Assembly (NCBI GenBank): GCA_009268125.1
Contig: WBOU01000005.1
Location: 310,001-374,000 of the forward strand
Length of the DNA stretch: 64,000 nucleotides
Origin: Chloroflexia bacterium SDU3-3
GTDB lineage: Bacteria > Chloroflexota > Chloroflexia > Chloroflexales > Roseiflexaceae
Direction: 5' to 3'
Under the pieces are notes generated by a model. That model was not told where the DNA came from and did no database searches. It saw only the letters and a list, made by a program, of their open reading frames with translations. The stretch's first letter is position 1, and every line of letters begins with the position of its first letter. This document shows positions 1-64,000 of the stretch, in pieces. Both the position numbers and the translations under genes were made by a program.

Positions 1-2
1 CC

Positions 3-896
3 CGCACGATCACCTTCACCAACCAGTTCCTCACGCCCGACGGCAGCGCAGGCGAGGTGCCCGATGTGGTCAGCAAGGTCCGCGACAGCATCGCCCCAGG
101 CGAGGAGATCACCGTCAAGGGTAGCCGCCAGATCATGCTGGGCAAGCCGGTGCTGCCGAGCCTGCCGTACGACATCACCCTGGTGTCCTCCAACGGCAGC
201 CAGCGCTACCAGCCGCGCGGCGTGCGGGTAAAAAGCGCCATCACGCTGCCCGACCTGAGCCGTGTTGACCCGCATGTCACCACCATTGTGAGCGACACCA
301 TCCTGCCGCACCAGCAGGATGACCCCGATATGGCGCTGATCGGGTCGTGGCTGCCCGAGGTGCCCTTCACCCAGCAGAGCATCCACCAAGAGCTGGGCGG
401 ACTGGATGTGGTGACCAGCACGCTGCTGATCAACCCGGTCCAGTTCCGCGCCACCGACACCGAGCGTGGCTGGATGCGCCGCTTCGGGCAGATGGTGTTC
501 GAGATCACCTACCTCGACCCAAGCGACCCCAACGGCCCGGCCCTGGAGAGCGACACCCTGCCGCCGCTGATCCGCAACGTGCAGTTTGGCACACTGCGCA
601 GCCAGGCGCGCGCTGCGGGCGCGGTCAGCATCAGCGCGCAGGTGAGCGACAACACCGGCATCACCAGCGTGCAGGCGTTCTACACCGGCGATGGCAAAAA
701 CTGGCAGGTGCTCGCCCTCACCGACCCCGATGGCGACGGCACCTACGCCGGGCAGACCGGCGCGCTGCAGTTCAGCACCGATGTGGTGGCGATGGTGCAG
801 GCCACCGATAGCGCGGGCAATATCATCGTGCAGACATCCAAGGGCACGCTGACGCCTGGATTCAACGACACCTACCTGCCGCTGATCTTCCGCTAG
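3..896 (+). CDS. C-terminal part of a secreted protein with Ig-like domain (5' truncated)
   Basis: The reading frame is open from the first bases of the window, so the gene starts upstream; an internal GTG at 57 is not convincing as a start. About 297 residues are visible. The last 100 (DNTGITSVQAFYTGDG, then DPDGDGTYAG) look like an Ig/FlgD-like beta-sandwich of the kind found at the end of extracellular proteins. The protein ends in TYLPLIFR, matching the IYLPLIVR end of the metalloprotease at 55489-58866. I take this as a shared surface or secretion tail. The function of the missing N-terminal part is unknown; an extracellular peptidase or adhesin is possible. Confidence 0.75.
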   Translation, partial: RTITFTNQFLTPDGSAGEVPDVVSKVRDSIAPGEEITVKGSRQIMLGKPVLPSLPYDITLVSSNGSQRYQPRGVRVKSAITLPDLSRVDPHVTTIVSDTILPHQQDDPDMALIGSWLPEVPFTQQSIHQELGGLDVVTSTLLINPVQFRATDTERGWMRRFGQMVFEITYLDPSDPNGPALESDTLPPLIRNVQFGTLRSQARAAGAVSISAQVSDNTGITSVQAFYTGDGKNWQVLALTDPDGDGTYAGQTGALQFSTDVVAMVQATDSAGNIIVQTSKGTLTPGFNDTYLPLIFR

Positions 897-914
897 GCAT
901 CCTGACCGCATAGC

Positions 915-947
915 AAAGGGGGCGCGGTGCAATACCGCGCCCCCTTT
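915..947. terminator. Bidirectional terminator hairpin
   Basis: A perfect 14-bp stem (AAAGGGGGCGCGGT and its complement) with a GCAAT loop lies between two convergent genes. T-runs or A-runs flank both sides, so it can serve either strand. Confidence 0.8.
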
Positions 948-970
948 ACTATTACCCCAAAATGGCTACG

Positions 971-1768
971 CTAGGCCGCCTGCTCGCGGCACAGCCCATA
1001 CGGCAGGCAGAGCGGCACCCCCGTGCGCGTGTCGCTCACAATATCGGCCTCAATGCCAAACACGCGGCGCAGCAGATCGGGCGTGATCACCTCGCTGGGC
1101 GCGCCCGCCGCCACCACCGCGCCAGCGCGCACCGCCACAATATGCTGCGCATAGCGCGTGGCGTGGTTGAGATCGTGCACCACCATCACCACGGTGCGGC
1201 CCTCATCGCGATTCAGCCGCTCTAGCAGGTGCAGCACCTCAAGCTGGTGCGCCATATCTAGGTAGGTGGTCGGCTCATCGAGCAGCAGCAGCTCGGTCTC
1301 CTGGGCCAGGGTCATCGCGATCCAGGCGCGCTGGCGCTGCCCGCCCGAGAGCGCATCCACCGGGCGCGCGGCCAGATCCACCATGCCCGTGATCTCCAGC
1401 GCGCGCTCGACCGCCCGCTCATCCTCGGGCGACCACTGCTGGTACCAGTGCTGGTGCGGGTAGCGGCCCTGCGCCACCAGCTCGCGCACCAGCAGGCCCT
1501 CGGGCGCGACCGGGCTCTGCGGCAGAATGCCCATGATCTTGGCCAGATCGCGCGTGGCGATGCGGTGGATGTCCTTGCCATCCAGCAGCACCGAGCCGCC
1601 GCGCGGGGGCATCAGCCGCGCCAGGCCGCGCAGCAGGGTCGATTTCCCGCAGCCGTTCGGGCCGATCAGCGCCGTGATCTTGCCCGCCGGGATAGCCGCC
1701 GAAAGCTGGTGGATAATAGGCTGCCCATCGTAGGCCAGCGTCAGGTCTTGGGTCTCCAGCATGCTCAT
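971..1768 (-). CDS. Iron-siderophore/cobalamin-type ABC transporter ATPase
   Basis: 265-residue FecE/BtuD-type ATPase that would power import of a metal chelate (siderophore, haem or cobalamin) through the two upstream permeases. Walker A is GPNGCGKST (about residues 37-45), the signature is LSGGQRQRA and Walker B is [12 protein letters not shown], followed by the switch His of VVHDLNHA. Start ATG follows GGAG with good spacing and lies 19 bases after the stop of the second permease, so the three genes form one operon. No periplasmic or lipoprotein binding protein is encoded beside it. Substrate is inferred from family only. Confidence 0.9.
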
Positions 1769-1787
1769 ACCAACTCCATAGGGTCGC

Positions 1788-2831
1788 TCAGGCGCGAGCG
1801 CGATACAGCAGATAGATAAAGAACGGCGCGCCGATCGCGGCGGTGATCAGGCCGCAGGGCAGCTCGATGGGCGCGATGATCGTGCGACCCACGAGGTCGG
1901 CGGCCACCACGATCAGGCCGCCGAACAGCGCGGCGGTGGGCACCACGCCCTCGCCGCTCGGGCCAACCAGGCGGCGGGCGATGTGCGGCGCGATCAGGCC
2001 CACAAAGCCGATCGCGCCCGCCGCCGCCACGGTGGCACCGGCCAGCGCCACGGTGATCAGCAGCAGCAGGCCGCGCTGCATCACCACATGGCTGCCCAGG
2101 CCGCGCGCCACATCCTCGCCCAGCCCCAGCGCATTCAGGTGGCGCGAGAGCAGCAGCGCCAGCGGCACAAACACCACCAGCCAGGCGAACAGCGGCCAAA
2201 AATCATCCCAGGAGCGGGCGTAGACGCTGCCGGTGAGCCACACCATGGCCCGCTGGACATCGTTCACATTGCCAAAGGTGATCATGATCGTGGTCATCGC
2301 GCTCGTCACCGAGGTGAGGCCGATGCCCACCAGCACTAGCCGGATGGGCGAGTCGCCGCCGCGCCAGGCCAGCAGATAGATCAGCACCGCCACCACCAGC
2401 GCGCCAGCGAATGCGGCAAATGGCAGCACCGCCGGGGAGACCGCAGGGAACACCACGATCAGTGCCACCGCCACCAGGCTCGCGCCCGAGCTAATGCCCA
2501 GCATATCGGGCGACGCCAGCGGGTTGCGCGTCAGCCCCTGCATGATCGCGCCCGAGACCCCGAGCGCCATACCCACCAGCGCGGCCACCAGCATGCGCGG
2601 CAGCCGCAGCGTGTTCACGATAAAATCGTAGTCCTCGGGCGATCCGGGGATGTGCAGCACCGTGCGCACCACATCCAGCGGCGCGATCGGGTACTCGCCC
2701 ACGCCAATGTTGATCACCATCAGCGCCAGCGTGGCCAGCAGCACCAGCGCCAGCACCGGCGGCAAACGCCGGTCGACCCGCAGCGAAAACGGTATGCGGC
2801 CAAGCCGCACCACAATCCAGGGCTGTTGCAT
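1788..2831 (-). CDS. FecCD-family ABC transporter permease (second subunit)
   Basis: 347-residue permease of the FecCD/BtuC family with about nine or ten membrane segments. Family hallmarks are [20 protein letters not shown] near residue 100 and the C-terminal [19 protein letters not shown] coupling region. Its ATG overlaps the stop of the preceding permease by one base (TAATG), implying translational coupling. With its neighbour it forms the heterodimeric channel served by the ATPase downstream. Its N-terminus carries an extra basic stretch ([16 protein letters not shown]) before the first membrane helix. Confidence 0.9.
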
Positions 2832-3868
2832 TAGCGTTTCACCCGCCAGCGCACAAGGTAGATAAACACCGGCCCGCCGATGATCGCCGTGGCGATACCC
2901 ACCGGCAGCTCGATCGGGCGGATGACCATGCGCGCCGCTATATCGGCGATTATCAGAAAGATGCCGCCACAGAGTATCGAGTAGGGCAGCACCCAGCGAT
3001 AGTCGATGCCCACAAACATCCGCACCATATGCGGTATCACCAGCCCCACAAAGCCGATCGGCCCGGCCAAAGCCACCGAGCTGCCCGCCAGCAGCACCAC
3101 CGCCACCGAGGCCAGCGCCTTCACCCAGCCGGTGCGCTGGCCCAGGCCGCGCGCCACATCATCGCCCAGCGAAAGCGCGGTGATCTGCCTGCCCAGCGCC
3201 AGCGCAATAACAAACCCTACCAGAAAGTAGGGCGCAAGGGTCGCAAGCATATTCAGATCGCGGCCCGCCACCGAGCCAGACAGCCAGAATCGCACCTCTT
3301 CCAAGGTCTGCTGGTTGAGGATCAGGAAGCCAGTGGTGAGCGAGGAGAGCAGCGCCGAGATAGAAGCCCCAGCGATTGTCAGCTTCAGCGGCGTAGCGCC
3401 GCCCCTGCCAAACGACCCGATGGTGTACACGCATACCGCCGACACCGCCGCCCCCACAAAGGCAAACAGCGCGTAGCTGCCCAGCGACGAGATATGCAGC
3501 AGGGTCACCCCGCTCACCACGCCCAGCGCCGCACCGGCCTCGATGCCCAGCAGGCCGGGATCGGCCAGCGGGTTGCGCGTCAGGCCCTGCATCATCGCGC
3601 CCGCCACGGCCAGCGCACCGCCCACACAGGCCGCCACCAGCGCGCGCGGGATGCGCAGGGTGCGGATGATCAGGTGGCTTGTCGAGTCGGGATTGAAGTG
3701 GAAGAGCGCCGCCCACACCGTGGCGAAGTCGATATCGGCGGCCCCAAACACGATGCTGGCAAGCATCGCCAGCACCAGCAGCCCAAGCCCCAATACCAAT
3801 CCCATCGCCAGCAGCAGCCGAGGCTGGAGCTGGCCCGCCGCACGCCGTGGTGCTGTAAGTGTTGTCAT
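2831..3868 (-). CDS. FecCD-family ABC transporter permease (first subunit)
   Basis: 345-residue integral membrane permease, first gene of a three-gene importer operon. It shows the same marks as its partner: [20 protein letters not shown] and [19 protein letters not shown]. Transcription probably starts from a TTGACA promoter about 70 bases upstream that is overlapped by an inverted repeat, which suggests repression by a metal-responsive regulator. That part is inference, since no fur or dtxR-like gene is in the window. Confidence 0.9.
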
Positions 3869-3910
3869 AGCGTACCAGTAACTTTATGCGTACATGGGCA
3901 AATAGTAGTG

Positions 3911-3942
3911 ATTAGCGTAGACTAATATCATCTATTTGTCAA
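3911..3942 (-). promoter_or_regulatory. Promoter with overlapping inverted repeat upstream of the FecCD operon
   Basis: Reading the minus strand, TTGACA (3942-3937) is followed after 17 bases by a poor -10 (TACGCT, 3919-3914). A 16-bp inverted repeat ATTAG-N6-CTAAT (3911-3926) covers the -10 region, as expected of a repressor operator. It is not a clear match to classical Fur or DtxR boxes. Confidence 0.5.
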
Positions 3943-3989
3943 GTTTATACTATCCAAATATGCAAAGAGCTAGACCGCTTCTAGCGCCT

Positions 3990-4030
3990 TGGAATAACAA
4001 AAACGCCTAGAGGAAAAATCCTCTAGGCGT
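3990..4030 (-). terminator. Intrinsic terminator of ssb
   Basis: A 12-bp perfect stem (ACGCCTAGAGGA, 4003-4014, with 4019-4030; loop AAAA) is followed on the minus strand by TTTTGTTATT. It lies about 40 bases after the ssb stop. Confidence 0.85.
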
Positions 4031-4068
4031 AGGAGACGTGTGCTGGTTATAATCAGCCTAACCAGGTG

Positions 4069-4614
4069 CTAGAACGGCAGATCCTCGTCGCCCTCGATCG
4101 GCTGGGGCGCGTTGCGGGCGGCGGGCCGACCATTGCCGCTGGGCCGGGCGTTGCCGTTGCTGGCCCGGGCCGGCGCAGGCGCAGGCGCGGCGGCGCGGCG
4201 GCCTGCCGAGGGTGCCGGTGCAGCCATGTCATCTTCCATCGGGGCATCATAGTCGGGGACATTGGCGCTGCCCCCCTCTTGCTTGCTGGAAAGGATGATC
4301 ATGTCGTTGGCGATCACCTCGGTGGTATAGCGATCCTGGCCGCTCTGATCCTGCCACTTGCGTGTCTGCAGGCGGCCCTCGATGTACACTCTGGTGCCTT
4401 TGGTTAGGTACTGGTTGCAGATCTCACCCAACTTATCCCAGGCCACCACGCGAAACCACTCGGTGTCATCGTGCTGAGATCCATCAGCCGACTTCCAAGT
4501 GCGACCCGATGCGACCCGAAACTGAGTTACGGCGCTACCCTGGTTGGTATAGCGCATCTCAGGATCTGCGCCAAGGCGACCTGTCAACATGACTTTGTTC
4601 AGATCCTTCGCCAT
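4069..4614 (-). CDS. ssb: Single-stranded DNA-binding protein
   Basis: 181-residue SSB. The OB-fold occupies about residues 1-110 (MLTGRLGADPEMRYTNQGSAV, EWFRVVAWDKLGEICNQYL, YIEGRLQTRKWQDQSG). A low-complexity Ala/Pro/Gly/Asn linker follows, and the protein ends in the acidic tip GDEDLPF that recruits partner proteins in this family. Start ATG is preceded by GAGGAGG. A strong promoter (TTGACG-17-TATAAT) lies about 100 bases upstream. It protects ssDNA in replication and repair, and is monocistronic here. Confidence 0.97.
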   Translation of the reverse strand: MAKDLNKVMLTGRLGADPEMRYTNQGSAVTQFRVASGRTWKSADGSQHDDTEWFRVVAWDKLGEICNQYLTKGTRVYIEGRLQTRKWQDQSGQDRYTTEVIANDMIILSSKQEGGSANVPDYDAPMEDDMAAPAPSAGRRAAAPAPAPARASNGNARPSGNGRPAARNAPQPIEGDEDLPF

Positions 4615-4713
4615 GGCATTCCCTCCTCGTGTTTAATAGTACGATTTCGTCCCATGCAGCAGAGATACTCATATCTTGACATCGCACACCAACATACTCG
4701 AACCTCTGTGCGA

Positions 4714-4742
4714 ATTATACCATCCCCCACGGCCATCGTCAA
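4714..4742 (-). promoter_or_regulatory. sigma-70-type promoter of ssb
   Basis: On the minus strand TTGACG (4742-4737), a 17-base spacer and a perfect TATAAT (4719-4714). This predicts a start near 4707 and a leader of about 95 bases before the ssb AGGAGG. Confidence 0.7.
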
Positions 4743-5184
4743 GACAAAATTCACCAGCAGATCGCACGATGCTGCGTCATACCGCGCAAGCACCTGACAA
4801 GTCGGCGTAGACAATTATTGCAAAATAGCATCGAAGATGCATCTTTTCTGCTAAACATTACAACTTCCCGACGCTCTTTGCCAGCACTTGATAAGCGCGT
4901 CAGGATACGCTAAGATACATGATATACGCAGCCCAAAATATCGCTGGGTGATCCATGCTGTCATGGTGTATATTCACCAAGAATCCGGTGCTTGGCCTGT
5001 AATATGCATCGCCGATTCTTATAGTGTAGACCGCTACCTTATACCGAAGGTCGCACAGCACCATCGTCCCATGCTAAACGGCCGCTATCGCACAACGTAG
5101 TCCTACGCCTTACTCTCGGCATAACGGGCCTCCATAGATATGCAAGGGCGCATATCGCCAATGCTGGCCCCACACAGGTTGCAT
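4743..5184. other. Intergenic region between divergent ssb and the HAMP-STAS gene
   Basis: This AT-richer stretch holds no convincing gene: short open frames here lack ribosome-binding sites and coding bias. The promoter of the downstream plus-strand gene should lie here, but I cannot point to a clean -35/-10 pair. Confidence 0.5.
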
Positions 5185-6495
5185 ATGTCAATTCGTATCA
5201 AACTTTTATTGGCCTTCCTAACTCAAATTCTTCTGCTCGGCTGTGTTGGTGTCATCATCTCACTACAGCTTTCCTCTGCGCAAAACCGGGTCGACGAGAT
5301 CAAACATAATGCCATCCCCTCGCTGAGCCAGCTCAACGATCTGAGCGTCAATATCTCACGCTATCGCATCCTGCAGGCCATGCATATGGCCAGCACCAAC
5401 GAAGATACGATGGTCGATGTTGAGAAAGAGATGCAGCAGACCGAGAAAAAGATCTCGGCCATGCTCGCCACCTATACCTCCTTTATCGTTGGCGAGGTCG
5501 AACAAAAAGACCTGAATCAGATCCAAAGGCGCTGGCCGCTGCTGGTCACACAAACCCAAAGATCATTTCTGCCCTACAGCCGCACCTACCAATATGAGCG
5601 CGCGCTCTCGGCCTACCGCGAGTCGCAGCCCAACTACGACATCATTCAAAACTCGATCAGCAAGCTGATCGCCGAGAAAAAAGTCCAAGGCCAGGCATCG
5701 GCCGATCAGGCCCAGAGCGCCACCAAGGTTGCCCTCAGCTCGCTCCTCCTCGTGCTGGCGCTGGGCTTTATCACCTCCATTGGGGTGGGGCTTATCATCA
5801 CGCGCCTGATCACCAACAACCTCCATCGGGTGATGAAGGCGGCAGCGGCGGTGGAGCAGGGCGACCTCGATCAGCATGTGCCGGTGCAAGGCAAAGACGA
5901 GATCGGCCAGCTGGCCCGCAGCTTCAACGCGATGCTCAACGGGCTACAGCAAGCCCAGCAGGAGCGGCTCACCTACCAGGCCACGCTCGAGCAGCGCGTG
6001 GTCGAGCGCACCCGCGACCTAGAGAACACCATGGGCGAGCTAAAGGCATCGCTAGATGCGCGCAACGAGCTGGCCGCCACCGTGCGGGCGCTTTCTACCC
6101 CGATCATCCCGGTGCGCCGCGATGCCCTGGTGATGCCGCTGGTGGGCTTGCTCGACACCGAGCGCAGCGAGATGCTGATCACCACCCTGCTCAACACGGT
6201 TGAGCAGCAGCATGCCCGCGCCGTGATCATTGATGTCACCGGCGTGCCGCTGATCGATACGGCCACCGCGCAGTCGCTGCTGCAGGCCACTGCCATGCTG
6301 CGGCTGCTAGGTGCCCAGACCGTGCTGGTAGGCCTGCGCCCCGAACTAGCGCAGACGATTGTCTCGCTGGGAGTGGATCTTTCCAGCCTGCATGTGCAGG
6401 CCGATCTGGAGGCTGGTATCAACTCGCTCTCCACACTGCTCAGGCGCGATCGCGGCAGCCGCGCCGTGAAGCTCAGCGACACCATCCCGGTATAG
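5185..6495 (+). CDS. Membrane sensor with HAMP and STAS domains
   Basis: 436-residue signalling protein. A first membrane helix (IKLLLAFLTQILLLGCVGVII) is followed by a helical extracytoplasmic sensor of about 150 residues resembling the four-helix bundle of chemoreceptors. Then come a second helix (VALSSLLLVLALGFITSIGVGLII), a HAMP linker (RVMKAAAAVEQGDLDQHVPVQGKDEIGQLARSFNAML), a short coiled coil and a C-terminal STAS domain (PIIPVRRDALVMPLVGLLD ... AVIIDVTGVPLIDTATAQSLLQ). It resembles RsbR-type anti-anti-sigma co-antagonists carrying their own transmembrane input. No kinase or phosphatase partner is adjacent. I chose ATG 5185, directly before the membrane helix; ATGs at 5140 and 5161 are alternatives. 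Confidence 0.85.
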   Translation: MSIRIKLLLAFLTQILLLGCVGVIISLQLSSAQNRVDEIKHNAIPSLSQLNDLSVNISRYRILQAMHMASTNEDTMVDVEKEMQQTEKKISAMLATYTSFIVGEVEQKDLNQIQRRWPLLVTQTQRSFLPYSRTYQYERALSAYRESQPNYDIIQNSISKLIAEKKVQGQASADQAQSATKVALSSLLLVLALGFITSIGVGLIITRLITNNLHRVMKAAAAVEQGDLDQHVPVQGKDEIGQLARSFNAMLNGLQQAQQERLTYQATLEQRVVERTRDLENTMGELKASLDARNELAATVRALSTPIIPVRRDALVMPLVGLLDTERSEMLITTLLNTVEQQHARAVIIDVTGVPLIDTATAQSLLQATAMLRLLGAQTVLVGLRPELAQTIVSLGVDLSSLHVQADLEAGINSLSTLLRRDRGSRAVKLSDTIPV

Positions 6496-6504
6496 GCAGG
6501 GCGC

Positions 6505-6553
6505 AAACAAGCCGAGGCCATCCCTCACGTAAAGGGATGGCCTCGGCTTGTTT
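6505..6553. terminator. Long perfect-stem terminator
   Basis: A 21-bp perfect stem (6505-6525 with 6533-6553, 7-base loop) directly follows the HAMP-STAS stop, with T-runs at both ends. It faces a convergent small gene and probably terminates both strands. Confidence 0.8.
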
Positions 6554-6619
6554 ATGCTGCTGATGCTGAGCAAGCAGCAAAGAACACTATCATGTGCCGC
6601 TTGGGCAATACCTGGGCCG

Positions 6620-6910
6620 CTAGGCGAAGCTCTCGCCACGGGCGGCATCGGTGTCGATCAGCTGAACCTCGCTACGCCGCACGCTCAAGCACATGCGCAG
6701 ATCCTCGCTGCCATCGCGCCGAAAGCGAGCCAGGTAGATCGCGGCACGAACAATAAATGGCGTGCGCTCGACATGATTCCGGCTTAGCTCGACTATCAGA
6801 TGCCGATTCGCCCCAACCTCAAGGCGGACCTCCTGCACAAGGTCGCCAGCCGCCCTGTTCTGCTGCCGAAAGTCGGCATCTCGATACGGTACCAGATATC
6901 GCCCCAGCAC
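6620..6910 (-). CDS. Small protein of unknown function, 96 aa
   Basis: I do not recognise a family. The GTG start is supported by an AAGGAGG site five bases upstream (about 6916-6922). The protein is charged and soluble, with beta-rich stretches (HLIVELSRNHV, FIVRAAIYLARFRR, LRMCLSVRRSEVQLID), no signal peptide and no membrane helix. It sits downstream of the Crp-family gene on the same strand, about 120 bases apart, and could be its target or be independent. Confidence 0.6.
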   Translation of the reverse strand: MLGRYLVPYRDADFRQQNRAAGDLVQEVRLEVGANRHLIVELSRNHVERTPFIVRAAIYLARFRRDGSEDLRMCLSVRRSEVQLIDTDAARGESFA

Positions 6911-7028
6911 AACATCCTCCTTCTAGGCCACGTACAACGCCCTGGCAGTACGTAGCAAAGATAGGTACAACAACGTTCATTTGGCTAAGTAAACCCTAAC
7001 ATCCAGTCAATACCGCGCTATTACCACG

Positions 7029-7742
7029 CTATGTCGAAACCGAGCGCTCGCGCATGTAGCCGCCCGGCAGCTCAGCCGAGCGCGCCAGCAGCCGACGCAG
7101 GTCGCGGATGATGATCCGGCCTCGGCCAGAGCCAACGATCTGCATATCGCGCCACGAGCGGAACATGCGGCTGACGGTGAACTGAGTGACGCCGACGATA
7201 TCGGCAAGATCCTTCTGCGAGACCGGCACGCTGATCTGCACGCCCTCGTCGGTGACGACGCCGTAGCGCTGGGCGATGCGCGCCAGCACATGGGCCACGC
7301 GCTGCTCAACCCGCTCGGTCACCAGCTCGTGGTACTGCTGCTGCAGATCCTCAAGGTTGCGCGCCATCATGCCCAGCGCATTCTCGCACACCTGCGGGTA
7401 CCGGCCGATCAGTGGCGTCAGATCGGCCTTTTCCCACACCAGCAGGGTGCAGGGCAGCGTGGCCTGGGCGGTAAACGAGTAGCGGCTGCCCGCCACCAGC
7501 GTGCTCAGGCCCACTACCTCGGATGGCCCAGCGATGCGGATGACCATCGGGCGCGCGTCGGGGCCTGCCTTGACCATGCGCACCCAGCCGCTGGCCAGCA
7601 CATACAGCGTCGAGGAAAGCTCACCCTCGCTGAACAGCACGCTCTCGCGGGCGACGCGGATCTGGCGGGCGCTACGAGCAAACATTTGGATGGCCCTATC
7701 ATCAAGGCCGCAGAACAGCGGGACTTTGCCAAGATGCAGCAT
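7029..7742 (-). CDS. Crp/Fnr-family transcriptional regulator
   Basis: 237 residues. The N-terminal cyclic-nucleotide-binding-like beta-roll (about 10-125: FCGLDDRAIQMFARSARQ, LFSEGELSSTLYVLASGWVRM) is joined by a dimer helix to a C-terminal winged helix (about 155-220: VSQKDLADIVGVTQFTVSRMFRSW). The phosphate-binding signature of true CRP is not well conserved, and there is no Fnr cysteine cluster, so the ligand is unknown. It could link to the cyclase-containing protein at 16807-21075 through a cyclic nucleotide, but that is speculation. Confidence 0.9.
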   Translation of the reverse strand: MLHLGKVPLFCGLDDRAIQMFARSARQIRVARESVLFSEGELSSTLYVLASGWVRMVKAGPDARPMVIRIAGPSEVVGLSTLVAGSRYSFTAQATLPCTLLVWEKADLTPLIGRYPQVCENALGMMARNLEDLQQQYHELVTERVEQRVAHVLARIAQRYGVVTDEGVQISVPVSQKDLADIVGVTQFTVSRMFRSWRDMQIVGSGRGRIIIRDLRRLLARSAELPGGYMRERSVST

Positions 7743-7882
7743 GGGGAAACTCCTTCACCTGAAAAGCTCGCGCCGCACGCCAAGCAGCTGCACCCATGGG
7801 GGTAAACAGCCAGCACTGGCGCGACAGCACAAGCATCTGCTCCTTTGTCAAAACCTTACGGGCTGGCAAATCTGAGCAGGGA

Positions 7883-8281
7883 TCAGCGGGGAGGAGGGGT
7901 GGGCGGCACGGTGATGAAGAACGAGGGCTTTGGCGCGGCCAGGGCGCGCTGGCCACGCCGCGCGGCGGGCAGCGGGCTGAGGGCGAGGCCACCATGCACG
8001 ATGCCCTCGCTCGGGGCCTGCTGCCACGCGCCAGCGCTGTGGGCCAGCTGGGTGCTGGCAGGCGGCTCGGGGTGCGAGGCCGCCACATGCTGCAGCGCCA
8101 GCGAGCAGTAGAAGAGCTGCGATCCGCTAGCTGCGGCAGAGATAGCGCGGGCAGGCTGGCAGTGAAGCACACAGGCCAGCGGGGCAAAGAAGCCGACTAG
8201 CACGGCCAGCACCAGCATAGCAAAACCCCGCCCGCCTGGGGTGGCCCGAAGGTGAGGTTGGATGCCTGCCACATATGCCAT
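7883..8281 (-). CDS. Small membrane or exported hypothetical protein
   Basis: 132 residues. One N-terminal hydrophobic segment (FAMLVLAVLVGFFAPLACVLHC, about 20-41) is followed by a polar His- and Pro-rich part (QHVAASHPEPPASTQ) and a proline tail (VPPTPPPR). An AGGAAG site precedes the ATG. Composition and placement loosely recall small DUF2946-type metal-associated proteins, but I cannot assign a family. It lies upstream of the Crp-like gene on the same strand. Confidence 0.5.
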   Translation of the reverse strand: MAYVAGIQPHLRATPGGRGFAMLVLAVLVGFFAPLACVLHCQPARAISAAASGSQLFYCSLALQHVAASHPEPPASTQLAHSAGAWQQAPSEGIVHGGLALSPLPAARRGQRALAAPKPSFFITVPPTPPPR

Positions 8282-8396
8282 TGGAGCGCTTCCTGCCTAG
8301 ATCCTGGGTGATATGCTAGAGTATAGCATCTCTGCCGCGCCACCGCGTGTTTGTTGCGAAATGCTATCCATTCCCCAGGCTGTGGCTGCGCTGGCC

Positions 8397-8990
8397 CTAG
8401 CGCGGCGGGCCAAAGACGCCGGCGTGGCGCGCATCCCACTCCTCGCGCAGGATGCCGTAGCCCATAGCGTCGTAGTATGCGCCCTCGACGATCCGCGCCT
8501 TGCGGAAGCGCCCCTCCTCGCGGAAGCCGAGCTTGGTGGCCAGCCTCATCATGCCGTGGTTGCCCGACCACGTCTGGATGTCGAGCCGCACGATCTGGGG
8601 CAGCGCGCCGAACACATAGGCACACCAGTGGCCAAGCGCGGTGTAGCCCAGGCCCCGCCCCCAGTGCGCAGGGTCGAACAGGACGATGCCAACGGCAGGC
8701 CAGTCGGTCTCCTCGCTGATCCAGTACCACGAGACAAGGCCGATCAGGGTGTCGGTGGCGTCGTAGGCGATGGGCATGCGGGTGCGGGGCGTAGGCCACT
8801 GGCCCTCATCGATCTGCTCGCGCAGGGCGTCGACCTTGGCGTCGATCTGGGCGTGGCTGGTGGATGTGCGGTAATAGGGGCCATCCAGCGACTGCCAGCG
8901 CTGGCCGGGCTGCAGCCAGCGCCGGTAGGGGGCCAGATCGTGCAGCTGCCAGTCGCGGATGGTGAGCGGGGGGCAGGAGATCGGGAGCAT
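8397..8990 (-). CDS. GNAT-family N-acetyltransferase (RimJ/RimL type)
   Basis: 197 residues with the RimJ/RimL pattern: LTIRDWQLHDLAPYRRWL at the N-terminus, GIVLFDPAHWGRGLGYTALGHWCAYVF (motif A, acetyl-CoA pyrophosphate loop) and RLDIQTWSGNHGMMRLATKLGFREEGRFRKA (motif B). Acceptor substrate unknown. I start at the second ATG (8990) because GAGGAAGG sits four bases before it; the upstream ATG at 9011 has no such site. Confidence 0.88.
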   Translation of the reverse strand: MLPISCPPLTIRDWQLHDLAPYRRWLQPGQRWQSLDGPYYRTSTSHAQIDAKVDALREQIDEGQWPTPRTRMPIAYDATDTLIGLVSWYWISEETDWPAVGIVLFDPAHWGRGLGYTALGHWCAYVFGALPQIVRLDIQTWSGNHGMMRLATKLGFREEGRFRKARIVEGAYYDAMGYGILREEWDARHAGVFGPPR

Positions 8991-9034
8991 ACAGCCTTCC
9001 TCACACATCAAGAGCGTTCTCGCACTATGCGAAA

Positions 9035-9071
9035 AGGCATCAGGGGAGAGCTACACTCTCCCCTGATGCCT
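9035..9071 (-). terminator. Terminator downstream of tRNA-Leu
   Basis: A 16-bp perfect stem (9035-9050 with 9056-9071, loop CTACA) is followed on the minus strand by TTTTCG, 16 bases after the end of the tRNA gene. Confidence 0.8.
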
Positions 9072-9086
9072 ATAGCGCTTTTAAGC

Positions 9087-9172
9087 TGGTGCCGGAGGCG
9101 GGTCTCGAACCCGCACGAGGTTGCCCTCAGGGGTTTTTAAGACCCCAGCGTCTGCCATTCCGCCACTCCGGC
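9087..9172 (-). tRNA. tRNA-Leu (anticodon TAA)
   Basis: The minus strand folds as a class II tRNA. The acceptor stem GCCGGAG pairs with CTCCGGC, the anticodon stem GGGGT/ACCCC encloses loop CTTAAAA (anticodon TAA, reading UUA), there is a long variable arm (GAGGGCAACCTC), and the T arm contains GGTTCGAGACC. The discriminator A and the CCA end are encoded in the DNA. The gene stands alone with its own terminator. Confidence 0.95.
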
Positions 9173-9232
9173 GCGCGCCCGTATCATACCATAAAATAGC
9201 GCTGGTATGGCGGGCGGGTTAGGATCTGGGCG

Positions 9233-9670
9233 TTACTGCTGGGGCGCGTCGGTGATCGCAAACAGCAGCTCGGCCTCGCACACCAGCTTGCCATCCACCG
9301 TGGCCACGCCGGTGCCGCGCCCGATGTTGCGGCGCATCTTGTCGAGCTTGGTCTCCAGCCGCAGCACGTCGCCGGGGCGCACCATCTGCTTGAAGCGCAC
9401 CTTGTCGATGCCCGCGAAGATCACGAACTTGCCCTTGTACTCATCCATGCTGAGCGCGACCACGCCGCCCGCCTGGGCCATGGCCTCCACGATCAGCACG
9501 CCGGGCATGATCGGCACCTCGGGGAAGTGGCCCTGGAAGAACGGCTCGTTGACCGTCACCAGCTTCTCGGCCACGGCGCGCACGCCTGGCTCAAGCTCGA
9601 TGATCCGGTCGAGCAGCAGAAACGGGTAGCGGTGCGGGATGATCCGCATGATCTCCTGCGCGGTAAGCAT
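9233..9670 (-). CDS. fabZ: 3-hydroxyacyl-[acyl-carrier-protein] dehydratase FabZ
   Basis: 145-residue hot-dog fold enzyme that dehydrates (3R)-hydroxyacyl-ACP in fatty-acid elongation. The N-terminus ([23 protein letters not shown]) and active-site helix ([23 protein letters not shown], with catalytic His and Glu) are typical of FabZ rather than FabA. Length is normal. It stands alone here, between tRNA-Leu and a divergent methyltransferase, with no other fab genes nearby. Confidence 0.96.
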
Positions 9671-9872
9671 GGCGAAAGCTCCTTGTATGCCGGTTGTCTC
9701 CGGCCTGCCATTATAGCCGAAGACGCGCGCCCGGACGCGCCCCAGGCCAGCCCGCGCGCCGAAGAATCCCGAGGAGTCTCAACAGGTCATTACGACCGCC
9801 CATCCCAGGGCGGGCCGAAGATTCAGGCGGCTGCATGGTACAATAGCGCCTGGCACACAGAAGGAGCAGCGC

Positions 9873-10652
9873 GTGAGCGGCATCTACCACGACTACGCCC
9901 CGTTCTACGATGGCAGCGGCCAGATGCGCTTCGCCATATTGGTGGCGCACTACCTGGGCGACGTGCTGGCCCGCCACCCCGCGCCGGGGCGGCGCGCGCT
10001 CGACCTGGCATGCGGCACCGGCACGCTGGCGCTGATGCTGGCCGACGAGGGCTGGGATGTGCTGGGCGTCGATGGCTCGCAGGCCATGCTGGCCCTGGCC
10101 CGCGCCAAGGCCGCCGCGCTGGAGACCGCCGGGCGCGCCAGCTTCGCGCTGGGCGACATGCGCAGCTTCGCGCTGGGCCCGCAGGCCGCGCCAGGGCTGC
10201 GGCCCAGCAGCTACCACCTGGCCACCTGCACCTACGACAGCCTCAACTACCTGCTGCGCGAGGAGGAGCTGGCGGCGTGCTTCGCCAACGTGGCCCACGC
10301 GCTGGCCCCAGGCGGCCTGTTCTTCGCCGATATGAACACCCGGCACTTCCTAGAGCACGACTGGGACCCCGTGATCGTGGATGAGAGCGAGGGCTTCGTG
10401 CAGATCTCGCAGAGCGACTTCGACCCGGCCAGCGCCTGCTCCACCATGGTGGTCACAGGCTTCGCTGGCGACGACGTGCGCGGCTATCAGCGCTTCGAGG
10501 AGACCCACGTGGAGCGCGCCTACCCGCCAGAGACGGTGGCGCGGCTGCTGGAGCAGGCCGGGCTGGCGGTGGAGGCCGCCTACGATTGCTTCACCCACCA
10601 GCCGCCCTACGAGGCCTCGCAGCGGATCGCCTGGATCGCACGCAAGCCCTAG
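9873..10652 (+). CDS. Class I SAM-dependent methyltransferase
   Basis: 259 residues; Rossmann methyltransferase with motif I LDLACGTGTLALMLADEGWDVLGVDGS (about 45-70). The Asp ending strand 2 (GVD) should bind the ribose of SAM, and motif II/III follow in the TYDSLNYLLREEELAACFANVAHALAPGG stretch. GTG start with AAGGAG six bases upstream. Substrate unknown. It is 30 bases upstream of the asparaginase gene and probably co-transcribed with it. Confidence 0.88.
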   Translation: MSGIYHDYAPFYDGSGQMRFAILVAHYLGDVLARHPAPGRRALDLACGTGTLALMLADEGWDVLGVDGSQAMLALARAKAAALETAGRASFALGDMRSFALGPQAAPGLRPSSYHLATCTYDSLNYLLREEELAACFANVAHALAPGGLFFADMNTRHFLEHDWDPVIVDESEGFVQISQSDFDPASACSTMVVTGFAGDDVRGYQRFEETHVERAYPPETVARLLEQAGLAVEAAYDCFTHQPPYEASQRIAWIARKP

Positions 10653-10682
10653 CAGCCGCCCATCTGTACAGAGGAGACCCCG

Positions 10683-11648
10683 TTGAAAAAAGCCATCATC
10701 ATCACAACCGGCGGGACGATCGCCATGAAGCGCAGCCCCATGGTCGGCGGCGCGGTGCCAACCCTCAAAGGCGATGATTTCCTGGCCCAGCTGCCGCGCT
10801 CGGGCATCGACCTGGCCTTCGAGGAGTTCTCCAACCTGCCGAGCAGCCACATCACGCCCACCCAGGCGCTAGACCTGAGCCGCAGGGTCGAGGCGGCGCT
10901 GCGCGCGCCCGATGTGGATGGCGTGGTGGTGACGCACGGCACCGACACGCTGGAGGAGACCGCCTACCTGCTCGACCTGACGATCAACTCGCCCAAGCCG
11001 GTGGTGGTGACTGGCTCGATGCGCACCGCCACCTCGCTGGGCTACGATGGGCTGGCCAACCTGGCCGCCGCCATCCGCGTGGCCGTGGCCCCCGACGCGC
11101 GCGATCTGGGCACGCTGGTGGTGTTCGACGACGCGATCTACGCCGCATCCGAGGCCCAGAAAACCCACAGCCAGGTGACACACGCCTTCGAGGCGCCGGG
11201 CAGCGGCCCGCTGGGCCGGGTGGACAGCGAGCGGGTCTGGATCACCCACCGGCCAGCCCGCCACCAGTACATCCCCTGCGCGCGGCTGGATGAGATGGTG
11301 GACATGATCACGATCACCCAGGGCGGCGACGAGCGCCAGCTGCGCCACTCGATCGAGGATGGGGTGGCGGGGATCGTGATCGAGGCGTTCGGCAGCGGGC
11401 GCGTGCCGCCGTGGTGGCTGCCCACCATCACCGAGGCCATCCAGCAGCGCACGGCTATCTGCGTGACGAGCCGCTGCGGCGCTGGCACGCTGGGCGACGA
11501 GTATGGCTATGTCGGCTCGTACCACGACCTGAAGCGGGCGGGGGTGCTGTTCGGGCACAACCTGAACGGCCCGAAGGCGCGGATCAAGCTGATGGTGGCG
11601 CTGGGCGCGGCCCGCTACCCCGAGGAGCTGCGCACCTGGTTCGCGTAG
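10683..11648 (+). CDS. L-asparaginase (type I/II amidohydrolase)
   Basis: 321-residue asparaginase/glutaminase-family enzyme hydrolysing asparagine to aspartate and ammonia. First catalytic Thr motif IITTGGTIAMK (residues 6-16); second motif VVTHGTDTLEETAYLLDL (about 79-96) with the Thr-Asp pair of the second triad. No signal peptide, so cytoplasmic. Start preceded by GAGGAG. Its stop is followed at once by a strong terminator, ending the two-gene unit. Confidence 0.93.
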   Translation: MKKAIIITTGGTIAMKRSPMVGGAVPTLKGDDFLAQLPRSGIDLAFEEFSNLPSSHITPTQALDLSRRVEAALRAPDVDGVVVTHGTDTLEETAYLLDLTINSPKPVVVTGSMRTATSLGYDGLANLAAAIRVAVAPDARDLGTLVVFDDAIYAASEAQKTHSQVTHAFEAPGSGPLGRVDSERVWITHRPARHQYIPCARLDEMVDMITITQGGDERQLRHSIEDGVAGIVIEAFGSGRVPPWWLPTITEAIQQRTAICVTSRCGAGTLGDEYGYVGSYHDLKRAGVLFGHNLNGPKARIKLMVALGAARYPEELRTWFA

Positions 11649-11671
11649 CGCCCGCGCAGCGCTTGCTCTAC

Positions 11672-11702
11672 GGCTGGGCCGCGTGCGGCCCAGCCTTTTT
11701 TG
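11672..11702 (+). terminator. Intrinsic terminator after asparaginase
   Basis: An 11-bp stem (GGCTGGGCCGC, 2-base loop) followed by seven T residues. Confidence 0.9.
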
Positions 11703-11910
11703 TGGGCCAGCCGCTGCGGGGGATACGGGCTGCGCCAGGTCTTTTTTGTGATAAATCTGGGGTTCACCGGCCCGGCAGGGGGGCACCGGGTAAAAGAGCT
11801 TTTTCGGCGCTCATGTTCTAGATGCACCGATACGGATACATCGATCACTTTAGCTATGTTGTTGATCTGAAGTGCTTGCTCCCATGGGCAATGGCGGTTC
11901 TGCTTGGTTG

Positions 11911-12090
11911 CTGGGTGGATGCCCTGCGCGGGCAGCGCCTAGGGGCCAGCCCCTAGGAACCCCGCCAGGGGGCGTTGCCCCCTTGGAACCCCCAATTTGA
12001 GGCGTTCCTACGCCGCTTGCTGGTAGCTGGTGTTCGTGCATATGGCCAGTTGGCGCGAGCAGCACCTTCGCCGCATGGGCTAGGTGGGAT
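11911..12090 (+). repeat. R1 dispersed repeat, copy A
   Basis: About 180 bp. Order of blocks: GGGTGGATGCCCT, GGGGCCAGCCCCT, GAACCCCGCCAGGGGGCG, CCCCCTTGGAACCCCC, AATTTG-GGCGTTCCTA, CTGGTGTTCGTGCATATGG and CACCTTCGCCGCATGGG. The same order recurs near 28.5 kb, 46.8 kb and, in part, 47.1 kb. Two short internal inverted repeats could fold as hairpins. Confidence 0.85.
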
Positions 12091-12111
12091 GGCGGTTAAC
12101 CCTGATCTCGA

Positions 12112-12145
12112 TTGCCCCTCGCGTCTTCGTGTCTGCGTGGTGAAT
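12112..12145 (-). repeat. R2 short-period repeat remnant
   Basis: CGCGTCTTCGTGTCTGCGTGG is the complement of the CCACGAAGAC-type unit. It directly follows R1 copy A. Confidence 0.6.
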
Positions 12146-12234
12146 ATTCTTCTGCGCAGCGGCCATGTTTTGCGAAGGGCCTGAAGCGGATATAATGCAC
12201 ACATGGCTTTTTTGCACCTGGAATAGTAGACACC

Positions 12235-13005
12235 ATGCTTCTTACGGTTGATATTGGCAACACAAACATCAAGCTGGGCCTCTACAAGGGCGAGGAGATG
12301 GTGGCGCACTGGCGCGTGGCCACCGAGCGCCACCGCCTGGCCGACGAGTACGCCGGGCTGATCCGCAACCTGTTCATCATGGGCGGCATCCGCATGGATG
12401 CCATCCACGGCTGCGCGATCTCGTGCGTGGTGCCGCCGCTCACCGGCCAGTTCCGCGAGATGTGCCGCAGCTACCTGGGCTTCGAGCCACTGGTGGCCAG
12501 CGCACATGTGAAGACCGGGCTGACCTACCAGATCGACACCCCGCACGAGCTGGGGGCCGACCGCATCTCGAACTCGCTGGCGGCCTACCACAAGTATGGC
12601 GGCCCGGTGATCGCGGTGGCGTTCGGCACGGCCACCGCCTTCGACATCGTGCTGGATGGCGGCACCTATATCGGCGGGGCGATCGCCCCGGGCATCGGCA
12701 TCTCCGCCGACGCGCTGTTCCGGCTGGCCGCCAAGCTCTACTCGGTGGAGCTGGTGCGCCCGCCGAAGGTGATCGGCAAGAACACCGTGCACTACATGCA
12801 ATCGGGCCTGATCCTGGGCTACACCGGCCTGGTGGAGGGGCTGGTGCGGCGCATGAGCGACGAGCTGGGGTTCCGGCCCAAGGTGGTGGCCACCGGCGGG
12901 CTGGCCGATGTGATCGCGGGCGAGACCGACGCGATCGACGTGGTAGAGCCGCTGCTGACGCTTGAGGGGCTGCGGATCATGCACGGGCTGAACTATAGCG
13001 AATGA
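12235..13005 (+). CDS. coaX: Type III pantothenate kinase
   Basis: 256-residue CoaX, phosphorylating pantothenate in the first step of coenzyme A synthesis. ASKHA-fold motifs are visible: LLTVDIGNTNIKLGLY (phosphate-1 loop, residues 2-17), LGADRISNSLAAY (pantothenate-binding GADR) and VAFGTATAFDIVLDGGTYIGGAIAPG (about 127-152). Length fits the family. First gene of a run coaX-menG-DUF4230-era with gaps of 17-42 bases, likely one transcript. Confidence 0.95.
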   Translation: MLLTVDIGNTNIKLGLYKGEEMVAHWRVATERHRLADEYAGLIRNLFIMGGIRMDAIHGCAISCVVPPLTGQFREMCRSYLGFEPLVASAHVKTGLTYQIDTPHELGADRISNSLAAYHKYGGPVIAVAFGTATAFDIVLDGGTYIGGAIAPGIGISADALFRLAAKLYSVELVRPPKVIGKNTVHYMQSGLILGYTGLVEGLVRRMSDELGFRPKVVATGGLADVIAGETDAIDVVEPLLTLEGLRIMHGLNYSE

Positions 13006-13042
13006 CACTCAGGCGGCCTGCCGCACAAGATAGGAAACTGCG

Positions 13043-13756
13043 ATGTCCGTGCTTCCTTCCCCCGACGAGAAATCGGCCTATGTCGAGCAGATGTTCAGCC
13101 GGATCGCCGACGGCTACGACACCATGAATCGGATCATGACGTTCGGGCTGGACCAGAGCTGGCGAAACTACGCCGCCGACAGCATCGGGCTGGCCTCCAA
13201 CGGTCGCGTGCTGGATCTGGGCTGCGGCACCGGCGACTTTTTGCCCATCCTGGCGCAGCGGGCCTACGACGGCATGGTGGTGGGGGCCGACTACACCCTG
13301 CCCATGATGCAGGAGGGCCTGGGCAAGCTAGCCAAGCTGGGCGGGCGCGGCAGCTTCATCCAGGGCGACGCGCTGCGCCTGCCCTTCGCCGATGGCGCGT
13401 TCGACGCGATCACCACCGGCTTCATGATGCGCAACGTGACCGACATCGGCGCGGCCTTCCGCGAGATGGCGCGCGTGACGCGGCCAGGGGGTCGGGTGGC
13501 CTGCCTGGAGGTAGCGCGGCCCAAGAACCCGCTGGTGCGGCTGGGGCACGGCGTGTACTTCTACCACATGGTGCCGCTGATCGCCCGCGCGCTGGGGGCC
13601 GACCCCACGGCCTACCGCTACCTGCCGCAGTCGGCCCAGGCCTTCCCCCAGCCCGAGCGGCTGGCCGAGATCATGGCGGATGCGGGCTGGGGCGAGGTGC
13701 GCTACACCCTGCTGGGCTTCGGCGCGGTGGCCGTGCATATTGGCGTGAAGAAGTAG
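13043..13756 (+). CDS. menG: Demethylmenaquinone methyltransferase (UbiE/MenG)
   Basis: 237 residues. UbiE/COQ5 signatures: VEQMFSRIADGYDTMNRIMTFGLDQSWR near the N-terminus, motif I VLDLGCGTGDF, and the C-terminal MRNVTDIGAAFREMARVTRPGGRVACLEVARP. The likely reaction is the last C-methylation of menaquinone. The ubiquinone branch is improbable if the host belongs to Chloroflexota, which use menaquinone. AGGAAA precedes the ATG. Confidence 0.93.
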   Translation: MSVLPSPDEKSAYVEQMFSRIADGYDTMNRIMTFGLDQSWRNYAADSIGLASNGRVLDLGCGTGDFLPILAQRAYDGMVVGADYTLPMMQEGLGKLAKLGGRGSFIQGDALRLPFADGAFDAITTGFMMRNVTDIGAAFREMARVTRPGGRVACLEVARPKNPLVRLGHGVYFYHMVPLIARALGADPTAYRYLPQSAQAFPQPERLAEIMADAGWGEVRYTLLGFGAVAVHIGVKK

Positions 13757-13773
13757 AGTGAGGAGGCGACGCT

Positions 13774-14688
13774 ATGCCTCGATATGAGGATGACGAGCGC
13801 GACGAGCGCGACGAGCGCAGCCGCCGCGAGGGCCTGGCCCCACGGCAGCGCGACAGCCTGATCGAGCGGCGGCTGCGCGCGCGGCGCGGCGAGGACTACG
13901 ACGACGAGGATGACGACTTCGCGCCGATGCCGCGCTACCGCTCGGCCCCGGCGGGCTACCCCGCGCCCACCAGCAGGATGGGCAACATCCTCTATATCCT
14001 GCTGGGCGTCGCCGCCCTGATAGCGCTGGTCGCCATCGTCGCGCCGCGCATGGTGGGCAGCCTGGTGCCCACGGTCAGCCTGCCCAGCGTGCCCAACGTG
14101 CCCGCCGCCATCCAGCAGGTGGTGGCCACGCCCACCGCCACCGTGATCGACCGCGGCGGCACCATCCTGCAGATCCGCAGCCTGAACAGGCTGGAGACCA
14201 ACCAGTTCAGCGCCGAGCGCGTGATCGAGGCCAAGATCGAGCGCGGCAACCCGCTGGACATGGTGCTGGGCGACAAGCTGCTGCTGATCGCCAGCGGCAC
14301 GGTGATCTCGGGCGTAGACATGGGCAAGCTGGCCGACCAAGATGTGACGATCTCGCCCGACGGCAAGACCATCACGATCAGCCTGCCGCCGTCCGAGATC
14401 TTCATCCAGACACTCGACAACGAGCGCACGCGGGTCTACGACCGCACCACCGGCATCTTCGCCAACCAGGACAAAGACCTGGAGAGCAAGGCCCGGCTGG
14501 AGGCCGACGCCCAGATCCTGCAGGCCGCCTGCGAGGCCAACGTGCTGCAGAAGGCCGCCGACGAGGCCAAGACGGCACTGACCATGACTATGCGGCTGGC
14601 CGGTTTCCAGGAGGTGGTCGTCAACGCCAGCGCGGGCCAGTGCGTGGCCCCCGCCGTCGTGCCCACCGCCCAGGCCGCCCAGCCATAG
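13774..14688 (+). CDS. Membrane-anchored DUF4230 protein
   Basis: 304 residues. A strongly charged N-terminus (alternating acidic and basic residues, about 1-50) precedes one transmembrane helix (ILYILLGVAALIALVAIVAPRMV, about 70-92). The external or cytoplasmic DUF4230 domain follows (STAERVIEAKIERG-like region, then LLLIASGTVISGVDMGKLADQDVTI and the repeat-like KTITISLPPSEIFIQTLDNERTRVYDRTTGIF). Function of the family is unknown. An AGGAGG site precedes the ATG. It sits between menG and era in an apparent operon. Confidence 0.8.
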   Translation: MPRYEDDERDERDERSRREGLAPRQRDSLIERRLRARRGEDYDDEDDDFAPMPRYRSAPAGYPAPTSRMGNILYILLGVAALIALVAIVAPRMVGSLVPTVSLPSVPNVPAAIQQVVATPTATVIDRGGTILQIRSLNRLETNQFSAERVIEAKIERGNPLDMVLGDKLLLIASGTVISGVDMGKLADQDVTISPDGKTITISLPPSEIFIQTLDNERTRVYDRTTGIFANQDKDLESKARLEADAQILQAACEANVLQKAADEAKTALTMTMRLAGFQEVVVNASAGQCVAPAVVPTAQAAQP

Positions 14689-14730
14689 AAAAAATAACCG
14701 CCGCCAGCTGCGGCAACAAAGGAATGTTGA

Positions 14731-16113
14731 ATGATTGCTATCTCCCACGACCCCGACTCCGGAACGCTCTACTGGTACTTCACCGACATCATCGCGGGCA
14801 GCACCGATGGCGAGGGCGAGTGCGACGCCACGCTGCTGCTGGATGAGGACGGCCAGATCATCGGCCTAGAGCTTGAGCTGGACGGCAGCGTCAGCAAGAG
14901 CGACCTAACCTTCGCGCTGGGCCACCCCGGCGTGCGCTACGACCCGGCCACCTACACGCTCAGCATCCAGCTGCTGGAGGCCGCCGACATCGACGCCCAG
15001 CCGATCTCCGAGTCGGCCATCCTCGACTTCGATCTCGTGGGCATGATCCAGGGCGCGGAGATCCAGCCCGCCAAGACCTTTGGGCTGGACACCCGGCTGG
15101 AGCGGCTCGCGCCATTCATGGTCAATCTGGATGAGGCCGAGGATGAGGGCGAGGGCGAAGCGCCGATCGCGCCGCCCGCCATCCCCCCAGCCGCCGAGCA
15201 GGCCGCACCCGCCGCTGAGCCAGAGAAGAGCATCCGCTCGGGCTTCGTGGCGCTGGTGGGCAAGCCCAACGTGGGCAAGTCCACGCTGCTCAACGCCATA
15301 CTGGGCGAGAAGGTGGCGATCACCTCGCCCAAGCCGCAGACCACGCGCATCCCCATGCGCGGCATCTACACGCGGCCCGACGCCCAGGTGATCTTTGTGG
15401 ACACCCCCGGCATCCACGACCCACGCACCAAGCTGGGCAGCTTCATGGTCGACCAGGCCCGCCGCGCCATCCCCGACGCCGACATCATCTGCTTTGTGGT
15501 CGACATCTCCGAGCCGCCCAGCAGGCTCGACCGCAAGATCGCCGAGCTGATGCGCCGCACCCGCACGCCCAAGCTGCTGGTGCTCAACAAGGTGGATCTG
15601 CCCACCCCCAAGGGCCAGCAGAACCTTGAGGCCTACCGCGCCCTGGGCACGTGGGACATGGAGCTGGCCGTCTCGGCCACCAAGCAGAAGGGCCTAGACA
15701 CCCTGCTGGATGAGCTGGTCAAGCGCCTGCCCGAGGGCGCGCAGCTCTTCCCCGACGGCCAGCGCACCGACCAGGGCAGTCGCGAGCGCGCATCCGAGCT
15801 GGTGCGCGAGCAGGTGCTGCGGCTCACCGAGCAGGAGGTGCCCCACAGCGTGGCCGTAGAGGTGGAAGAGTGGGAGGAGCGCGGTGCGGCAATTTATATG
15901 CGCATGACCGTTTATGTAGAAAAGGAATCGCAGAAGGCCATCTTGATCGGCGCGAAGGGTGCCATGCTCAAGCAGATCGGCAGCCGCGCCCGCACCGGCA
16001 TCGAGCGCATGCTAGGGCGAGCGGCCTACCTCGACCTGTGGGTAAAGACCCGCACCAACTGGCGCGACGACCCCTCGTCGCTGCGCTGGCTGGGCTACAC
16101 CGACAAATCGTAA
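14731..16113 (+). CDS. era: GTPase Era with extra N-terminal domain
   Basis: 460 residues, about 160 longer than ordinary Era. The C-terminal 295 residues are a complete Era: G1 GKPNVGKST, G3 DTPG, G4 NKVD, and a KH domain with IGAKGAMLKQIGSRARTGIERMLG for binding 16S rRNA during 30S assembly. The first 125 residues (ISHDPDSGTLYWYF, ATLLLDEDGQIIGLELE, VRYDPATYTLSIQL) form two repeats resembling DUF2283-type beta modules, joined by an acidic then Ala/Pro-rich linker. AAGGA precedes the ATG and there is no internal start site at the domain border, so the fusion appears genuine. Confidence 0.93.
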   Translation: MIAISHDPDSGTLYWYFTDIIAGSTDGEGECDATLLLDEDGQIIGLELELDGSVSKSDLTFALGHPGVRYDPATYTLSIQLLEAADIDAQPISESAILDFDLVGMIQGAEIQPAKTFGLDTRLERLAPFMVNLDEAEDEGEGEAPIAPPAIPPAAEQAAPAAEPEKSIRSGFVALVGKPNVGKSTLLNAILGEKVAITSPKPQTTRIPMRGIYTRPDAQVIFVDTPGIHDPRTKLGSFMVDQARRAIPDADIICFVVDISEPPSRLDRKIAELMRRTRTPKLLVLNKVDLPTPKGQQNLEAYRALGTWDMELAVSATKQKGLDTLLDELVKRLPEGAQLFPDGQRTDQGSRERASELVREQVLRLTEQEVPHSVAVEVEEWEERGAAIYMRMTVYVEKESQKAILIGAKGAMLKQIGSRARTGIERMLGRAAYLDLWVKTRTNWRDDPSSLRWLGYTDKS

Positions 16114-16360
16114 CTACGACAGCGCATGTGCATGCGGCGGCGGTGAACAATGTTTCACCGTAATTCACTATCGTAACTCTGGTTTTGTTTGTGCGGCGTG
16201 GTACAATACCAAGCATACGATATATGCCCCTAGGGTTGGTACCCGATGAAGCTGGGACCGGACGCCTATGGATGTTGAGTAGTGGCTCTGTTATACTTCG
16301 CCTGTATTTTTTGTACAGGTTCAGCGGCACCGCTCACGGATTGCTAAAAGGAGTCGTACC

Positions 16361-16504
16361 ATGGTGACATTGATGCTGGTCGTGGCCCTCGCGGTGTTCG
16401 CAGCCCTGATCCTGCGCGCCAACGATAGCACCACCAAGCGCGAGCAAGTGCGCGTTCCGATCTACATCGAAAACATCTACGCCCGCCGCCGCCGCCGCGA
16501 GTAG
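16361..16504 (+). CDS. 47-residue single-pass membrane peptide
   Basis: An AAAGGAG site eight bases before ATG opens a 47-codon frame. It encodes a hydrophobic N-terminal helix (VTLMLVVALAVFAALILRA), a short polar middle and a very basic end (YARRRRRE). It is likely an inner-membrane micropeptide with the basic tail in the cytoplasm. A dedicated strong terminator follows 16 bases later, supporting a real transcription unit. The leader (16114-16360) holds TACAAT and TATACT elements and a small hairpin. Function unknown. Confidence 0.6.
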   Translation: MVTLMLVVALAVFAALILRANDSTTKREQVRVPIYIENIYARRRRRE

Positions 16505-16520
16505 TGCGCGTTTCTATAGA

Positions 16521-16566
16521 AACACGAAGGCCGTCCCCCGATCGCTCGGGGGACGGCCTTCGTGTT
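16521..16566. terminator. Bidirectional terminator
   Basis: A 21-bp perfect stem with a TCGC loop between the 47-residue peptide gene and the convergent leader-peptide gene. Confidence 0.85.
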
Positions 16567-16586
16567 CCGCATCCGGTCGGTAGCGC

Positions 16587-16805
16587 CTAGGCGAAGCCCG
16601 CGCCGCTTGTCTTCGAGATGCGCTTGTCCAGCGTGCCCGAGAAGGCCAGCAGGCTGGTGGCATCCAGCTGCTCCAGCGCATCCAGCTCATCCTCGGTCAG
16701 ATCGTAGTCTTTGCATGCCTCGTGGGCGTTGTCGATCAGGGCCTGACGAAATGCGGCGTCGGTCACCGCGCGCCCGATGACGCGCTCCACCTCATTCTGC
16801 GACAT
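16587..16805 (-). CDS. NHLP-like leader peptide / candidate RiPP precursor
   Basis: 72 residues. The sequence SQNEVERVIGRAVTDAAFRQALIDN, then EACKDYDLTEDELDALEQLD, matches the nitrile-hydratase-like leader peptide (NHLP) clan as I remember it, in particular the Os1348/Franean1_4349-type small proteins. It ends in a short tail, AFSGTLDKRISKTSGAGFA, with Ser/Thr/Gly but no Cys; the only Cys lies in the leader. The gene starts one base after the stop of the giant cyclase/STAND gene (TAA-C-ATG), so translation is coupled. No YcaO, lanthionine synthetase, radical SAM or exporter gene is adjacent, so the peptide may be a regulated partner rather than a toxin precursor. Confidence 0.75.
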   Translation of the reverse strand: MSQNEVERVIGRAVTDAAFRQALIDNAHEACKDYDLTEDELDALEQLDATSLLAFSGTLDKRISKTSGAGFA

Positions 16806-16806
16806 G

Positions 16807-19800
16807 TTAGCGTGCTCCCTCTATGATCGCTTGCAAACGTAGCCGTTCACCATTGGCTTCCAACAAAATAAACGTGTGCTCAGCATCTTTTAGGAGCAGC
16901 AGCGCAGCCTCGATCTGCCCAGATCGGATCAGCACCACGCCGCGCGCCATATGTGTGCGCGCCAGCTCGAACTGATCCTTGGTCTCGGTGAAGATCTGGG
17001 CGCTCTCGTCGAGCAGGGCCTGGTGCAATGGGTCGTCGGCGGGCAGCGCGAGCGCCAGCAGCCGGCCAGCGATGCCCTGGTCGTGCTTGCTGTGGATGCG
17101 GCGGGCGATCTCCAACGCCTGCCGCGCGTGGGCCTGGGCGTGGTCGCGCTGGCCAAGCGCGCTGTGGGCCTCGGCCAGCCCGCTCAGCGCCTCGGCGCGC
17201 AGCCGGTCGGACTGCGACTCGTTGGCGAGGGCGAGCGCGCGGGCGGCGGCGGCGGCGGCCTCGTGGTGGCGGCCCATGGCGCAGAGCGCGAAGGCGTAGT
17301 TGGCCAGCGAGCTGCCCTCCTGGTAGCCGCTGCCCAGCAGCCGATGGATCTCGACCGCATCCTCATAGGCCCGCACGGCGGTGGCGTAGTCGCCCTGGTG
17401 GTACGAGATCAGCCCCAGCGTGTCGTAGGCCTGCGCGATATTGCGGCGGTCGTTCATCTCGCGCGAGAGATCGAGGGCCTGCTGGCAGCGCAGGCGGGCC
17501 TCGTGGTAGCGGCCCAGGCTGATCAGGGCGTAGGCGCTATTCAGGCTGGCGAAGACGCCCATGTAGCGCAGGTTGATGCGCGCCACGATCTCCTCGGTGA
17601 TGCGGTAGTGGTCTAGCGCCTTCTCGTACTCGCTCTGCAGCTGCCAGAGGTAGCCGAGGTTGTTGTGGGCGGTGGCCAGGCCGGGCAGGTCGTCGATCAT
17701 CTCGCGGATGCGCAGGCTATGCTCGAAGTGCTGGCGCGAGCGCGGGTAGTCGCCGCGCATACCGTAGACTGCGCCCAGGGTGGACTGGAGCCGGGCCTCG
17801 ATCTGCTCATCCTCGTGGGTGCGCGGGTCGCGGGTGATGTGGCGCAGGCCCTCCTCGCAGGCGGCGATGGCCTGGTCGTGCTCGCCGCGGCGCTGGTGGA
17901 TGAGCGCGATGTCGGCGCAAACGATCGGGATAGCCAGCACCGAGAGGCCCTCGGCCCCCGAGCGGGCGATGGCCATGGCCCGCCCCAGGTCGTCGAGCGC
18001 CTGGTTGTACTGGCCCTGTTTCTCAAGCACGCTGCCGCGCTTGCCGTAGGCGCGGCGGGCCACCTCGGCGGTGATGTCGGGCGCGGCCAGCACCTGGCTG
18101 TGCTGGGCCAGTGCGTCGTCGTAGCGCCCGATGGTGGCCAGCACATCGCCCAGCGCGTCGCGGGCGCGCCAGGTGCGTGGGTCGGCGGCATCGTCGAGCG
18201 CCTCAAGCGCCCACTCGTAGTACTGGATGGCCTCATCGCTGGCGTAGATGGCGCTGGCCGCATCACCCGCCATCAACAGGTAGTCGATGGCCTTCTCGCG
18301 CCGGTCGCTCAGGCGGTAGTGGTGGGCGATCAGGCCCAGGTAGTCGTCGAGGTCGCCAGCGTAGCGCCGCTCAAGGTACGCGCCGATCCGCCCGTGCAGA
18401 TCGCGGCGGCGCGAGTAGAGCATGGATTGGTAGGCAACCTCTTGGATCAGGGCGTGGCGAAAGATGTGCACGCGCTCCGGCTCGATCCGCTCCAGCTGGG
18501 TGAACTCGTGCTCATCCAGGCGCACCAGCTGCCGCACCAGCGTGCCCTGCTCCACCGGCTGGAGCGCGCGCAGCACGCCGAAGGGGATGCGCTGGCCGAT
18601 CACCGAGGCGACGCGCAGGATGGTGCGGCTGGTCTCCTCGAGCTGGTCGATGCGGGCCAGCAGCAGCCCGTGGAGGCTGTCGGGCAGATTGTCGAGCGCG
18701 GGCTGCAGGTCGGCGGCATCGAGCTGGTCGGCGGCATAGCCTGCCCGCTCAAGGTCGTGCACCTTGGCGAACACGGCGTGGATCAGCTCGTTCAGGAACA
18801 GCGGGTTGCCCGCCGCCCGCTCGATGATCTGGTCGATAGTCTCGGCGGGCAGGCTGGATGCGCCGCCCAGCAGCGCGATCAGCTGGCTGCTGTGCTCGGC
18901 GGAGAGCTCGCGCAGGCGCAGCAGGGGCGCATCCTCGGGCAGATCTAGCTCGGGGCGGTGGACGCCCACCAGCAGCACGGTGTGGCCCGCCAGCTTGGGG
19001 CCGACCTGCTGCCACAGATCGAGCGAGATCGGGTCGGCCCAGTGCAGATCTTCAAACAGGGCCAGGATAGGGCCGTCGTGCGCGGCGTGCACCAGCAGCT
19101 GCTCAAGCAGCTCGAAGCGGCGCTGCTGGCGCTGCTTGGGATCCAGGCCGCGGGTGAGGCGGTTCTCGGGGATGTCGAGCCGGGCCAGATCGCCCATAAT
19201 CGGCAGCCACTCCTCCATCTCGGGGCCAAGCTTGGCCAGCTCGGCCCCCAGCTTGCGGATGCGCTGGGCGTTGCTGTCGCTGGCCACGATGCCGCAAAGC
19301 GATTTCAGCCACTCGGCCCAGGCGTTGTAGGGGATGCCGCTGGCGTAGGAGTAGCACGAGGCCGAGATGGTGCGGAAGCCGGCCGCCTGGGCATCGGCCA
19401 CCAGCGCGGCGGTGAGGCGCGACTTGCCCACGCCCGCCTCGCCCACGATCCGCACCGCGCTGCCCTGGCCCGCCTTCACCGCGGCGATGTGCTCGCGCAG
19501 CCAGGCCAGCTCCGGCTCGCGCCCGATCAAAGGGCCATCTGCAGGCAGCAGCTCCTCGGCCACCGACTCGCGCAGCGAGACGATGCGCAGCAGCGGCACC
19601 GGGTTGGACTTGCCCTTCAGGCTGACCTCGCCGCGCGGCTCGCAGACCACCCGCGCGTCGACCTCGTCGGCCACCGCCTGGCTGCACCAGACCTCGCCCC
19701 ACGCGGCGTTGCTCATCACGCGGGCGGCCACATTCACCGCGTCGCCCATCATGGTGTACTCTTTTCGGGCGGCGCTGCCTACATTCCCCGCGAACACCGT

Positions 19801-21075
19801 GCCCAGATTCAGCCCGATGCGCTGGGCCAGCACCACCGCGCCCTCGCCCATAGCGGCCTGCAGCGAGGCGAGCACCTGGGGCATGCGCTCCTGCATGGCG
19901 ATGGCGGCCATGGCGGCGCGCTCGGCGTGATCTTCGTAGGCGATCGGCGCGCCGAACATAGCCACCAGCTTCAGGCCCTCGTCGGCCACATCGACCTTGT
20001 TGATCACGCCACCGAACAGCTCCACCGCCTCCTGCATGCTGGTGATGTAGGTCTGGATGGCCTGGGCGGCGTGGGCGGGCGGCAGGTACTCGGCCAGATC
20101 TTCTAGCCCCACCACCTGCGCAAACAGCGCGGTGACGGGGCGCAGCTCGGCCTCGATCTGGGGCAGCTGCGGGTCGAGCTGGATCTTCTCTAGCAGCGAC
20201 GCGGCTAGGTAGGGGCTAGTGCGGTTGAGGTCGTCGATCAGCGGGGGGATGGCCAGCTCGGGCGCGGCCACATCGGGCAGCAGCTCGGGCGGGGGCTGGT
20301 AGGCCAGGGCCGTTCCGCCCAGCGCATCCAGCCGCAGGAAGCCCGGCGCGGCTGCAGCGCCCTGGGCCAGCGCGCCGATCTGGCCCAGCATGCCTGGGCC
20401 AATCACCACCTCGCGCGGGCCAGCCAGGCCCTCGGCGGTGGCCACACGGTTCACGGTGGGGCCGAGCACCGCGCAGTAGCGGGCGTGCTCCAGGCCCACG
20501 CTGGCGAAGGCCACCGGCCCGCTCTCCACCCCGATATGCAGGTGCATCGGGAAGGAGCCGACACCCAGGACCACATGCGTATAGTCGCGCAGGGCCTCCT
20601 GAAGCGCCAGCGACGCGCCCGCCGCCGCACGGGCGTGGTCGGCCTCGCCAAAAAACACCAGCAGGGCATCGCCGCCGAAGGCGATCAGATCGCCGCCGTA
20701 GCGCTCGATCCGCTCGATCATAATGTCGAAAATATGGTTGAGCGCGCCGGTCACGCGCTCGATACCCTCGCGGCCCATGGTCGCCAGGCGCTCGGCCAGG
20801 GCGGTGGAGCCGGAGAGATCGGCAAACAGCAGCGACCCGGTGCGCCAGAGCAGCCAGGGGTTCTCGCGCCGCTCGTGCAGCAGCTCGTGGGTGAGGATAC
20901 GCGGCAGGTAGGTGGTGACGGTGTAGCGCGAGGCCGCAAGGTGCACAAAGGCCTCAAGCGTGTACGCGCCCAGGCCCGAGTCGCGCTGGCCATCAATGGC
21001 CTCGACCAGCTCGGATGGGAGGTAGCGGCGCAGGTGCTTGGGGTCAAGCACGCCAGGATCATTCGGCTCCGCCAT
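16807..21075 (-). CDS. Twin nucleotide-cyclase domain / STAND ATPase / TPR signalling protein
   Basis: 1422 residues, no signal peptide. Domains in order: class III cyclase 1 (about 75-260; FADLSGS with Asp86, GGD with Asp136); class III cyclase 2 (about 312-505; Gln321 in place of the first metal Asp, Lys361, Asn449 and Arg453 in GDAVNVAAR); AAA/STAND ATPase (about 517-850; GREPELAWLREH, P-loop GEAGVGKS 546-553, LFEDLHWAD Walker B); helical linker; then about ten tetratricopeptide repeats (from about 1000 to 1400; for example AHNNLGYLWQLQSEYEKALDHY). This arrangement fits a ligand- or protein-sensing switch whose output may be cAMP or cGMP. It lacks the kinase domain of TOMM-associated kinase/cyclase fusions. 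The NHLP-like peptide follows directly. Confidence 0.9.
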   Translation of the reverse strand: MAEPNDPGVLDPKHLRRYLPSELVEAIDGQRDSGLGAYTLEAFVHLAASRYTVTTYLPRILTHELLHERRENPWLLWRTGSLLFADLSGSTALAERLATMGREGIERVTGALNHIFDIMIERIERYGGDLIAFGGDALLVFFGEADHARAAAGASLALQEALRDYTHVVLGVGSFPMHLHIGVESGPVAFASVGLEHARYCAVLGPTVNRVATAEGLAGPREVVIGPGMLGQIGALAQGAAAAPGFLRLDALGGTALAYQPPPELLPDVAAPELAIPPLIDDLNRTSPYLAASLLEKIQLDPQLPQIEAELRPVTALFAQVVGLEDLAEYLPPAHAAQAIQTYITSMQEAVELFGGVINKVDVADEGLKLVAMFGAPIAYEDHAERAAMAAIAMQERMPQVLASLQAAMGEGAVVLAQRIGLNLGTVFAGNVGSAARKEYTMMGDAVNVAARVMSNAAWGEVWCSQAVADEVDARVVCEPRGEVSLKGKSNPVPLLRIVSLRESVAEELLPADGPLIGREPELAWLREHIAAVKAGQGSAVRIVGEAGVGKSRLTAALVADAQAAGFRTISASCYSYASGIPYNAWAEWLKSLCGIVASDSNAQRIRKLGAELAKLGPEMEEWLPIMGDLARLDIPENRLTRGLDPKQRQQRRFELLEQLLVHAAHDGPILALFEDLHWADPISLDLWQQVGPKLAGHTVLLVGVHRPELDLPEDAPLLRLRELSAEHSSQLIALLGGASSLPAETIDQIIERAAGNPLFLNELIHAVFAKVHDLERAGYAADQLDAADLQPALDNLPDSLHGLLLARIDQLEETSRTILRVASVIGQRIPFGVLRALQPVEQGTLVRQLVRLDEHEFTQLERIEPERVHIFRHALIQEVAYQSMLYSRRRDLHGRIGAYLERRYAGDLDDYLGLIAHHYRLSDRREKAIDYLLMAGDAASAIYASDEAIQYYEWALEALDDAADPRTWRARDALGDVLATIGRYDDALAQHSQVLAAPDITAEVARRAYGKRGSVLEKQGQYNQALDDLGRAMAIARSGAEGLSVLAIPIVCADIALIHQRRGEHDQAIAACEEGLRHITRDPRTHEDEQIEARLQSTLGAVYGMRGDYPRSRQHFEHSLRIREMIDDLPGLATAHNNLGYLWQLQSEYEKALDHYRITEEIVARINLRYMGVFASLNSAYALISLGRYHEARLRCQQALDLSREMNDRRNIAQAYDTLGLISYHQGDYATAVRAYEDAVEIHRLLGSGYQEGSSLANYAFALCAMGRHHEAAAAAARALALANESQSDRLRAEALSGLAEAHSALGQRDHAQAHARQALEIARRIHSKHDQGIAGRLLALALPADDPLHQALLDESAQIFTETKDQFELARTHMARGVVLIRSGQIEAALLLLKDAEHTFILLEANGERLRLQAIIEGAR

Positions 21076-21215
21076 AGTCCATCCTTTGGCCGATATATGC
21101 CGGGGTTGCTAGGGTTTGCATGCCGCTCTTCTCATTATACAAAAAACGGCATGCCCACGCACAGTGGGCATCTGCGCCGGTAGGGTCTATGTGTTCTCGA
21201 CAGGGCGCCGATTCT

Positions 21216-21311
21216 TTTACCACGAAGACTCCAAGACACCAAGAAAAGGGAACCAACCACCACCAGGCGCGAAGATTCGGACGATCCTTCGCGTCTTCGT
21301 GGTAAAGAAGG
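21216..21311. repeat. R2 repeats in inverted arrangement
   Basis: One array (ACCACGAAGACTCCAAGACA and on) and its complement (CGCGTCTTCGTGGTAAAG) face each other about 40 bases apart in the gap between the cyclase gene and the glycosyltransferase-like gene. The rest of this 340-bp gap holds no gene. Confidence 0.8.
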
Positions 21312-21413
21312 TTCGGTGAATCAAGTGTGTATAGGCCCTGCCTGCGTCGGCCAGCTGGCGGGTGCTCTGTTGCTCTGCTCTATATAAACGCAGCAGAGAG
21401 CGCTCTTTTCTCC

Positions 21414-22817
21414 CTAGCGGGCGATCCGCGCGCTGCCATCGGGGAAGTCGACGATCAGCGCGCCCTGCTCGTAGTTGGCCTCGGCGATCTCCCATGTGGG
21501 GGCGAAGACGGGCGTGGTGCGCTTGCCGCAGGCCAGGCGGATAGCGGCGCGGGCGTGGTCCTCGGCCACGGGCGGGTTGAGCACGATCATACGCTCGACC
21601 TTGCGCTGGGCGCAGGTGTCGAGCGCAAGGCGGAACAGGCTGCCGCCAGCGCCGGTGGCGGCGGCGAAGCGCTGCTCGCGGGCGTAGCTCTCGGCTGCGC
21701 CGTAGGCTAGGGCCAGGGCGGCCAGGGCGGCCAGCGCGCCCGCTGCCCAGCGCCCGCGCGGCCAGGGCAGCCGCCCCAGGGCCACGCCAGCGGCGCAGGC
21801 CGCCACGATCATGGGCAGGTAGAGGTAGCGCGCGTTGGGCGGCGCGGTGAAGGGCGCGGTGGGGGCCAGGGTGCAGCCCAGCGCGGCCAGGGCCAGCAGC
21901 CCGCCAAGGGCGCGGCGGCGGGCTAGCGCGGCCCCGGCCTGCGCCAGCAGCGCCAGCACCAGCGCGCCGCCCAGCCACACCAGCCAGGCGGCGTCGGCCC
22001 GCTCGCTGCCGGGCAGCGGCGCGGCCAGCAGCGCGATGGCGCGCAGCGGGTTGAGCGCCACATGCAGCCCTAGGCCGTAGTGCCCGCCACCTACCACATA
22101 GTTGCGCTGCTCGATGTGGAGCTGGATGGCCAGGTAGACCACCGTAATCAGCGCGGGCAGGGCGTAGCGCGCCCAGGCGGCGGGGCGGCCAAGCCAGCGG
22201 CGCGTGTCGCCCTGGGCTAGCCAGCCGTCGGCCAGCACCAGCAGCGGCAGGGCCGCGATCGCGCTCTCCTTGGACAGCAGCGCCAGCGCCATGCACAGCG
22301 CGGCCAGCGCGCGCAGCCCCCACTCGCGCCGCGCCCCCGCCGCGCCCCAGGCACCCACCCAGGCGTGCGCCATCAGCAGCAGCCACAGGCAGGCCAGCAG
22401 GTCGCTCTGGGCCGAGATCCAGACCACCGCCTCGAAGGGCGCGGGGTGCACCGCCACCGCGCAGGTGGCCAGCCCGGCGACCCAACCGCGCCCACCGGAC
22501 AGCCGCCACACCAGCAGGCCCGCCAGCGCGGCGTTGGCCGCGTGCAGCGCCATGCTGGCCGCGTGGAAGCCGCCCCAGCCCAGCCCGAAGCTGTGGCCCT
22601 GCACCCAGAAAGCCACCCAGATCAGCGGGCGGTAGAAGTGGCTCTGTTCAATATCAAACGCGCCCCGCAGCATCTTGGGGAAACTGTAGGTGTAGCCGCC
22701 GATCAGCCACTGGAAGTCGTCGGCGGCGAAGGGGCGGGCGGGCAGCGCGCGGTAGGTGAGCAGCGTCAGCGCGGCAGCGGCGAGGGCGAGCAGGGCGGTC
22801 AGGCGTCGTAGGTTCAT
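21414..22817 (-). CDS. Multipass membrane glycosyltransferase-like protein (GT39/ArnT type)
   Basis: About 467 residues with roughly ten membrane helices. After the first helix comes ARPFAADDFQWLIGG, an acidic pair in the first outer loop as in lipid-linked sugar transferases of the GT-C class. HFYRPLIWVAFW, FHAASMALHAANAALAGLL and LALLSKESAIAALPLLVLADG are further typical pieces, and a soluble C-terminal domain of about 90 residues follows. Sugar donor and acceptor are unknown. I start at ATG 22817 before the first helix, because the longer frame runs into an R2 repeat. Confidence 0.7.
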   Translation of the reverse strand: MNLRRLTALLALAAAALTLLTYRALPARPFAADDFQWLIGGYTYSFPKMLRGAFDIEQSHFYRPLIWVAFWVQGHSFGLGWGGFHAASMALHAANAALAGLLVWRLSGGRGWVAGLATCAVAVHPAPFEAVVWISAQSDLLACLWLLLMAHAWVGAWGAAGARREWGLRALAALCMALALLSKESAIAALPLLVLADGWLAQGDTRRWLGRPAAWARYALPALITVVYLAIQLHIEQRNYVVGGGHYGLGLHVALNPLRAIALLAAPLPGSERADAAWLVWLGGALVLALLAQAGAALARRRALGGLLALAALGCTLAPTAPFTAPPNARYLYLPMIVAACAAGVALGRLPWPRGRWAAGALAALAALALAYGAAESYAREQRFAAATGAGGSLFRLALDTCAQRKVERMIVLNPPVAEDHARAAIRLACGKRTTPVFAPTWEIAEANYEQGALIVDFPDGSARIAR

Positions 22818-22937
22818 GCGGTTGGCTCTGGCGCAGGCAGCGGAGCGTGGCTGTCGGCACCAATTGGCGGTTCCTCTCTTCGGCTGGGCCGGGTTGCCCG
22901 CTAGGATACCACGAACTCGCCCATACAGTGGGAGCGG

Positions 22938-22972
22938 GATAACCACGAAGACGCCAAGGCACAGGGGGAAAG
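22938..22972 (+). repeat. R2 short-period repeat
   Basis: ACCACGAAGACGCCAAGGCA unit in the otherwise gene-free 22818-23213 interval. Confidence 0.7.
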
Positions 22973-23213
22973 AAGCGGCAGCGCTCGTGCATCTTCTCTT
23001 ATGTCAAAAAACCTACAATATCCACTGAGGATAGCCCGCATCTAGATATTTAAGCCGCCGTTGCAAACATGGACTCTGCGAGGGGTGCTAGAAAAACCAC
23101 ACGGCGCTGGCGACCAGAGTACTACGCCATGGGCCGCCCGCAGCGGGGCCGCTCTGCTATACTGCCAGTAGGCGCCCGCGTGCGGCGCTACCGACCAAGC
23201 GCCAGGAACGCCC

Positions 23214-24092
23214 ATGCTGCTCCACAAGCTCCACATAGAAGATCACAAGCTCGCCGCGCTCGCGCTCAACCCCGACGCCGACGGCGAACCGATCATCCTG
23301 CTCCACGGCATCAACCTCTCCCCCAGCTTCTGGCGCACCGACGATCTGTTCACCCGCCACGGCCCGTGCCACGCGCTGACGCTCCCCGGCCACTTCCCGG
23401 GGGCCTTCCCGCCCAACATGCCCGAGAGCGCGCTGGATGCGGCCAGCATCGCGCGGCTGCTGGCCGCCACCATCCGCCAGCTGGTGGGCGATCGCCCTGT
23501 GACCGTGGCGGGCATCTCCACCGGCGGATTCGCCGCGCTGGCCCTGGCGGCCCACGAGCCGCAGCTGGTGCGCCGCGTGGTCTCGATCTCGGGCTTCGCC
23601 GAGGGCGGCTGGACCGGCATGCTGGGCACCTACCAGGCATGGCTGCGCGACACGCCGCCGCACTACCGCCGCTTCCGCATCCTCTGGCAGCTCAGCCACC
23701 TGAGCCAGGGCTTCTTCCGCCGCTTCGTGTGGCCCACCCTGGTGGCCGACCGCGCCACCTTCAACCGCTACCCCCAGCTCTCGACGCTGATCAGCCATAT
23801 CTACGCCGACTGGGTGCACCAGGACATGGACATGGTGGCCATGTACTACCGCCGCATGCCCGACATCAGCATCGCCGACATGCTGCCCAGCATCCGCGCC
23901 CAGACCCTGGTGCTGGCGGGCGACAGCGACCCGACCGTGCCGCCCGAGCAGTCGCGCCTGATCGCGCGGCTGGTGCCGGGGGCCGAGCTGGCCATGCTGG
24001 AGGGCGCTGGCCACCTACTGTTCGCCGAGCGTCCCCACATGTACGACACTATCATCGAGGGCTGGCTCCAGCGCACCCGCGACAACAGCTAG
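23214..24092 (+). CDS. Alpha/beta hydrolase
   Basis: 292 residues. Oxyanion region ILLHGINLSPSFW, nucleophile elbow GISTGG (Ser of G-x-S-x-G, about residue 103), acid AGDSDPTVPPEQ and catalytic His in LEGAGHLLFAERP. A cap domain (about 140-210) is rich in aromatic and Arg residues. No signal peptide. Substrate unknown; the pattern fits small-ester or C-C hydrolases. Its strong terminator is shared with the convergent aspS. Confidence 0.88.
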   Translation: MLLHKLHIEDHKLAALALNPDADGEPIILLHGINLSPSFWRTDDLFTRHGPCHALTLPGHFPGAFPPNMPESALDAASIARLLAATIRQLVGDRPVTVAGISTGGFAALALAAHEPQLVRRVVSISGFAEGGWTGMLGTYQAWLRDTPPHYRRFRILWQLSHLSQGFFRRFVWPTLVADRATFNRYPQLSTLISHIYADWVHQDMDMVAMYYRRMPDISIADMLPSIRAQTLVLAGDSDPTVPPEQSRLIARLVPGAELAMLEGAGHLLFAERPHMYDTIIEGWLQRTRDNS

Positions 24093-24105
24093 GCGGGGCG
24101 GGTCT

Positions 24106-24154
24106 GGCGCAAAAAGGCGGCTGGGGAAGCAATCCCCAGCCGCCTTTTTGCGCC
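24106..24154. terminator. Bidirectional terminator
   Basis: A 22-bp stem (24106-24127 with 24133-24154) containing A5 and T5 runs, between the hydrolase gene and the convergent tRNA synthetase gene. Confidence 0.9.
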
Positions 24155-24165
24155 AAGCAAACGGC

Positions 24166-25473
24166 CTAGGGCGCAAGCCGGTTCAGGTCACGCGGGAAGA
24201 GCGTGGTCTCGCGCACGTTCGGCACCTCGATCATGCGGGCCAGCCAGCGCTCTAGGCCGATGGCGAAGCCGCCGTGTGGCGGCATGCCGTACTTGAAGGC
24301 CATCAGGTAGCTCTCGAACGGCTCGGCGGCGATGCCCCGCGCCTCCAGCGCCGCCAGGTAGTCCTCGTAGCGGTGCAGCCGCTGGCCGCCCGTCACCAGC
24401 TCCAGCCCGCGAAACAGCAGGTCGAAGCTATTCGAGTAGGCCGGGCGCTCAGGGTCGGCGTGGGTGTAGAAGGGCCGCTTGGCCATCGGGTAGCCCCACA
24501 CGAACAGGAACTCCGACCCGTGCGTCCGCTTGGCCCACTCGCCCAGCCAGCGCTCGTGCGCGGGGGCCAGGTCCGGCTCGTGGCGCGCGTCCTCGCCGGT
24601 CTCGCGGTAGATCAGCTCCAGCGCCTCGGTGAAGTGGATAGCCGGGATCTGCTCGGGCACCTCGGGCAGGGCCACCTTCAGCAGGGACAGCGCCTCGGCG
24701 GCGTCCTCGCGCATGCTGGCGATCATGCCCCGCAGCGCCGTGGTGAGCACGGCCATCACGTCGCGGTGGTCGCGGATGAAGCCCAGCTCGCAGTCGAGCG
24801 ACACGTACTCGTTCAAGTGGCGCGGCGTGTCGTGCGGCTCGGCGCGGAACACCGGCGCGACCTCGAACACCCGCTCGAACACACCGACCATGGTCTGCTT
24901 GTAGAACTGCGGGCTCTGCGCCAGGTAGGCCTTCTGGCCAAAGTACTCGATCGCAAACACGTTCGCGCCGCCCTCGGTGGCCGAGGCCACCACCTTGGGT
25001 GTCTGGATCTCGGTGAACGCCATGCCGCGCAGCGTCTCGCGGAAGCCGCGCATGGATGCCGACGAGAGCGCGAAGATCGCGCGGTGGCGCAGGTGGCGCA
25101 GCGCCAGCGGCGCGTGATCCAGGATGGTGGGCAGCTGGGCCTTGATCGTGGGCCGGAACATGTCGAAGGGCGGCGGCTCGTGCGAGCGCGAGAGCACCTC
25201 GACCTGCGGCGCGTGGATCTCGACACCGCCCGGGGCCTGCGGCACGGCCACCGCCTGCCCCGTAATGCTCAGCACGGTCTCGGGGTGCAGCGCAGCCACC
25301 TGCGCGGCCAGCGCGGGGTCGTCGATCACGATCTGGGCGAGGCCCTTGGCGTCGCGGAGGATGAGGAAGCTGACGTTGGCCAGCTGGCGCAGGCGGTGCA
25401 GCCAGCCGCACAGGCGGACGGTCTCGCCGCTGTGCTGGCCGATCTCGGTGGACCAGATACGGGCGTGTTCCAT
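24166..25473 (-). CDS. aspS: Aspartyl-tRNA synthetase, archaeal/eukaryal type
   Basis: 435 residues, shorter than bacterial AspRS (about 590) because the GAD insertion is absent. N-terminal OB-fold (ETVRLCGWLHRLRQLANVSFLILRDAKG) binds the anticodon. Class II core: motif 1 in the RETLRGMAFTEIQTPKVV region, motif 2 FRAEPHDTPRHLNEYVSLDCELGFI, motif 3 GGFAIGLERWLARM. AYLAQSPQFYKQ matches AspRS rather than AsnRS. Such enzymes are often non-discriminating and also charge tRNA-Asn with Asp. The start at 25473 has GGAGG six bases upstream. A T-box leader with a GAC-like specifier precedes it, supporting the Asp assignment. Confidence 0.88.
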   Translation of the reverse strand: MEHARIWSTEIGQHSGETVRLCGWLHRLRQLANVSFLILRDAKGLAQIVIDDPALAAQVAALHPETVLSITGQAVAVPQAPGGVEIHAPQVEVLSRSHEPPPFDMFRPTIKAQLPTILDHAPLALRHLRHRAIFALSSASMRGFRETLRGMAFTEIQTPKVVASATEGGANVFAIEYFGQKAYLAQSPQFYKQTMVGVFERVFEVAPVFRAEPHDTPRHLNEYVSLDCELGFIRDHRDVMAVLTTALRGMIASMREDAAEALSLLKVALPEVPEQIPAIHFTEALELIYRETGEDARHEPDLAPAHERWLGEWAKRTHGSEFLFVWGYPMAKRPFYTHADPERPAYSNSFDLLFRGLELVTGGQRLHRYEDYLAALEARGIAAEPFESYLMAFKYGMPPHGGFAIGLERWLARMIEVPNVRETTLFPRDLNRLAP

Positions 25474-25787
25474 GGGGTGCCTCCACAAGATTGTGCCGCT
25501 CGCCGCAGGCTGCGTGCGAGGGGCAAACATAGCCCCCGCTCGCCATGCGGACGAGGGGGGCCAGCTCGTGGTGCCACCGCATTTCGCCGTGCGCGCTGGA
25601 GGGGCGCGCCGGCCTTCGGGTGCCCGCTAACGGGGGCAGGGCGGCGGGGCTTACTGTGCGGCGCAGGCCGCGGTTCTCCCCGCGCTCGGGAGGGTCTTCG
25701 CCAGGGGAGCGGAGGCCGCGCTCACAGCTCTGCGCAGCTCTCTGAGGCTCTGCTCATCCCCGCTACTTGTCTCCGTCATCGCTTTCG
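25474..25787 (-). promoter_or_regulatory. T-box riboswitch upstream of aspS
   Basis: The minus-strand leader holds, in order: GACAAGTAGC (25771-25762, stem I AGUA-like element), AGAGAGCTG near 25740, a GAAGACCC stretch where GAC (25696-25694) sits where a specifier codon is expected, and the conserved T-box AAATGCGGTGGCACCACG (25584-25567). The UGGC bulge would pair with G73-CCA of tRNA-Asp. A hairpin with complementary CCCCC and GGGGG arms follows before the ribosome-binding site. It should sense uncharged tRNA-Asp. Whether control is by termination or by translation is unclear from the sequence. Confidence 0.75.
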
Positions 25788-25793
25788 CATGGA

Positions 25794-25822
25794 AGCATAC
25801 CAGCTGCGCCGCACGATGTCAA
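25794..25822 (-). promoter_or_regulatory. Promoter of the T-box-aspS transcript
   Basis: TTGACA (25822-25817), an exactly 17-base spacer and TATGCT (25799-25794), placing the start a few bases before the T-box leader. Confidence 0.75.
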
Positions 25823-25865
25823 AGGCCTTTTGGCCGATGTCAGCGGAACGAGCCGATGGGCAACG

Positions 25866-25940
25866 AATACCACGAAGACGCAAAGGCACGAAGGCGAACA
25901 AACCAAATCACCACCAGGACTCCAAGGCTCCAAGGTTCAG
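25866..25940 (+). repeat. R2 short-period repeats
   Basis: Two arrays: ACCACGAAGACGCAAAGGCA and on, then CACCACCAGGACTCCAAGGC and on. They lie in the 25823-26120 gap, which holds no gene. Confidence 0.75.
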
Positions 25941-26120
25941 AAGGGGCCGCTATAGAGCCAACCCTGATGCCGCCCGCCTCACCAGCACCACCCCTCCGAG
26001 GTCAGCCCTGTGCGGGCGTATACGTTCTGACCATTGGAACCTATACGCCACGTCCCCTTGATCAGGCCCCGCACCGCGTGCTATCATCACAGCAGTCTCC
26101 GCAGCGAGAAAGCGAAGCCC

Positions 26121-26801
26121 ATGCCAGCGCAAGAGGATATCCGCCACCAGCAGGAGCTGCTCTCGATCCACCGCAGAAACCTAGAGGTGCTGCTGAGGCA
26201 GCACGCGCTCCAGGGCGGCGAAGCCCACGCCACCCCGGTCGTCACCAACAGCATCCGCGAGAACCGCACGCAGATCGCGCGCATCAAGGGCGTGCTGCGC
26301 GGCTGGGGTCTGCCCGCCGAGGATCACCCAGACGATGTGGAGGTGCCGCCGCAGGGCCAGGCCTCACAGGCCCCTGTGCCAGGCGGTGGAAATGTCACTA
26401 TTCACGGCGGCACATTCTATGGCCCGGTCGGGCCGTCAGGAGGAAGCGTGTTCAACCAGTCAAACTGGAACGTGCAGGGCAACGTGTACAACATCGCCGG
26501 GGATCTGAACCTCGGCGCGAGCGCTGGAAAGGATGAGTTCCTGGCCGCGCTGCGTGCGTTTAAGGCCGAGCTGGACAAGGCCAAGGATGTGCCCGCCGAC
26601 ACCGCCGAGGATGTGCGCGACGATGTGGATGGGGCGATCAAGGCCATCGACCGCGCCGCGCCCGACAAGGCCCGCGCCGAGTCGAAGCTGGAGAGCGCCA
26701 AGAAGCTGCTGGCCGACATGGCCGGGGCTGCGCCATCGGCGCTGCTGCTGGGCAAGCTGCTGGGCGACGCCCTGGCGGCGCTGCCGCAGCTGCCGTTCTA
26801 G
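26121..26801 (+). CDS. Effector-associated-domain-like adaptor (possible conflict-system part)
   Basis: 226 residues, cytoplasmic. The N-terminal helical module of about 70 residues (LLSIHRRNLEVLLRQHALQGG, then IRENRTQIARIKGVLRGWGL) resembles the small effector-associated domains that I recall at the N-terminus of NACHT, TIR or caspase-like proteins in Chloroflexota and cyanobacteria. A Gly/Asn-rich beta segment follows (GNVTIHGGTFYGPV, NWNVQGNVYNIAGDLNLG), then a long helical C-terminus (about 145-226) of the type that accompanies such modules. No NTPase, protease or nuclease partner is adjacent. I chose ATG 26121; the upstream frame is untranslated-looking. Family assignment is from memory of patterns. 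Confidence 0.6.
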   Translation: MPAQEDIRHQQELLSIHRRNLEVLLRQHALQGGEAHATPVVTNSIRENRTQIARIKGVLRGWGLPAEDHPDDVEVPPQGQASQAPVPGGGNVTIHGGTFYGPVGPSGGSVFNQSNWNVQGNVYNIAGDLNLGASAGKDEFLAALRAFKAELDKAKDVPADTAEDVRDDVDGAIKAIDRAAPDKARAESKLESAKKLLADMAGAAPSALLLGKLLGDALAALPQLPF

Positions 26802-26824
26802 CCCCGCCGCCCTGAGAGACGACG

Positions 26825-26862
26825 AGGCCCGCCGCACGCCATCGGGCGCGTGCGGCGGGCCT
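26825..26862. terminator. Hairpin between convergent genes
   Basis: A 15-bp perfect stem (26825-26839 with 26848-26862) lies between the adaptor-like gene and the convergent flippase-like gene. There is no strong T-run. Confidence 0.65.
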
Positions 26863-26874
26863 TACTGCGATACG

Positions 26875-27927
26875 CTACTTGCCCTGCGCCGCCTCAGCCT
26901 CGGCGGGCGGCTCGGGGGCGTCGGACTCGCGCGAGATGCCGCGCATCAGCAAGCGGTAGCTCACCACCGCGATCGGCACCATGCACCAGTAGTTCAGCAC
27001 GCGGAAGATCAGCGTGGAGGGGATGGCCGCGTTGCCCACGCCCAGGCCCTGCAGGGTCAGCGTGATCGCCGTCTCCACCGTGCCGCCGCCGCCCGGCAGC
27101 ACGTTGAAGGTGCTGGAGATCAGGGCCACGCCGAAGGCGGCTAGCACCACCCACAGCGAGGTGAGCGTGCCCAGGCTGTAGAGCACCAGCATCAGCGCCA
27201 CGCTGTGGATGGTCAGCGCCGTGAGCTGCACGCCGATCAGCAGCAGCAGGTCGGTCCAGCGCGCCGTGATCATCTCGCGGCCCCGCGCCAGCTCGCCGAT
27301 GGCCCGCAGCACCAGGCCGTCATCCCAGGTGCGGCGCGCGATCTGCTCCAGCAGGCGCTTGACCCACATGGCCCAGCGCAGCAGCAGCGCCTCCTCGCGG
27401 GTGAGCACAAACACCACCACGCCCACCACCACCACGCCCACCGCCGCCGCGATCAGGCTGTCGGTCTCGGCGCGGCCAAAGTTGCCGCGCACGCCGATGA
27501 AGAACAGGCTGAAGCCAAAAAGGATGATCATGGCCGTGGTGTAGCTCAGCGCCTCTAGGGTGGCCAGCAGCGCCGAGTGGGCCGCCGTGACGCCGCGCCG
27601 TCGGAACGAGTGCACGATAAATGCGTAGCTGGCCACGCCCCCGGCGGGGAAGGACTGGCTCATAACGATGGCGATCATGGCCACCGCCCACAGGCGCAGG
27701 GCGCTGAAGCCCTTGTAGCCCAGCGAGTGCAGCCCCACGCGGTAGACCTGCGAGGCGATGAAGAAACCGACCAGCTCCAGCACGAAGGCGAGGGCAATCC
27801 ACAGGGGTTGGGCCGAGAGAGTCAGCTTGAGGGAGTCAAGAATGTGCGCAAAGTTTTGGTAGATGAGGTAGATGACAACCGCTGTCAGAATAAGACTCAA
27901 AGCGATCTGAAAACGCCGGAGATTCAT
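26875..27927 (-). CDS. Lysylphosphatidylglycerol synthase-like transmembrane protein
   Basis: 350 residues, about eight membrane helices, of the LPG_synthase_TM / UPF0104 family (the flippase half of MprF). Typical motifs: MSQSFPAGGVASYAFIVHSFRRRGV and FNVLPGGGGTVETAITLTLQGLG. There is no cytosolic aminoacyl-transferase domain, so it is a stand-alone flippase-like protein, with a lipid or lipid-linked substrate unknown. ATG 27927 is preceded by AGGAAG and directly precedes the first helix. It ends in an acidic Ala/Glu tail. Confidence 0.85.
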   Translation of the reverse strand: MNLRRFQIALSLILTAVVIYLIYQNFAHILDSLKLTLSAQPLWIALAFVLELVGFFIASQVYRVGLHSLGYKGFSALRLWAVAMIAIVMSQSFPAGGVASYAFIVHSFRRRGVTAAHSALLATLEALSYTTAMIILFGFSLFFIGVRGNFGRAETDSLIAAAVGVVVVGVVVFVLTREEALLLRWAMWVKRLLEQIARRTWDDGLVLRAIGELARGREMITARWTDLLLLIGVQLTALTIHSVALMLVLYSLGTLTSLWVVLAAFGVALISSTFNVLPGGGGTVETAITLTLQGLGVGNAAIPSTLIFRVLNYWCMVPIAVVSYRLLMRGISRESDAPEPPAEAEAAQGK

Positions 27928-28077
27928 ACACTTCCTTTCGCAGCGCGGCCCTGTGGGGTGGACGCCCAATCTCTCTGTTGTGTTGCACGCTCTTTCCGGC
28001 AGTATACACGAGAGCCACGCGGGCTGTCACGCTTGGGGGCGCGGGATCGCAGGGGCGGTGCACTCTGGTTCGGCAGA

Positions 28078-28122
28078 ACGTTTTACCATCAAGACTCCAA
28101 GACTCCAAGGGGCAAAAGGGAA
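28078..28122 (+). repeat. R2 short-period repeat
   Basis: ACCATCAAGACTCCAAGACT and on. The surrounding 27928-28701 interval has no credible gene; an AT-rich stretch near 28250-28350 shows no ribosome-binding site. Confidence 0.75.
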
Positions 28123-28470
28123 CACATCCTCTGGTTTCAGCATTGTTCGCTTGATCTTGATGCATTGGTTTTAGAAAACGCATAGGCCCTGGAGTACAGC
28201 TTGGCGCTGCGGCAGGGGAATCTTCTCTAGTTTTACACCCCGCATCGATCTATTTGTATCTATGAGCCGATGTATATCTTTAATAGTCATTTTATTGTTC
28301 TACCACATTGCGCTGCTATTTTCCCAGAGGATGTGCTATTGTCCAGGCGGATCTTTCATTCTACGTGTTCCTCCGTCACTTCCCCTGGTGGGCGTTTTGG
28401 TAAACATGTGCATTGCCATTGATTTGGCCAGGGTGCACCTTCGTCGATAGTGGGTATTTTTGGATAGTGG

Positions 28471-28650
28471 TGCATGCCATACGCGGGGTTGCTCGGGGCA
28501 GGACCCAAGCAACCCCGCGAGGGAGTGTAACCCCTTTCGATTCTCCCAATTTGAGGCGTTCCTATGCCGAATGCTGGCCGCTGGTGTTCGTGCATATGGC
28601 CATCAAAACGTTAGCGGCACCTTCGCCGCATGGGCTAGGTGGGTAGGGCT
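28471..28650 (+). repeat. R1 dispersed repeat, copy B
   Basis: Diverged first half (GCAACCCCGCGAGGGAGTG) and well conserved second half: CAATTTGAGGCGTTCCTATG, GCTGGTGTTCGTGCATATGG, CACCTTCGCCGCATGGGCTA. It is followed by an R2 array, as for copy A. Confidence 0.85.
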
Positions 28651-28675
28651 GGCTGCCCACCATTTCCTTACACCT

Positions 28676-28765
28676 TTTATTTCCTTGGTCTCTTGGTCCC
28701 TTCAGAACCTTGTTGCCTTGGTGTCTTGGTGGTGAATGGGTTCCCTTTGCGCCTTCGCACCCTCG
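28676..28765 (-). repeat. R2 array overlapping the PAP2 3' end
   Basis: Repeated CTTGGTGTCTTGGTGG / CTTTGCGCCTTCGC units. On the minus strand this array encodes the last 20-25 residues of the PAP2 phosphatase. Confidence 0.8.
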
Positions 28766-29484
28766 CGGTGAGTCGTCCGATCCTCCCAGCGCCAGGTGGC
28801 GATACGCAGCGCCACGATGCAGCAGGCCAGCCAGATCGCCCCGGCCAGGTAGCCGCCCAGGATATCGGTGGGGAAGTGGACGCCGAAGTAGACCCGCGAG
28901 AGGCCGACGCCCAGGATGATCAGTGTGGCGGCGGGCCAGACCGCCGGGCGCAGGCGCGTGCCGCGCAGCAGCCGCCAGAGCACCACGGCCAGCATGCCGT
29001 AGCACACCATCGCGCCCATGGCGTGGCCGCTGGGGAAGCTGTAGCCCGCCACATCGAAGGTGCGTGGGGTCAGATCGGGGCGCACGCGCTGGTAGAGGCC
29101 CTTGAGCAACTGGTTGAGCACGCCGCCGCCCGCCGCCGCCAGCACCAGAGCCGCCGCGTCGACCCAGCGGTGCTTGAGGTAGAGGCCCAGCGCCATCAAG
29201 GCCACCAGCAGCCCCAGCACCATGGGCTCGCCGATGGTGGTGAGGAGCAGCATGGCCGCGCTGAGCGCGGGGGTGGCGCGCGCGTGCAGCCAGAGGATGA
29301 GGCCGTCATCCAGGTGGATGTAGCGGTCGCCCAGCGCACCGTGGGCCAGCCAGACAAACAGCATCGCGGCCAGCGCGCAGAACGCCGCGCCCGCAGCGAG
29401 GGTCGCGCCGATCTTTCCGAGGGGCAGCAGGCGGGCCGCATCGTCGGGGCCGCCGGGCTGGGGTGGGGCAGATTGCTCGTGCAT
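28702..29484 (-). CDS. PAP2-family membrane phosphatase
   Basis: 260 residues, six membrane helices. The three acid-phosphatase motifs are complete: K-x6-R-P (KGLYQRVRP), PSGH (YSFPSGHAMG) and S-R-x5-H-x3-D (SRVYFGVHFPTD). It probably dephosphorylates a lipid phosphate such as undecaprenyl pyrophosphate or phosphatidic acid. AAGGA precedes ATG 29484. The C-terminal tail (HREGAKAQREPIHHQDTKATRF) is not family sequence; it is read from an R2 repeat. Confidence 0.9.
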   Translation of the reverse strand: MHEQSAPPQPGGPDDAARLLPLGKIGATLAAGAAFCALAAMLFVWLAHGALGDRYIHLDDGLILWLHARATPALSAAMLLLTTIGEPMVLGLLVALMALGLYLKHRWVDAAALVLAAAGGGVLNQLLKGLYQRVRPDLTPRTFDVAGYSFPSGHAMGAMVCYGMLAVVLWRLLRGTRLRPAVWPAATLIILGVGLSRVYFGVHFPTDILGGYLAGAIWLACCIVALRIATWRWEDRTTHREGAKAQREPIHHQDTKATRF

Positions 29485-29648
29485 GGTCGTGTCCTTCTTT
29501 GGTTGTCTCGCTGGTGGGGGAAGAGCAAGTTTTTTGCCCGCGAGGGCAGCATCTATTGACAGCGATTCATCCAGAATGATACGATAGCAGAAGGCAGCAC
29601 GCATGTTTCATTTTCTATAGCGCCATCATATGACCGGGAGCACCTCCG

Positions 29649-30773
29649 ATGACCAGCCACCCCGCGCCCCAGATCGCGCCGCCTCTACACCTCGTGTGGC
29701 GCTACCGCACCCGTGTGTACAACTGGGGGACTGCCGCGATCCAAGATGGGCGTGTCTACATGTCCCCCTTGTCCGTCCTTGCGCTCGATTTGGCTACGGG
29801 GGCGCTCATCTATGAGACAAAGCGATTATCAGGTATGGGCCGTTCGCTCTGTCTTGTCGACGGATTATTGCTATTTGCCTATGAGGGCGGGATTGGTGCG
29901 CTTGACCAAACGGATGGCCAGCCTGTGTGGCAGGTTACGACCACGGCAGCACGGGAGGTGTCACCTTTATGTGACCAAGGCATCGTCTATTGGATGAGCC
30001 ATTCGCTCAGCGCCGATAGAAACATCGCACAGAGCACCTCGCTCTGTGCCTATGATATTCGCCAACAACAGATGCGCTGGCAGGTAGAGCTTGGGGTTTA
30101 TGTGCATGGATCGCTTATTCCTGCCCTCGATCAAGAGGTGATCTTTATTACTCGCCATCAAGAGGGTGAAAAACAGGTGGCGGCTCTGCGTACCAGCGAT
30201 GGGTCGCTGATTTGGACTACTCCACTCGCGCCAAAAGAAAGTGCGCTTTGGAATATTATCGCGGATGAGACGACGGTGTATGTGCCGCTTGAGCGGGGAC
30301 GGTTGCTCGCCTTGGACCGTGCGACGGGGCAGGTGCGCTGGGCGATCCCATCGAGCCTGTATCATCCGCAGCGCCAGGGCATCAATGTGCATACGGGCGT
30401 CACCTTGGCCGACCAGCGGCTGTATCTGGGTACCGATGCAGGCATCAGCTGCGTTGATGCGGCGACCGGTGCGATTATCTGGGAGCGGGAGCGGGAGCTT
30501 ATTGACAACAGGGGACACTTCAGCTGCGATGGAGCACCCCCACTGGTGAGCGGGGCGTATCTCTACGTTCCTTCGCGCTATGGGCTGTCCTGCCTCGATC
30601 GCAGCACCGGCGAGGAGCTGTGGGTCTACCATACGCGTGGGGGGATCCATACCGCGCTCGCCGCCGCCGATGGTTACCTGGTGTTTGGTTGCCACGATGG
30701 CTACTACTACTGCTTCGCCGACGATACCCACCCGCCCGCGCCCAAGCCGCGCGGGCGGCGGAAGGTCACATAG
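29649..30773 (+). CDS. PQQ-type beta-propeller repeat protein, copy 1
   Basis: 374 residues made of WD-like/PQQ blades of about 45 residues: VWRYRTRVYNWGTAAIQDGRVYM, VAALRTSDGSLIWTTPL, LLALDRATGQVRWAIP, ISCVDAATGAIIWERE, LSCLDRSTGEELWVYHT. No signal peptide, so cytoplasmic unless exported otherwise. It ends in a basic tail (KPRGRRKVT). Its C-terminal half is nearly identical to the copy at 52525-53664 whereas the N-terminal halves differ much more. Ligand or partner unknown. Confidence 0.8.
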   Translation: MTSHPAPQIAPPLHLVWRYRTRVYNWGTAAIQDGRVYMSPLSVLALDLATGALIYETKRLSGMGRSLCLVDGLLLFAYEGGIGALDQTDGQPVWQVTTTAAREVSPLCDQGIVYWMSHSLSADRNIAQSTSLCAYDIRQQQMRWQVELGVYVHGSLIPALDQEVIFITRHQEGEKQVAALRTSDGSLIWTTPLAPKESALWNIIADETTVYVPLERGRLLALDRATGQVRWAIPSSLYHPQRQGINVHTGVTLADQRLYLGTDAGISCVDAATGAIIWERERELIDNRGHFSCDGAPPLVSGAYLYVPSRYGLSCLDRSTGEELWVYHTRGGIHTALAAADGYLVFGCHDGYYYCFADDTHPPAPKPRGRRKVT

Positions 30774-30786
30774 GGCCGTAGCACGC

Positions 30787-30824
30787 AGCAGGGCGCGGCC
30801 ACCATGCGGTGGCCGCGCCCTGCT
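30787..30824. terminator. Hairpin between convergent genes
   Basis: A 17-bp perfect stem (30787-30803 with 30808-30824, loop ATGC) between the PQQ-propeller gene and the sulfite reductase gene. No T-run. Confidence 0.6.
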
Positions 30825-30851
30825 GCTCTGTGTCTCGCGCTGCGCCGGGGC

Positions 30852-32555
30852 CTAGCTGGCCCAGAGCACCTCGTCGGTGGGCACGAGGGTGCGCGCGGCC
30901 CAGTCGCCGAAGGCCTCGCCCTCGCGCCGCGTGCCGCGCCACTGGTCGAAGGCCTCGGCCAGCACATCGGCCAGCACGTCGCCGCGCACATCCGACTTGT
31001 ACAGCCGGGCCAGGCGGGTGCCCTCGAAGCTGCCGCCCACGAACACGTTGTAGAGGTTCAGGCTGCGCCCGACGATGCCGATCTCCGCCGTGGGCGGGCG
31101 CGAGCAGGCGTTGTGGCAGCCGCTCATGCGGATCCACACGCGCTCGCTGCCGTAGCCGCGCTCTTCGAGCTGGCCGATCACCTTGGGCAGGAAGCGCTCG
31201 CTCTCGGCCACAGCCAGGCCGCAGGTGGGCATGGCCACGCAGGCCATGGCGTAGCGCCGCAGCTCGCTCAGCTCGCCGCCAGATGTGCGCAGGCCGTAGG
31301 CATCCAGCTGCTCCTGCAGCGCCGCCTTGTCGGCCTCGTCGATGTTCACCAGCACCAGGTTCTGCTGGGCGGTCAGGCGTATCTCGGGGCGGAAGCGCTC
31401 GATGATCGCGCGCAGGCCCTCCTTGCTGCGGGTGGTCGCGTCGTTCTTGATGCGCCCGTTCTCGACCCAGATGCCCACCAGCCAGCGGCCATCCTTCTGC
31501 TGCTCCCAGCCCAGGTGGTCGTGCACCTCGTAGGTGGGCACCTCGGCGGGCGCGGCCAGCTCGTAGCCCAGCACCTTGGAGACCTCGTCGCGGAACCACT
31601 GCACGCCGCGCTCGGCCAGCACATACTTCAGGCGGGCGTGGCGGCGGTTGCTGCGGTCGCCCGAGTCGCGGTAGACCGCGCTGGCGGCCTCGATCACGCT
31701 CTGGGCCTGATCGGGCGTGGTGAAGCCCACGCGGTCGGCCAGGCGCGGGAAGGTCTCGGCCTTGCCGTGGGTGCTGCCCAGGCCGCCGCCGGCCAGCAGG
31801 TTGAAGCCGCGCACCGCGCCGCCCTCGCCCAGCACCGCCTCCAGCGCCAGATCGTGGGTGAAGATGTCCACGCAGTTATCGTTCGGCAGGCCGATGGCCA
31901 TCTTGTGCTTGCGCGGCATGTACTGCGTGCCGTAGAACGACTCGCTGCGGGTGGGGGCGACCTTCACGCGCGTGCCGTCGGAGAGGAACTTCTCGCCGTC
32001 GAGCCACAGCTCGTAGTAGGCGGTGGACTCGGGCAGGAAGTGGTCGCTGATCTTCAGCGCCAGCTCCTGGAAGTCGAAGTCGTAGCCGGGCAGCAGGTCG
32101 GCCACCGGGCAGGCCATGAAGTTGCGGGCCACGTCGCCGCAGCCGCCGTAGGTGGTCATCCAGCGCTCGTTCAGCGCGCGGATGAGCGGCTTCATGTTGG
32201 CCTTGCCCACGCCGTGGAACTGGAAATCCTGCCGCGTGGTGATGCGCAGCGTGCCGTTGGCGTACTTGGTGGCCAGCTCGTCGGCCAGCAGGTACTGCTC
32301 GGCGGTCAGCCGCCCGCCAGCGAACTTGGTGCGCACCATGAACGACCAGGCGCGGCCCAGCCCCTGCTTCTTGCGCGCCTGGCGCTCGTCGCGGTTGTCC
32401 TGCTGGTAGGAGCCGTGGAACTTCAGTAGCTGGTTCGCATCGTCGGAGACATTCTCCGTCGAGAGATCGCGCATCTCATCAAAGATCAGGCCGCCGAGGC
32501 CGTTCTCGATCTTCAGATGCTCAACGTGGGACAGCTCGGGTGTTTCCTCAGACAT
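30852..32555 (-). CDS. sir: Assimilatory sulfite reductase, siroheme/4Fe-4S subunit
   Basis: 567 residues. It reduces sulfite to sulfide with six electrons at a coupled siroheme-[4Fe-4S] centre. Cluster ligands are C-x5-C (CVAMPTC) and C-x3-C (CHNAC) near residues 430-480, and siroheme-binding Arg/Lys-rich segments (TRQDFQFHGVGK, RRHARLKYVLAERG) are present. Two ferredoxin-like half domains precede each part. It most resembles CysI/ferredoxin-type sulfite reductase rather than nitrite reductase, which the sulfur-gene context supports. GGAG precedes ATG 32555; the frame upstream of it is not coding. Last gene of the minus-strand sulfur cluster. Confidence 0.92.
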   Translation of the reverse strand: MSEETPELSHVEHLKIENGLGGLIFDEMRDLSTENVSDDANQLLKFHGSYQQDNRDERQARKKQGLGRAWSFMVRTKFAGGRLTAEQYLLADELATKYANGTLRITTRQDFQFHGVGKANMKPLIRALNERWMTTYGGCGDVARNFMACPVADLLPGYDFDFQELALKISDHFLPESTAYYELWLDGEKFLSDGTRVKVAPTRSESFYGTQYMPRKHKMAIGLPNDNCVDIFTHDLALEAVLGEGGAVRGFNLLAGGGLGSTHGKAETFPRLADRVGFTTPDQAQSVIEAASAVYRDSGDRSNRRHARLKYVLAERGVQWFRDEVSKVLGYELAAPAEVPTYEVHDHLGWEQQKDGRWLVGIWVENGRIKNDATTRSKEGLRAIIERFRPEIRLTAQQNLVLVNIDEADKAALQEQLDAYGLRTSGGELSELRRYAMACVAMPTCGLAVAESERFLPKVIGQLEERGYGSERVWIRMSGCHNACSRPPTAEIGIVGRSLNLYNVFVGGSFEGTRLARLYKSDVRGDVLADVLAEAFDQWRGTRREGEAFGDWAARTLVPTDEVLWAS

Positions 32556-32701
32556 AGGGAGACTCCTCATAGTCGCCAGGAGCGCTGGCAGATGCTGGGT
32601 GACCGTGCCGAAATGCATGCGATGGGGGGCACGCGGGGAGAATACCACACCACGGCAAAAAAGACGAAGGGCGGCGTAGGCCCGCGTGAACCCCAGCTGC
32701 A

Positions 32702-33226
32702 TTAGAGATACCCCAGCTCCTCCAGCTTGCGGATGATCTTGGCCGCGCTCTCCTGCGGGGTCTCCTCGGCGGAATCCACCACCACCTCGGGGTTCAGCGG
32801 CTCCTCGTAGGGGTCGCTCACGCCGGTGAACTGGGTGATCTCGCCCGCCAGCGCCTTCTTGTACAGACCCTTCACATCGCGCTCGATCGCGACCTCCAGC
32901 GGCACGTGCACGTACACCTCGACGAAGTTGCCGATCTTGCCGCGCAGCTCGTCGCGGATCGCGCGGTAGGGCGAGATCGCGGCGGAGATCGCCACCACGT
33001 CGTTGCGGGTCAGCACCTCGCACACCCAGCCGATGCGGCGGATGTTGGTGTCGCGGTCCTCCTTCGAGAACCCAAGGCCCTTGGAGAGGTTGGTGCGCAC
33101 CACGTCGCCATCCAGCACCTCTACCTTCTTGCCGCGCTCGCGCAGGTCTTTCTCGATGATCTCGGAGAGGGTCGACTTTCCAGCGCCAGACAGCCCAGTG
33201 AACCAGATCGTAAAGCCGGTGGACAT
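32702..33226 (-). CDS. cysC: Adenylylsulfate kinase
   Basis: 174 residues; phosphorylates APS to PAPS using ATP. P-loop [11 protein letters not shown] (about 9-19), DGDVVR (APS-binding), [16 protein letters not shown] and the [12 protein letters not shown] loop are all present. An AGGAGC site precedes ATG 33226. It lies between the ABC permease and sulfite reductase genes. Since CysH here looks like an APS reductase, PAPS may serve sulfotransferases or act as a parallel route. Confidence 0.95.
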
Positions 33227-33273
33227 GTTCGCTCCTTCAGACAGCAAATAGTCGGTAGAAAAATCAGCGGGAA

Positions 33274-34089
33274 CTACGATTCGGTCAGGCCCCAGCGCAC
33301 GCGCACGCGGTGCTCGATCGGGGCGAAGATGATACGGTCGATGGCGACGCCCACCATGATGATCAGGATCATCACGGCCATCACCTGGGCGGCGTCGTTC
33401 AGGTCGCGCCCGGTCTGCAGCAGGTTGCCCAGGCTGAGCGTAAAGTACAGCAGCTCGCCCGCCATCAGGCTGCGCCACGCGAACGACCAGCCCTGCTTCA
33501 GGCCGCCCAGGATGGTGGGCAGGGCGGCGGGCAGCACCACTTGGGTGTACACGGCGGGGCCGCGCGTGCCCAGGGTGCGGGCGGCGCGCAGGAAGATCGG
33601 CGGCGTGTTCTTGACGCCCGCCTCCACGCCCAGCGTGATCGAGAACAGCGCGCCCATCACCACCACGAAGATAATCGCCCGCTCGTTCAGGCCGAACCAG
33701 AGGATGGAGAGCGGCAGCCAGCACACGCTGGGCAGGGCCTGCAGGCCCAGCACCAGCGAGCCGAGCGTCTCGTTCAGCCACTTAATCCGACCGATCAGCA
33801 GGCCCAGCACCACGCCGATGGCCAGCGAGATGCCGTAGCCGATCGCCAGGCGCTTCAGGCTCACCAGGGTGGCGGTCAGGAAGCCGCCGGTGGTGATGCC
33901 CGCCCACAGCGTGCGCAGCACCTCGATCGGGCCGGGCAGCAGGTAGGGCGGCCAGATGCCCGCGCGGGCCACCAGCTCCCACCCGGCCAGCAGCGCCAGG
34001 TAGAAGGCCAGCCGCCGCAGCCAGGGGCCAGCCGACTCGGCCAGCGCGGCAGATGCGGTGCGCTGGATGGGCAGGGCGTCGTTGCTCAT
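33274..34089 (-). CDS. ABC transporter permease, SsuC/TauC type
   Basis: 271 residues, six membrane helices with the BPD_transp_1 coupling motif ([36 protein letters not shown]). Its start overlaps the stop of the ATPase gene by one base (TGATG). It belongs to the nitrate/sulfonate/taurine permease group. Its place inside the sulfate-assimilation cluster argues for a sulfonate, or even sulfate, substrate. Confidence 0.9.
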
Positions 34090-34919
34090 CAGGCGGCCTC
34101 CATGGCGGTGCGCAGCACGCCCAGGATCTCGGCGGCCTTGTGGGCCAGGGCCGGATCCTCCAGACTGCGGGTGCGCGGCAGGTCGATGCGGTAGTCGGCG
34201 ATCACGCGGCCCGGGCGGGGCGAGAACACCAGCACGCGGTCGCCCAGGGCCACGGCCTCGCGCACGTTGTGGGTCACAAACACGATGGTCTTGCGCGTGC
34301 TGGACCAGATCGCCTCTAGCTCGGCGTGCAGGCGGTCGCGGGTGAGCGCATCCAGCGCGCCGAACGGCTCATCCATCAGCAGCACCGAGGGGTTGATGGC
34401 CAGCGCGCGGGCGATGGCGGCGCGCTGCCGCATGCCGCCGGAGAGCTGGTGCACGTAGCTGCGCTCGAAGCCCTGGAGGCCGACCACGCCCAGCAGCTCA
34501 CGGGCGCGGTCGGCGCGCTCGCGGGCGGGCACGCCTAGCTGGCGCATGCCGTACTCCACGTTGTGCTGCACATCCAGCCAGGGAAACAGCGCCGCCTCCT
34601 GGAACAGCAGCACGCGCTCGGTGCCTGGGCCTTGGATGGCCTGGCCGTTGGCGTAGATCGTGCCGCTGGTGGGCGCATCTAGCCCGGCGATGATGCTGAG
34701 CAGCGTGGATTTGCCGCAGCCGCTCGGCCCCAGCAGGCACACGAACTCGCCAGCGGCGATGTCGAGCGTGGTCGGCTCAAGCGCCGTCACCAGGCCAGCG
34801 CGGCTCACAAACTGCTTGGAGACGCCCTCTACCCGCAGCGGGATGCCGCCGCTGGTCGGCTCGGATGCCGACACGTTGCGCTGTGTGTTCACCGCCACCC
34901 CAGAAACTCGTTCGACCAT
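34089..34919 (-). CDS. ABC transporter ATPase, SsuB/TauB type
   Basis: 276 residues: Walker A GPSGCGKST, signature LSGGMRQRAAIARAL, Walker B LLMDEPFGALD, His switch FVTHNVREA. The typical SsuB C-terminus (RPGRVIADYRIDLPRTRSLEDP) is present. A GGAG site precedes the ATG. It forms an importer with the permease and lipoprotein on either side. Confidence 0.92.
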   Translation of the reverse strand: MVERVSGVAVNTQRNVSASEPTSGGIPLRVEGVSKQFVSRAGLVTALEPTTLDIAAGEFVCLLGPSGCGKSTLLSIIAGLDAPTSGTIYANGQAIQGPGTERVLLFQEAALFPWLDVQHNVEYGMRQLGVPARERADRARELLGVVGLQGFERSYVHQLSGGMRQRAAIARALAINPSVLLMDEPFGALDALTRDRLHAELEAIWSSTRKTIVFVTHNVREAVALGDRVLVFSPRPGRVIADYRIDLPRTRSLEDPALAHKAAEILGVLRTAMEAA

Positions 34920-34997
34920 GTGATAGCTCCCCGTGGCCCGCCCCAGGCGCTGCGGCCTGAGGCGGGGCGTCTTCCCACTGCTTCTCGATGCGCGCCG

Positions 34998-36134
34998 CTA
35001 CTGCGCGGCCACGGGCGCGAGGCCCTTCTCCTTCAGCACCTCGTTGAGCGGCCCCAGGTCGTAGATCCCGCTCAGGTCGGGCTTCGCGGCCCCCAGGAAG
35101 CCGAGCGCGAAGGCGTGATCGGCGGATGTGAACAGCGACTGGGCCAGGGGGTCGTAGGTGATGTCCAGGTTTTTGTAGGCCGCCTCCAGCACCGCATCCG
35201 AGAGCGCCGCGCCGGTGATCCGCTTCAGCTCGCTGTTGACGATCTTCTTGGTCTCATCGGGGTTCTGCTTGATGAACTCCACAGTCTCGACGTGGGCGGC
35301 CAAGAAGGCCTTGACCAGGTCGGGGTGCTCGGACAGGAACTTGCGGCTGGCGATCACGTGGGTGGTGACAAACTGACCGTTGGGCCAGATCGTCCGCTCA
35401 TCCACCAGCACCTTGCCGTTGGCCTCCTGGATGAGGCGCGAGGCCCACGGCTCGGGCACCCACGCGCCATCGATCGCGCCCTGCTTGAACAGCGTGAGGA
35501 TGTCGGCGTTCTGGGTCGGGATGATCTCGACCGTGCCGCCCTTCTCCGCCGTCTGCAGGCCATTCTCCTGGATGTAGTAGCGCAGCGCCACATCCTGGGT
35601 GCCGCCCAGCTGCGGCGACGCGATCTTCTTGCCATCAAGATCCTTGCCAGAGGCGATGTTCGACTCGGGGCGGACGATGAACAGCGCGCCGCCGCTGGCC
35701 GCGCCCGCCACCACGCGCAGGGCGTCGCCCTTGCTCTTCACATAGCCGTTGATCGCCGGGTTCGGCCCGATGTAGCCTAGGTCGATCTCGCCTGCGAACA
35801 GCGCCTCGATCAGGGCGGGGCCGGCGTTGAAGGTCTTCACATCCAGCGTCGCGTTCGCGCCCAGCGCATCCTTGAACGTGCCGCGCGCCACGCCCACCAC
35901 CGCCGGGGCGTGGGTCAGGTTGGGGAAATAGCCCAGCCGCACCGTCACGCCCGCGCCGGATGGGGCGGGGGCGGCCTGCTCGGTGGCGGCGGCCTGCCCG
36001 GCGGCAGGCGCGGTGGCGCTCGGCGTATGGGTCGCCCCCGATGGGGCCGTGGTCACCGCGCTGCTGCCACACGCCGCTAGAATGAAGAGTGCCGCCGCCG
36101 CCGCCATCGCCCGAAACGAGATGAGCTTCCTCAT
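34998..36134 (-). CDS. Lipoprotein solute-binding protein, SsuA/NrtA type
   Basis: 378 residues. The lipobox signal peptide (MAAAAALFILAACGSS) is followed by a Thr/Ala/Pro linker. The ligand-binding domain (VRLGYFPNLTHAPAVVGVARGTF, FNAGPALIEALFAGEIDLGYIGPNPAINGYVK, LGGTQDVALRYYIQENGL) has the periplasmic-binding fold of sulfonate/nitrate-type proteins. I start at ATG 36134, which has AAAGG upstream. It feeds the adjacent ATPase/permease pair. Confidence 0.9.
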   Translation of the reverse strand: MRKLISFRAMAAAAALFILAACGSSAVTTAPSGATHTPSATAPAAGQAAATEQAAPAPSGAGVTVRLGYFPNLTHAPAVVGVARGTFKDALGANATLDVKTFNAGPALIEALFAGEIDLGYIGPNPAINGYVKSKGDALRVVAGAASGGALFIVRPESNIASGKDLDGKKIASPQLGGTQDVALRYYIQENGLQTAEKGGTVEIIPTQNADILTLFKQGAIDGAWVPEPWASRLIQEANGKVLVDERTIWPNGQFVTTHVIASRKFLSEHPDLVKAFLAAHVETVEFIKQNPDETKKIVNSELKRITGAALSDAVLEAAYKNLDITYDPLAQSLFTSADHAFALGFLGAAKPDLSGIYDLGPLNEVLKEKGLAPVAAQ

Positions 36135-36185
36135 GAGCGTTCGCCTTTCCATTCTAGCCAGAAAAAACCGGACAACCAGCAGCGA

Positions 36186-37355
36186 CTAGGCCGACTGGGC
36201 CTGCGCGTAGGCCTCGATCAGCACCTGCGCGACCTCGGGGCGGGTGAACTCGGGCGGCGGAAGCTCGCCAGCGCTCAGCAGCTCGCGCACCTTGGTGCCG
36301 CTCAGAATCAGGTGGTGCGAGTGGTCGTGCGGGCAGGTGCGCGAGGAGACAATCGAGCCGCAGGTGCGGCAGTAGAAGGTGTGCTCGAACTTCACCGGCG
36401 TGACCAGCAGGTCGCCCGGCTGCAAGGTGTCGAACAACAGCTGCGCGTCGTAGGTGCCGTAGTAGTTGCCCACGCCCGCGTGGTCGCGGCCCACGATGAA
36501 GTGGGTGCAGCCGTAGTTCTGGCGCGAGATCGCGTGGATGATCGCCTCGCGCGGGCCAGCGTAGCGCATCGCCGCCGGGTAGGCGGCCAGCAGCACGCGG
36601 TTCTTGGGGTAGTAGCCCTCCAGCAGCACCTCGTACGAGCGCACGCGGGTGGCGGCGGGCACGTCGTCGCCCTTGGTGGCGCCCACCAGCGGGTGCAGCA
36701 GCAGGCCGTCGATGGTCTCCAGCGCGACCTTCTGCAGGTACTCGTGGGCGCGGTGCACCGGGTTGCGCGTCTGGAAGCCGACAATCGTGCTCCAGCCCTG
36801 CTCGGCGAAGTAGGCGCGGGTCTCGGCGGGGGTGTAGGCCAGCTGCGGGAACGAGGGCGCGATCGGGGCCAGCTGCCAGACCGGCCCGGCCAGCAGCACC
36901 GGCCCCTGGCGGTAGAGCCGCGCCACGCCGGGGTGGGCCTCGTCGGTGGTGCGGTAGACCAGCTCGGCCTCGCGGCGCACATCCACGCGGTACTTCTCCT
37001 GCAGCTCCAGCAGACCCACCAGCTGGCCATCCTGGCTGCGCAGGGCCACGCGGTCGCCCTCGCTCAGCGCTGCGGCCTGCTCCTCGCTCACGGCCAGCGT
37101 GATCGGGATGGGCCAGAGCGTGCCGTTGGAAAGGCGCATCTCGCTGATCACGCGCTCGTGGTCGGCGCTGCCCAGAAAGCCGGTGAGCGGGCTGTAGACG
37201 CCGGTCGCGATCAGCTCAAGGTCGGCCAGGCCCACCTCGTTCAGCACCACCGTGGGCGCGCTGGCGGCCTGGGCAAGCGCATCATCCAGCGCGCTGCCGC
37301 TGAGCACGCGGTTCACAAGCTCGCCGCCGTGGGGAAGGATCTGCTGTGTTGCCAT
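36186..37355 (-). CDS. sat: Sulfate adenylyltransferase (ATP sulfurylase)
   Basis: 389 residues of the single-chain Sat/MET3 type; makes APS from sulfate and ATP. Active-site motifs [15 protein letters not shown] (QTRN and HxxH) and [17 protein letters not shown] are intact. A C-terminal Cys/His cluster ([22 protein letters not shown]) probably binds zinc. There is no fused APS-kinase domain, consistent with separate cysC. Start at 37355 has GAGGAGA upstream. Confidence 0.95.
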
Positions 37356-37464
37356 TCTCTCCTCGGATTCGTTTCGATTCAATGCACTGCCAGGGAAGCT
37401 CGGCTGGCGGGCAACGGGTGGCGCGAGAAGCGCAGCTGCCCGCCAGCTATATGAGAGGGTTTGA

Positions 37465-38181
<717 letters not shown>

Positions 38182-38287
38182 CGATCTCGCCTTCCACAAA
38201 GAGAAACCCGGCTGTGCCAGGGTGGCCAGCGGGTTCATGCCTCAGCGCACGGTGTAAATGTTGTGCAATACACTCTAGTTACTTAGG

Positions 38288-38344
38288 ATAATATTATAGT
38301 TGACTTTACTTGTCAAGTACTTTATAATTTCGGCGCTTGTCAAG
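38288..38344. promoter_or_regulatory. Overlapping divergent promoters with palindromic operator
   Basis: Plus strand: TTGACT (38300-38305), 17-base spacer, TATAAT (38323-38328), driving the siroheme genes. Minus strand: TTGACA (38316-38311), 17-base spacer, TATTAT (38293-38288), driving cysH and the rest. A perfect 13-bp palindrome TACTTGTCAAGTA (38307-38319) covers the minus -35 and the plus spacer. A second CTTGTCAAG lies at 38336-38344. One regulator bound there could control both arms. Confidence 0.7.
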
Positions 38345-38430
38345 CAATAACTTCTTGATTTCGGCCTTCTTCTACCGCCGCCCGCGCTGCCGCACAGCGC
38401 GCAGCCACCGCAAGAAACTCGACAAACTAC

Positions 38431-39108
38431 ATGCCCGCATACCCGATCATCCTCACCCAGCTCGATCAGGCCCGTGTTATTGTCATAGGCGGGGGCAGCG
38501 TCGCCGAGCGCAAGATCGCAGGGCTGATCGAGGGCGGCGCGTGTCCCGTGGTGATCTGCCCCACGATCACCGCAGCGCTCGCAGCCTGGCACGCCGAAGG
38601 TAAGATCACATGGCAGGCCCGCCCCTACGCCGAGGGCGACCTAGCCGGGGCCGCGCTGGCCATCGCCGCCACCAACGTGCGCGGCGTCAACGCTGCCGTG
38701 GCCGACGAGGCCCGCAGGCGCGGCGTGCTGGCCAACATCAGCGACGCACCCGAGGAGGGTGGCTGGACCACCACCGCCACCGTGCGGCGCGGCGACCTGC
38801 TGATTGCCGCCACCACCAACGGAGCCAGCCCATCCCTCACCGCCGCCATCCGCCGCGAGCTTGAGGCCGCCTACGGCGACGAGTACGCCGCGCTGCTCGC
38901 ACTGCTGCGCGAGATCCGCGCCGGCCCCGCGCGCAGCCTGCCCCCCGCCGCACGCACAGCCCTGCTGCGCAGGCTGGCCAGCCGCGAGGCGCTGGCCCTG
39001 GTGCGCGGCGGCCAGCACGAGCAGATCGCCCAGATCGTGGCGCAGGCGCTGGCGGAAGCCGCGCCCGAGCAGCCACACCAAACGCCCAAGGAGCACACCC
39101 ATGAGTAG
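38431..39108 (+). CDS. Precorrin-2 dehydrogenase (siroheme synthase N-terminal type)
   Basis: 225 residues, like the CysG N-terminal half/Met8. NAD-binding VIVIGGGSVAERKIAGLIEGG (about 17-37), AIAATNVRGVNAAVADEARRRG, then NISDAPEEGGWTTTATVRRGDLLIAATTNGASPSL typical of the family, and a helical dimerisation end. Oxidises precorrin-2 to sirohydrochlorin and may insert iron. No Shine-Dalgarno is obvious, consistent with a short leader from the divergent promoter. Confidence 0.92.
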   Translation: MPAYPIILTQLDQARVIVIGGGSVAERKIAGLIEGGACPVVICPTITAALAAWHAEGKITWQARPYAEGDLAGAALAIAATNVRGVNAAVADEARRRGVLANISDAPEEGGWTTTATVRRGDLLIAATTNGASPSLTAAIRRELEAAYGDEYAALLALLREIRAGPARSLPPAARTALLRRLASREALALVRGGQHEQIAQIVAQALAEAAPEQPHQTPKEHTHE

Positions 39109-39913
39109 CACCGGCTTTGTCTCGCTGGTGGGCGCTGGCCCCGGCGATATCGAACTGATCACGGTGAAGGGGCTGCGCAGGCTGCAGCAGGCCGACGTGG
39201 TGCTGTACGACGCGCTCAGCAGCCCACAGCTGCTGGAGGAGTGCCGCCCCGACGCGCTGCTGATCGCCGTGGGCAAGCGCAGCGGCAAGATCTCGGCATC
39301 GCAGTCCGCGATCAACCAGCTGCTGGTCGCCCACGGCCAGGCGGGCAGGCGGGTGGTGCGGCTGAAGGGCGGCGACCCCTTCGTGTTCGGGCGCGGCGGC
39401 GAGGAGGCCGAGGCCCTGACGGCGGCTGGCATCCCGTGGGAGGTGGTGCCGGGCATCTCGTCGGCCATCGGCGTGCCCGCCTACGCGGGCATCCCCGTGA
39501 CCCACCGCGAGGCGGCCTCGTCGGTGACGATCGTCACCGGCCACGAAGATCCCTCGCGCATGGAGACCCGTATGAACTGGCACGCGCTGGCCCAGGGCGC
39601 AGACACGCTGGTGTTCCTGATGGGGCTGGGCAGCATCGCCGAGATCGCCGCGCACCTGATCGCCCACGGTCGGCCCACCGACACCCCCGCCGCCGTGATC
39701 AGCCACGGCACCACCGCCGCCCAGCAGGTGGTGGTCGGCTCGCTTGAGAATATCGCCGACGCCGTGCAGCAGGCCGGGGTCAGCACCCCAGCAGCGATCG
39801 TGGTGGGCGAGGTGGTGCGGCTGCGCGAGCGGCTGGCTTGGTTCGCCGCCGAGCACGGCATCCAGCCCGCGCCCGCAGCCGAGCCGCTGGCCGTGGCGCG
39901 CGGCCAGCGCTAA
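39101..39913 (+). CDS. cobA: Uroporphyrinogen-III C-methyltransferase
   Basis: 270 residues. SAM-dependent methylation of uroporphyrinogen III to precorrin-2. Motifs: VSLVGAGPGDIELITVKGLRRLQQADVVLYD at the N-terminus, VRLKGGDPFVFGRGGEEAEAL and VVPGISSAIGVPAYAGIPVTHR. The ATG overlaps the end of the upstream gene by eight bases, with AAGGAG just before. Together the two genes replace a fused CysG. Confidence 0.95.
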   Translation: MSSTGFVSLVGAGPGDIELITVKGLRRLQQADVVLYDALSSPQLLEECRPDALLIAVGKRSGKISASQSAINQLLVAHGQAGRRVVRLKGGDPFVFGRGGEEAEALTAAGIPWEVVPGISSAIGVPAYAGIPVTHREAASSVTIVTGHEDPSRMETRMNWHALAQGADTLVFLMGLGSIAEIAAHLIAHGRPTDTPAAVISHGTTAAQQVVVGSLENIADAVQQAGVSTPAAIVVGEVVRLRERLAWFAAEHGIQPAPAAEPLAVARGQR

Positions 39914-39955
39914 AGACACACCCGCGTACACAGCAGAGCAGGAGGAGGAGAGGCG

Positions 39956-40795
39956 ATGTTGTTGGCGCAGCAGATCTCGACGACTACCGCGCAGCCGCGC
40001 GGCGAGGCCCGCCGCCACGCGGTGATGCTGGTGGGGCATGGCAGCCTGCGGCTTGGCTCGGGCGCATCCATGATCCGCCTCGCGGGCCACCTGCGCGCGG
40101 CGGGGGCCGCCCCGATCACCCAGGCCGCGTTTCTCAACTACACCCGCCCCTCGGTGGCCGAGGGCGTGGCGCGCTGCATCGCGCGCGGGGCGGAAACGAT
40201 CACGGTGCTGCCCTACTTCCTGGTGCCGGGCTGGTTTGTCACCAGCGCGCTGCCCAAGCAGCTCCGCGCCTGCCAGCTGGCCCACCCCGGCGTGCCGATC
40301 GCGCAGGCCGCGCCGCTGGGCGACCACCCGGCCCTAGCGCGGCTGGTGGCCCAGCGCGCCGCCGAGGCTTCCCAGCGCCACTGGCAGCGCCCGCCCCCGC
40401 CCCACACCGCGCTGCTAATGATCGCCCACGGCAGCCCCGACGGGCGCAACAACCGCCCGATCTACCAGGTGGCCGAGCGAGTGCGGGCATCAGGGAAGTT
40501 CGCGCATGTGGCAGTCTGCTTTATGGATCTGAACGCGCCCAGCATCGGCGCGGCGGTGGAGGCGGCGGTGGGGGATGGGGCGAGGCGCGTGGTCGCGGTG
40601 CCCTACTTCCTGCAGATGGGCAACCATGTGGCCGAGGATCTGCCGCAGCTGGTGGGCGAGGCCGGGGCGCGCTTCCCACACACCCCTGTGGTGCTGGCCG
40701 AGCACCTGGGCTACGACCGCGCGCTGCTAGGGCCGCTGGCCGACCGCGCCGCCGAGGTACAGAGGATTCGCTCTGAAATCAAGATAGAAAAATAA
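39956..40795 (+). CDS. Tandem sirohydrochlorin chelatase (CbiX-like)
   Basis: 279 residues comprising two CbiX/SirB domains in a row. First: HAVMLVGHGSLRLGSGASMI ... ITVLPYFLVPGWFV; second: ALLMIAHGSPDGRNNRPIY ... RVVAVPYFLQMGNHVAEDLP. Each carries the metal-ligand His of the HGS motif. It likely inserts Fe2+ into sirohydrochlorin for the sulfite reductase across the divergent promoter; cobalt insertion for cobalamin is an alternative. GGAGGAGG precedes the ATG. Confidence 0.88.
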   Translation: MLLAQQISTTTAQPRGEARRHAVMLVGHGSLRLGSGASMIRLAGHLRAAGAAPITQAAFLNYTRPSVAEGVARCIARGAETITVLPYFLVPGWFVTSALPKQLRACQLAHPGVPIAQAAPLGDHPALARLVAQRAAEASQRHWQRPPPPHTALLMIAHGSPDGRNNRPIYQVAERVRASGKFAHVAVCFMDLNAPSIGAAVEAAVGDGARRVVAVPYFLQMGNHVAEDLPQLVGEAGARFPHTPVVLAEHLGYDRALLGPLADRAAEVQRIRSEIKIEK

Positions 40796-40823
40796 GCTCA
40801 CTACGAGAGCTTATCCAAGCGCA

Positions 40824-41462
40824 TTACCACGAAGAAGGTTTATTAAACGTACCATTAGCATCTGCAAGCGTATCATCAAACTGGCTACTCGCTAGGGCAC
40901 CCTGACGGATAGGTTTCTGAAATGATGCATGTTTTCCTAATTCAACACTTGGATGCCGAGGATTTGGATTCAGAACACCCACAACCAATCCTAAATCTTT
41001 TCTTATAACTTTAATTGGCTCAACGAGATCCGAATCATTTGTAATTAATATTGCAGCGTCATATTCACCCATAAAGCCATCCTTTAGAAGATGCGTCGCA
41101 ATATTTACATCCGATCCTTTCTCCTCTGTCTTAATAACATTTACATATGGGCTACTTCCTGGGGGTGGACTTACAAGCCTCATCATCACAGAGCTAGTCA
41201 AGAAGTGCCCTAGGACTATCTGCAAATTTGGGATAGTGCGTAGTGCACGTAAATATAGCTGTTGCCGAGTGTGCTGATCTGGATCATTTGGCCGAGCACT
41301 CACATGTGCCGTAAAATACGTAATAGAGTTGATAGTATGGCGTGGTAATAAAGAAGTAGATAGTTTATGTATGTTCAGCCATTTATATGGAGTACCTTTG
41401 ACTGCACAATAATATAAGTTAAATCCATCAACGTAGATGTTCGTTTTCACATTTTTGTCCAT
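40824..41462 (-). CDS. NYN-domain (PIN-like) putative RNase
   Basis: 212 residues of the NYN/LabA-DUF88 family. Acidic active-site segments: NIYVDGFNLYYCAVKG (Asp near residue 12), EEKGSDVNIATHLLKDGF and AAILITNDSDLVEPIKVI. Family members act on RNA. Codon use and base composition are much more AT-rich than the neighbours, suggesting recent transfer. A promoter and a structured leader lie upstream. There is no antitoxin-like partner. Confidence 0.88.
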   Translation of the reverse strand: MDKNVKTNIYVDGFNLYYCAVKGTPYKWLNIHKLSTSLLPRHTINSITYFTAHVSARPNDPDQHTRQQLYLRALRTIPNLQIVLGHFLTSSVMMRLVSPPPGSSPYVNVIKTEEKGSDVNIATHLLKDGFMGEYDAAILITNDSDLVEPIKVIRKDLGLVVGVLNPNPRHPSVELGKHASFQKPIRQGALASSQFDDTLADANGTFNKPSSW

Positions 41463-41473
41463 TAATAAAGCAA

Positions 41474-41528
41474 AGACCGCATCTGAAACAGATACGGTCT
41501 CGCACTCTGTCTTCGAAAAGACAGAGGG
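41474..41528 (-). promoter_or_regulatory. Two hairpins in the NYN gene leader
   Basis: The first pairs AGACCGCATCTG (41474-41485) with 41489-41500, one mismatch, and is followed on the minus strand by a T-rich TTTGCTTTATT reaching the ATG. The second pairs CTCTGTCTT (41505-41513) with AAGACAGAG. They may act as an attenuator or as the terminator of the radical-SAM gene upstream. Confidence 0.5.
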
Positions 41529-41539
41529 GATGTGGAAAT

Positions 41540-41568
41540 ACTATACTACTGAACGCCCATTTTGTCAA
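41540..41568 (-). promoter_or_regulatory. Promoter of the NYN gene
   Basis: TTGACA (41568-41563), 17-base spacer, TATAGT (41545-41540) on the minus strand, just after the stop of the radical-SAM gene. Confidence 0.7.
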
Positions 41569-41582
41569 ACTATAATACGCGC

Positions 41583-42737
41583 CTACCACAGCGCCAGCTG
41601 AGCGGCGGGCCGCTGGCCTGCCAGCAGCACATAGGGCGCGGCCCAGCCCGCCACCACGCCCAGCCGCTGCAGCTGGCCCAGATCGGTAATCTTGGCCGCG
41701 CGCCGCGCCGCGATGATCTTGTCGGCGCTAGCTGGGCCGATGCCAGGCACCCGCAGCAGCACCTGGCGCGGCGCGCGGTTGACCTCGACCGGCTCGTGCA
41801 GGTGCCGCTCGGCCCAGGCCTGCTTGGGCGTGCGGTCGCGGGGCAGCAGGCCACCCTCATCAAACGGCAGATCCTCCACCGCAAAGCCATAGTCGCGCAG
41901 CAGAAACTCGGCCTGGTACAGCCGCAGCTCACGGGCCGGATCCTCGGCGGGGATGTCGGCGAACGGCGACTCGTCGATCGGGCGGAAGGCGCTGAAGTAG
42001 GCGCGGCGCAGATCCAGCTCGTGGTGCGCCCGCGCCACCGTGGCCATCAGCTCGCGGTCGCTCTCGCCCGCCGCCCCCACCACAAACTGCGTGGTCAGGC
42101 TTTTCGCGCCTGGCGCACCTGTGGCCCTGGCCTGCCGGATCAGCTCGGCGGCCCAGGCCATGCGGCCCCACATGCTGCTGGTAAACTCTTTGTCGGGGGA
42201 GAGCTGGGCCAGCCGCTCGGCGTTGGGGGCCTCTAGATTCAGTGAGACTCTATCTGCCAGGGCCACCGCGCGCTCGATATACTCGAACGCCGCGCCGGGG
42301 ATGAGCTTCAGGTGGATGTAGCCGGTATAGCCCTCGCGCAGCCGCAGCCGCTCGACGGTGGCCAGCATCTTCTCCATGGTCGTGTTCGCATCCGGCACGA
42401 TCCCCGAGGAGAGAAATAGGCCCTCGGCGCGGCGGCTCTGGCGCAGGATGCCAAACGTCCTCACCAGCTCGTCAGGCTTAAACGTGGTGCGCTGGCGGCG
42501 GATGGCGCATGACGTAAAGCAGTAGGAGCAGCTGAATCGGCACGCATTCGTCTGCAGCACCTTCATCAGCTTGGTGGTGCCGCCGGGGCGCTTGGCCTCG
42601 TAGATCATGTTGGCCGCGCCGCGAAGGCCGCCGGGGGTGGGGGCCGACGTCGGCACGCTGGTCACGTCGTCCTCGGCCTCGCCGCCCAGGATGTGCAGCT
42701 TCTGCTGGATGTCCGGCTCGAAGATCAGCGCTGCCAT
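41583..42737 (-). CDS. Radical-SAM protein with C-terminal helix-hairpin-helix (putative DNA modification/repair)
   Basis: 384 residues. The N-terminal radical-SAM cluster is C-x3-C-x2-C (CRFSCSYC, about residue 66-73) in a TIM-barrel domain (LFLSSGIVPDANTTMEKML, HLKLIPGAAFEYIERAV, TTQFVVGAAGESDRELM). At the C-terminus, HhH motifs (NRAPRQVLLRVPGIGPASADKII, ITDLGQLQRLG) suggest nucleic-acid binding. It matches the family usually named putative DNA modification/repair radical SAM protein. In many genomes this family pairs with an uracil-DNA-glycosylase-like partner, which is not adjacent here. ATG 42737 has AGGTAAGG upstream. Confidence 0.88.
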   Translation of the reverse strand: MAALIFEPDIQQKLHILGGEAEDDVTSVPTSAPTPGGLRGAANMIYEAKRPGGTTKLMKVLQTNACRFSCSYCFTSCAIRRQRTTFKPDELVRTFGILRQSRRAEGLFLSSGIVPDANTTMEKMLATVERLRLREGYTGYIHLKLIPGAAFEYIERAVALADRVSLNLEAPNAERLAQLSPDKEFTSSMWGRMAWAAELIRQARATGAPGAKSLTTQFVVGAAGESDRELMATVARAHHELDLRRAYFSAFRPIDESPFADIPAEDPARELRLYQAEFLLRDYGFAVEDLPFDEGGLLPRDRTPKQAWAERHLHEPVEVNRAPRQVLLRVPGIGPASADKIIAARRAAKITDLGQLQRLGVVAGWAAPYVLLAGQRPAAQLALW

Positions 42738-42795
42738 GGCCTTACCTCTAGATAAAACATATGTTCTCATTATAGCATAGGCCATGGCGATGCCG

Positions 42796-43263
42796 CTAGC
42801 GCATATACGGCGCATCTCCCCCCGCGCGCACGTCGCGCAGGCGCACCACATGCGGGTCGATGATGTCCATCTGCTCCAGCTCATCCCAGCCGAAGAAGCC
42901 GTACTCGGTGGTCTCGTCGCTCAGCCGCAGCTCGCCGCCCACCTGCTCGACCACGAAGTTGAGCGCCACCAGCTGGAAGCGGTTGCCGTCGGCGTAGGCC
43001 ACCAGCATGTCGGGCGAGCTGTACACGCCCAGCAGCCGCGTGGCCCGCACCCGCAGCCCGGTCTCCTCCCAGACCTCGCGCTCGACAGCCTCGGCCACGC
43101 TCTCGCCCGCATCCACCCCGCCGCCGGGCAGGCACCAGCGCCCGTTGTCGGTGCGCCGCGTCAGCAGCACGCGCCCGCCGCCCGCATCCAGCAGCACGGC
43201 GCTGCAGCCCAGGCGGATGCTCGCCTCGCGCCCGATCCGCTCGCCGTAGAGATAGTGGGCCAT
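42796..43263 (-). CDS. NUDIX hydrolase
   Basis: 155 residues with an intact Nudix box GGGVDAGESVAEAVEREVWEETGL (G-x5-E-x7-REUxEExGU). It hydrolyses nucleoside diphosphates linked to another moiety; the substrate cannot be read off. The ATG has AAGGA seven bases upstream. It is divergent from the SelW-like gene and 58 bases ahead of the radical-SAM gene on the same strand. Confidence 0.93.
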   Translation of the reverse strand: MAHYLYGERIGREASIRLGCSAVLLDAGGGRVLLTRRTDNGRWCLPGGGVDAGESVAEAVEREVWEETGLRVRATRLLGVYSSPDMLVAYADGNRFQLVALNFVVEQVGGELRLSDETTEYGFFGWDELEQMDIIDPHVVRLRDVRAGGDAPYMR

Positions 43264-43334
43264 GGATCAATCCTTTCTCAAAGCTGTGGTACGATCTGCT
43301 TGCCAGAATTGTATGAGAAGAAAAGAGGGAGCCT

Positions 43335-43613
43335 ATGGAGGAGAAACCACGCATCCAGATCCGCTACTGCACGGGCTGCCGCTGGCTGATGCGCGCCGCC
43401 TGGACCGCGCAGGAGCTGCTGACCACCTTCGAGCAGGAGCTGGGCGAGGTGGCGCTCGCGCCGGGCAGCGGCGGGGTGTTCGAGGTGCGGCTCGACGGCG
43501 AGCTGGTGTGGTCGCGCGCCGACGAGGGCCACCTGCCCGAGCTGAAGGAGCTGAAGCAGATCATCCGCGACCGCGTGGCCCCAGGCCGCTCGCTGGGCCA
43601 CTCCGACCGCTAG
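43335..43613 (+). CDS. SelT/SelW/SelH-family (Rdx) redox protein
   Basis: 92 residues. Thioredoxin-like Rdx protein with CTGC (Cys-x2-Cys, residues about 12-15; no selenocysteine) after the first beta strand, and the typical FEVRLDGELVWSRADEGHLPELKELKQIIRD. Start supported by GAGGGAG. Its stop shares a CTAG with the convergent ureD stop. Confidence 0.9.
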   Translation: MEEKPRIQIRYCTGCRWLMRAAWTAQELLTTFEQELGEVALAPGSGGVFEVRLDGELVWSRADEGHLPELKELKQIIRDRVAPGRSLGHSDR

Positions 43614-44407
43614 ACCCAGCCCAGATCGGCCATGGCCCCCAGCAGCGCGGCGCGCACGGCGCTGCCCGTGTCGCCAAGGGCGCGCACCAGCAGCCCCGCC
43701 CCGCCGGGCAGCGCGGTCGCGCCCAGGCCGGGCCGCCGCGCCAGCGCCGCCACGCCTGCGGCGGCGTCCAGCGTGTCGCCCAGCAGGTAGAGGCTGCCCG
43801 CCACCGGCTGCGCGGCCAGCACGCCGGGCGCATCCAGCGGCTGCTGCCCAGGCTCCAGCGCAAAGCGCTCGGCGGCCAGCAGCCGCCCGCCCGCATCGCA
43901 GATCTCCACACGGCTGGCGTAGCGCCGGAACGCGAAGCGCTCGCCCCGCGCTAGCCGCCCCGGCACCAGCACATCCAGCAGCGCCAGCCGCGCGCCCGCC
44001 CCCAGCAGCACCCGCGTCTCCTGGCGAAAATCGGCCCCGCCGAACAGGATGGTCGGCTCGGGCAGCCAGCGCAGGCGCGCGCCCGCCTCCAGCCGCAGCT
44101 CCAGGGCTTGCTCGGCGTGCAGCGCGGGCATGCGGTAGACCTGCGTGGCGGCGGCGGTGGTGATGGCGGCCTCGGCCCCCTGGCCCAGCGCCACCCGCAG
44201 ATCGTAGCGGTCGCCCGCCAGGATGCCGCCCAGGTGCACCATGGTCAGCGCCGCCATGCCGGGCGCGTCTGGCTGGTCGTAGCGCAGCCGCGAGAGCTGG
44301 ATGGGCGGGTGGGTGGCCAGCCGGGCCGCGCGGGTGGTCGCGCCGTCGCGCGCCAGGGCCACGTCCATCGCGCCGCGCTGGCGCTGGCTCACGCTGGCCG
44401 TCGTCAT
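43610..44407 (-). CDS. ureD: Urease accessory protein UreD (UreH)
   Basis: 265 residues. UreD signature pieces: [17 protein letters not shown] near the N-terminus, [38 protein letters not shown], and [23 protein letters not shown]. It acts as scaffold with UreF and UreG in nickel loading of apo-urease. Overlaps ureG by four bases (ATGA). No ureA, ureB, ureC or ureE lies in the window. Confidence 0.92.
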
Positions 44408-45090
44408 GCGCCGCGCTCGATCACGCCGATCACGGCCTCCAGCACCGCGTCCAGCCCCTCGCCGGTGGCGCAGTTGGTGAACACGAACGGCTTGCCCTGG
44501 CGCTGCACCTCGGCGTCGCGCCGCATCACATCCAGGCTGGCCCCCACGTAGGGCGCGAGGTCGGTCTTGTTAATCACCAGCAGGTCGGATGTGATAATGC
44601 CCGGGCCGCGCTTGCGCGGGATCTTGTCGCCGCCCGAGACATCGATCACGAAGATGAAGTAGCTGACCAGAGCGCGGCTAAACGTCAACGTCAGGTTGTC
44701 GCCGCCGCTCTCCAGCAGGGTCACGCGGCCATCGGGGAACTGCTCCTCTAGCTCGGCGGCGGCGGCCAGGTTCATGGTCGGGTCGTCGCGCACCGCCGTG
44801 TGGGGGCAGCAGCCCGTCTCCACACCCACCACGCGCTCGGCGGGCAGCACGCCCTCCAGGGTGCGCCGCACGTGCTGGGCGTCCTCCTGGGTGTAGATGT
44901 CGTTGGTGATCACCAGCGGCGGGTAGCCGCGCGCGATCAGCATGGGCACCAGCCGCTCGATCAGGGCCGTCTTGCCGCTGCCCACCGGGCCGCCCACGCC
45001 CACGCGGGGCGTGCTGCCGATGCCCCAGCCCATGGGCAGGGGGTCGTCGTGGGTGTGCGGGTGGGTGTGCTCGTGGTCGTGGGTGTGCAT
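44404..45090 (-). CDS. ureG: Urease accessory GTPase UreG
   Basis: 228 residues. A His-rich N-terminus ([15 protein letters not shown]) may store nickel, making up for the lack of a nearby ureE. GTPase motifs: [17 protein letters not shown] (P-loop), the Cys-Pro-His of [19 protein letters not shown] that binds the metal, [14 protein letters not shown], and NKTDL. GAGGAGAG precedes ATG 45090. Delivers Ni with GTP hydrolysis to the UreD-UreF-urease complex. Confidence 0.95.
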
Positions 45091-45166
45091 GGCGCTCTCC
45101 TCGTGTGGTGCCTGGGTGGGAAAACCGCGGGCGCAGGGAACACCCGCGCCCGCTCCGTGGCCCGCG

Positions 45167-46150
45167 CTACTTCTCGCCCTGGAGGTGCCGCTGGGCAAAC
45201 TTGACCTTCTCGATGGTCTGGAAGCTGCCGCCGCCCTCGTGGTGGTTGTAGTGGTAGATGCGGATGTCCTTCTCGCCCGCCCAGTGGTTGTGGGCGGCGA
45301 AGACGGTGGAGGGCGGGCAGATCTCGTCCATCAGGCCCACCGAGAACAGCGCCCGCGCCTTGGCACGCGCCGCGAAGTTCACGCCGTCGAAGTAGGAGAG
45401 CGTGGAGAACACCTGGTCCACCTGGTCGCGGTGCACCAGCAGGTAGCGCACGATCTCCTGGTAGGGGTAGCCGTCGGTGATGGCGGTGGCGCGGCGGTAG
45501 TGGCACAGGAAGGGCACATCGGGCATGGCCAGCGCCACATTGGGCGAGAGCGCGGCGGCGGCGATGCTCATGCCGCCGCCCTGGCTGCCGCCCGTCACCG
45601 CCACGCGGGCGGGGTCGATGGCCTCGTGGGCCAGCGCGGCCTCGACAGCGCGGGCGCAGTCGGTGAACAGCCGCCGGTAGTAGTAGGTCTCGGGGCTGGC
45701 CACGCCGCGCGTCATGTAGCCGGGGTGGTGGGGGTTGCTGCCCTCCGGCTCGGCGTCGCCGGTGTCGCCCACCTGCCAGCCCGAACCCTGGCCGCGCGTG
45801 TCCATCACCAGGTGCGCGAAGCCAAGCGAGGACCACAGCGTCCAGTCGGTCACAAACGCGCGCCCGCCGCCGTAGCCGATGAACTCGACCACGCAGGGCA
45901 GCTTGCCGTCGCGCTGCTTGGGCATGGTCAGCCAGCCCTTGATGCGCTGGCCGCCGTAGCCGCTGAAAGTCACGTCGTAGGCATCGATGGTGGCGAAGCG
46001 CAGGTCGCGCACCGGCTCGAACACGGGATTGAGGTCGAAGGCTCGGGCCGTGGCCAGGGTATCGCGCCAAAATGCGTCAAAATCAGCAGGCTCCTCGCGC
46101 TCGGGCAGGTAGGTGCGCAGCTGATCCAGTGGAAGGTCGAAGAACGCCAT
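45167..46150 (-). CDS. Acetylxylan esterase / cephalosporin-C deacetylase family
   Basis: 327 residues, AXE1 family. N-terminal [29 protein letters not shown] is typical. Nucleophile Ser in [19 protein letters not shown], catalytic Asp in [19 protein letters not shown] and His in [10 protein letters not shown]. No signal peptide, so it acts on imported acetylated sugars or oligosaccharides. It lies between ureG and ureF without an evident functional link. Confidence 0.92.
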
Positions 46151-46204
46151 GGGTCACTTCTTTCTTCTGGCGAATGCGGACGGCGCTATGATACCACGGA
46201 CGAG

Positions 46205-46285
46205 AGGGCTTTTCACCACCAAGGCTCCAAGCGAGCACAAGAAACCTTTACCACGAAGACGCGAAGGCACGAAGGGAAAACCGAT
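46205..46285 (+). repeat. R2 short-period repeats
   Basis: Two adjoining arrays: TCACCACCAAGGCTCCAAGC and TACCACGAAGACGCGAAGGC. They are part of the 46151-47306 gene-free block, which consists almost wholly of repeats. Confidence 0.8.
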
Positions 46286-46362
46286 TTGCCACCTCCACGA
46301 CAAGCAGCAAAAGGGTAGCAGGCACAACAGACATGGCCTATGAGCCCTCGGGCAGCGCGCAG

Positions 46363-46432
46363 ATTTTTTACCACCAAGACTCCAAGAGAGCACAAAGAGC
46401 CGCTTTACCACGAAGACGCAAAGGTTCCAAGA
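46363..46432 (+). repeat. R2 short-period repeats
   Basis: Again two arrays, ACCACCAAGACTCCAAGAGA and ACCACGAAGACGCAAAGGTT, separated by about 20 bases. Confidence 0.8.
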
Positions 46433-46495
46433 TTCTCGGGCAACACACTTGCCTCTTTTGTCGCATTTATAGATGGGTTTCTATCTTTAATAGCG

Positions 46496-46553
46496 GGTCT
46501 GTGATTCAAGAGGCTCGGTCTGTGATTCAAGAGGCTCGGTCTGTGATTCAAAG
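46496..46553 (+). repeat. 21-bp tandem repeat
   Basis: A 21-base unit (beginning GTGATTCAAGAGGCTCGG) is present twice exactly plus a half copy. Confidence 0.85.
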
Positions 46554-46617
46554 ATAGATCATGTGTGTTACTGCGTAAAATACTGCTATGCGGGTATTTT
46601 TGATGATAGATCTTTGC

Positions 46618-46720
46618 GCTTGGTGGGCGCACACCCTGCACGGGCGGCGCACAGGGGCCAGCCCTTCGTAACCCCGCGAGGAAGCGTGGCCCCTCACGTG
46701 GTATCAAATTTACGCCAGCG
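46618..46720 (+). repeat. R1 dispersed repeat, partial copy C1
   Basis: The 5' half only: GCACACCCTGCACGGGCGGC, GGGGCCAGCCC, AACCCCGCGAGGAAGCG. Confidence 0.7.
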
Positions 46721-46756
46721 TTGGGCCTTTTCCCCATCAGCGATAGCGGTGGTACT

Positions 46757-46942
46757 TGTTTGGTGGGTGGATGCCCTACGCGGGCAGCGCACAGGGGCCA
46801 GCCCCTGTGAACCCCGCCAGGGGGCGTAGCCCCCTTGGAACCCCCAATTTGTAGCGTTCCTATGCTGTTCCCTGGCGGCTGGTGTTCGTGCATATGGCCA
46901 TCAAAATACTATCGGCACCTTCGCCGCATGGGCCGGGTGGGT
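46757..46942 (+). repeat. R1 dispersed repeat, copy C2 (complete)
   Basis: Closest to copy A across its whole length, including GGGTGGATGCCCTACGCGGG, GAACCCCGCCAGGGGGCG, CCCCCTTGGAACCCCCAATT and CACCTTCGCCGCATGGGC. Confidence 0.85.
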
Positions 46943-47036
46943 GAGATTCTCAACCTCACATGCGGTGCATAGCTTGGCACGCGTTCTTTCGTCATATGCC
47001 GCATCGAGAAGCCCCACACAAAAAAGTGGCACCTGT

Positions 47037-47160
47037 TGAGGGCGATGCCCCTTGGAACCCCAATGTTGAGCGTTCCTATGCTGTTTCCTGGCTGCTGGTG
47101 TTCGTGCATATGGCCAGTGTGCACGTGCGGCACCTTCGCCGCATGGGTCAGGTGAGTAGG
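47037..47160 (+). repeat. R1 dispersed repeat, partial copy D
   Basis: The 3' half: CCCCTTGGAACCCCAATG, GAGCGTTCCTATGCTG, CTGGTGTTCGTGCATATGG, CACCTTCGCCGCATGGG. Confidence 0.8.
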
Positions 47161-47174
47161 GTTGGGCATCTGCT

Positions 47175-47303
47175 CTTTCTCGGATTTTTCGCCTCTTGGA
47201 GTCTTGGAGGTAAATCGATCCCTTCGCGCCTTCGCGTCTTCGCGGTATTTGTTTTTCGCGTCTCTTGGTGTCTTGGTGGTGAATCGTTCCCCTCGCGGTA
47301 AAT
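47175..47303 (-). repeat. R2 arrays downstream of R1 copy D
   Basis: Three to four complementary-orientation arrays (CTTGGAGTCTTGGAGG, CGCCTTCGCGTCTTCGCGG, CTCTTGGTGTCTTGGTGG) end directly at the ureF stop. Confidence 0.8.
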
Positions 47304-47306
47304 CGA

Positions 47307-47993
47307 TCACGACACGAACATGTGCATGCCGCCCGCCGGGTGCTGGAATTGGGCCAGCTCGATCTCGGGCGCAAAGCCGCCGATGTCGCGCCAGTGCAGG
47401 TCGCGGCCCAGCGCGGCGGCCTGGGCCATGGCGGGGTGGGCCTGGAACAGCAGGCGCTGCCCGGCCACGTGGTCGAGCGCGCCCAGGCGGATGGCCGCGC
47501 TCACCAGGCTCACCGTGAAGCTGTGCAGCTCCACCGCCACCGCCTCGTCCTCGGCCAGCCCGGCGGCGTGGGCGGCCAGCGCCAGCGCCACGGCCTGGTG
47601 GCCGTGGGCCTGCGCGGCGCGCACGCGGCGGGCGTAGGCGGGCAGGTGCGGCCCGCCAAAAGACTCGGCGGCCAGCAGCAGCAGCCGCCCGCCGCAGCGG
47701 CGCGAGGCCAGCCGCCCCTCGCTGGCCAGCTTGGTGGCCTCCAGCCGCGCGTCGATCTGGGCCACCGTGTCCAGGTCGCCCTCGGCCAGGGCGCGGGCGC
47801 ACCAGCGGGCCGCCAGCGCGTCGCCGGGGGCGGCCACGTGCAGCACATAGCTGCGCACCACGGCGGCCACCGCGGCCTCGCCCGCCAGCCCCTGCTCGAC
47901 CAGGCGCTCCAGCCCGTGCGACTGGGTGAACATGCCGGTGGGGAAGAACGAGTCGGCCAGCTGGAGCGCGGCGAACAGCGATGCGGCGTTCAT
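47307..47993 (-). CDS. ureF: Urease accessory protein UreF
   Basis: 228 residues, all-helical. LFAALQLADSFFPTGMFTQSHGLERLVEQG at the N-terminus and the C-terminal VSLVSAAIRLGALDHVAGQRLL are typical. UreF bridges UreD and UreG in the activation complex. AAGGA precedes ATG 47993. It is separated from ureG-ureD by a repeat block and the esterase gene, on the same strand. Confidence 0.92.
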   Translation of the reverse strand: MNAASLFAALQLADSFFPTGMFTQSHGLERLVEQGLAGEAAVAAVVRSYVLHVAAPGDALAARWCARALAEGDLDTVAQIDARLEATKLASEGRLASRRCGGRLLLLAAESFGGPHLPAYARRVRAAQAHGHQAVALALAAHAAGLAEDEAVAVELHSFTVSLVSAAIRLGALDHVAGQRLLFQAHPAMAQAAALGRDLHWRDIGGFAPEIELAQFQHPAGGMHMFVS

Positions 47994-48009
47994 AGGTGTT
48001 CCTTTAGCA

Positions 48010-48112
48010 AAAAACCGCTTTACCACCAAGACTCCAAGACACCAAGAACTTGTTGGTCGTTTATGTGTGGAATGACCACTTTACCACCAAGCCGCCTAGA
48101 CGCCAAGGGTAT
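48010..48112 (+). repeat. R2 arrays upstream of ureF
   Basis: ACCACCAAGACTCCAAGACA and ACCACCAAGCCGCCTAGACG arrays. Confidence 0.8.
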
Positions 48113-48131
48113 CTTGAAGCCCAGCGTGTTA

Positions 48132-48182
48132 ACAACAAAAAAGGCTCCAAGACACCAGAGAAAACTTGGTGTCTTGGAGCCT
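48132..48182 (-). terminator. Terminator of gap made from an inverted R2 pair
   Basis: AAGGCTCCAAGACACCA (48140-48156) and its exact complement (48166-48182) form a 17-bp stem, followed on the minus strand by a run of T (TTTTTTGTTGTT). Both arms are R2 repeat sequence. Confidence 0.85.
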
Positions 48183-48203
48183 TGGTGGTTAAACCAATCG
48201 AGC

Positions 48204-49205
48204 CTAGCTGTTGGCCAGCTTGGCGGTCATCTCGGCCAGGCGCGAGGTGAAGCCGTACTCGTTGTCGTACCACGCGGCGACGGACAGGAAGTTGCTGTCC
48301 TGCACCATCGTCAGCGGCAGGTCGACGATCGACGAGTGCGACTCGCCGACGATGCGGGACGAGGCCCACTCGCCCTCCAGGATGCCCATCACGCCCTTCA
48401 GCGGGGCGGTGGCGGCGGCGGCGCGGAAGGCGTCGTTGACGGCCTGGACCGTCACGGGCTTCTCGGTGACGCAGTTCAGCTCGACGATCGAGCCGGTGCG
48501 CACCGGCACGCGGTAGGCCTTACCGGTGATGTTCAGGCCCTTGTAGATGTAGCCCAGCGCCTTGGCAGCGCCCGACGACGAGGGGATGATGTTCTCGGCG
48601 GCGGCCCAGGAGTCGCGGCGATCCTTCATCGGCTGGTCGGTGAGCGACTGGGTGTTGGTGTAGGCGTGCACCGTGGTGAACAGGCCGTACTGGATGCCGA
48701 AGTTCTCGATCAGCACCTTCACCACCGGCGCGAGGCCGTTGGTGGTGCAGCTGGCCATCGAGACGATCTTGTGCTGCTCGGGGTCGTAGGTGTCGTCGTT
48801 GATGCCGGGCAGCAGGAACGCGTCGGCGTCCTCTTTCGACTTCGAGGGGGCGGAGACCAGCACGCGCTTCGCGCCGCGGTCCAGGTGGGCCTGCGCGCCG
48901 GGGCGTGCCGTGGCGCGGCCCGTGCAGTCCACCACCAGATCGACGCCCAGCTCGCCCCAGTTCGGAAGCTCCTTCATGGCGTTGAAGTAGAGGATCTCGC
49001 GGCCACCGACGGTGATACCCGTCTCGGTGCTCGTCACATCCTCGTGCCAGCGGCCATAGTTGGAGTCGACATAGAACAGCGAGCCGAGGGTGTCGGTGTC
49101 CTTGATGTCGGAGATCGAGAACGGCGTGAACAGATTGCGCTGAAGACCGATGCGCATCAGCGTGCGACCAATGCGGCCGAAGCCGTGAATAGCAACCTTA
49201 CCCAT
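48204..49205 (-). CDS. gap: Glyceraldehyde-3-phosphate dehydrogenase, type I
   Basis: 333 residues. NAD(P)-binding AIHGFGRIGRTLMRIG at the N-terminus and the catalytic Cys in ASCTTNGLAPV (about residue 153), with the His 25-30 residues later in TVHAYTNTQSL. It catalyses the phosphorylating oxidation of glyceraldehyde 3-phosphate in glycolysis, or the reverse in gluconeogenesis. GGAGG precedes the ATG. No pgk or tpi is adjacent. NAD versus NADP preference is not clear from sequence. Confidence 0.97.
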   Translation of the reverse strand: MGKVAIHGFGRIGRTLMRIGLQRNLFTPFSISDIKDTDTLGSLFYVDSNYGRWHEDVTSTETGITVGGREILYFNAMKELPNWGELGVDLVVDCTGRATARPGAQAHLDRGAKRVLVSAPSKSKEDADAFLLPGINDDTYDPEQHKIVSMASCTTNGLAPVVKVLIENFGIQYGLFTTVHAYTNTQSLTDQPMKDRRDSWAAAENIIPSSSGAAKALGYIYKGLNITGKAYRVPVRTGSIVELNCVTEKPVTVQAVNDAFRAAAATAPLKGVMGILEGEWASSRIVGESHSSIVDLPLTMVQDSNFLSVAAWYDNEYGFTSRLAEMTAKLANS

Positions 49206-49310
49206 GGTGATCCTCCTCAGTTAGATCGGGTTGTCCAAGAATACAGCAGAGCTGCAGCTTTTCACTCCCAGAAGACGGCGACACCGCCATCGAGCATGCG
49301 CCAGCGGCGG

Positions 49311-50042
49311 CTACTCGGTGATCACGCTTAATCGCCATATTCCGTACGGATTATACATCAGGTTGTCCGGCTCCTGCAGATCGCTTGGGCCGTAGGCCAG
49401 CCGGTACGCTGGCGACTGCGGGTCGGCGCGGAAGGCGTGCCCATCCTTGAGCGGCGGGTTTTCGAGCAGCGTGTAGAGCAGGAAGGTCTGCAGCAGCTCG
49501 CCCGCCTCGTTCGGGTCGCCCGCGTGCTCGATGAGCGCGTCGGGCAGGCCGAACACGTGCATGCCAACCGAGAAAAAGCGGCTACCCTGCTGGGCAAACG
49601 TGACGTATGTGTCGAACAGTGCGGCCCCGTTGGTGCGGTGCTCGGTGAGCAGGTGCCAGTAGGCGGGGCTGTGGGCCGCGCCCGAGGTAGACACCTGGAT
49701 GGCGGAGCCGCCGGCCTGGAGCAGGCTGTCGGCCACGGTCATCATATCGCGGGCGGCGGGGGCCATACCGCCGGGGCCGATCAGGTAGAGCACAAAGGTG
49801 TGGCGCTGCAGACGCTCGGCGTCGGCGGGGGTCATCGAGTGCTGGCCCGCGAACAGGATCGCGGGGATGAGGTGCTCGTCGCGCTCGTGGATGTCGAGGC
49901 TGTAGCTCAGCTGCGTCCGCAGATCGGTGATGATATCGCCCGAAAAGAGGAAGCGGCCCTGCCGGACTATAGCGGCGACCATCTCGGCCCGCGTCGGCCA
50001 CTCGCCGGGGATCGCCAGAACAATCTGAAGCTCTTCCTGCAT
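49311..50042 (-). CDS. DUF4261-like cytoplasmic protein
   Basis: 243 residues from ATG 50042, which has AGGAAGG upstream; the open frame further up runs through an R2 remnant and is unlikely. Alpha/beta protein without signal peptide. MQEELQIVLAIPGEWPTRAEMVAAI, then GSRFFSVGMHVFGLPDALIEH and a final LAYGPSDLQEPDNLMYNPYGIWRLSV resemble the DUF4261 family, whose role is unknown. Assigned from pattern only. Confidence 0.6.
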   Translation of the reverse strand: MQEELQIVLAIPGEWPTRAEMVAAIVRQGRFLFSGDIITDLRTQLSYSLDIHERDEHLIPAILFAGQHSMTPADAERLQRHTFVLYLIGPGGMAPAARDMMTVADSLLQAGGSAIQVSTSGAAHSPAYWHLLTEHRTNGAALFDTYVTFAQQGSRFFSVGMHVFGLPDALIEHAGDPNEAGELLQTFLLYTLLENPPLKDGHAFRADPQSPAYRLAYGPSDLQEPDNLMYNPYGIWRLSVITE

Positions 50043-50190
50043 ACCTTCCTGTTTTCCACAAAGACGCGAAGCGGCGTTCCACACGCAGCCCCGCGTGATG
50101 GCTCTATTGTAGCACGCTTCACGCCAACATTCGTAGAGGTTTGGTTCCCACACGTTGCGGCGGCCCGACCGAGCGGCGGGGCGAGAAAGC

Positions 50191-50226
50191 AGCAGGCGGG
50201 TCAGGGGTGATCTGGCCCGCCTGCTG
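50191..50226. terminator. Hairpin between gap-side gene and propeller/PKD gene
   Basis: An imperfect 13-15-bp stem (AGCAGGCGGGTCA with TGGCCCGCCTGCT) downstream of the propeller/PKD gene stop on the minus strand. Confidence 0.55.
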
Positions 50227-50253
50227 ACTCCGAATAACGATATTTCTCGCTCT

Positions 50254-52518
50254 TTATTGGGGTGTATCTGTTGGATCTAGACACTTCCCTGTGCAGGGTC
50301 CTGGGTTAACACGAGTTGGTGTAAGTGTGCCTACCGGTGTACGGGTCGGTGTTTTGGTAACGGTTGGCGTCCTCGTCACAGTAAACGTTGGTGTTGTCGT
50401 CCTAGTGGATGTTGGTATAACGATTGGCGAACTTGTTACTGTGGGTGTTTTCGTCGCGGTCGGCGTGCTCGTCGCAGTCGGCGTGGGTGTGCTGGTCGGC
50501 GTGCCTACCGGTGTGGGCGTGCTGGTCGGCGTGGGCGTGCGGGTGCCGTAGCCCTCTACCACCTGCACCGGGTAGCTCGCCACGCCCACCCCGCCATCGT
50601 CGTCGGCGACCTGCAGGGTCACGGTGTAGGTGCCCACGGCGCTGAAGCTATGCGTCACAGTCAGCGCGCTGGTGACGAGCGGCTGGCTGCCATCGCCAAA
50701 ATCCCAGGTGGCAGTCAGAGCGTCGGCGCTGCCCGGGTCATCCGCCGAGCCGACGAAGAGCACCTGCTCGTTCTGGAAGGGCAGCTCTGGCTCGTTGAAG
50801 TACCACACCTCCGGCTCTACGTTCTCGACGGCCACCGTGATCGCGGCAGTCGAGGCCAGGCCATGCGCGTCGGTGATCGTGAGCGATGTGGTAAAGATGC
50901 CGTCGTCGCGGTAGGCGTGCTCGGGCCACAGCGTGTCAGTCACCACCGTGCCATCGCCCAGATCCCAGCGGTAGGCGTGGCCATCGGGGCTGTCGGTATC
51001 GGTGAGGATGCCGCTGAACATGAGCGGGTCGCCCTCGTAGCTCGTTTCCATTGGCTCGATCTGCACCTGCGGCGGCTGGGGCTGGGGCGGCACCAGGGTG
51101 AAGGGCGCGGTGGCGGGCTTGCTGCCAAGCTCTCCCAGCGAGATGCTGTAGGGGTAGTAGGCCCCGTCGATCTGCAGGTAGAGCTGCAGCTGTGTGGCGG
51201 CGCGGTCGAGGGCAAAGACCATGAAGTCCTCGCCGCGCTGCTCGGTCGCGGTGAAGGTGATCCGGCTGCCATCCGCCGTCACGCTGTCGCCGCCCTCGTA
51301 GTCGGCCCCCACCGGCTGGATGGGCGCATCCGACTGCACCCAGCCCGAGAAGGTGTGGGCGAAATCGTCGCCGGTCCAGGCCACGTGCCACAGGTAGGTC
51401 GCGGGGTCAAGCCACACATAGTAGCCCTTGTTCTCGCCGAGGGTGTAGCTGGGCTTGCCGCGCGGGTCGATCTCGACCAGTGGCGCGCTCAGCGGCCCGC
51501 TGTAGACCAGCCCAGTGTCATACGAGGCCATCCAGACGCCCTGGCCCGCATCGGCCACGATGCCGAGGATGTCGTCATCAGGCAGGGGCGTGGAGCCGCT
51601 GGCCGAGCGCTGCCATGTCGTGCGGTCAGCGGAGAGGCGGCTGGCCCCGCCGCCCAGGGTGCCAAACCAGTAGTTGCCTGCGCTGTCGATGCTAATGCTC
51701 TGCACGAAATCGCTGCTCAGGCCGCTGTTGGCGCTGGTGTAGCTGGCCCACTGCTGGTTGGCGGCATCCAGCACCAGCACGCCCGAGCCATCGGTGGCAA
51801 ACCACTTGTTGCCCGCCGCATCGACCGCGATATCCACAATGGCCTTGTTGGCCACCTGCGCGCTGGGGTCGACCGGGCTGGCGATGCTGGCCGTGGGGCG
51901 GTAGATCTGCCACGCCCCGCCGACCAGATGCGCAACCCCGTACCCGATGGTGCCGACCCACGGGCTGCCGTCGCGATCCAGCGCGATGGCGTAGATGTCG
52001 TCGCTGGGCAGGCCCGAGCTGGCGGCGGTGTAGGTGGTGGTGGTGGTGGTGGCGGTGCCGCTGATCACGCTGGTGACGCCGCCGCCGTGGGTGGCGATCC
52101 ACAGGTCGCCGTCGCGGGCGGCCAGATCCCAGGGCCGCGCCGCGCCGAGATTGGGCGGCGTGCTGGGCAGCACCGCGCCATTCGCGCCGATGTGGCTGAT
52201 GCTGCCATCGTGCGCCGCCACCCACAGGCTGCCATCGCCCGCCGGGGCCATGGCCAAGATGTCGTCGCCGAGCAGGCCGGAGCCGCTGGTGTAGGCCACC
52301 TCGGCACCCGTCTCGCGCTGCCAGGCGCGCAGGCCGCCCTTGTAGTGGCCGCTCCACACGTGCCCGGCGGCGTAGGCCACGCGCTGCACCGGCGCGTCGG
52401 TCTCCCACACGATCCAGCCGTCGGCGGCGGGCTGGGCCTGGGCGGCGCCGACCGCCAGCAGGGCGCACAGCCCCGCCGTGGCGAGGCGCAGGCTCCGGGG
52501 GTGTTGTATCTGTGGCAT
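50254..52518 (-). CDS. Secreted beta-propeller protein with PKD domains and Pro-Thr tail
   Basis: 754 residues. Signal peptide (LRLATAGLCALLAVGAAQAQP). The N-terminal 330 residues have two-component-regulator-type propeller blades (SGLLGDDILAMAPAGDGSLWVA, GLPSDDIYAIALDRDGSPWVG, GLSSDFVQSISIDSAGNYWFG). A middle domain follows, then two PKD domains (YRWDLGDGTVVTDTLWPEHAY; ATWDFGDGSQPLVTSALTVTHSF) and about 100 residues of Thr/Pro-rich spacer that may cross the cell wall, ending in CTGKCLDPTDTPQ. The start lies six bases after the PQQ gene stop, so the two are co-transcribed. Confidence 0.88.
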   Translation of the reverse strand: MPQIQHPRSLRLATAGLCALLAVGAAQAQPAADGWIVWETDAPVQRVAYAAGHVWSGHYKGGLRAWQRETGAEVAYTSGSGLLGDDILAMAPAGDGSLWVAAHDGSISHIGANGAVLPSTPPNLGAARPWDLAARDGDLWIATHGGGVTSVISGTATTTTTTYTAASSGLPSDDIYAIALDRDGSPWVGTIGYGVAHLVGGAWQIYRPTASIASPVDPSAQVANKAIVDIAVDAAGNKWFATDGSGVLVLDAANQQWASYTSANSGLSSDFVQSISIDSAGNYWFGTLGGGASRLSADRTTWQRSASGSTPLPDDDILGIVADAGQGVWMASYDTGLVYSGPLSAPLVEIDPRGKPSYTLGENKGYYVWLDPATYLWHVAWTGDDFAHTFSGWVQSDAPIQPVGADYEGGDSVTADGSRITFTATEQRGEDFMVFALDRAATQLQLYLQIDGAYYPYSISLGELGSKPATAPFTLVPPQPQPPQVQIEPMETSYEGDPLMFSGILTDTDSPDGHAYRWDLGDGTVVTDTLWPEHAYRDDGIFTTSLTITDAHGLASTAAITVAVENVEPEVWYFNEPELPFQNEQVLFVGSADDPGSADALTATWDFGDGSQPLVTSALTVTHSFSAVGTYTVTLQVADDDGGVGVASYPVQVVEGYGTRTPTPTSTPTPVGTPTSTPTPTATSTPTATKTPTVTSSPIVIPTSTRTTTPTFTVTRTPTVTKTPTRTPVGTLTPTRVNPGPCTGKCLDPTDTPQ

Positions 52519-52524
52519 ACCAGA

Positions 52525-53664
52525 TTACCCTTCAGACTCTGAGGTTTTTGGCTTGACGCGCCGCCCGCGCGGCTTGGGTACGGGCGGGTGGGTATCGTCG
52601 GCGAAGCAGTAGTAGTAGCCATCGTGGCAACCAAACACCAGGTAGCCATCGGCGGCGGCGAGCGCGGTGCGGATCTCCCCACGGGTAGAGTAGACCCACA
52701 GCTCCTCGCCAGTACTACGATCAAGGCAGGATAGGCCATAGCTCGATGGCACGTAGAGATATGCGCCGCTCACCAATGGTGGGGCATCGTGACAGCGAAA
52801 GGCTCCCCTGCCACGAATAGTATCCCGCTCTCGCTCCCAAATAATCGCACCTGTCGCCGCATCGACACAGCTAATCCCCGCATCAGTGCCCAAATACAGC
52901 CGCTGGTCGGCCAAGGTGACGCCTGTATGCGCATTGATGCCCTGGCGCTGGGGGTGATACAGGCTCGATGGGATCGCCCAGCGCACCTGCCCTGTCCCAC
53001 GATCCAAGGCCAGCAACCGTCCACATTCGAGCGGTACATACACCGTCGTTCCATCCGCCACGATATTCCAACGAGCTTTTTCCCCAGGTTCGAGGGGGGT
53101 AGACCAGATCAGCGACCCATCGCTGGTACGCAGAGCTGCCACTTGTTGATCACAGATGCCAAAAATGACACCCTGATCTAGAGCGGGAATAAACGATTTA
53201 GACACATAGATCCCTAAATCTGCGCGCCAGCGCATGTGTTGCTGATGGATATCATAGGCATATAAATAAGACCTACGTGGTACATGAGTATCAATGAACG
53301 GTGTATGGCTAAGCCAATAGGCTATCCCTTGCTCACATAAGGGCATCATTTCCCGCACATTCTTGGTAGTCACCTGCCAAGCGGGTAGTCCATCGGCTTG
53401 ATGAAGCGCACCAATCCCATCATCATAAGCAAACATGAGTAGGCCATCGGTAAGATGCAGTATATGTCGAATCCCTGGAAATGGCCCCGTCTCATAGATG
53501 AGAGCACCCGTTTCCAACTCCATCGCAATAATCCTATTGGGTGATATATAGACACGCCCATTTTGGATTGCGGCGGTCGCCCAGTTGTAAACGCGGGTGT
53601 GGTAGCGCCATACCAAGTGCAGGGGCGGTGCAATCTCGGGAGCAACATGGTTCACAAGATTCAT
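52525..53664 (-). CDS. PQQ-type beta-propeller repeat protein, copy 2
   Basis: About 379 residues, paralogue of the gene at 29649-30773. From residue about 230 on the two proteins are almost identical (LLALDRGTGQVRWAIPSSLYH through GYLVFGCHDGYYYCFADDTH). The first 200 residues differ at many positions and are encoded by more AT-rich DNA. Start chosen at 53664 by alignment with copy 1; 53682 is an alternative. No signal peptide. It lies between a toxin-like gene and a secreted propeller/PKD gene on the same strand. Confidence 0.8.
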   Translation of the reverse strand: MNLVNHVAPEIAPPLHLVWRYHTRVYNWATAAIQNGRVYISPNRIIAMELETGALIYETGPFPGIRHILHLTDGLLMFAYDDGIGALHQADGLPAWQVTTKNVREMMPLCEQGIAYWLSHTPFIDTHVPRRSYLYAYDIHQQHMRWRADLGIYVSKSFIPALDQGVIFGICDQQVAALRTSDGSLIWSTPLEPGEKARWNIVADGTTVYVPLECGRLLALDRGTGQVRWAIPSSLYHPQRQGINAHTGVTLADQRLYLGTDAGISCVDAATGAIIWERERDTIRGRGAFRCHDAPPLVSGAYLYVPSSYGLSCLDRSTGEELWVYSTRGEIRTALAAADGYLVFGCHDGYYYCFADDTHPPVPKPRGRRVKPKTSESEG

Positions 53665-53738
53665 GTCACACATAGATATCAACCCATGGATGAATAATCT
53701 TCAGACTCATAATATACCTCATATAATATATCTCTACA

Positions 53739-55142
53739 TTAATGACAGCCAACGATAACTTTTGCCTCTTTAGCAATTACTGGTCCTATATACACAGCTT
53801 TATCCCACCCCATAAATCGTATTGTAAATTCTTCAAAGTCATCCTCATCCATAAGTTCAGATTCGACTGCTTTTCTTGCTACATCGCAAAGTAGTTTTAC
53901 CATCGTCTTATCTTCTTTTGATCGGAATACATACTCATACTTTCTACTACCATATCGAGCTTGTAGTTTATTACCATCTGCATCAACAGCCAACCCTACA
54001 TACTTCTTAAATTGATCCACAATTTCATTATAATTACGACTAGGTCTTTCCCAGTTTTTCAAATCTATATACCTTCCGTCCTTGGTAATAAAATCCATGC
54101 CTTTCGCAAGCACACCATCTGTATTAGGGGCATAATGTTGATATGTATCTATATTATCAACACCTATCACCTCAGTACCATAACGAAGCTCAAAGAATGC
54201 TCCGACCTTATTAACATCCTTCTCATCTTTAGCATAGCCAGCTAGGCTTCTAATGAGTTCAGCCATAGAATCACCCGAACTTGACGTCGGTACATCTAAA
54301 AACCCATCAAGCCACTCAAATACAAGCTTACTTGTCTCCTTCGATCCATATGCACCAAATATCGCCTTAGTAGAATCTTCTCCGTATCTATTCACTGTTT
54401 TAATAAGTCCATCATAACCCTTATTCACCCAAGGCTCAGATTGCTTTTGAAGAAGCCGAAACGTCTTCTCAATTGTCTCATCCGAATATGACAACCGAAA
54501 CCGCTGAATAGCCTGCTCAACAAAGGCCTCACCATTATGATGAATAGCCCATCCAAGACCATTCACACTCTCTTTCGACCACTTATTGCCAAATTGCTTA
54601 TAGAGTAGCGTCGCTTTCGCCGCATCAGGACAGTCAAGTGTGGCCGCAGCGAGCGGGCTACGAACCGGCGCTGCCAGCCCACGGGGCTTGAACGCCACAC
54701 TCTGGGCAAAGCAGCCAGCTCCAGCATAGAACCACTCTGCATCAGGGCCAAGATCATCGGCGACTTTCGCCATCCCATCGGCCACATCATCGCTCAGCTC
54801 TACGCCATTGGCCACAAACCGATCCGCCAACCCATCCAGGTTGCGCAATGTCTCATCAGGCAGCGAGGAGCCAAGGCGATTGAGCACCCCACCAACAACG
54901 ACACTGCCCTCATCAAATCCTATGTCTGTCAGCAGCTTCACGCCGCCGTGGTACACAAAGGACACGAAGCTCTCCCAGAGCTGCCCCGTCGCCTCGAAAA
55001 TACGCATCAGAGCCGCCACCAGGCCATCCTTGGTCAGCAGGTCGCCGCCGATCTTGATGATGCGCGGTACAGAAACGCTCACCAGCTGGATCACCACCTG
55101 AAAAACCTTTGGCAGCGGCAGCGCATTCAGCGCATGGAGCAT
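53739..55142 (-). CDS. Chimeric protein with C-terminal restriction-endonuclease-like toxin domain
   Basis: About 467 residues. The first 175 (LLTKDGLVAALMRIFEATGQLW; FDEGSVVVGGVLNRLGSSLPDETLRNL) are encoded by GC-rich DNA like the rest of the genome. The remaining 290 are encoded by markedly AT-rich DNA. Near residues 348-364 the stretch GMDFITKDGRYIDLKNW gives Asp350, Asp360 and Lys362, matching a PD-(D/E)xK nuclease core, with an upstream acidic helix (FFELRYGTE). This is how polymorphic-toxin C-termini look. The start is uncertain: ATG 55142 has no Shine-Dalgarno and the frame continues upstream into a degenerate PQQ fragment, so the 5' part may be lost. No recognised immunity gene follows. 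Confidence 0.6.
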   Translation of the reverse strand: MLHALNALPLPKVFQVVIQLVSVSVPRIIKIGGDLLTKDGLVAALMRIFEATGQLWESFVSFVYHGGVKLLTDIGFDEGSVVVGGVLNRLGSSLPDETLRNLDGLADRFVANGVELSDDVADGMAKVADDLGPDAEWFYAGAGCFAQSVAFKPRGLAAPVRSPLAAATLDCPDAAKATLLYKQFGNKWSKESVNGLGWAIHHNGEAFVEQAIQRFRLSYSDETIEKTFRLLQKQSEPWVNKGYDGLIKTVNRYGEDSTKAIFGAYGSKETSKLVFEWLDGFLDVPTSSSGDSMAELIRSLAGYAKDEKDVNKVGAFFELRYGTEVIGVDNIDTYQHYAPNTDGVLAKGMDFITKDGRYIDLKNWERPSRNYNEIVDQFKKYVGLAVDADGNKLQARYGSRKYEYVFRSKEDKTMVKLLCDVARKAVESELMDEDDFEEFTIRFMGWDKAVYIGPVIAKEAKVIVGCH

Positions 55143-55146
55143 ATCG

Positions 55147-55355
55147 GTAGTAGCCGTCGTGGCAGCCAAACACCAGGTAGCCATCGGCGGCGGCCAGCGC
55201 GGTGCGGATCTCCCCACGGGTAGGGTAGACCCACAGCTCCTCGCCGGTACTACGATTAAGGCAGGATATGCCATAGCTCGACGGCACATAGAGATATGCC
55301 CCACTCCCCAATGGTGGGGGACTCCATCGCAGTTAAAGTGCCCCCTGTTGTCAAT
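55147..55355 (-). pseudogene. Fragment of a third PQQ-propeller copy
   Basis: On the minus strand from ATTGACAACAGGGGG to the codons for HDGYY this DNA matches the C-terminal blades of the two full PQQ genes (AYLYVPSSYGISCLNRSTGE; ALAAADGYLVFGCHDGYY). It lacks the N-terminal 280 and last 20 residues, and contains a frame disruption near the VSGAYLY position. It runs directly into the toxin-like gene, in another frame. Confidence 0.8.
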
Positions 55356-55488
55356 TATCTATAATATCAATATCCTCAATCTTTTTGGTTTAGATTAAGT
55401 TGATATGAAGTATATCCCACACACAGCAGCGCACGATAGCTGGTGGCTACCGCGCGCTGCTGTATACAATCCTATTTTTCCACCCCAG

Positions 55489-58400
55489 CTACCGCACGAT
55501 CAGCGGCAGGTAGATGCTGGTGGTATCGGGGCCAGGCGCAGGCGTCACCGTCGGCGCGGTGGTCGGCGTGGCCGTGCCAGGCGCGGCGGTGGCGGTCGGC
55601 GTAGCCGTGCCGGGCGCTCGCGTACTTGTCGGCGTGGCCGTGCGGGTCTTGGTCGGCGCCGCCGTAGTCGTCGCGGTCGGTGTCAGCGTCGCGGTCGGCG
55701 TGGCCGTGCTCGTCGCGGTCGGCGTCAGCGTCGGCGTGGCGGTGGCCATCAGCACTGTGATGGCGACGGTGGCCGGGCCGCCGGTCGCGCCCTTCGAGTC
55801 GACGGCGGTGTAGGTGAAGCTGTCGCTGCCGAAGAAACCGGCCTCGGGCGTGTAGGTGAACGAGCCGTCGGCCAGCAGGGCCAGCGTGCCGTGGGCCACA
55901 TCGGTGGTGAGCGTGGCGGTGAGGGTGTCGGTGGCGTTGGGGTCGGTGTCGTTGGCCAGCACGCCGGGCGCGGGCACGGCCAGCACGCCGCCCTGGGCTG
56001 TGGTGTAGGCATCGTCGGCGGGCGTGGGGGCCAGGTTGGGCACGCAGGTGTAGACCAGCACGCTGTCCACGTACCAGCCGTCCAGGCCGCCGCAGCCGTC
56101 GTTGCCAAAGTCGAAGCGCAGCTTGATGCTGTCGCCCGCCGCCACGTTCAGCTTGGTCAGATCCACCTGCGACTGCCCCCACGACCCAAAGACCAGGCCG
56201 CCATCGCTGCCGCTGAAGGCCGCCTGGCTGGCCAGCGGGTCGGTGTTCTTGGGTGCGGCGGCCAGCGTGGTGTTGTAGGGGTTGAAGGTAAAGGCGCTGG
56301 CGGGCACCAGGGCGTACGCGCCGCCATTGATGCTGATCTTCAGGTTGCCGCCGTCGTACTTGTTCTCGCTGGCCACGTAGTGCTCGAAGGCCAGCTTGGG
56401 CGTCGCGCCCGCCGGGATGGTGATCGCGGGGCTTTCCATGGACTGCACGCCCGAGATATCGCCGTTGGGCACGCCGCACTGGCCGCCGGTCAGATCGACG
56501 GCGTAGGCCGCGCCGCCCGCCCTACCGCCGGGCAGCGTGGTGTCGGCCACCCAGTTCAGGCCCGGCCAGCCGGTGTACACGCCGGTGCTGGTCAGCGTCC
56601 ACGCGCCCAGGCCCTGCTCGAAGTCCTCGGCGAAGATCGGCTCGGCGATCTGGTCGGGCGCGGCGCACAGGTCGGGGGCGTTGGGGTCGAGCAACGGGGT
56701 GAAGTTGCACTGGGTGGGCGCGGTGCGCAGCTCCACGGCCAGCGTCATCTTGGCCACCTGCTCGCAGTCGCTGGCGGTGATCAGCTCGGCGGACATGCCC
56801 GAGCCGCCGGGCGAGGTCGAGAGATCCTTCAGCGGCTGGCCGATCAGATCCTGGCACGACTGCTCCAGCGCATCGGCGTGCTCGGCGAAGCCGGTGACCG
56901 GGGTCTGGTAGGTGGTCTGGGCCTGCCAGTAGATGTGGGCGGCCTTCACCAGGCCCAGGCCCACCACGGTCTGGCCGTTGTAGCTGCCGCCATCTACCAG
57001 CAGCGCGTAGCCGTGGTTGGGCACCGCCGAGTTGGTGTGCACGCCGCCGCCATCGGCGGTATTGCAGTAGTAGTTGGCATCGGCCACGCGGCCCGGGTCG
57101 CCCAGGCAGTCGGGGTTCCACATGTCGCGCAGCGCCTTGTTGAACGCGGTCGCGTCCTCGCCCATCAGCCAGCGGTACGAGTCATCCGCCGGGCCGAACA
57201 GCCCAGCCTTCAGCGTGGCCTGCACCGTCTCGCCAGCAGCGATGGCGTTCTTGATCAGCTGGCCGTTCTCGTTCGAGATGCGCACCGAGGGGATGGTGAT
57301 GTTCAGCACGATATTGTTCATATCATCCGCCGCCGAGGTGGCGCTGACGATAATCGCGCCGATGGCACCGGCGGTCTGGGCGGCGCGCACCTTCTTGGGG
57401 GCGTTGCACGCGGCGCTATCGTTCAGCAGGGCGATCTTGCCACTCACCGCCGCCGCGTTGGTGAGCGCGGTGCAGCCGGTGTTGTCGGCCCCATCCAGGC
57501 CGATCACCACCTGGCCCGAGACGCCCGCCGCGGTCAGCGCGGGGCCAAACAGGGCCTCGCCAGCGTGGCACTTGCCCGCGATCGAGGTGGGCGCGGTGAT
57601 CTCCAGCATGGCCTCGGGCGCGTAGGCGTATGTCGAGCAGCCGCCATCGGCGCGCGCGCCAGCGGGCGAGTCGGTGCCGGTGCCGTTGATCAGGTCCACC
57701 GTCTCGCCCCAGATGTCCGAGTAGGACTCGTTCAGCGCGCCGGGCTGCCACTGGTAAACCAGGCCGTGGGTGTACTCGGTGAAGGCGTGGCCCCACTCGT
57801 GCGCCACCACATCGTCGCCGCTCACGCCGTCGCAGTAGTTGGTGGTGATGCCGTTCCAGTTGGCGTTGGGGCACTGGATCGTCGGGTCGTTGTTGACAGT
57901 GCGCAGCGAGGCCCCGTGGGCATCGTACGAGTCGCGCCCGAAGCTGTCGAGGAAGAAGTAGTAGGCGTCGCCGCTGGCGTTGATGATGCGCTGCTGATCA
58001 ATGTTCAGCGTGCCGGGGAACTCCTGGCCCTCCTCCCAGACCTGGTGGTCAGTGTCCTGCTCGTAGAACACGCGGTGCAGGCCGCTCTCGATATCGGTGT
58101 AGCGGTTGAGCACCTTGCCCACGTTGGCCTGTATGTACACCCGCTCGCGCACGCTGCCGCCGTTCGTCACCGTCACCTCGTAGGCCAGCTGGCTGCTGCC
58201 TTCGGCATCGCGCACCAGGCCGGTGCGGTAGATGTAGAGGTCGGCGGCGGCGGGCCACAGGTCGGCGGGCTGCAGCGTGGCGGGCTGGCCCGCGCTGTCG
58301 GCGGGCGGGTCGGCCAGCACCTCGCGCACGGCCACGGCCCCGGCCTGCGCTGCGCTCAGCCTGGGCGTCACATCCAGCGCCGCCGTGGGCGCGGCCACAC

Positions 58401-58866
58401 CCGCCACAGCGGTGAGCGCCTGCCCCGCGTCGAAGCGGGCCACCAGCATGCCGCCGAACACCGGCACGCCCTGGTAGACCTGGCGGAAGATCACGCGGCC
58501 CCCGCCGTAGGCGTCGCGCTCCACCCCGATCGGCAGCAGCTCCTGCGCGGGGCTGGCGATGCCGAACAGCCCGGCGTAGCTGGCCATGAAGCTGCTGGCC
58601 TTGGCCGCCATACCGCCCTTGGCCTGCGGCAGCAGGTCGCCCCCGGCAGGCACGCGCACCATGCTGGCCACGCCCGTAGCGCGCTTGAGGCTCACGCGCA
58701 CGTCGCCCCTGGCCTGGGCGCGCAGCTGGCCCAGCAGCCCAGGGCCAGCTGGCTCGGCCTGGGCCGGGGCCAGCTGGGGCTGCCGCGCCGCCAGCGCGGG
58801 CGACACCACGCCCAGCAGCGCGCACAGCGCAGCGAGCGATACGAGCATTCGCAGTGTTAGATTCAT
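55489..58866 (-). CDS. Secreted M4-type zinc metalloprotease with inserted PA domain
   Basis: 1125 residues. Signal peptide (LVSLAALCALLGVVSPALAA); FTP/PepSY-like propeptide (about 85-250); thermolysin-like catalytic domain with HEWGH (His356, Glu357, His360) and Glu380 in NESYSD. A PA domain (about 400-545, IALLNDSAACNAPKKVRAAQTAGAIGAIIVS) interrupts the C-terminal lobe, which resumes with GGGVHTNSAVPNHGYALLVDG (active-site His region). Then a jelly-roll-like domain (about 770-950), a tandem Ig/cadherin-like domain (NDTDPNATDTLTATL) and a Thr-rich spacer, ending SIYLPLIVR. GAGGAG precedes the ATG. Extracellular protein degradation is likely. Confidence 0.9.
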   Translation of the reverse strand: MNLTLRMLVSLAALCALLGVVSPALAARQPQLAPAQAEPAGPGLLGQLRAQARGDVRVSLKRATGVASMVRVPAGGDLLPQAKGGMAAKASSFMASYAGLFGIASPAQELLPIGVERDAYGGGRVIFRQVYQGVPVFGGMLVARFDAGQALTAVAGVAAPTAALDVTPRLSAAQAGAVAVREVLADPPADSAGQPATLQPADLWPAAADLYIYRTGLVRDAEGSSQLAYEVTVTNGGSVRERVYIQANVGKVLNRYTDIESGLHRVFYEQDTDHQVWEEGQEFPGTLNIDQQRIINASGDAYYFFLDSFGRDSYDAHGASLRTVNNDPTIQCPNANWNGITTNYCDGVSGDDVVAHEWGHAFTEYTHGLVYQWQPGALNESYSDIWGETVDLINGTGTDSPAGARADGGCSTYAYAPEAMLEITAPTSIAGKCHAGEALFGPALTAAGVSGQVVIGLDGADNTGCTALTNAAAVSGKIALLNDSAACNAPKKVRAAQTAGAIGAIIVSATSAADDMNNIVLNITIPSVRISNENGQLIKNAIAAGETVQATLKAGLFGPADDSYRWLMGEDATAFNKALRDMWNPDCLGDPGRVADANYYCNTADGGGVHTNSAVPNHGYALLVDGGSYNGQTVVGLGLVKAAHIYWQAQTTYQTPVTGFAEHADALEQSCQDLIGQPLKDLSTSPGGSGMSAELITASDCEQVAKMTLAVELRTAPTQCNFTPLLDPNAPDLCAAPDQIAEPIFAEDFEQGLGAWTLTSTGVYTGWPGLNWVADTTLPGGRAGGAAYAVDLTGGQCGVPNGDISGVQSMESPAITIPAGATPKLAFEHYVASENKYDGGNLKISINGGAYALVPASAFTFNPYNTTLAAAPKNTDPLASQAAFSGSDGGLVFGSWGQSQVDLTKLNVAAGDSIKLRFDFGNDGCGGLDGWYVDSVLVYTCVPNLAPTPADDAYTTAQGGVLAVPAPGVLANDTDPNATDTLTATLTTDVAHGTLALLADGSFTYTPEAGFFGSDSFTYTAVDSKGATGGPATVAITVLMATATPTLTPTATSTATPTATLTPTATTTAAPTKTRTATPTSTRAPGTATPTATAAPGTATPTTAPTVTPAPGPDTTSIYLPLIVR

Positions 58867-59319
58867 GCCGATGTCTCCTCCGCTTCTTTATGATCTGATA
58901 ACTGGTCAGAAAAGAGCGTTCCTATGAATAAAGATGCTTTCCGAGAAAAATAGTACGAGTGGCAAAATACGCTCTTTTTCCTACATAACAAAATAGAGGT
59001 GTGCCATAGGCCACCCGTACCATCAGCGTACGATCACATCCACCGATCGCCGCACAACGTGGAAGATATCTATAGTTTAGGCGCTGGGATTGAGCTATGC
59101 GTGGTAGTATACACGGATTCTTCGGGCATATCGATAGATTCTGACGAATCATCACAAAGTGTAGGGATTCTCATACCATATCTCGGGCTTTCCCTCCATT
59201 ACCAAATAGCAGAGGACAGCATCTCGCAGAACGAGCACCGCCGCCCAACATTGGTGAGCCGACCAGATCGGCGCTACAATAGGGGCGGCGGAGCCAAGCA
59301 CAAGCAGAAAAGAGCGGCC
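58867..59319. other. Intergenic region upstream of two divergent genes
   Basis: AT-rich 450-bp stretch between the metalloprotease and the hydrolase genes. The promoters of both should lie here. A plus-strand frame runs through it in phase with the hydrolase but has no start signals. No gene or repeat is evident. Confidence 0.5.
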
Positions 59320-60180
59320 ATGCGAGCAAAGATACGCGGCACAGAGATCTACTTCGACATCGATGGCGCGGGCCTGGTGCCCGATGGGCCGACCATGCGC
59401 GAGAAGCCGGTGCTCTTCGCGCTGCACGGCGGCCCAGGCGGCGACCACACCGGCTACAAGGCGGCGCTGCCGCCGCTGACCGACAAGCTGCAGGTGGTCT
59501 ACATCGACCACCGGGGGCAGGGGCGCTCGGCGCGCGGCCCGCAGGAGACCTACACGCTCGACAACAACGTGGAGGATGTGGAGGCGCTGCGGCAGCACCT
59601 GGGGCTGGGCAAGATCGCCGTGCTGGGCCTCTCGTACGGCGGCATGGTGGGGCTGGCCTACGCCGCCCGCTACCCCGAGAGCGTGTCGCACCTGATCGCG
59701 GGCGTCACCACGCCCGACCACCAGTTCCTGGCGCAGGCCCAGCGCATCCTGGCCGAGCGCGGCAGCGACGAGCAGCGGCGCGTGGCCGAGGCGCTGTGGG
59801 CGGGCAATTTCACCAGCGATGAGCAGCTGGCCGAGTACTTCGACGTGATGGGGCCGCTCTACTCGCGCAGCTTCGACCCGGCCAAGAGCGCCGAGAAGCG
59901 CGGGCGGCAGATCCTCTCGTACGAGGCGATCAACCAGGGCTTCGGCGGCTTCCTGCGCAGCTACGACATCACCGCCGAGCTGCCGAAGATCACCGCGCGC
60001 ACCCTGGTGATCGGCGCGCGCCACGACTGGATCTGCCCGCCGGAGAACGCCGAGCGGATCGCCGCCGCCATCCCCCGCGCCGAGCTGCGCATCTTCGAGA
60101 ACAGCGGCCACTCCATCCTGGCCGACGACCACGCGGCCTTCATCGACATCGTACGCGGTTTCCTGACGTACAACCCGTAG
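59320..60180 (+). CDS. Alpha/beta hydrolase, proline-iminopeptidase-like (S33)
   Basis: 286 residues. Oxyanion HGGPGG (about 34-39), YIDHRGQGRSARG, nucleophile GLSYGG (Ser about 109), acid in GARHDWICPPENAE and His in FENSGHSILADDH. These are the marks of the S33 family, whose members include proline iminopeptidases and related amidases. No signal peptide. The start at 59320 is chosen by homology-like boundary (MRAKIRGTEIYFDIDG). Confidence 0.9.
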   Translation: MRAKIRGTEIYFDIDGAGLVPDGPTMREKPVLFALHGGPGGDHTGYKAALPPLTDKLQVVYIDHRGQGRSARGPQETYTLDNNVEDVEALRQHLGLGKIAVLGLSYGGMVGLAYAARYPESVSHLIAGVTTPDHQFLAQAQRILAERGSDEQRRVAEALWAGNFTSDEQLAEYFDVMGPLYSRSFDPAKSAEKRGRQILSYEAINQGFGGFLRSYDITAELPKITARTLVIGARHDWICPPENAERIAAAIPRAELRIFENSGHSILADDHAAFIDIVRGFLTYNP

Positions 60181-60200
60181 GCCTGTGCGTCTGGCGCCCC

Positions 60201-60239
60201 GGCGACCGTAGGCAATGCTTGTAGCGTTGCCCGGTCGCC
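60201..60239. terminator. Hairpin after the S33 hydrolase
   Basis: A compound stem: GGCGACCG with CGGTCGCC outside, GGCAATGC with GCGTTGCC inside. It lies between convergent genes. Confidence 0.65.
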
Positions 60240-60278
60240 GTTGCGCTGATGTACGATCATATCAAGACAGCAGACCAC

Positions 60279-60707
60279 CTAATCGAAGTACCACGACAAC
60301 CGCTCGCTTGGATCAGCTATCAGAAGAAGCCAACCTACGACAAAAACGATAATCAGTAGGGTTTGCCATCGCCATAGGTATACACGTCGGAGCACCAAAG
60401 AAAGAAAAGGAAAGGCAACTAACGCTATAAATGGCCATAGCAAAAGTGGTAAAGTGAGCATATAGAGAGCATCGCATATGCGGCAATCAGGGGCAATAAA
60501 TTTCGGGTCATCAATACTTGGCTGAGGCCAATGGCCAATCAGAAATGCAGCACGCCAGGAAAAGACATATAAACAGCCTATGACCAAGAGTGGTGCTAGA
60601 GCAAAAGAATGATGCAGAGCAATGATCATCAAGCGTAACATATGCTCAATTTTGGACAATCTTTGTGTTTTAGATACAGAAGGTGGGGTAGTGGGATTAG
60701 AATTCAT
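60279..60707 (-). CDS. Small membrane protein of unknown function
   Basis: About 142 residues with three predicted helices (MIIALHHSFALAPLLVIGCLYVF; MLTLPLLLWPFIALVAFPFLSLVL; TLLIIVFVVGWLLLIAD). More AT-rich than its surroundings. ATG 60707 has GGA upstream; the frame extends further. It is about 100 bases downstream of another membrane protein on the same strand. No family recognised. Confidence 0.6.
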   Translation of the reverse strand: MNSNPTTPPSVSKTQRLSKIEHMLRLMIIALHHSFALAPLLVIGCLYVFSWRAAFLIGHWPQPSIDDPKFIAPDCRICDALYMLTLPLLLWPFIALVAFPFLSLVLRRVYLWRWQTLLIIVFVVGWLLLIADPSERLSWYFD

Positions 60708-60804
60708 AAGAGAGTCCTTATAACAGCTTTTCGAATTGTGTCTAAAAAGCACTTCGGCATGATCATCATCCTTCAAGAGCGCATACGCTCAATCCAAATT
60801 CGTA

Positions 60805-61407
60805 CTACTCGTACTTGCTGATCACATCGCCAGCCAAGCCAAAGCCCGCCACAATCGCCACCAGCGCTAGCGCCGCGCAGAGGATCGCCAGCCATCCCCC
60901 GCGCCGCCGGAATAGCGCCCGCAGCAGCACGCTCAGGCTGCTTATCGGCGCAACGATCATCACAGGCAATAGAACTAGCGCGTTTATCATATCTCCATGC
61001 TCCCAGCGGAACCCCGGCCACACATCGTGAAACAGCATGGGCCGCTGGGTAAAGCAGTGGCCCTCGCCCAGGCAGTACAGCCCGCTGGTATAGGCTGGCA
61101 GCACAAACCACAGCAGGTAAAACGTCATCATCGCCAGCATGCCACCGTAGTAAAGCTTCAGCATCGGGATGCGCAGCCACCCGCCGATCCCGCGTGCAAC
61201 CCAATAGACCAGCAGATTGAAGCTGATGCTTATGAGGAATGGCATCGGCGTTATAGCCACAACGTTTGGTGTAGCCCACCATGTGATTGCAATCTCTGGT
61301 ACCACAAAAAGAACGGTAGAAATAATGATGATACGCAGTGGCTCGCCCAGCCCCCGCAAGGCATGATCAAAACGGCGCGGCATGGCCGACGTTGGGAGAT
61401 CGCGCAT
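60805..61407 (-). CDS. Membrane protein of unknown function, 200 aa
   Basis: Four to five hydrophobic helices (IIIISTVLFVVPEIAITWW; FLISISFNLLVYWVARGIGG; GGMLAMMTFYLLWFVLPAY; MINALVLLPVMIVAPISSL; LAILCAALALVAIVAGFGLAG). ATG 61407 has GAGGTG six bases upstream. Divergent from the TetR gene, so it could be a TetR target. I do not recognise the family. Confidence 0.65.
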   Translation of the reverse strand: MRDLPTSAMPRRFDHALRGLGEPLRIIIISTVLFVVPEIAITWWATPNVVAITPMPFLISISFNLLVYWVARGIGGWLRIPMLKLYYGGMLAMMTFYLLWFVLPAYTSGLYCLGEGHCFTQRPMLFHDVWPGFRWEHGDMINALVLLPVMIVAPISSLSVLLRALFRRRGGWLAILCAALALVAIVAGFGLAGDVISKYE

Positions 61408-61558
61408 GTGGTTCACCTCAGCACCTATGCCCACGGCAGCGGCAGCGCGCTGGGGTGCCATGGGAAACTCAGTCGCATGGCGCTATGCTAGCGCGCAGAT
61501 ATCGCGGCAGCATCACGGCCATGTAACAGCTGTGTAAACATTTTTAGAAAATGATCTC

Positions 61559-61586
61559 TTGACTGGATTTGATTATTGGTATACAT
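61559..61586 (+). promoter_or_regulatory. Promoter of the TetR gene
   Basis: TTGACT at 61559-61564 with a TGG-TATACA extended -10 after 15 bases. The placement favours a coding start at 61607 rather than further upstream. Confidence 0.55.
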
Positions 61587-61606
61587 TGTGGCCAGAGGAG
61601 GAGATG

Positions 61607-62203
61607 ATGGCACGACTGCTACCCGAGGAGACGCGCGAGCTGCTGCTGGATCGCGCCGAGCACCGCTTCTGGACCTTTGGCTTCAAGAAGACCACTGTCG
61701 ATGAGGTGGTGGCCGATGTGGGCATCAGCAAAGGGTCGTTTTACCAGTTCTTCGAGAGCAAAGACGATCTGATGCTGGCCACGATCGCCCGCTGGTACCA
61801 GCGAATCTTTGAGGAGCAGCAGTCGCTCATCAAGAATAGCCAGCTGCCCCCGGCGGAGAAGCTGCGCCACATCCTGATCGCCCCCATCCTGCGCACCTAC
61901 CGCCAGTACGAGGCCCACCCCGAGGTGCAGGACATGATCATCATGGCGCACAACGCCCTGCCCACCACGCTGCAGTCGCTCATCCAGCAGCAGCTGGCGC
62001 TTGTCACAGGCGTGCTGGAGGAGGGACGAAAGAGCGGCCACTTTGCCTTCGCCGACGCGGCCCACACCGCGCAGGCGCTGCACCATATGACCCATGGCTT
62101 CTGGCCGCCCTACGCATGCGTCCAGGGTACCCAGGCCATCGAGCAGGCGCTGAACGACGTGCTCGATCTGGTGTTCCAGGGCCTGGCCGCGCCCGCCCGC
62201 TAG
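61607..62203 (+). CDS. TetR/AcrR-family transcriptional regulator
   Basis: 198 residues. The N-terminal HTH (LLLDRAEHRFWTFGFKKTTVDEVVADVGISKGSFYQFFESKDDLMLATIARW) is typical; the C-terminal ligand-binding domain is helical. AGAGGAGG precedes ATG 61607. It lies upstream of a doxX gene whose leader carries two matching 23-bp inverted repeats, probable operators for this protein. Confidence 0.93.
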   Translation: MARLLPEETRELLLDRAEHRFWTFGFKKTTVDEVVADVGISKGSFYQFFESKDDLMLATIARWYQRIFEEQQSLIKNSQLPPAEKLRHILIAPILRTYRQYEAHPEVQDMIIMAHNALPTTLQSLIQQQLALVTGVLEEGRKSGHFAFADAAHTAQALHHMTHGFWPPYACVQGTQAIEQALNDVLDLVFQGLAAPAR

Positions 62204-62239
62204 GCTTCCGCAAGCGCGCATCTGCCGCTCATTGCGAGA

Positions 62240-62262
62240 TGACTAAAATACTTATTTAGTCA
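62240..62262. promoter_or_regulatory. Inverted repeat operator 1 (TetR-type)
   Basis: 23-bp site: arms TGACTAAA and TTTAGTCA with a 7-base centre, 36 bases after the TetR stop; followed by TTTGT. Confidence 0.65.
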
Positions 62263-62378
62263 TTTGTCACTATTAGTTCGCCACATGCCGCTTCTTGCCG
62301 TGAGGCTCGATCGAATCGCGGACTGAGCGAACCGCATAGATTCAGCAGAGAGGAGGGAGTCATGGGCTTTTTGTGATT

Positions 62379-62401
62379 TGACCAAAATACCGATATGGTC
62401 A
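62379..62401. promoter_or_regulatory. Inverted repeat operator 2 (TetR-type)
   Basis: Same length and layout as operator 1: arms TGACCA and TGGTCA around AAATACCGATA, again followed by TTTGT. It lies 42 bases before the doxX start. Confidence 0.65.
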
Positions 62402-62443
62402 TTTGTTGAAAACGTGGCTTATATCAGAAAGAGAGGGAAGATC

Positions 62444-62815
62444 ATGGATATCGCACTATGGGTCATACAGGGGCTGGTCGCGCTGACGTTTCTGATCGTA
62501 GGCGCGATGAAGGCCTTCATGCCGCTGGATCGGCTCGGCCAGATGTTCACGTGGGTGCCATCGTTCCCGGCCAGCTTCGTGCGCCTGCTGGGCATCGCCG
62601 AGATGCTGGGCGCGGCGGGCGTCATCCTGCCGCCGCTCACGGGCATCCAGCCCTGGCTGGCGCTGGCCGCGTGCGTGGGCTTCATCCTAGCGGCGGGCGG
62701 CGGCGCGGTGGTGCACCTTCAGCGCGGCGAGGGGTCGAAAATCGGTATCAACATTGCGCTGATCATCCTCAGCGGCCTAATCATCTACGGGCGGATCTTC
62801 CTCGCGCCGCTCTAG
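62444..62815 (+). CDS. DoxX-family membrane protein
   Basis: 123 residues, four membrane helices. IALWVIQGLVALTFLIVGAMKAFMPLDRLG, FVRLLGIAEMLGAAGVILPPLTG and FILAAGGGAVVHLQRGE are typical of the DoxX/DoxX-like family of small quinone- or redox-associated membrane proteins. GAGGGAAG precedes ATG 62444. Likely controlled by the TetR protein upstream. Its stop shares CTAG with the convergent gene. Confidence 0.88.
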   Translation: MDIALWVIQGLVALTFLIVGAMKAFMPLDRLGQMFTWVPSFPASFVRLLGIAEMLGAAGVILPPLTGIQPWLALAACVGFILAAGGGAVVHLQRGEGSKIGINIALIILSGLIIYGRIFLAPL

Positions 62816-64000
62816 CGCTGCAGCAGACGGTCGAACTCCGCCGCCGCGTCGTTGAGCATGCCGGGGTGCTGCGCGAGGCTGTAGTCGCCCCACTGGCCGC
62901 CCAGCGGCGCATCGACGAACCAGCAGAGCGCACGCACCTGCGGCTCGCGCTCGACCTCGGCGAGGGCGGCGGTAAGCCACCCGGCGGGGTAGGACTGGGT
63001 GGGCGGGGCCATGCCGGGGGCGGCGGTGGTGTTGGCGGATGTGATGAAGGCAGGCAGGCCACGCGTGGCGGGGTAGCGGTTGATGATCGCCAGCCAGTCG
63101 CGGTAGACGCGGAAGCCCATCTGGGCCTGGCCCCAGCGCGGGTCGTAGGAATTGGCCGATGGCTCCTGCGCCGCCGCGGCATGGGCGGGGTCGACCCGGC
63201 CCGCCACGCGCAGCGCGAAGCCATCGGGCGCGGCGCTAGGCATATCGGCGGCCTCGTGGGCCTGCGCGGCCTCGTCGATGTGGGCCACCAGGGTGTTCAT
63301 GTAGCTCAGCCAGGGCGCGCCCAGCGGGTCGGGCAGGCTGCCGCCCTGGTCGGCCACCCACGGCGCGACCGGCCCCACCAGCACACGCGCGGCGGGCCGC
63401 TGGGCGCGGATGACGTATACCGCCGTGTCCTCGCGGGATGCGGGCAGGCCATAGCCGCTGAGCACGCGGGCATACCACTCGGGCGTGGTGGGCGCGGCGG
63501 GGGCCAGCGCGTTCTCGCTGGCAGCATTGAAGCCCGCGCCGATCACATAGCCGTACACGTCGCGCAGGCGGTCGTCGCGGGCCAGCTGGGCGCAGTAGGC
63601 CAAAAAGCGGGCTAGGGCCAGCTCGTCGCCCGCCGGGGGCAGCGACTGGCTGCGGGCGTAGTCCACCCGCACCAGCACGCGCAGGCCCTGCTGGCGGGCC
63701 ATATGCACGCGGCGGGCCAGCTCGTCGATGTTGAAGTCGCCCTTGGACTCCTGCGCGTAGGTCAGCTCCACGGCCCACCCGGCGCGGCCATGCCAGTCGC
63801 GGTCGGGGCTGGCGAACACCACGCCTAGCTTGGTGGGGCGCGGCGGCGCAGGCGTGGGCGGCACAGCCGCGCTCACCCCGCCGATGCTGGCGCGGCCCCG
63901 CTCGACGCAGCCCGCCTGGCAGCTGTGGTAGAAGGCCACGCTGAACTCGGCAGGCGGGCTGGGGGCCACCCAGCGCCAGGTCCACGGGCCGGAGCCGTGG
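62812..64000 (-). CDS. Glycosidase-like TIM-barrel protein (5' truncated by window)
   Basis: The frame stays open to the window edge (HGSGPWTWRW before the first internal GTG), so the N-terminus is missing. About 395 residues are visible. After a Pro-rich linker (VPPTPAPPRPTKLGVVF) comes a TIM-barrel-like domain (WAVELTYAQESKGDFNIDELARRVHMARQQGLRVLVRVDYA; VYGYVIGAGFNAASENAL; PAFITSANTT; VRALCWFVDAPLGGQWGDYSL). This resembles glycoside-hydrolase-like domains attached to secreted proteins, but I see no certain catalytic pair. Confidence 0.65.
   Translation of the reverse strand, partial: HGSGPWTWRWVAPSPPAEFSVAFYHSCQAGCVERGRASIGGVSAAVPPTPAPPRPTKLGVVFASPDRDWHGRAGWAVELTYAQESKGDFNIDELARRVHMARQQGLRVLVRVDYARSQSLPPAGDELALARFLAYCAQLARDDRLRDVYGYVIGAGFNAASENALAPAAPTTPEWYARVLSGYGLPASREDTAVYVIRAQRPAARVLVGPVAPWVADQGGSLPDPLGAPWLSYMNTLVAHIDEAAQAHEAADMPSAAPDGFALRVAGRVDPAHAAAAQEPSANSYDPRWGQAQMGFRVYRDWLAIINRYPATRGLPAFITSANTTAAPGMAPPTQSYPAGWLTAALAEVEREPQVRALCWFVDAPLGGQWGDYSLAQHPGMLNDAAAEFDRLLQR

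What the first reader, a model, noticed from the sequence alone, without database searches (positions are those of the whole stretch)
19520..20850. Two cyclase domains with complementary losses, as in animal adenylyl cyclases
Seen: domain 1 keeps both metal Asp residues (86, 136) but has Thr214 where the transition-state Arg is expected. Domain 2 has Gln321 instead of the first metal Asp but keeps Lys361, Asn449 and Arg453. Known: mammalian C1 supplies the metal ligands and C2 the Lys/Asn/Arg. Inference: the two halves may pair within the chain to form one active site and one degenerate regulatory site.
Basis: partly seen in the sequence, partly recalled or inferred. Interest (0 to 1): 0.6.

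Follow-up and report, generated by a model that had tools for sequence, protein, structure and literature searches.

The report
Bacterial soluble-type adenylyl cyclase, paired domains
A Chloroflexota bacterium carries a large enzyme predicted to make the messenger cAMP with two unequal halves that together form one active site, built like the human "soluble" adenylyl cyclase; this kind is already known from bacteria, but this branch lacks the residues with which the human enzyme binds bicarbonate.

Summary
ORF 16807-21075 (-), 1422 aa, holds two class III cyclase domains (C1 ~78-240, C2 ~308-500), then an AAA_16 P-loop ATPase and TPRs. C1 keeps both metal Asps (D86, D136). C2 has Gln at the first metal position and keeps Lys, Asn and Arg.

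One composite site is well supported. An AlphaFold2 model (pLDDT 92.5, pTM 0.91) matches human soluble adenylyl cyclase (sAC/ADCY10) across both domains (Z 36.5-38.8). D86, D136, N448 and R452 are invariant in 66 relatives; C2 never has the metal Asp. A domain tree puts human sAC C1 with bacterial C1s and C2 with C2s.

The right comparison is sAC, not transmembrane cyclases. Bacterial sAC-like enzymes, including from Chloroflexus, were described in 2004 (cited in PMC3918592, PMC11006738). T213 is not a family trait: most close relatives keep Arg. Human bicarbonate ligands K95/R176 are A132/A212 here, so mammalian-type bicarbonate binding is unlikely. Known kind; modest interest.

The parts
16807..21075 (-). 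sAC-like tandem adenylyl cyclase gene, 1422 aa (C1 - C2 - AAA_16 P-loop ATPase - TPR)
   Evidence: start codon agrees with relatives L009, L010, L012-L014 whose N termini align with M1
20356..20844 (-). cyclase domain C1 (residues ~78-240): metal Asps D86 (20818-20820) and D136 (20668-20670); lost base Lys A132 (20680-20682); A212/T213 (20437-20442) in place of hsR176 / canonical Arg
19576..20154 (-). cyclase domain C2 (residues ~308-500): Q320 (20116-20118) replaces the metal Asp; K360 (19996-19998), T441 (19753-19755), N448 (19732-19734), R452 (19720-19722) kept
19009..19533 (-). AAA_16 P-loop ATPase domain (residues 515-689), Walker A GEAGVGKS at 545, Walker B-like LFEDLHWAD at 673
16810..18156 (-). 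TPR region (residues ~974 to the C terminus)
   Evidence: TPR_12, 5 stretches; TPR_2, TPR_10 and others

Best explanation
The gene encodes a soluble, single-chain class III adenylyl cyclase of the sAC (Lys/Thr) type. C1 and C2 fold onto each other as a pseudo-dimer. The one working site takes its two metal-binding Asps (D86, D136) from C1, and base recognition (K360, T441) and transition-state residues (N448, R452) from C2, turning ATP into cAMP. The mirror-image site is dead for catalysis: C1 lacks the Lys (A132) and C2 lacks the metal Asp (Q320). The AAA_16/TPR half probably couples activity to nucleotide state or partner binding, as in STAND-type proteins, and cAMP is probably read by the genome's CRP-type regulators. 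Shown by computation: domain content, residue conservation, predicted fold and pairing. Inferred: activity, ATP over GTP, regulation by the ATPase/TPR half, downstream readers.
For: Best solved-sequence match is ADCY10 over both domains, 4cm2 E 1.2e-25; the transmembrane AC2 C2 domain reaches only ~2e-4. AF2 model pLDDT 92.5, pTM 0.91; human sAC entries fill the top 24 rows, Z 36.5-38.8 against 28.2-33.3 for transmembrane ACs. Catalytic residues conserved on the expected halves. All C1s and all C2s separate (100/97), with human C1 and C2 on the matching sides. C1-C2-ATPase-TPR architecture; full-length human sAC likewise has a P-loop/STAND region (PMC12802110). 13 cNMP_binding matches in the same genome, one in the window.
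Against: No activity data. The PPi-receptor Lys (hsK144; PMC12867704) is H180 here. In the tree the human domains have very long branches, so their exact placement is unsure. The 66-member sample was drawn partly with the peptide pattern EYTVMGDA, which inflates conservation of T441 and D445; the 27-member sample was not, and there T441 is 26/27.
Confidence: 0.87

Rival explanations
1. The pseudo-site is a bicarbonate-sensing site as in mammalian sAC, so this enzyme is an HCO3-/CO2 sensor.
For: Same family; reviews state that bicarbonate activation was shown for bacterial sAC-like enzymes including from Chloroflexus (PMC11006738; PMC3918592).
Against: Human HCO3- ligands K95 and R176 are A132 and A212; position 212 is Ala in 32/32 close sequences and Arg in none of 66; position 132 is T, A, S, N or G in all 32. 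Neutralising these residues greatly reduces the HCO3- response of human sAC, and sea urchin and salmon sACs lacking one of them respond to pH instead (PMC12867704).
Confidence: 0.15
2. The protein makes cGMP or another cyclic nucleotide rather than cAMP.
For: The product cannot be proven from sequence.
Against: K360 and T441 match the ATP-recognising residues of human sAC (K334/T405); each is 26/27 in the unbiased sample. Guanylyl cyclases usually carry Glu and Cys or Gly there (own knowledge).
Confidence: 0.07
3. It is a catalytically dead tandem cyclase acting as a nucleotide-binding scaffold for the AAA/TPR half (compare 6yii, a class III AC-like ATP-binding protein from Pseudomonas).
For: 6yii is among the structural matches (Z 24.7); the PPi-receptor Lys is His.
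Against: All six core catalytic residues are present and strongly conserved.
Confidence: 0.06
4. C1 and C2 pair between two chains (head-to-tail dimer) rather than within one chain.
For: Single-domain bacterial class III cyclases are homodimers (own knowledge).
Against: The single-chain model already forms the sAC-like pair with high confidence.
Confidence: 0.05

Closest known systems
[quoted passage not shown] PDB 4clk, 4cm0, 4oyz)
   Same: C1-C2 order, pseudo-dimer fold (Z 38.8 over 424 residues, 25% identity), C1 Asp/Asp plus C2 Lys/Thr/Asn/Arg, same-length enlarged C2 beta2-beta3 loop (KVFMFDKG / KVDVADEG), C-terminal P-loop half
   Different: Bicarbonate ligands K95/R176 replaced by A132/A212; PPi-receptor K144 is H180; long TPR array recognised by Pfam; about 22-25% identity
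Bacterial sAC-like cyclases with the sAC domain structure (Kobayashi, Buck and Levin 2004, cited in PMC3918592 and PMC11006738; the paper itself is not held)
   Same: Described as bacterial relatives with conserved functional domain structure, including from Chloroflexus; this protein has close relatives in Chloroflexus (L060, L061, L063, L075)
   Different: I could not check which Chloroflexus protein was assayed, or whether it belongs to this branch or to the paralog branch that keeps the C1 Lys
Mammalian transmembrane adenylyl cyclases (AC9, AC5, AC8)
   Same: Same division of labour between C1 (metal) and C2 (Lys/Asn/Arg); structural match Z 28-33
   Different: No membrane domains here; Thr instead of Asp for base recognition; weaker sequence and structure match than sAC
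TIGR03903 TOMM system kinase/cyclase fusion
   Same: Cyclase-AAA-TPR portion aligns (237 bits)
   Different: Far below its cut-off of 705.75; no kinase domain here

Membership tests
Class III nucleotidyl cyclases | Guanylate_cyc (CHD) domain above the Pfam cut-off | tested here: met
   two stretches, 107.3 bits for the protein, cut-off 21.9
sAC-like (ADCY10-type) adenylyl cyclase | Tandem unequal C1-C2 with metal Asps in C1 and Lys/Thr/Asn/Arg in C2 | tested here: met
sAC-like (ADCY10-type) adenylyl cyclase | C1 and C2 fold together as in sAC crystal structures | tested here: met
   (predicted model, not a solved structure)
sAC-like (ADCY10-type) adenylyl cyclase | C1 groups with sAC C1 and C2 with sAC C2 in a domain tree | tested here: met
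   100/97; caveats: long human branches, only four single-domain cyclases and no transmembrane AC in the tree
sAC-like (ADCY10-type) adenylyl cyclase | C-terminal P-loop NTPase region | tested here: met
   AAA_16 (with TPRs after it); Walker A at 545
sAC-like (ADCY10-type) adenylyl cyclase | Adenylyl cyclase activity | not testable with these tools
   needs an enzyme assay
Mammalian-type bicarbonate-binding sAC | K95 and R176 in the pseudo-site | tested here: not met
   A132 and A212
Mammalian-type bicarbonate-binding sAC | Stimulation by HCO3- and Ca2+ | not testable with these tools
   needs an enzyme assay
Transmembrane adenylyl cyclase | Two six-helix membrane domains | tested here: inconclusive
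   Pfam finds only cyclase, AAA_16 and TPR domains, and none is apparent on reading the sequence, but no membrane-helix predictor was run
TOMM kinase/cyclase (TIGR03903) | Score above the curated cut-off | tested here: not met
   237.3 against 705.75 bits

The most novel reading that the evidence does not exclude
In this Chloroflexales clade the pseudo-site has been rebuilt rather than merely lost: Gln at the former metal position is 32/32 and Ala at the R176 position is 32/32, so the site may bind a different regulatory ligand, or the enzyme may sense pH directly, making these sAC relatives with a non-bicarbonate allosteric input.
Probability: 0.25. Interest if true: 0.5.

Novelty: new member of a known kind. 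Interest (0 to 1): 0.3.

Why it matters
Bacterial relatives indicate that the unequal C1/C2 division seen in human sAC is old, and that the catalytic site of the pseudo-dimer stays fixed while the mirror site drifts. A clade with an intact catalytic site but neither bicarbonate ligand gives a natural test of whether mammalian-type bicarbonate sensing is ancestral or derived, a question reopened by the 2026 report that sea urchin and salmon sACs respond to pH instead (PMC12867704).

Tried and rejected
Transmembrane-AC parallel as closest relative: rejected, sAC scores higher in sequence and structure. Mammalian-type bicarbonate site: K95 and R176 equivalents absent. T213 as a family-wide marker: rejected, 22/32 close sequences have Arg. 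TOMM kinase/cyclase: below cut-off. Plasmid collection: relatives all under 60% identity, one record covering 80% of the query, mostly rhizobial. Kobayashi 2004 could not be read. Searches for papers on bacterial tandem cyclase-STAND proteins gave nothing specific. Residue distances in the model were not measured because coordinates were not exported. A link with the Era/CoaX/UbiE genes was considered: they are on the opposite strand and were not found in the flanks of related loci.

Full report
What is there. The finding lies in one minus-strand ORF, 16807-21075, 1422 aa. Pfam finds two Guanylate_cyc stretches, an AAA_16 ATPase at residues 515-689 and many TPRs. Walker A is GEAGVGKS at 545. 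The genome (6.76 Mb, 51 contigs) appears to belong with Roseiflexaceae/Chloroflexales: the nearest relatives of the protein in a named collection are from Roseiflexaceae, Roseiflexus, Oscillochloris and Chloroflexus.

Residue check. The best matches among solved chains are human soluble adenylyl cyclase, both domains (E about 1e-25); the transmembrane AC2 C2 domain reaches only about 2e-4. A MAFFT alignment with the human letters printed gives D86=D47, D136=D99, A132=K95, A212=R176, K360=K334, T441=T405, N448=N412, R452=R416; Q320 faces a human Asn. The roles of the human residues are from PMC12867704 (Table 1) and PMC12250328.

Conservation. Two samples were used. Twenty-seven tandem sequences, the window's included, mostly from a whole-genome search of relatives: D86, D136, N448, R452 27/27; K360 and T441 26/27; position 320 never Asp. 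Sixty-six, the window's included, from the genome-contig scan: D86, D136, T441, N448, R452 66/66; K360 55/66 with 6 Arg; position 320 Gln in 32, otherwise S, G, H, N, R and others, never Asp. The second sample was drawn partly by the motif EYTVMGDA, so its T441 and D445 counts are biased. In the 32 closest sequences Q320 is invariant and position 132 is always T, A, S, N or G, whereas 25 of the 34 more distant ones keep Lys at 132. Position 213 is Arg in 22 of the 32 close ones.

Structure. AlphaFold2 on residues 1-525 with the 66-row alignment gave pLDDT 92.5 and pTM 0.91. Foldseek's 24 best PDB matches are all human sAC (E 2.4e-28 to 1.3e-25), followed by AC9. VIA-align gives Z 36.5-38.8, 415-433 aligned residues and 2.8-4.2 A for sAC, against Z 28.2-33.3 for transmembrane ACs. 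A single alignment spanning model residues 33-505 and sAC residues 1-469 means that the two domains have the sAC placement. With the residue mapping above, the C1 and C2 residues fall in the sAC active site; I did not measure distances.

Ancestry. In a tree of 30 C1 and 30 C2 domains plus four single-domain cyclases, C1s and C2s are each one side of a branch (100/97), with human sAC C1 among the C1s and human C2 among the C2s; the window genome's paralog behaves the same way. The human branches are long and no transmembrane AC was included, so this supports a shared origin of the unequal pair but does not fix the order of branching.

Mechanism. Best reading: one composite ATP site, C1 giving metal ligands and C2 giving base recognition and transition-state contacts; a dead mirror site; the AAA_16/TPR half as regulator. 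The last point is inference from architecture and from the P-loop/STAND region of full-length human sAC (PMC12802110). Possible cAMP readers exist: 13 cNMP_binding stretches in the genome, one in a Crp-type protein at window 7029-7742.

Bicarbonate. Human sAC binds HCO3- through K95 and R176 (PMC12250328, PMC12867704). The window protein has Ala at both places. By analogy with sea urchin and salmon sACs that lack one of them and respond to pH (PMC12867704), I expect no mammalian-type bicarbonate response. Against this, bacterial sAC-like enzymes including from Chloroflexus are reported as bicarbonate-activated (PMC11006738, PMC3918592 citing Kobayashi 2004, which I could not read), and I do not know to which branch that enzyme belongs.

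Verdict. Observation confirmed with corrected numbers; interpretation supported in its main claim; the closest kin is sAC; a known kind with a modest twist in the pseudo-site.

Noticed in passing
G000:C5:303366-307595 (+), outside the window (L038 867-5096): A second sAC-like tandem cyclase (1409 aa, 37-39% identity) ends about 2.4 kb before the window starts, about 19 kb from the window gene. It keeps the C1 Lys (position 132), has Leu at the C1 Arg position and Asn in place of the C2 metal Asp.
   Followed up: partly
21414-22946 (-): A protein of about 510 aa that reads as a polytopic membrane protein, with no Pfam or NCBIfam hit, lies just upstream of the cyclase gene on the same strand. 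A homologue sits directly upstream of the cyclase on the same strand in six related loci (L042, L043, L044, L046, L047, L073), so the pair may be functionally linked.
   Followed up: partly
7029-7742 (-): A Crp/Fnr-type regulator (cNMP_binding plus HTH_Crp_2) about 9 kb from the cyclase gene: a possible cAMP reader.
   Followed up: no
14731-16113 (+): GTPase Era with an N-terminal extension of about 165 residues, part of it weakly like DUF2283.
   Followed up: no
L031:1486-2898: One tandem relative has Gln for the base-recognition Lys and Gly for the base-recognition Thr, which may mean another substrate or a dead enzyme.
   Followed up: no

Follow-up and report, generated by a model that had tools for sequence, protein, structure and literature searches.

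A predicted operator shared by facing sulfate-assimilation and siroheme promoters in the Chloroflexales

In the Chloroflexia bacterium SDU3-3, a 23-bp inverted repeat overlaps two promoter-like sequences that face each other between a sulfate-assimilation operon and a siroheme operon, and the same repeat recurs before sulfur genes in relatives throughout the order Chloroflexales. The explanation that we favor, and hold to be rather probable as a whole, is that the repeat is the operator of a Chloroflexales sulfur regulon and that its repressor is probably a CymR-like protein of the Rrf2 family encoded elsewhere in the genome. Should this prove correct, sulfur genes of a little-studied phylum could be predicted from the operator, and the locus would be a compact case of enzyme-cofactor coordination through one two-way operator. 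The stretch of DNA analyzed, here called the window, comprises 64,000 nucleotides of contig WBOU01000005.1.

Ten genes in two operons surround the repeat. The minus-strand sulfate-assimilation operon (cysH, sat, an SsuABC-type transporter, cysC and sir) runs from 38238 down to 30852; the plus-strand siroheme operon (met8, cobA and a CbiX/CfbA-type chelatase) runs from 38431 to 40795. Family searches assigned the genes as follows:

37465-38238, minus strand: cysH, phosphoadenylyl-sulfate reductase (NF002537, 271 bits)
36186-37382, minus strand: sat, sulfate adenylyltransferase (NF003166)
34998-36152, minus strand: SsuA-type substrate-binding protein (TIGR01728, over cut-off)
34089-34919, minus strand: ABC ATPase of SsuB/TauB/SaoA type (best match NF040729, below its cut-off)
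33274-34089, minus strand: ABC permease of SsuC/SaoP type (best match NF040733, below its cut-off)
32702-33238, minus strand: cysC, adenylyl-sulfate kinase (NF002059)
30852-32588, minus strand: sir/cysI, assimilatory sulfite reductase hemoprotein, a siroheme enzyme (NF010029)
38431-39108, plus strand: met8/cysG N-terminal type siroheme synthase (TIGR01470)
39101-39913, plus strand: cobA, uroporphyrinogen-III C-methyltransferase (TIGR01469)
39956-40795, plus strand: CbiX/CfbA-type sirohydrochlorin chelatase (NF033198, 115 bits, just under the cut-off of 120)

None of the ten, from 30852 to 40795, is a regulator gene, in agreement with a preliminary description of this DNA. The intergenic region between cysH and met8 is 192 bases long and contains both overlapping promoters. 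These are sigma-70-like, with 11 of 12 consensus matches and a 17-bp spacer each; between 37400 and 39200 two such promoters were found where 0.3 would be expected. The elements of the region are:

38300-38328, plus strand: promoter towards met8-cobA-chelatase, TTGACT (38300-38305), 17 bp, TATAAT (38323-38328)
38288-38316, minus strand: promoter towards the cysH operon, TTGACA (38316-38311), 17 bp, TATTAT (38293-38288)
38297-38319, no strand: predicted operator TAGTTGAC-TTTACTT-GTCAAGTA, with 8-bp arms, a 7-bp spacer and one arm mismatch
38307-38319, no strand: palindrome TACTTGTCAAGTA, whose right half coincides with the operator's right arm and whose left half lacks conservation
38336-38344, no strand: second CTTGTCAAG, present in the window and absent from the relative G006

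Which of these sequences would a regulator read? The preliminary description correctly saw two promoters overlapping head to head (38300-38328 and 38316-38288) and proposed the palindrome, with the second CTTGTCAAG, as the shared site within them. Both sequences exist, but the second CTTGTCAAG lies outside both core promoters, 3' of the plus promoter's -10 box and upstream of the minus promoter's -35 box. The 13-bp palindrome alone is unremarkable, because the window contains 20 odd palindromes with arms of at least 6 bases and the 13-mer (central base A or T) is not enriched genome-wide, giving 30 forward matches at up to two mismatches versus 43 for the reversed control. The expectation that it would be conserved in orthologous intergenic regions failed: G006 has a disrupted copy, and in 17 groups of relatives the closest match before cysH or sir differs at 2 to 5 positions.

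The exact palindrome occurs twice in the genome. Its second copy (L012 1501-1513; G000 C6:14794) stands before a gene that by eye resembles a sugar ABC substrate-binding gene and contains TTGACA, 17 bp from a TACACT read by eye. Neither conserved nor enriched, and with this second copy before a sugar-ABC-like gene, the palindrome was rejected as a functional unit. So was the second CTTGTCAAG as a tandem site, since it is gone in G006 and missing from the top eight of a matrix scan.

The inverted repeat TAGTTGAC-N7-GTCAAGTA overlaps the palindrome in another register, with only the palindrome's right half common to both. The relative G006 has a cysH fragment with 78% identity to the window's, and ATAGTTGACTTGCTTTGTCAAGTAACTTATAAT precedes its met8-cobA-chelatase operon. 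There all 16 of 16 arm bases are kept and the plus promoter has the hexamers and spacing of the window's; the left half of the palindrome and the second CTTGTCAAG are lost. The putative cysH on the far side of the G006 repeat is a weak match at a contig end.

We searched for the consensus of the repeat, TACTTGAC-N7-ATCAAGTA, in 32 upstream regions from 17 groups of relatives (genus g10 counted as two), with the window and G006 excluded. The region upstream of sir was added for G077 and G081, since sir precedes cysH there, and G079 was tested at cysH only; partial locus L010 was left out, and of the cysH matches lacking a locus only those in G044 and G081 were included. The consensus stands before cysH or sir in 7 of the 17 groups at up to two mismatches and in 10 at up to three, against a mean of at most 0.06 groups and a maximum of 1 for 300 permuted and 300 permuted palindromic patterns. 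The consensus was drawn partly from the loci on which it was tested; hence the test was repeated with a pattern taken from the window only, leaving out L056 and L064, where cysH is inside an operon. This pattern was found in 4, 6 and 10 of 17 groups at up to two, three and four mismatches. Permuting its right arm gave means of 0.02, 0.13 and 0.88 groups, and in 300 permutations the observed counts were never attained; with the left arm permuted, the observed value was reached once in 300 trials at up to three mismatches and twice at up to four. Spacing matters as well. At up to three mismatches no spacer from 3 to 12, apart from 7, matched more than two groups; at up to four, spacer 3 gave 6 groups and spacer 12 gave 7, against 10 for spacer 7.

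Sites are present in all four families of the order. A matrix built without the window and G006 sites ranks the operator as the best site in the window, with a score of 24.5; block-shuffled windows had a mean maximum of 14.8 and once reached 24.0, which makes this control unhelpful. In a matrix of 22 chosen sites, TAC before TTGAC and GTA after the right-hand TCAA are conserved. Across 82 genomes of the order, the two-mismatch pattern barely outnumbers its reversed control, with 171 matches versus 160, so single weak matches mean little without context. Seven of the 17 groups have no site at up to three mismatches before cysH; they include the six tested genomes of genus g8, which belongs to the same family as the window, and four genomes of g20. 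Eleven loci of relatives from other groups yielded three matches with three mismatches, all more than 2 kb from cysH, and nothing convincing. The 23-bp repeat is nonetheless conserved far beyond chance, and we predict with considerable confidence that a sulfur operator exists.

Several unlinked sulfur operons carry such sites, as they do in a CymR-type regulon: cysH/sir, ssuE-ssuA-ssuD, metY, an organosulfur-type cluster and operons led by SAM riboswitches. In the SDU3-3 genome itself, four places match TACTTGACN7GTCAAGTA with up to two mismatches: the window operator, one site before ssuE-ssuA-ssuD, and two within a single cluster. The ssu genes are those of alkanesulfonate use, with SsuE and SsuD above their equivalog cut-offs and an ABC ATPase gene farther on. 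The two-site cluster, of organosulfur type, encodes an OppA-type transporter, a GNAT acetyltransferase, luciferase-like monooxygenases and an M20 amidohydrolase, a gene set that we take to resemble Bacillus clusters for sulfur-containing amino acids. At three mismatches there are 13 further places, or 17 in total versus 10 for the control; several of the 13 are GC-rich and probably coding, but one lies 26 nt before a SAM riboswitch (L143) and one before a DUF4395 gene.

The genome's own cysK-type (10, PF00291) and metY-type (3, PF01053) loci, 13 in all, have no site at up to three mismatches, a point on which a CymR-type regulon is not matched. Two GC-rich four-mismatch matches at these loci (L206, L212) lie away from promoters, and the metY leader in L212 has the left arm TACTTGAC without a right arm and a SAM riboswitch leader instead. 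Relatives G006, G039 and G026 have sites before metY or a metY cluster. Among 27 regions of relatives fetched because they hold a site, 13 are near a sulfur, siroheme, DUF4395 or Rrf2 gene and 14, G008:C560 and G072:C100 among them, have no evident sulfur gene, tallies that are not unbiased, the regions having been picked by eye, for AT-rich sites or cysH loci, among the matches listed. Genes at the fetched loci were called with a home-made open-reading-frame scorer based on amino-acid frequencies, and those described as identified by eye had no family search.

The repeat has a fixed relation to promoters. In 26 orientations chosen from 22 sites the left arm holds a -35 box, and in 25 of these the best -10 box lies 17 bp from it, the promoters having 9 to 11 of 12 consensus matches. 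The right arm serves as the -35 box of an opposite promoter at four loci, in the window, G006, G001 and G054. Three of these are divergent, and in G006 the far side is the contig end. In the reverse direction, G067 and G057 lack a good promoter and G044 has a poor one. The right arm falls within the promoter spacer, a stretch for which a promoter has no sequence requirement, and its being conserved therefore suggests that a protein reads it.

How might one site serve two operons? We propose that 38297-38319 is a single operator of the Chloroflexales sulfur regulon. Its arms TAGTTGAC and GTCAAGTA would supply the -35 boxes of two opposed promoters, that of cysH-sat-SsuABC-type transporter-cysC-sir and that of met8-cobA-chelatase. 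A dimeric repressor bound to it would overlie the two -35 boxes together with a portion of each spacer, and siroheme synthesis would be switched on and off jointly with the siroheme-requiring sulfite reductase. We infer repression rather than activation from the geometry of the site, on which a dimer would block both -35 boxes; binding would presumably occur when sulfur or cysteine is plentiful. The idea that a single factor links siroheme supply to sulfite-reductase synthesis, put forward in the preliminary description, is well supported by the comparison: one repeat spans both -35 boxes, and two-way repeats occur in G006, G001 and G054. The register in which the motif had been read was wrong, as its broken palindrome in G006 attests.

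Riboswitches are independent indications both of sulfur control and of a promoter located at the operator. A search of 38 loci gave ten SAM riboswitches, and six operator sites (L143, L157, L158, L172, L173 and L174) have a same-strand riboswitch that starts 26-38 nt downstream; at five of the six a cysH or sir operon follows. Two-tier control by operator and riboswitch is possible at these sites. Riboswitch control of sulfur genes in Chloroflexi has been published (PMC3766115), and the arrangement resembles known SAM riboswitch (S box, RF00162) systems in that the riboswitch lies directly 3' of the operator. It differs in the window, which contains no riboswitch at Rfam gathering scores, so that the operator alone would exert control there. 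The sole Rfam match in the window at those scores is a tRNA gene at 9090-9172.

Which protein would bind? The core TGAC-N7-RTCA within 23-25 bp is the geometry of Rrf2-type sites (the IscR type-1/RirA class), and the window repeat has it. The RirA iron-responsive IRO box of rhizobia, TGACTAAAATAATCAT, which reads TGAC-N7-ATCA (PMC10510648), shares its core and spacing with our consensus; RirA differs in that it regulates iron genes, is a [4Fe-4S] protein and belongs to another phylum. Type-1 sites of IscR in Escherichia coli and Pseudomonas follow YYGAC-N7-GTCRR with ATA/TAT flanks, and one in Pseudomonas lies between -35 and -10 (PMC6599224). The likeness to IscR sites extends to the inverted repeat, the flanks and this position, and the window segment matches 21 of 25 consensus positions, the best place in the window. 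IscR, however, targets iron-sulfur assembly rather than sulfur assimilation.

The SDU3-3 genome encodes three Rrf2 proteins over the Pfam cut-off. The candidate, at C5:247404-247838, scores 115.6 bits with PF02082, passes TIGR00738 and has IscR and CymR as its relatives in the PDB. With the CymR equivalog model NF047409 it scores 107 bits, under the cut-off of 195, and we therefore name it CymR-like only. A search of 82 Chloroflexales genomes at E <= 0.001 found relatives of the candidate in 78. The candidate has one cysteine. In an alignment of 49 relatives (45 distinct) the cysteine count is one in 41, zero in 4, two in 3 and three in a single sequence; column 132 alone is conserved (43 of 49), other cysteines being sporadic. 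Because only this single cysteine column is conserved, the candidate is unlikely to have a three-cysteine iron-sulfur cluster site, and it lacks the three cysteine ligands of IscR. Bacillus subtilis CymR likewise binds no iron-sulfur cluster (PMC9338935), and Bacillus CymR, together with CysK, represses ssu and cysteine genes (PMC3828012). The proposed regulon thus resembles the CymR regulon of B. subtilis and Staphylococcus aureus in having an Rrf2-type regulator, a single-cysteine candidate beside a cluster-free CymR, and overlapping targets in sulfonate use (ssu) and cysteine synthesis. It differs in that the candidate falls under the model cut-off and that a two-way promoter brings siroheme genes into the regulon.

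Gene neighborhoods in two relatives bear on the candidate, the best link being that in G028. In G028 a zero-mismatch consensus site is followed by a small open reading frame and then by a CymR-like Rrf2 gene, which lies 3' of a SAM-riboswitch-led gene resembling, by eye, a class-V aminotransferase. In G039 an operator-bearing metY cluster contains a CymR-like gene some 3.6 kb downstream of metY, and a fragment near it resembles CysK by eye, the only hint here of the CysK complex in which CymR acts to sense O-acetylserine. Around other CymR-like genes, the loci scanned had a three-mismatch match in L118 and L119 only. The 8-kb stretch around the SDU3-3 gene contains no site at up to three mismatches, and autoregulation was not found there; the neighbors, by eye, are ammonium-transport and glutamate-dehydrogenase genes. 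G067, a genome that is 75% complete, has a three-mismatch site yet no Rrf2 match. CymR-like genes also lie near genes that by eye resemble carboxymuconolactone decarboxylases or SDR genes in L159 (G039), L181 (G026) and L189 (G063); those in G039 belong to the metY cluster.

On this evidence, we put the prediction that an Rrf2 protein reads the operator at somewhat better than even. The repressor would be a CymR-like Rrf2 protein whose gene lies away from this locus, in SDU3-3 most likely at C5:247404-247838. The same sulfur-regulon operator could instead be read by another regulator, either a different Rrf2 protein or a member of the LysR, MarR or TetR family. The candidate gene is unlinked to the regulon in its own genome, two more Rrf2 proteins are at hand, and most genomes without a cysH site (g8 and g20 among the groups) nevertheless encode a CymR-like protein. 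We think another regulator rather unlikely all the same, in view of the TGAC-N7-RTCA spacing of known Rrf2 sites, the zero-mismatch site upstream of the CymR-like gene in G028 and the CymR-like gene in the G039 metY cluster; LysR dyads, moreover, are usually shorter.

A second alternative keeps the regulon and reverses the sign of control: a factor would stimulate transcription from the site at low sulfur, as CysB does. The targets are similar to those of the CysB regulon, and the sites are fixed relative to promoters. They cover, however, both the -35 box and the spacer of promoters that match 9 to 11 of 12 consensus bases, a position that suits occlusion, and one site facing two ways would be hard to use for activating both operons. 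We regard activation as distinctly improbable. It is highly improbable that the repeat is read by no protein and is a chance product of two head-to-head -35 boxes, as the TTGAC-type boxes in both arms and the TTGACA of the second exact palindrome might suggest, given that the right arm is kept in the spacer of one-way operons (ssu, metY, L143 and cysH of families f3 and f4), that permuting it destroys the signal, and that the TAC and GTA flanks of TTGAC are conserved in the 22-site matrix.

An operator bound by a CymR-like repressor therefore remains our preferred reading. Its fullest form would combine a Chloroflexales sulfur regulon under a cluster-free CymR-like Rrf2 repressor, facing -35 boxes at this locus, the operator stacked on a SAM riboswitch in other families for two-tier control, and DUF4395 genes as new members; this combination we advance tentatively, as having slightly less than an even chance of being right in every part. 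Among the matches listed by a keyword search of open-access literature, none dealt with transcription-factor control of sulfur assimilation in Chloroflexales. RegPrecise 3.0 is described as including a Chloroflexi collection that covers five genomes and lists 30 transcription-factor regulogs (PMC3840689), and an earlier computational prediction of the regulon, for example in that collection, is possible.

The DUF4395 genes are an unexpected addition. Operator-like sites with two to three mismatches stand just before genes of this family in three genera, and the promoters there fit less well:

L144 1608-1630, in SDU3-3 (contig C10): operator-like site before a DUF4395 gene
L231 1501-1523, in G077: operator-like site before a DUF4395 gene
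L232 1501-1523, in G081: operator-like site before a DUF4395 gene

Because such sites precede its genes in three genera, the pattern suggests a sulfur role for the DUF4395 family, with the qualification that one set of 12 genomes behind these sites was picked for already holding a site.

Two repeated sequences came to light in the course of the analysis. The sequence TATTTGTCAAGTT is identical at no fewer than four places in the genome, namely 3933-3945 of the window (G000 C5:313933), C6:93700, C6:420601 and C33:5730, and may belong to a repeated element. Around a weak pattern match in L079 (G000 C14, around 13184), GTTTCAGTGCTCAATCGTGAGCCGATGGGACAGAGAC is repeated in a CRISPR-like array.
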